Origin: Clostridia bacterium
GTDB lineage: Bacteria > Bacillota_A > Clostridia > Christensenellales > CAG-138
NCBI GenBank assembly: GCA_017553815.1
Contig: JAFZJT010000293.1
Location: 1 to 8,157, forward strand
Length of the DNA: 8,157 nucleotides
Direction: 5' to 3'
A program made the translations under genes and the position numbers. How positions within the stretch are numbered: the stretch's first letter is position 1; the number at the start of each line of letters is the position of its first letter. The notes beneath the pieces were generated by a model that saw nothing but the letters and a program-made list of their open reading frames with translations, was not told the origin of the DNA and did not search any database. Below, one piece after another: positions 1 to 8,157 of the stretch.

Positions 1-1
1 A

Positions 2-121
2 AAAGGCAACTGCCTTGACAACGCTGTGATGGAAAACTTCTTCGGACTATTGAAGAGCGAGCTGCTTTACCTGAAAGAGTTCGATTCTTTGGATCAGTTC
101 AAAGCAGAGCTGATCGAGTAG
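2..121 (+). pseudogene. IS3-family transposase (OrfB), C-terminal fragment
   Basis: An open frame enters from the left edge and gives 40 codons ending in TAG. The peptide contains [19 protein letters not shown], the signature around the last catalytic acid of IS3/IS150-type DDE transposases. E11 of the fragment is the catalytic Glu, with the usual basic residue seven positions later (K18). Family members normally run some 30 residues further, through a Tyr/Asn/Arg-rich tail. Here the frame stops at LIE, and the G of the TAG is the first base of the IS256-type terminal repeat. I infer that insertion of the IS256-family element cut this gene. The missing tail is not found on the far side of that element. 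Confidence 0.85.
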
Positions 122-146
122 GCTCTTCCCCACATTTTGTGTAAAC
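121..146 (+). repeat. Left terminal inverted repeat of the IS256-family element
   Basis: Read inward, this pairs with the complement of 1603-1628. The shared core is TTGTGTAA, with a second shared CTCTTC block near the outer end if a 2-base gap is allowed. It lies on the transposase 3' side. Confidence 0.7.
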
Positions 147-176
147 ACTGTACGGCATGAATGATTAGGTGGTTCG

Positions 177-210
177 AGGTCGTGATGGACACGTCTGTCC
201 ATCGCGACCT
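177..210. repeat. 15-bp inverted repeat (hairpin) in the IS subterminal region
   Basis: Arms 177-191 and 196-210 pair at 14 of 15 positions. The remaining pair (183/204) is a G-T wobble, and the loop is 4 nt. It lies between the left IS end and the transposase stop. Neither side has a strong T run (the plus side has only CTTGTTTG), so it is not a clear rho-independent terminator. A role in blocking incoming transcription is possible. Confidence 0.55.
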
Positions 211-241
211 TGTTTGCATATTAGCGTAAAACCGGCGGTTT

Positions 242-275
242 GTCAAGGGCGCGAAGCGTTCATTTTACCCTTGAC
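242..275. repeat. 8-bp inverted repeat downstream of the transposase
   Basis: GTCAAGGG (242-249) and CCCTTGAC (268-275) are perfect complements with an 18-nt loop. On the minus strand this hairpin follows the transposase stop at 307 and is followed by AAACCGCC and a short GGTTTT. It could be a weak terminator for the transposase transcript. Confidence 0.35.
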
Positions 276-306
276 GAAGCGACGGCTTTGCGCTACCGTC
301 TCGCTC

Positions 307-1557
307 TTAGAGCGGCATCCTGTCCCCGAAGAATATCTCAAGCCGGGCATGTATCTGCGCCCAATCCCTACGCTTGCCCGTCCACTTCCGTGTGATGTCC
401 ATAGCGGCAAGATAGAGCATCTTGAGAAGAGCATCGTCATTGGGGAAAACAGCCTTGTTCTTCGTCACTTTTCTCAGCTGCCGATTGAAATTTTCAATGG
501 CGTTGGTGGTGTAGATGAGAGTCCTGATCTCCTGCGGATACTTGAAATAGGTCGCAAGCTCCGGCCGGTTTTCTCGCCGGGACTTGGATATCTTGGGATA
601 TTTCGAGTCCCATTTTGCGGCGAATTCATCGAGTGCGTAGAGCGCCGTCGGCTCGTCGACCGCACCGTAAACCGCTTTCAGATCGACTGTAAGCGCCTTG
701 ATATCCTTGTAGGAAACATACTTTGTGCTGCTGCGTATCTGATGGACGATGCAATGCTGTACCTCTGTTTTTGGATAAACAGCCTGTATTGCTTCAGGAA
801 ATCCGGTCAAGCCGTCAACACAGGCTATCAGGATATCCTCCAAACCACGGTTTTTCATTCCGTTGAGGATGGAGAGCCAGAACCTTGCACTCTCGTTTTC
901 CCCAACGTACATACCAAGAACATCTTTCCTGCCGTCAAGGTCGATGCCGATAGCGATATAAACTGCCTTCTTTATAATGCGCCCTTCACTGCGTACATGG
1001 TAGTGTATCGCATCCATGAACACCACGGCATATACGCTCTCAAGCGGCCGCTGCTGCCATTCCTTCACCACAGGCAGTATCTTGTCCGTCACTCGGCTTA
1101 TCGTGAAATCCGATACCTCAAGACCGTAAATGTCCATGATGTGTGCCGAAATATCGTTAGTTGTCATACCTTTTGCATACATCGACAGTATCTTTTCTTC
1201 GATGTCGCCGGCAAGTGTCGTCTGCTGTTTTTTCACAAGCTGCGGCTCTAATTCGCCCTCCCGATCCCTCGGGATCGCAAGCTCCAATTCGCCGAAGCTC
1301 GTTTTCATCGTCTTTCGGCTGTGTCCGTTCCGGCTGTTGGTGCCCGTCTTGTTCTTGTAGTCGTACTTACTGTAGCCGAGTTTCTCGTCGAGCTCTGCTT
1401 CAAGACCGTTCTCGAGTATCGCTCCTACCATCTTGCGCAAAAGCTCGTGCAGATCCGACAGGTCATTCACGTTGAAATTCGTCAATACCGCCTGTATCTG
1501 CTTCTTCGCAAGCTCGTTTGCTGCCCGCTCTTCAGGGCTGTCCTTGTACTTTGGCAT
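307..1557 (-). CDS. IS256-family transposase
   Basis: This is a DDE transposase that cuts and joins the ends of its own element. The 416-aa length is normal and the frame is intact. Visible features are the N-terminal region with a GYSKYDYKNK stretch followed by SRNGHSRKT (about 61-83), first catalytic Asp D182 in VFMDAIHYHVR, second Asp D248 in ACVDGLTGFPEAI, the C-x2-H pair C269/H272 in HCIVHQIR, and catalytic Glu E355 in TTNAIENFNRQLR. The start is placed at 1557 rather than 1572. GGAGG (1565-1569) sits 7 bases before this ATG and lies inside the longer reading. Transcription probably starts from a promoter in the right end of the element. It appears functional; activity was not tested. 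Confidence 0.95.
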   Translation of the reverse strand: MPKYKDSPEERAANELAKKQIQAVLTNFNVNDLSDLHELLRKMVGAILENGLEAELDEKLGYSKYDYKNKTGTNSRNGHSRKTMKTSFGELELAIPRDREGELEPQLVKKQQTTLAGDIEEKILSMYAKGMTTNDISAHIMDIYGLEVSDFTISRVTDKILPVVKEWQQRPLESVYAVVFMDAIHYHVRSEGRIIKKAVYIAIGIDLDGRKDVLGMYVGENESARFWLSILNGMKNRGLEDILIACVDGLTGFPEAIQAVYPKTEVQHCIVHQIRSSTKYVSYKDIKALTVDLKAVYGAVDEPTALYALDEFAAKWDSKYPKISKSRRENRPELATYFKYPQEIRTLIYTTNAIENFNRQLRKVTKNKAVFPNDDALLKMLYLAAMDITRKWTGKRRDWAQIHARLEIFFGDRMPL

Positions 1558-1583
1558 GTTAATTCCTCCCATATGGCTTTTCT

Positions 1584-1612
1584 ATTCTATACCATTCAGG
1601 AGGCTTACACAA
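1584..1612 (-). promoter_or_regulatory. Predicted transposase promoter
   Basis: On the minus strand, TTGTGT (1612-1607) and TAGAAT (1589-1584) are separated by 17 bases. The -35 box lies within the right terminal inverted repeat, a common arrangement in insertion sequences that lets transposase binding repress its own gene. The -10 is about 26 bases before the chosen ATG. Confidence 0.5.
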
Positions 1613-1628
1613 GATTTGAAGAGGTCTC
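1603..1628 (-). repeat. Right terminal inverted repeat of the IS256-family element
   Basis: This is the imperfect complement of 121-146, with shared CTTGTGTAA and CTCTTC blocks read inward from 1628. The outermost 4-6 bases do not match the left end well, so the boundary is approximate. Confidence 0.65.
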
Positions 1629-1633
1629 TAAAA

Positions 1634-1662
1634 GAATAACCCCCAATTAACAGGGGTTATTC
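1634..1662 (-). terminator. Rho-independent-like hairpin at the right edge of the IS
   Basis: A perfect 10-bp stem, GAATAACCCC (1634-1643) with GGGGTTATTC (1653-1662), has a 9-nt loop. Read on the minus strand it is followed by TTTTA, so it could stop transcription entering the transposase gene from outside. Read on the plus strand it is followed by CAAACTTGG, which is not terminator-like. It lies just outside the inverted repeat, so it may belong to the host sequence or to the element. Confidence 0.5.
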
Positions 1663-1819
1663 CAAACTTGGCACACACACTCAGGTTCTGCAAAGTGACG
1701 TGCATATATGGTACGAATCACGATAACGGATTATCTAAGCGGAGCACAAATATCCTTGCAATTACAAAGAAAACACCAACACTCGAATCGGCACAGGCCG
1801 AGAAACGGAGGATACTACT

Positions 1820-2191
1820 ATGATGAAAGCAACCGAAAGCTTCACGATCACCTACACCGAGAAGGACGGCCTTCTCTATCCCGACCTTATGTTGCCGGAG
1901 CAATCCGGAGAGGACATTGGCCGCTTCGGCAGAATGCGAAAGCGCTATCTCAAGGAGCATCGCAAGGCGTACTATTCGCTTCTTTGCATGAAACTTGAAC
2001 TCAACTACCATCTGCGCGAGATCAACAGGCAGGCGCTTGAGCAGATCGAGCTTATCACTTCCCAGCTCGCCCAAGCCGAAGGCGTAACCGAGGAACTCAA
2101 AGCCCGCGATCAGCTTGGCTGGGTACAGGCTATGAACTCATGCAGGGCGCGGGCGGAGGAAATCGTTATTACAGAAATAGTGTTATCATGA
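1820..2191 (+). CDS. tnpV: TnpV-family transposon-encoded protein
   Basis: A small (123 aa), soluble, charged protein with no catalytic motif. It has the TnpV pattern: a short N-terminal beta region, then LMLPEQSGEDIGRFGRMRKR (about 28-47), YLKEHRKAYY (48-57), a helical section with LNYHLREINRQALEQIELI, and a C-terminal helix near QLGWVQAMNS followed by RARAEEIVITEIV. TnpV genes travel with serine-recombinase transposons and conjugative elements of Clostridia; their biochemical role is not established. GGAGG (1807-1811) lies 8 bases before the ATG at 1820, and a second ATG follows at once (1823). It converges on the fic gene across a shared terminator hairpin. I found no convincing promoter in 1663-1819, which otherwise shows only a small TCGGC/GCCGA stem (about 1785-1800). 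Confidence 0.85.
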   Translation: MMKATESFTITYTEKDGLLYPDLMLPEQSGEDIGRFGRMRKRYLKEHRKAYYSLLCMKLELNYHLREINRQALEQIELITSQLAQAEGVTEELKARDQLGWVQAMNSCRARAEEIVITEIVLS

Positions 2192-2229
2192 TTCTTAAAG
2201 TAAAATTGCGGAAACAGCGCAAATAACAA

Positions 2230-2268
2230 AAACGGGCCGAGGTGATTAGATCAAACCTCGGACCGTTT
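2230..2268. terminator. Bidirectional terminator between tnpV and fic
   Basis: Arms 2230-2243 and 2255-2268 pair at 13 of 14 positions with an 11-nt loop. The minus-strand reading ends in GTTTTTGTTATTTG, a good U tract for ending the fic transcript, whose stop codon is only 7 bases upstream. The plus-strand reading is followed by GGCTTTTC, weaker but adequate for tnpV. Confidence 0.8.
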
Positions 2269-2274
2269 GGCTTT

Positions 2275-3318
2275 TCAAATCGTTTTTCTGATGTAATATG
2301 TCGATCTGCCGCCGCCCTGCTTTTCGATCTCGCCGAGTTCGCAGAGCCTGCGGAGATGGCGTTCGACCGATGAGTTGCTCATAGATGGCACAAGCTCGGC
2401 AACTTCAATCTTGGTAAACCTGCCTATTCGGGTTTTTACGGCGTTGCGCACGGTATCGAGCGGCGAAACCGAAACAAGCTGCATTCGCTCCTCGAAATCG
2501 CGGTACGCGGCGATGATCGTTCCGAGCAGATACTTGATAAACGGCGTTGGATCATCCTCTCCGCCGTGCCAACCGTGCTGCGAGGCTTCGAGCGAGTCAT
2601 AATAATCATCTTTCGTATGCGCGATCTTCGCCTCAAGCGAAATGTATTTGCCTATCTCATAGCCGCTGCGATAGAGCAGCAGCGTGGTTAAAAGGCGTGA
2701 CATTCTGCCGTTTCCGTCGATAAACGGATGGATGCAGAGAAAATCGTGGATGAAACACGGGATTATCAGCAGCGGATCGACGCTGCCATCGCCCACGGCA
2801 ATATTGTACGCCTCACAGATCTCGCGCATCGCATCCGGCGTTTCATACGGCGCAAGCGGCGTGAACAGCACAAACTGTTTGCCAACGCCATCGGTCGCGG
2901 TGATATAGTTTTGCACATTCTTAAACGAGCCGCCGAACGCACTGTCCGTATGGCTGAACATTATCTTGTGGAGCTGCAAAATATAGTTCGGCTCAAGCGG
3001 AATGTACTCGAAATTTTCATGCACCGTGTTCAGCGCATCACGATAGCCGGCGATCTCCTTTTCATCACGGGTGCACGGCGCGGTCTTCTCGCTCATAAGC
3101 TGCCTAAGGCGCGTATCGGTGGTGCGTATGCCCTCTATCGCGTTGGACGATTCCGTGCTCTGCACCTTGGCGATCTCAATAAGCCGGTCGAGTTCATCCG
3201 GTTTTTGCCGCAGATATAAAGCCTGACGGCCCTTCAATTCGTGGATCTGGGAAAGATAGTTTATGATCTCATTATCCCAAGCCTTGTTCTTCAAATAGGA
3301 ATAATCAAAGCTTCGCAT
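2275..3318 (-). CDS. Fic-family protein (class II, predicted AMPylase) with C-terminal winged helix
   Basis: Fic proteins usually transfer AMP from ATP to a hydroxyl side chain of a target protein. The full active-site motif HPFIDGNGRMSR is present with catalytic H197 (residues 197-208). The flap (about GVGKQFVLFTPL, 144-155) precedes it. SNAIEG (S58, E62, G63) matches the inhibitory (S/T)xxxE(G/N) helix. Its N-terminal position makes this class II, self-inhibited within one chain. Residues about 285-347 (TRIGRFTKIEVAELV, then SNSSVERHLRRLCELGEIEKQG) look like a winged-helix DNA-binding domain, so the protein may also act at DNA. The 347-aa length is usual. The start at 3318 is preferred: GAGGTG (3325-3330) is 6 bases upstream but directly abuts the alternative ATG at 3324. 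A longer reading from 3450 has no good ribosome site and runs through the promoter and the inverted repeat. No separate antitoxin gene is visible. The target is unknown. Confidence 0.93.
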   Translation of the reverse strand: MRSFDYSYLKNKAWDNEIINYLSQIHELKGRQALYLRQKPDELDRLIEIAKVQSTESSNAIEGIRTTDTRLRQLMSEKTAPCTRDEKEIAGYRDALNTVHENFEYIPLEPNYILQLHKIMFSHTDSAFGGSFKNVQNYITATDGVGKQFVLFTPLAPYETPDAMREICEAYNIAVGDGSVDPLLIIPCFIHDFLCIHPFIDGNGRMSRLLTTLLLYRSGYEIGKYISLEAKIAHTKDDYYDSLEASQHGWHGGEDDPTPFIKYLLGTIIAAYRDFEERMQLVSVSPLDTVRNAVKTRIGRFTKIEVAELVPSMSNSSVERHLRRLCELGEIEKQGGGRSTYYIRKTI

Positions 3319-3346
3319 TTTCATCACCTCGATCTTATTCTCGTCA

Positions 3347-3375
3347 ATTATAGCGAATTTGATGCGAATAATCAA
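3347..3375 (-). promoter_or_regulatory. Predicted fic promoter, near consensus
   Basis: On the minus strand TTGATT (3375-3370) and a perfect TATAAT (3352-3347) are separated by exactly 17 bases. The -10 lies 28 bases upstream of the chosen ATG at 3318. This shows fic can be transcribed independently of the nuclease-helicase gene and supports the start at 3318 over 3450. Confidence 0.75.
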
Positions 3376-3384
3376 GTTCTTGAT
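3371..3384. promoter_or_regulatory. Palindrome overlapping the fic -35 box (possible operator)
   Basis: ATCAAG-TT-CTTGAT is a perfect 6-bp inverted repeat with a 2-base centre. It covers five of the six -35 bases. On the minus strand the heptamer GCATCAA occurs twice in the vicinity, once entering the palindrome and once inside the promoter spacer. A dimeric repressor bound here would block the promoter. The Fic winged helix is one candidate regulator; that is inference. Confidence 0.4.
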
Positions 3385-3417
3385 GCAATTATCTTTTCGA
3401 GTTCCATCATAGTAATT

Positions 3418-3472
3418 CACCGATTCTCGTCTCGAAACGGCATTTTCCACATCATCAAGACGAGAATCGGTG
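3418..3472 (+). repeat. Perfect 15-bp inverted repeat upstream of fic
   Basis: CACCGATTCTCGTCT (3418-3432) and its exact complement (3458-3472) flank a 25-nt loop. On the plus strand TTTTTC follows directly (3473-3478), giving terminator form, but no plus-strand gene lies upstream to need it. It sits near the boundary where base composition drops from about half G+C to AT-rich. It may be a terminator, a protein-binding site or a relic of an insertion. Confidence 0.6.
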
Positions 3473-3696
3473 TTTTTCTAACTACGTGTGAGACGTAAGA
3501 TTCTGTGAAGTTGTTTCTTATAAAGCCATACGTAAGAAGTAATATAGTAAAATTCCCAAAAATCACTTCACAATGGCTCATATATCACAGAGCTGCCAGC
3601 ATAAACTACGTTGTTTGCAATTCGTGGTCGGAAAGTTTACCAACTGTAAACCGGAATTCTATAGTATGGTTAGTGGATTCCGCATTTTTACCCCTT
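3473..3696. other. AT-rich intergenic stretch between nuclease-helicase and fic, no gene seen
   Basis: Together with the fic promoter region, this makes a gap of about 380 bases without a supported gene. I see a 6-bp hairpin GTTTAC/GTAAAC (3635-3640 and 3646-3651) about 45 bases past the helicase stop, without a U tract on the minus strand, and a distant 8-bp inverted pair TGTGAAGT/ACTTCACA (3504-3511, 3565-3572). A plus-strand GTG frame of 73 codons (3505-3726) has no ribosome site and no recognisable content, so I do not call it. Confidence 0.5.
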
Positions 3697-5019
3697 TTAC
3701 GTGCTCATTGCTTTAATTCTAAGTAGTTCTATATACAGCAAAGGATTATCGAGCACGATTATTTTGAGTTCATCTACTACACGGGTAACAATCTGGTAGA
3801 GCATTCCTGATGCGCTATAATAGCTATTTTTCGCTTGCAGCTTTCCACTTTCCGAATACCGGAAATTCTTGTCCATGACAAAAACAACTTTTGAGAACTC
3901 CTGTCCGATAACGCCATGTGCATTAAACTCACCTAGCTCTGTAAGTTCATTGTATGGATCGGGATCATACGTTGAAGTTGTATATGTAATTGCAGTCCAT
4001 CCCGATTCGCGCAAAAACGTCATATAATCTTTAGCAGATTCATAACTGTCAAAATAATCCACCGTTACGCAATCATAGTTAAGATTATCGTGGCTCTTGC
4101 CCTTATCAAACATATTCGTAATGAAGGATGCCATTGCCTTATTTGTTCGTATTTTGTTTGTAAGTCTCTTTCTTGACAATGTTACATTTGGATAGTTCTG
4201 CGATAGATACTCACTTACATCAAGGGTTTCTCCGGTGCGTAGGTATTGTTTTGTGTCAAACGAAAAGAACAGCGGTATCTGTGCTTCAACAGACTTATCC
4301 ACTAATGCGGATAATTGAGGTGCTCGAATCCTTTGAGACTCATCAACAAATACAATCGAGTAGTCGCTTATGGAAAGGACGGTTTTGTCTCGTGGGATAT
4401 TTTTAATCGAGATAATATTCCACCCATATTTCTCTTTCAACTTCTCATGTCCTTGATTCAGAATACCGCAGTGAACAATCAAGACTTTTTTATCTCCCTC
4501 GTGGAACGATTTGGCAATATCATACATCGTTAGCGTTTTTCCTGTACCAGCATTTGCTGATAAGCAAAAAAACATAAACGGTGTTTCTTTAAGCTCATTT
4601 ATCGTTTCTTCTTTAACTCTTTTCTGTGCACTCGTTAAGAAATAGCTTCCAAGTATAAAAGCATCAGTCGAATTAAAGGGAGAAATAAGATAATTGGATG
4701 GTATAAAAAGCCTATCCGGATCAATTGAATAATCAATTACTTGGTTGCGCATATATTGAGCAACAACGTCTGGGGCAACGCGAATGACAGAGTCCTTTCC
4801 CAAATATTGATAAAAACCATCGTTTTCAACATATGTAAAAATGTGAGTAGTCCTATTCAGAAACTGAAGATAGTAGTAGTTTTCATGCATTTGCTTTAAT
4901 ATCTTTTTTTCCTTTTGAGCAATCTTCAGTTCGCTTTTAATTTCAATATTGAGTATGAAGCCGCTTCCGAACCTCAGCAAATCGAATTCCTTCCCGATCT
5001 GTGCAATAGAATAACTCAC
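3697..5019 (-). CDS. DUF2075/Schlafen-group-3-type SF1 helicase, with the core of a PD-(D/E)xK-like nuclease domain
   Basis: A predicted ATP-driven nucleic-acid helicase or translocase, 440 aa from the GTG at 5019. Visible motifs are Walker A SANAGTGKT (154-162), Walker B VFVDESQ (DESQ 226-229, a DExQ box), motif III-like SFDTKQ (253-258), KIRTN with MASFI (289-300), motif V-like AHGVIGQEF (367-375) and a degenerate motif VI LYQIVTRVV (407-415). Residues 11-28, EFDLLRF and then NIEIKSE, give the D13...E26-x-K28 arrangement of PD-(D/E)xK nucleases, followed by a helix (about 35-54) and a strand (THIFTYV). The first strand of that domain is encoded upstream in another frame (5016-5204), so this GTG frame alone starts inside the fold. 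No ribosome site precedes the GTG. The gene is AT-rich compared with its neighbours: sampled line 4561-4620 is 28% G+C, against 55% at 2761-2820 and 50% at 6481-6540. A DNA/RNA immunity role is inferred from architecture. Confidence 0.85.
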   Translation of the reverse strand: MSYSIAQIGKEFDLLRFGSGFILNIEIKSELKIAQKEKKILKQMHENYYYLQFLNRTTHIFTYVENDGFYQYLGKDSVIRVAPDVVAQYMRNQVIDYSIDPDRLFIPSNYLISPFNSTDAFILGSYFLTSAQKRVKEETINELKETPFMFFCLSANAGTGKTLTMYDIAKSFHEGDKKVLIVHCGILNQGHEKLKEKYGWNIISIKNIPRDKTVLSISDYSIVFVDESQRIRAPQLSALVDKSVEAQIPLFFSFDTKQYLRTGETLDVSEYLSQNYPNVTLSRKRLTNKIRTNKAMASFITNMFDKGKSHDNLNYDCVTVDYFDSYESAKDYMTFLRESGWTAITYTTSTYDPDPYNELTELGEFNAHGVIGQEFSKVVFVMDKNFRYSESGKLQAKNSYYSASGMLYQIVTRVVDELKIIVLDNPLLYIELLRIKAMST

Positions 5020-5025
5020 AAAAAA
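5016..5025 (-). promoter_or_regulatory. Slippery heptamer T TTT TTG followed by TGA: -1 frame junction
   Basis: The upstream frame reads GAT GGT TTT TTG TGA. The heptamer at 5025-5019 fits X XXY YYZ in the zero frame, and a -1 slip puts the next codon at GTG (5019-5017), precisely in the helicase frame. The joined peptide, ending MAHFDGF and continuing VSYSIAQIGKEFDLL, reads as one continuous nuclease domain. One extra T in the six-base run would give the same fusion. I did not find a clear stimulatory SD or pseudoknot. Confidence 0.55.
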
Positions 5026-5204
5026 CCATCAAAATGAGCCATGTTGCACCCATATTGCTTCATTATGGTGCAAAAGCTGCCCAAGTTTCTAATTTCGTGC
5101 TTCTTAAGAACCTTAAAGCGCTTATCTATATCTGCGCCAACTGCCTCAGCAGCGGCATCCCCCTGGAAAACAGCAATAATATTTCTCGGCTTCATTCTTT
5201 GCAT
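5016..5204 (-). CDS. N-terminal segment of the nuclease-helicase (frame-separated)
   Basis: A 62-aa frame starting MQRMKPRNIIAVFQGDAAAE and ending MAHFDGFL. It has no complete domain of its own. The helical segment 20-50 and the ending FDGF look like the first helix and first strand of the nuclease domain that continues in the helicase frame. It has the only good translation start of the pair: AAGGAG (5209-5214) lies 4 bases before ATG 5204, and a second ATG at 5195 is possible. It overlaps the GTG-started frame by four bases (GTGA). With a -1 shift the product would be 502 aa. It begins 11 bases after the DUF3800 stop, so the two genes are probably one operon. Alternatives are translational coupling by termination and restart, or a damaged gene. 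Confidence 0.7.
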   Translation of the reverse strand: MQRMKPRNIIAVFQGDAAAEAVGADIDKRFKVLKKHEIRNLGSFCTIMKQYGCNMAHFDGFL

Positions 5205-5208
5205 CTCG

Positions 5209-5214
5209 CTCCTT
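5209..5214 (-). promoter_or_regulatory. Ribosome binding site for the nuclease-helicase gene
   Basis: On the minus strand AAGGAG lies directly after the DUF3800 stop (TAA-TAAGGAG) and 4 bases before ATG 5204. It decides that translation starts in the 62-codon frame, not at the GTG of the helicase frame. Confidence 0.7.
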
Positions 5215-5215
5215 A

Positions 5216-5659
5216 TTAGAAAAGTTCATCCAACCGCCTTCGGAAAGGCGTCCTCTTGGGAATATCAACTACGCCGTATCCGACTATCGTCCCGTTGGCA
5301 TGGCAACGCATCCGGGGCTTAATGAATTCGTCGTATAGATCCGTCGCAAACTGATAATTTCCCGGTGATACGATCTTTCCGCGCAAATAGCCGTTCATTA
5401 CACCGGCAGCGTAATCGGCGAGCTGTATACCGGGGCTGTATAGACTGTTTTCAATCAATACGCCTTGGTATAAGTGTTTGTACCGGACAAAGTCACCCTG
5501 CATTGTAAATGCGTGACACGCCGCTTTGATCTGCTTGATCATGTCAGCATTTAATTCGTCCATCACAAACGATGCGAATCCGTTTTCCGAGCTCATATCC
5601 ATCTGTATTCTTTGGAATGCATCCTGCAAGTGAAACCCGTAAACCGTATTCTCATACAT
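5216..5659 (-). pseudogene. DUF3800 protein, C-terminal half (5' truncated)
   Basis: DUF3800 proteins are predicted to have an RNase H-like fold and are common on mobile elements; their activity is not established. About 147 codons remain, from MYENTVYGF to the stop. Recognisable parts are SFVMDELN (D34/E35) and the C-terminal signature SPGIQLADYAAGVMNGYL, with Q79 and D82 typical of the family. The N-terminal IDES-type strand expected in intact members is missing. At about 5660 the coding sense passes to a plus-strand fragment of another protein, so the gene was cut by recombination. ATG 5659 has no ribosome site. The remnant abuts the nuclease-helicase gene (11 bases), which suggests the two once worked together. 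Confidence 0.65.
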
Positions 5660-5668
5660 GTTACATGT
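5655..5668. repeat. Tandem TACATGT x2 at a recombination junction
   Basis: TACATGT occurs twice in direct contact (5655-5661, 5662-5668). Together they form a near-palindrome ACATG-TTA-CATGT. It lies exactly where the minus-strand DUF3800 coding ends and the plus-strand SNF2-type coding begins. Confidence 0.5.
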
Positions 5669-6076
5669 TCTGCCTACGATATTGCAAACGAGCTTGAAAG
5701 TCTGGATTTCAGCGATCTGGTCTATGTTTCCGACGAGGAGGTTGAGCAGTACCGCTTCCATGAACCGGCTGCGGAGGAAGCAGCAGAGACGCCGTTCCCG
5801 TATGCCGTGGGCGATACGGTATATCTGGAGGACGGCAAGCCGTTCATCATCGAGAGCATCGGAACCTTCGATATTTCCCTGCGCGACCCGACGCTTTTCT
5901 ATCCCATCTTCCGTGCGGAGAGCAAGGAGAGCTTTGAGCGGCTCATGGAACGCTTTCCCCAGCCGGAGAAAGCAGAACCGGAGCCCGCGACGGAGGAAGC
6001 GGAAGCGGTTCCCGGCTATCACACCGAGACCGAGGCCGTCTATCCGGCAGAGGAAACCCGTCTCCCGTATCGTTGA
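5669..6076 (+). pseudogene. Internal fragment of a large SNF2/DNA-methylase-type conjugative-element protein
   Basis: A stretch of 135 codons from SAYDIANELESLD to a TGA at 6074. The central part (AVGDTVYLEDGKPFIIESIG, then LRDPTLFYPIFRAESKESFERLMERFP) matches by recognition a segment found in the very large SNF2/N6-methylase proteins of Clostridia integrative elements. An acidic linker of the type found before their helicase region follows. Both ends are gone. No start codon with a ribosome site fits, and the methylase and helicase domains are absent. From about 6065 the sequence is that of a serine recombinase in another frame, which causes the stop. This is a relic of an earlier element; the exact left junction is uncertain. 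Confidence 0.65.
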
Positions 6077-6863
6077 GAACACGCATGAGCCGATCATCGA
6101 CAGAGACACCTTTGAAAAGGTTCAGGAAATCATGCGGCAGAGGAACGAGGAATACTTTGAAAAACTCGGAAGATTCAGCTATCTGGAAACGACCGAAAAC
6201 ATCCTCAAAGGACTGATATACTGCGCGGACTGCAAACGCCCGCTGGTACGGTACAAAAACGTGAGCCATAACAAGAAGCTGTGGTACACCTTCATCTGTC
6301 AGACACATTCAAACGATATAACGAGCTGTCCAAAGAAGAACATCCGTGAAGATGCGCTGATCCCCATGCTCATGCAGGCTATCCAAACGCAGATCGAGCT
6401 TGCCGCAGATATGGACGAGCTTGTGCGCAGGGTGAACAGTTCTCCCAAACACAGAAAGCGGACAGCCGATTTGCAAGGGCGGCTGGACGGCGCAAAGAAA
6501 GCACTCAAGCGCTATAACAATCTGTACGACAGTCTGTATCAGAACTATGTGGATAAGCTCATGACCGAGCAGGAATACATCACGCTGAAAAGCCGTTACA
6601 AAGCCGAAGCGGAGGAAGCGGAACGGCTGATTGAAGCTCTCACCCAGCAGCAGGCGGAAGAATCTGAGCACACGCCGGAAAATCGCTTTCTGACTGCGTT
6701 CGGGAGTTTCAAAGGCGAGGATACTCTTACAAAGGAAATGGCGCAGGCACTTATAGAGCGTGTGTATGTTGATGGAAGCAGCAATATTGAGATTATCTTC
6801 CGCTACCGTGACGAATACAGAGCGCTTTGTACATATCTTGAGGGAAAGGAGAATGGCGCATGA
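6066..6863 (+). pseudogene. Large serine recombinase (TnpX-like), C-terminal half
   Basis: About 265 codons starting at RIVENTHEPIIDRDTFEKVQ, the end of the recombinase domain. Next come a zinc ribbon with CADC and later Cys residues in FICQTHSNDITSC, a long helical coiled-coil section (about DLQGRLDGAKKALKRY to RLIEALTQQQ), and the usual end FGSFKGEDTLTKEMAQALIERVYVDG...IEIIFRYRDEY. The N-terminal resolvase domain with its catalytic Ser (some 300 residues) is missing, so it cannot recombine DNA alone. The frame stays open leftward only by chance over the SNF2-type fragment. ATG 6132 follows a weak AGGA and could start a short product. The stop overlaps the next recombinase start by 4 bases (ATGA), so the two were an operon. 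Confidence 0.85.
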
Positions 6864-8157
6864 CTACTGCAATTTATCTTCGTATTTCAAGCGAAGATGT
6901 TGACTTGAAAACCGGCGAAAAAGACGAATCCGAAAGCATATCCAATCAGCGCCGTCTCCTTCGGGATTATGTAAGCGCTCATGCGGATTTATCCGGCTCT
7001 GAAATATTGGAATTTTGTGATGACGGTTGGAGTGGTACGAATTTCGAGCGTCCCGCAATAAAGGAGCTTTTAGAGCAGGTTAAGCGTGGGAAGATCAACT
7101 GCATTGTGGTCAAAGACCTCTCCCGCTTTGGGCGTGATTATATCACCGTAGGAGATTACATCTCCCGCGTCTTCCCGTTCCTCGGAGTGCGCTTTATATC
7201 CGTCAACGACGGCTTTGACAGCATCAATCCGCAGGACATAGACAGCCTCGATACATCGTTTCGGACGCTGATCTATGACCTGTATAGCCGCGATCTCTCC
7301 CGCAAGGTAAGAAGTGCGAGAAAAGCAAGAGCGGAACACGGTGCGTTTCTCAGCCCTTACGCACCGTATGGGTATATAAAAGACCCGGAGGACAAAAACC
7401 ATCTGCTTGTGGACGAGGAAGCTGCCTCCGTGATCCGGCGCATCTTTCAAAGAGCGGCGGACGGGCTAAAGACATGGGAAATCGCCGCAGAACTCAATGG
7501 AGACGGTGTTATTTCTCCGAAAAACTACAAGATTGATGCGGGCTGCACAAGAAAGCCGTGGCGAAGCATTCAGGAAGACAATTTCTGGACAGCCAATTTG
7601 GTTGGAAAGTTTCTGCGGGACGAACGGTATATCGGCAAGGTGGTGTTCGGCAAACGGGTTCGGGACGCTGTGGGCAGCACCCACACGGTAAAAATCTCCC
7701 GGAACGACTGGATCGTTGTCCCTGACAGGCACGAAGCGATTGTTTCAGAATCATTGTTTGAAGCGGCGCAGACCTGCATGAGAGAGTATCGGGAGTGTGC
7801 ATCACCGACCGACAGCGACAAGCCGTTAAAGCGGAAAGTGATCTGCGGCGTTTGCGGTCATGTTATGAAACGGGACGGCAGGAAGAACGCATCGTATTCC
7901 TGTGGAACAAAAAGGCTGAATACCAGATTTGACTGTCCGGATGAAAAAGTGCCGGAGGCTGATATTCTGGATGCTGTGATGGAAACGATCCAAGTGTATG
8001 CACAATACGCGGTCAGCATTGATCGGCTGTTAATAGCAAGGCAGAACCAGAGACAGCTTGACCGGAAGCAGGCGCAAAGACAGCTTCAATCGCTCCAAAG
8101 CAAAAAGGCGCAGCTCGACAAACGGCTGCAAGACCTTTATGAGCAGTTGGTGGAGGG
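6860..8157 (+). CDS. Large serine recombinase (TnpX-like), 3' end beyond the window
   Basis: A site-specific recombinase that excises and integrates mobile elements through a phosphoserine link to DNA. There are 432 codons open to the window edge; family members run about 500-600. The catalytic domain is complete: Y6-L-R8-I-S10 with nucleophile S10, then KDLSRFGRD (85-93, catalytic Arg R89 and R92) and the long helix after about 130. The recombinase domain follows (about 160-300, including PYGYIKDPEDKNHLLVDEEA and IVSESLFEAAQ). A zinc ribbon has C329, C332, C348 and C359, and a Gln/Lys-rich coiled coil begins at about 390. The start is supported by AAAGGAG (6845-6851) 8 bases upstream and by the ATGA overlap with the preceding recombinase. 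Whether it moves the whole region or only a neighbouring element cannot be told without the attachment sites. Confidence 0.95.
   Translation, partial: MTTAIYLRISSEDVDLKTGEKDESESISNQRRLLRDYVSAHADLSGSEILEFCDDGWSGTNFERPAIKELLEQVKRGKINCIVVKDLSRFGRDYITVGDYISRVFPFLGVRFISVNDGFDSINPQDIDSLDTSFRTLIYDLYSRDLSRKVRSARKARAEHGAFLSPYAPYGYIKDPEDKNHLLVDEEAASVIRRIFQRAADGLKTWEIAAELNGDGVISPKNYKIDAGCTRKPWRSIQEDNFWTANLVGKFLRDERYIGKVVFGKRVRDAVGSTHTVKISRNDWIVVPDRHEAIVSESLFEAAQTCMREYRECASPTDSDKPLKRKVICGVCGHVMKRDGRKNASYSCGTKRLNTRFDCPDEKVPEADILDAVMETIQVYAQYAVSIDRLLIARQNQRQLDRKQAQRQLQSLQSKKAQLDKRLQDLYEQLVE

Follow-up and report, generated by a model that had tools for sequence, protein, structure and literature searches.

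A split reading frame at a slippery-type heptamer in an AbiO/Nhi-type nuclease-helicase gene of a Clostridia bacterium

A split gene, its products and its surroundings

Nhi is described as an enzyme encoded by one gene, with DNA-nicking and DNA-unwinding activity and a link to phage SSB (PMC12904381, PMC11811056, PMC10732053). In this study, we analyzed a stretch of 8,157 nucleotides from a Clostridia bacterium (contig JAFZJT010000293.1; hereafter the window), which contains a gene of this kind. Like Nhi (PADLOC PDLC02372; Staphylococcus epidermidis SERP2475), it holds nuclease and helicase parts in one gene, and like AbiO (PDLC02350) it matches the family model over nearly its full length; in contrast to both, the window copy has a split frame, broken after codon 62. 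Two minus-strand frames are involved, one of 62 codons (5204-5016) and one of 440 codons (5019-3697), the second lying in the -1 register. The relevant features are as follows.

5209..5214, minus strand: AAGGAG, ribosome-binding-site-like, 4 bases ahead of the ATG at 5204 (direct reading)
5016..5204, minus strand: first 62 codons of the AbiO/Nhi-type gene, with the stop TGA at 5018-5016; 7 differences from residues 1-62 of the homologue P0001
5019..5025, minus strand: run of six Ts (5025-5020) plus G, a heptamer that the upstream frame reads as T TTT TTG, with the stop immediately after
3697..5019, minus strand: second frame, 440 codons from GTG 5019-5017, encoding the remaining nuclease part and the helicase part; 16 differences from residues 63-502 of P0001
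4936..4989, minus strand: E73, D75, E88 and K90 (P0001 numbering), invariant in a 17-sequence alignment, unchanged in the window and all encoded after the break
4534..4557, minus strand: Walker A motif ANAGTGKT of the helicase part

The 62-codon frame ends GGT TTT TTG TGA, with TTTTTTG beginning at phase 2 of that frame, and the GTG that opens the 440-codon frame overlaps the stop as GTGA. The first-pass annotation had placed a -1 junction at exactly this point, and both its coordinates and its register are correct. Its anatomy of the locus also holds, namely a single gene continued in the -1 register, a stop right behind the heptamer and a nuclease part ahead of the helicase; its estimate of about 58 kDa for the joined product agrees with the mass of P0001, 58.1 kDa.

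Taken together, the pieces correspond to a single nuclease-helicase of AbiO/Nhi type, some 500 residues long. P0001, the best homologue among the 120 listed of 2606, is 502 residues in length and shares 96% identity with the 440-aa part; aligned to it separately and without gaps, the two pieces cover residues 1-62 and 63-502. The 440-aa piece matches the AbiO model at E 8.2e-135 (model positions 59-466 of 468) and the Nhi model at E 3.1e-133; the two score alike, and either name would fit. The match of the 62-aa piece alone to the AbiO model is weak (E 0.031), yet it falls at the N-terminal positions 1-56, and intact P0001 spans positions 1-466 of 468 (E 2.8e-145). Judged from these alignments, the two frames are parts of one gene, beyond chance. 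In the helicase part, AAA_30 and SLFN-g3_helicase (Schlafen group 3 helicase domain) exceed the Pfam cut-off. The structure model of P0001 (mean pLDDT 71.8, moderate confidence) aligns to SF1/SF2 helicases over residues 181-353, its N-terminal part being hardly probed by the structure search, and places the break inside the strand 61-64, ahead of the conserved residues 73-90. Of these, E73, D75, E88 and K90 are what we take to be a putative PD-(D/E)XK-type nuclease site. Across both pieces, the window retains all 210 residues that never vary among 17 homologues, a lenient test given that the 17 include the 96% identical P0001; among 265 columns where at least 16 of the 17 agree, 4 differ in the window, 3 of these in common with P0001. 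The gene resembles phage-defence enzymes, and would be a known kind of defence gene with an ordinary break. A working AbiO/Nhi enzyme requires a single continuous reading frame; since the frame here is split at 5025-5016, we file the gene as a broken copy rather than a working member.

The surroundings are rich in mobile elements.

307-1572, minus strand: Mutator-family transposase, full-length (Pfam)
1820-2191, plus strand: TnpV protein (Pfam)
2275-3450, minus strand: Fic-domain protein (Pfam)
5216..5680, minus strand: 3' part left of a DUF3800-like gene, ending 11 bases ahead of the ATG of the AbiO/Nhi-type gene (Pfam DUF3800, E 0.039, below cut-off)
5612-6076, plus strand: 154-codon frame with no Pfam match, overlapping the recombinase frame 5658-6863
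5658-6863, plus strand: recombinase frame with a Zn ribbon and the end of a Recombinase domain, lacking the resolvase domain (Pfam)
6860-8155, plus strand: large serine recombinase with Resolvase, Recombinase and Zn ribbon matches, incomplete at the end of the window (Pfam)

The similarity of the DUF3800-like remnant to the longer relatives P0125, P0127 and P0131 (233-234 aa) ends abruptly at 5680, amid transposase, TnpV and recombinase genes or fragments; these relatives carry about 75-85 further residues before the point matching 5680, and shorter ones are also among the listed matches (e.g. P0132, 129 aa). The DUF3800-like gene has been cut at a mobile-element junction, with the loss of its 5' part, and the overlapping frames at 5612-6076 and 5658-6863 look like a fusion of mobile-element fragments. 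Given this truncation, the AbiO/Nhi-type gene may be without its original promoter and under relaxed selection; our promoter scan of the window, which returned 9 sites against 6.3 expected, gave no minus-strand site from 5205 to 5800. A conserved pairing of the two genes was considered and rejected for the loci examined: at 25 of these, 18 of them distinct, tblastn with the DUF3800-like gene gave just two matches, both weak (E 0.091 and 0.32), in a set without the closest homologues P0001-P0012 (72-96% identical over the second piece). By megablast, the whole window matched nothing in phages, and in plasmids only a short stretch of the large serine recombinase was found, 84-87% identical to two plasmids, of Vescimonas and Subdoligranulum, which may point to a host of Oscillospirales type.

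The junction in relatives and the slippery heptamer

Programmed frameshifting at the junction had been offered as one possibility, with an alignment of homologues as the check. Our comparison speaks against it. From a protein search that gave 2606 relatives, the 120 listed ones were examined at the junction and all continue through it unbroken, as judged by a motif search for 106 and by eye for 14. Their lengths are 488-576 aa in 119 cases; the exception, P0038 (456 aa), begins 12 residues ahead of the junction and still crosses it. At the DNA level 27 loci were available, 20 of them distinct and 33-62% identical to P0001, and the frame is continuous across the junction in all 20, with none split there. 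The same annotation had reasoned that uninterrupted homologues devoid of the heptamer would mark an error or a simple mutation: uninterrupted they are, but an in-register slippery-type heptamer does occur in three of the distinct loci (L001, L002 and L024), inside an unbroken frame. In L001 and L002, the most similar loci with DNA, the site reads GGT TTT TTT ATT, a run of seven Ts (T7) that keeps the frame continuous; the window has six (T6) at this point. At this exact place T7 is missing from 18 of the 20 loci, the T7 of L013 being displaced by one codon, and 38 of the 106 homologues matched by motif carry Tyr instead of Phe at one of the two codons, so a T7 run is impossible in them. A T7 ancestry of the window tract is suggested by relatives of at most 62% identity. 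A second gene broken at the same point was sought with the 62-aa piece and none was found; the sole match, P0121 (95 aa), stays in frame past the junction (FFVSY) and diverges afterwards.

How telling is the heptamer itself? The window contains TTTTTTGTG a single time, and 40 of 200 shuffles contain it one or more times; a slippery heptamer at the break is not more than chance provides. We also simulated losses by removing each base in turn from 7 intact relatives (7 of 19 loci passed the gene filter), counting every in-register X XXY YYZ (Y = A or T) within the overlap where a -1 slip rejoins the frames. Such a heptamer was left by 1723 of 9888 one-base losses (8.7-21.8% per gene), and is therefore not rare at a break; since about one in six simulated losses in these 7 relatives leaves one, its position exactly at the frame break is weak evidence of recoding. 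Losses within seven-base A/T runs left a heptamer in 3 of 5 cases, and those within six-base runs in 0 of 27. A T7 tract minus one base reads T TTT TTG, and the heptamer therefore follows from the sequence itself. Stimulatory elements were likewise sought. Three downstream stretches, compared as pseudoknot-free folds, showed no excess folding over dinucleotide shuffles (z -0.31, 0.26 and -0.36), and inspection of the 30 bases upstream by eye revealed no Shine-Dalgarno-like element. Measured against the hallmarks of programmed -1 frameshifting, the junction has the in-register X XXY YYZ, while no such downstream structure was found and the frame transition is conserved in 0 of 20 loci. One hallmark of homopolymer phase variation, a long tract conserved at the site, is likewise absent, T7 being found exactly there in 2 of 20 loci and the window itself having T6. 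Transcriptional slippage was also considered and set aside: nine-base runs are reported to be under visible selection in many genomes (PMC1088944), and the T6 of the window is shorter. Our literature search for programmed frameshifting in anti-phage defence surfaced only ribosome profiling of phage infection, which does not prove absence.

Explanations for the break

Overall, we favor an unprogrammed, recent one-base contraction in the T run at codons 60-62 of an AbiO/Nhi-type gene in a relict defence locus, to which we assign a probability of about one in two. Among the five origins that had been offered for the junction, mutation and base-call error emerge as the best supported, while programmed frameshifting failed the comparative test. 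Under a contraction, translation would start normally at 5204 and run into the TGA at 5018, yielding a 62-residue peptide; full-length enzyme would not be expected beyond background slippage, and function would probably be lost. The heptamer would be a by-product, a T7 tract such as that of L001 and L002 reading T TTT TTG once shortened to six Ts. The locus would be a relict also in that the upstream gene has lost its 5' part to a mobile-element junction. The base would then be truly missing in the cell, with T7 the probable starting state. An accurate record, and hence a real lesion, is favored because the other A/T runs of 6-7 in the gene (T7, A7 and A6) all leave the frame intact, and because no break is seen in the other long frames (transposase, TnpV, Fic and the second recombinase), to the extent that the window covers them.

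The next most likely explanation, which we hold as a tentative second, is that the break exists only in the record, through a homopolymer base-call or assembly error, the gene being intact. None of the 210 family-invariant residues is altered, from which it follows that the lesion is either recent or absent from the cell; full conservation fits a very recent lesion, and equally a record error or a product under selection. Similarly, the best homologue of the second piece (among the 120 listed of 2606) is uninterrupted at 96% identity. Antonov et al. 2013 (PMC3711429) would sooner attribute frameshifts that are unclustered but supported by homology to sequencing errors than to genuine indels. 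The window break is like these singletons in being a single break with homology on both sides and no second identical break found, and differs from the account given there in its slippery heptamer, which could mislead toward recoding. Against a record error stand the frames left intact by the four other A/T runs of at least six bases that the window contains, of which three lie in this gene, as well as the unbroken neighboring genes and the separate decay upstream, that is, the DUF3800-like truncation. Thus, a contraction in the genome remains our preferred reading.

No positive evidence was found for slippage, phase variation or coupled restart. Ribosomes slipping -1 on T TTT TTG, whether by design or as leaky compensation, would make some full-length enzyme, and the register of the heptamer, the stop directly behind it and the intact invariant residues would all suit this; compensatory frameshifting over indels has moreover been described (PMC5009743). 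The slip would give Phe-Leu-Val, in which Leu replaces the Phe or Tyr of most relatives, although it occurs in the continuous homologue P0103. Nonetheless, we consider slippage improbable: the split is conserved at 0 of 20 loci and the in-register heptamer at only 3 of 20, Tyr stands at a Phe position in 38 of 106 homologues, neither downstream structure nor an upstream Shine-Dalgarno-like element was detected, and heptamers arise by chance in simulated losses. A phase-variable T6/T7 switch of the defence gene strikes us as marginally less probable. Two relatives do have T7 at the same place, and phase variation by homopolymers is known, genes for DNA modification included (Antonov et al., PMC3711429); yet tracts of six or seven Ts are short where these authors apply a criterion of at least 7 nt of poly-A/T, the exact-place T7 is missing in 18 of 20 loci, and no off-variant appeared among the 120 listed homologues (of 2606), with the short-piece search returning only the unbroken P0121. 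We would give even less credence to a tunable throttle, in which T6 would allow a trace of full-length enzyme through -1 slippage and T7, as in the two relatives, constitutive synthesis, so that a costly defence enzyme would toggle between low and high dose; if true, it would amount to dosage control for a single-gene anti-phage nuclease-helicase. Least probable of all is termination at the TGA coupled to restart at the overlapping GTG (5019-5017), producing a shortened 440-residue enzyme of about 51 kDa. The GTGA overlap would permit it, and the putative catalytic residues E73, D75, E88 and K90 lie after the break together with the whole helicase part; but a two-frame arrangement of this kind occurs in none of the 120 homologues listed (of 2606), inspection by eye shows no ribosome-binding site ahead of the GTG, and the product would lose the front helices and have the first long-domain strand of the model, E61-64, cut (mean pLDDT 71.8). 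With a contraction or a record error as the leading readings, the locus as found is of little import: a familiar kind of defence gene among mobile elements, in a copy that is either broken or wrongly recorded.

Occurrence of the family

Overlapping draws of genomes gave a match at E 1e-60 in 4 of 394, 2 of 95, 4 of 392, 2 of 391 and 3 of 400 genomes, and none of the loci from these draws exceeded 62% identity to P0001 (tblastn). A scan of genome contigs confirmed at least 7 relative loci, and viral contigs contributed 7 distant ones. The two junction patterns searched against viral contigs had no match there, and a distant blastn of positions 3600-5660 against plasmids and phages returned nothing.

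In the Agathobaculum desmolans record (L002), the AbiO/Nhi-type gene is itself interrupted (about 339), just upstream of residue 54, with foreign sequence, presumably a transposase end, replacing its first ~54 residues; this disruption lies near the place of the window break and came about by different means. Seven relatives (L008-L014) reside on predicted viral contigs of IMG/VR, and thus the family also travels with phages or prophages.
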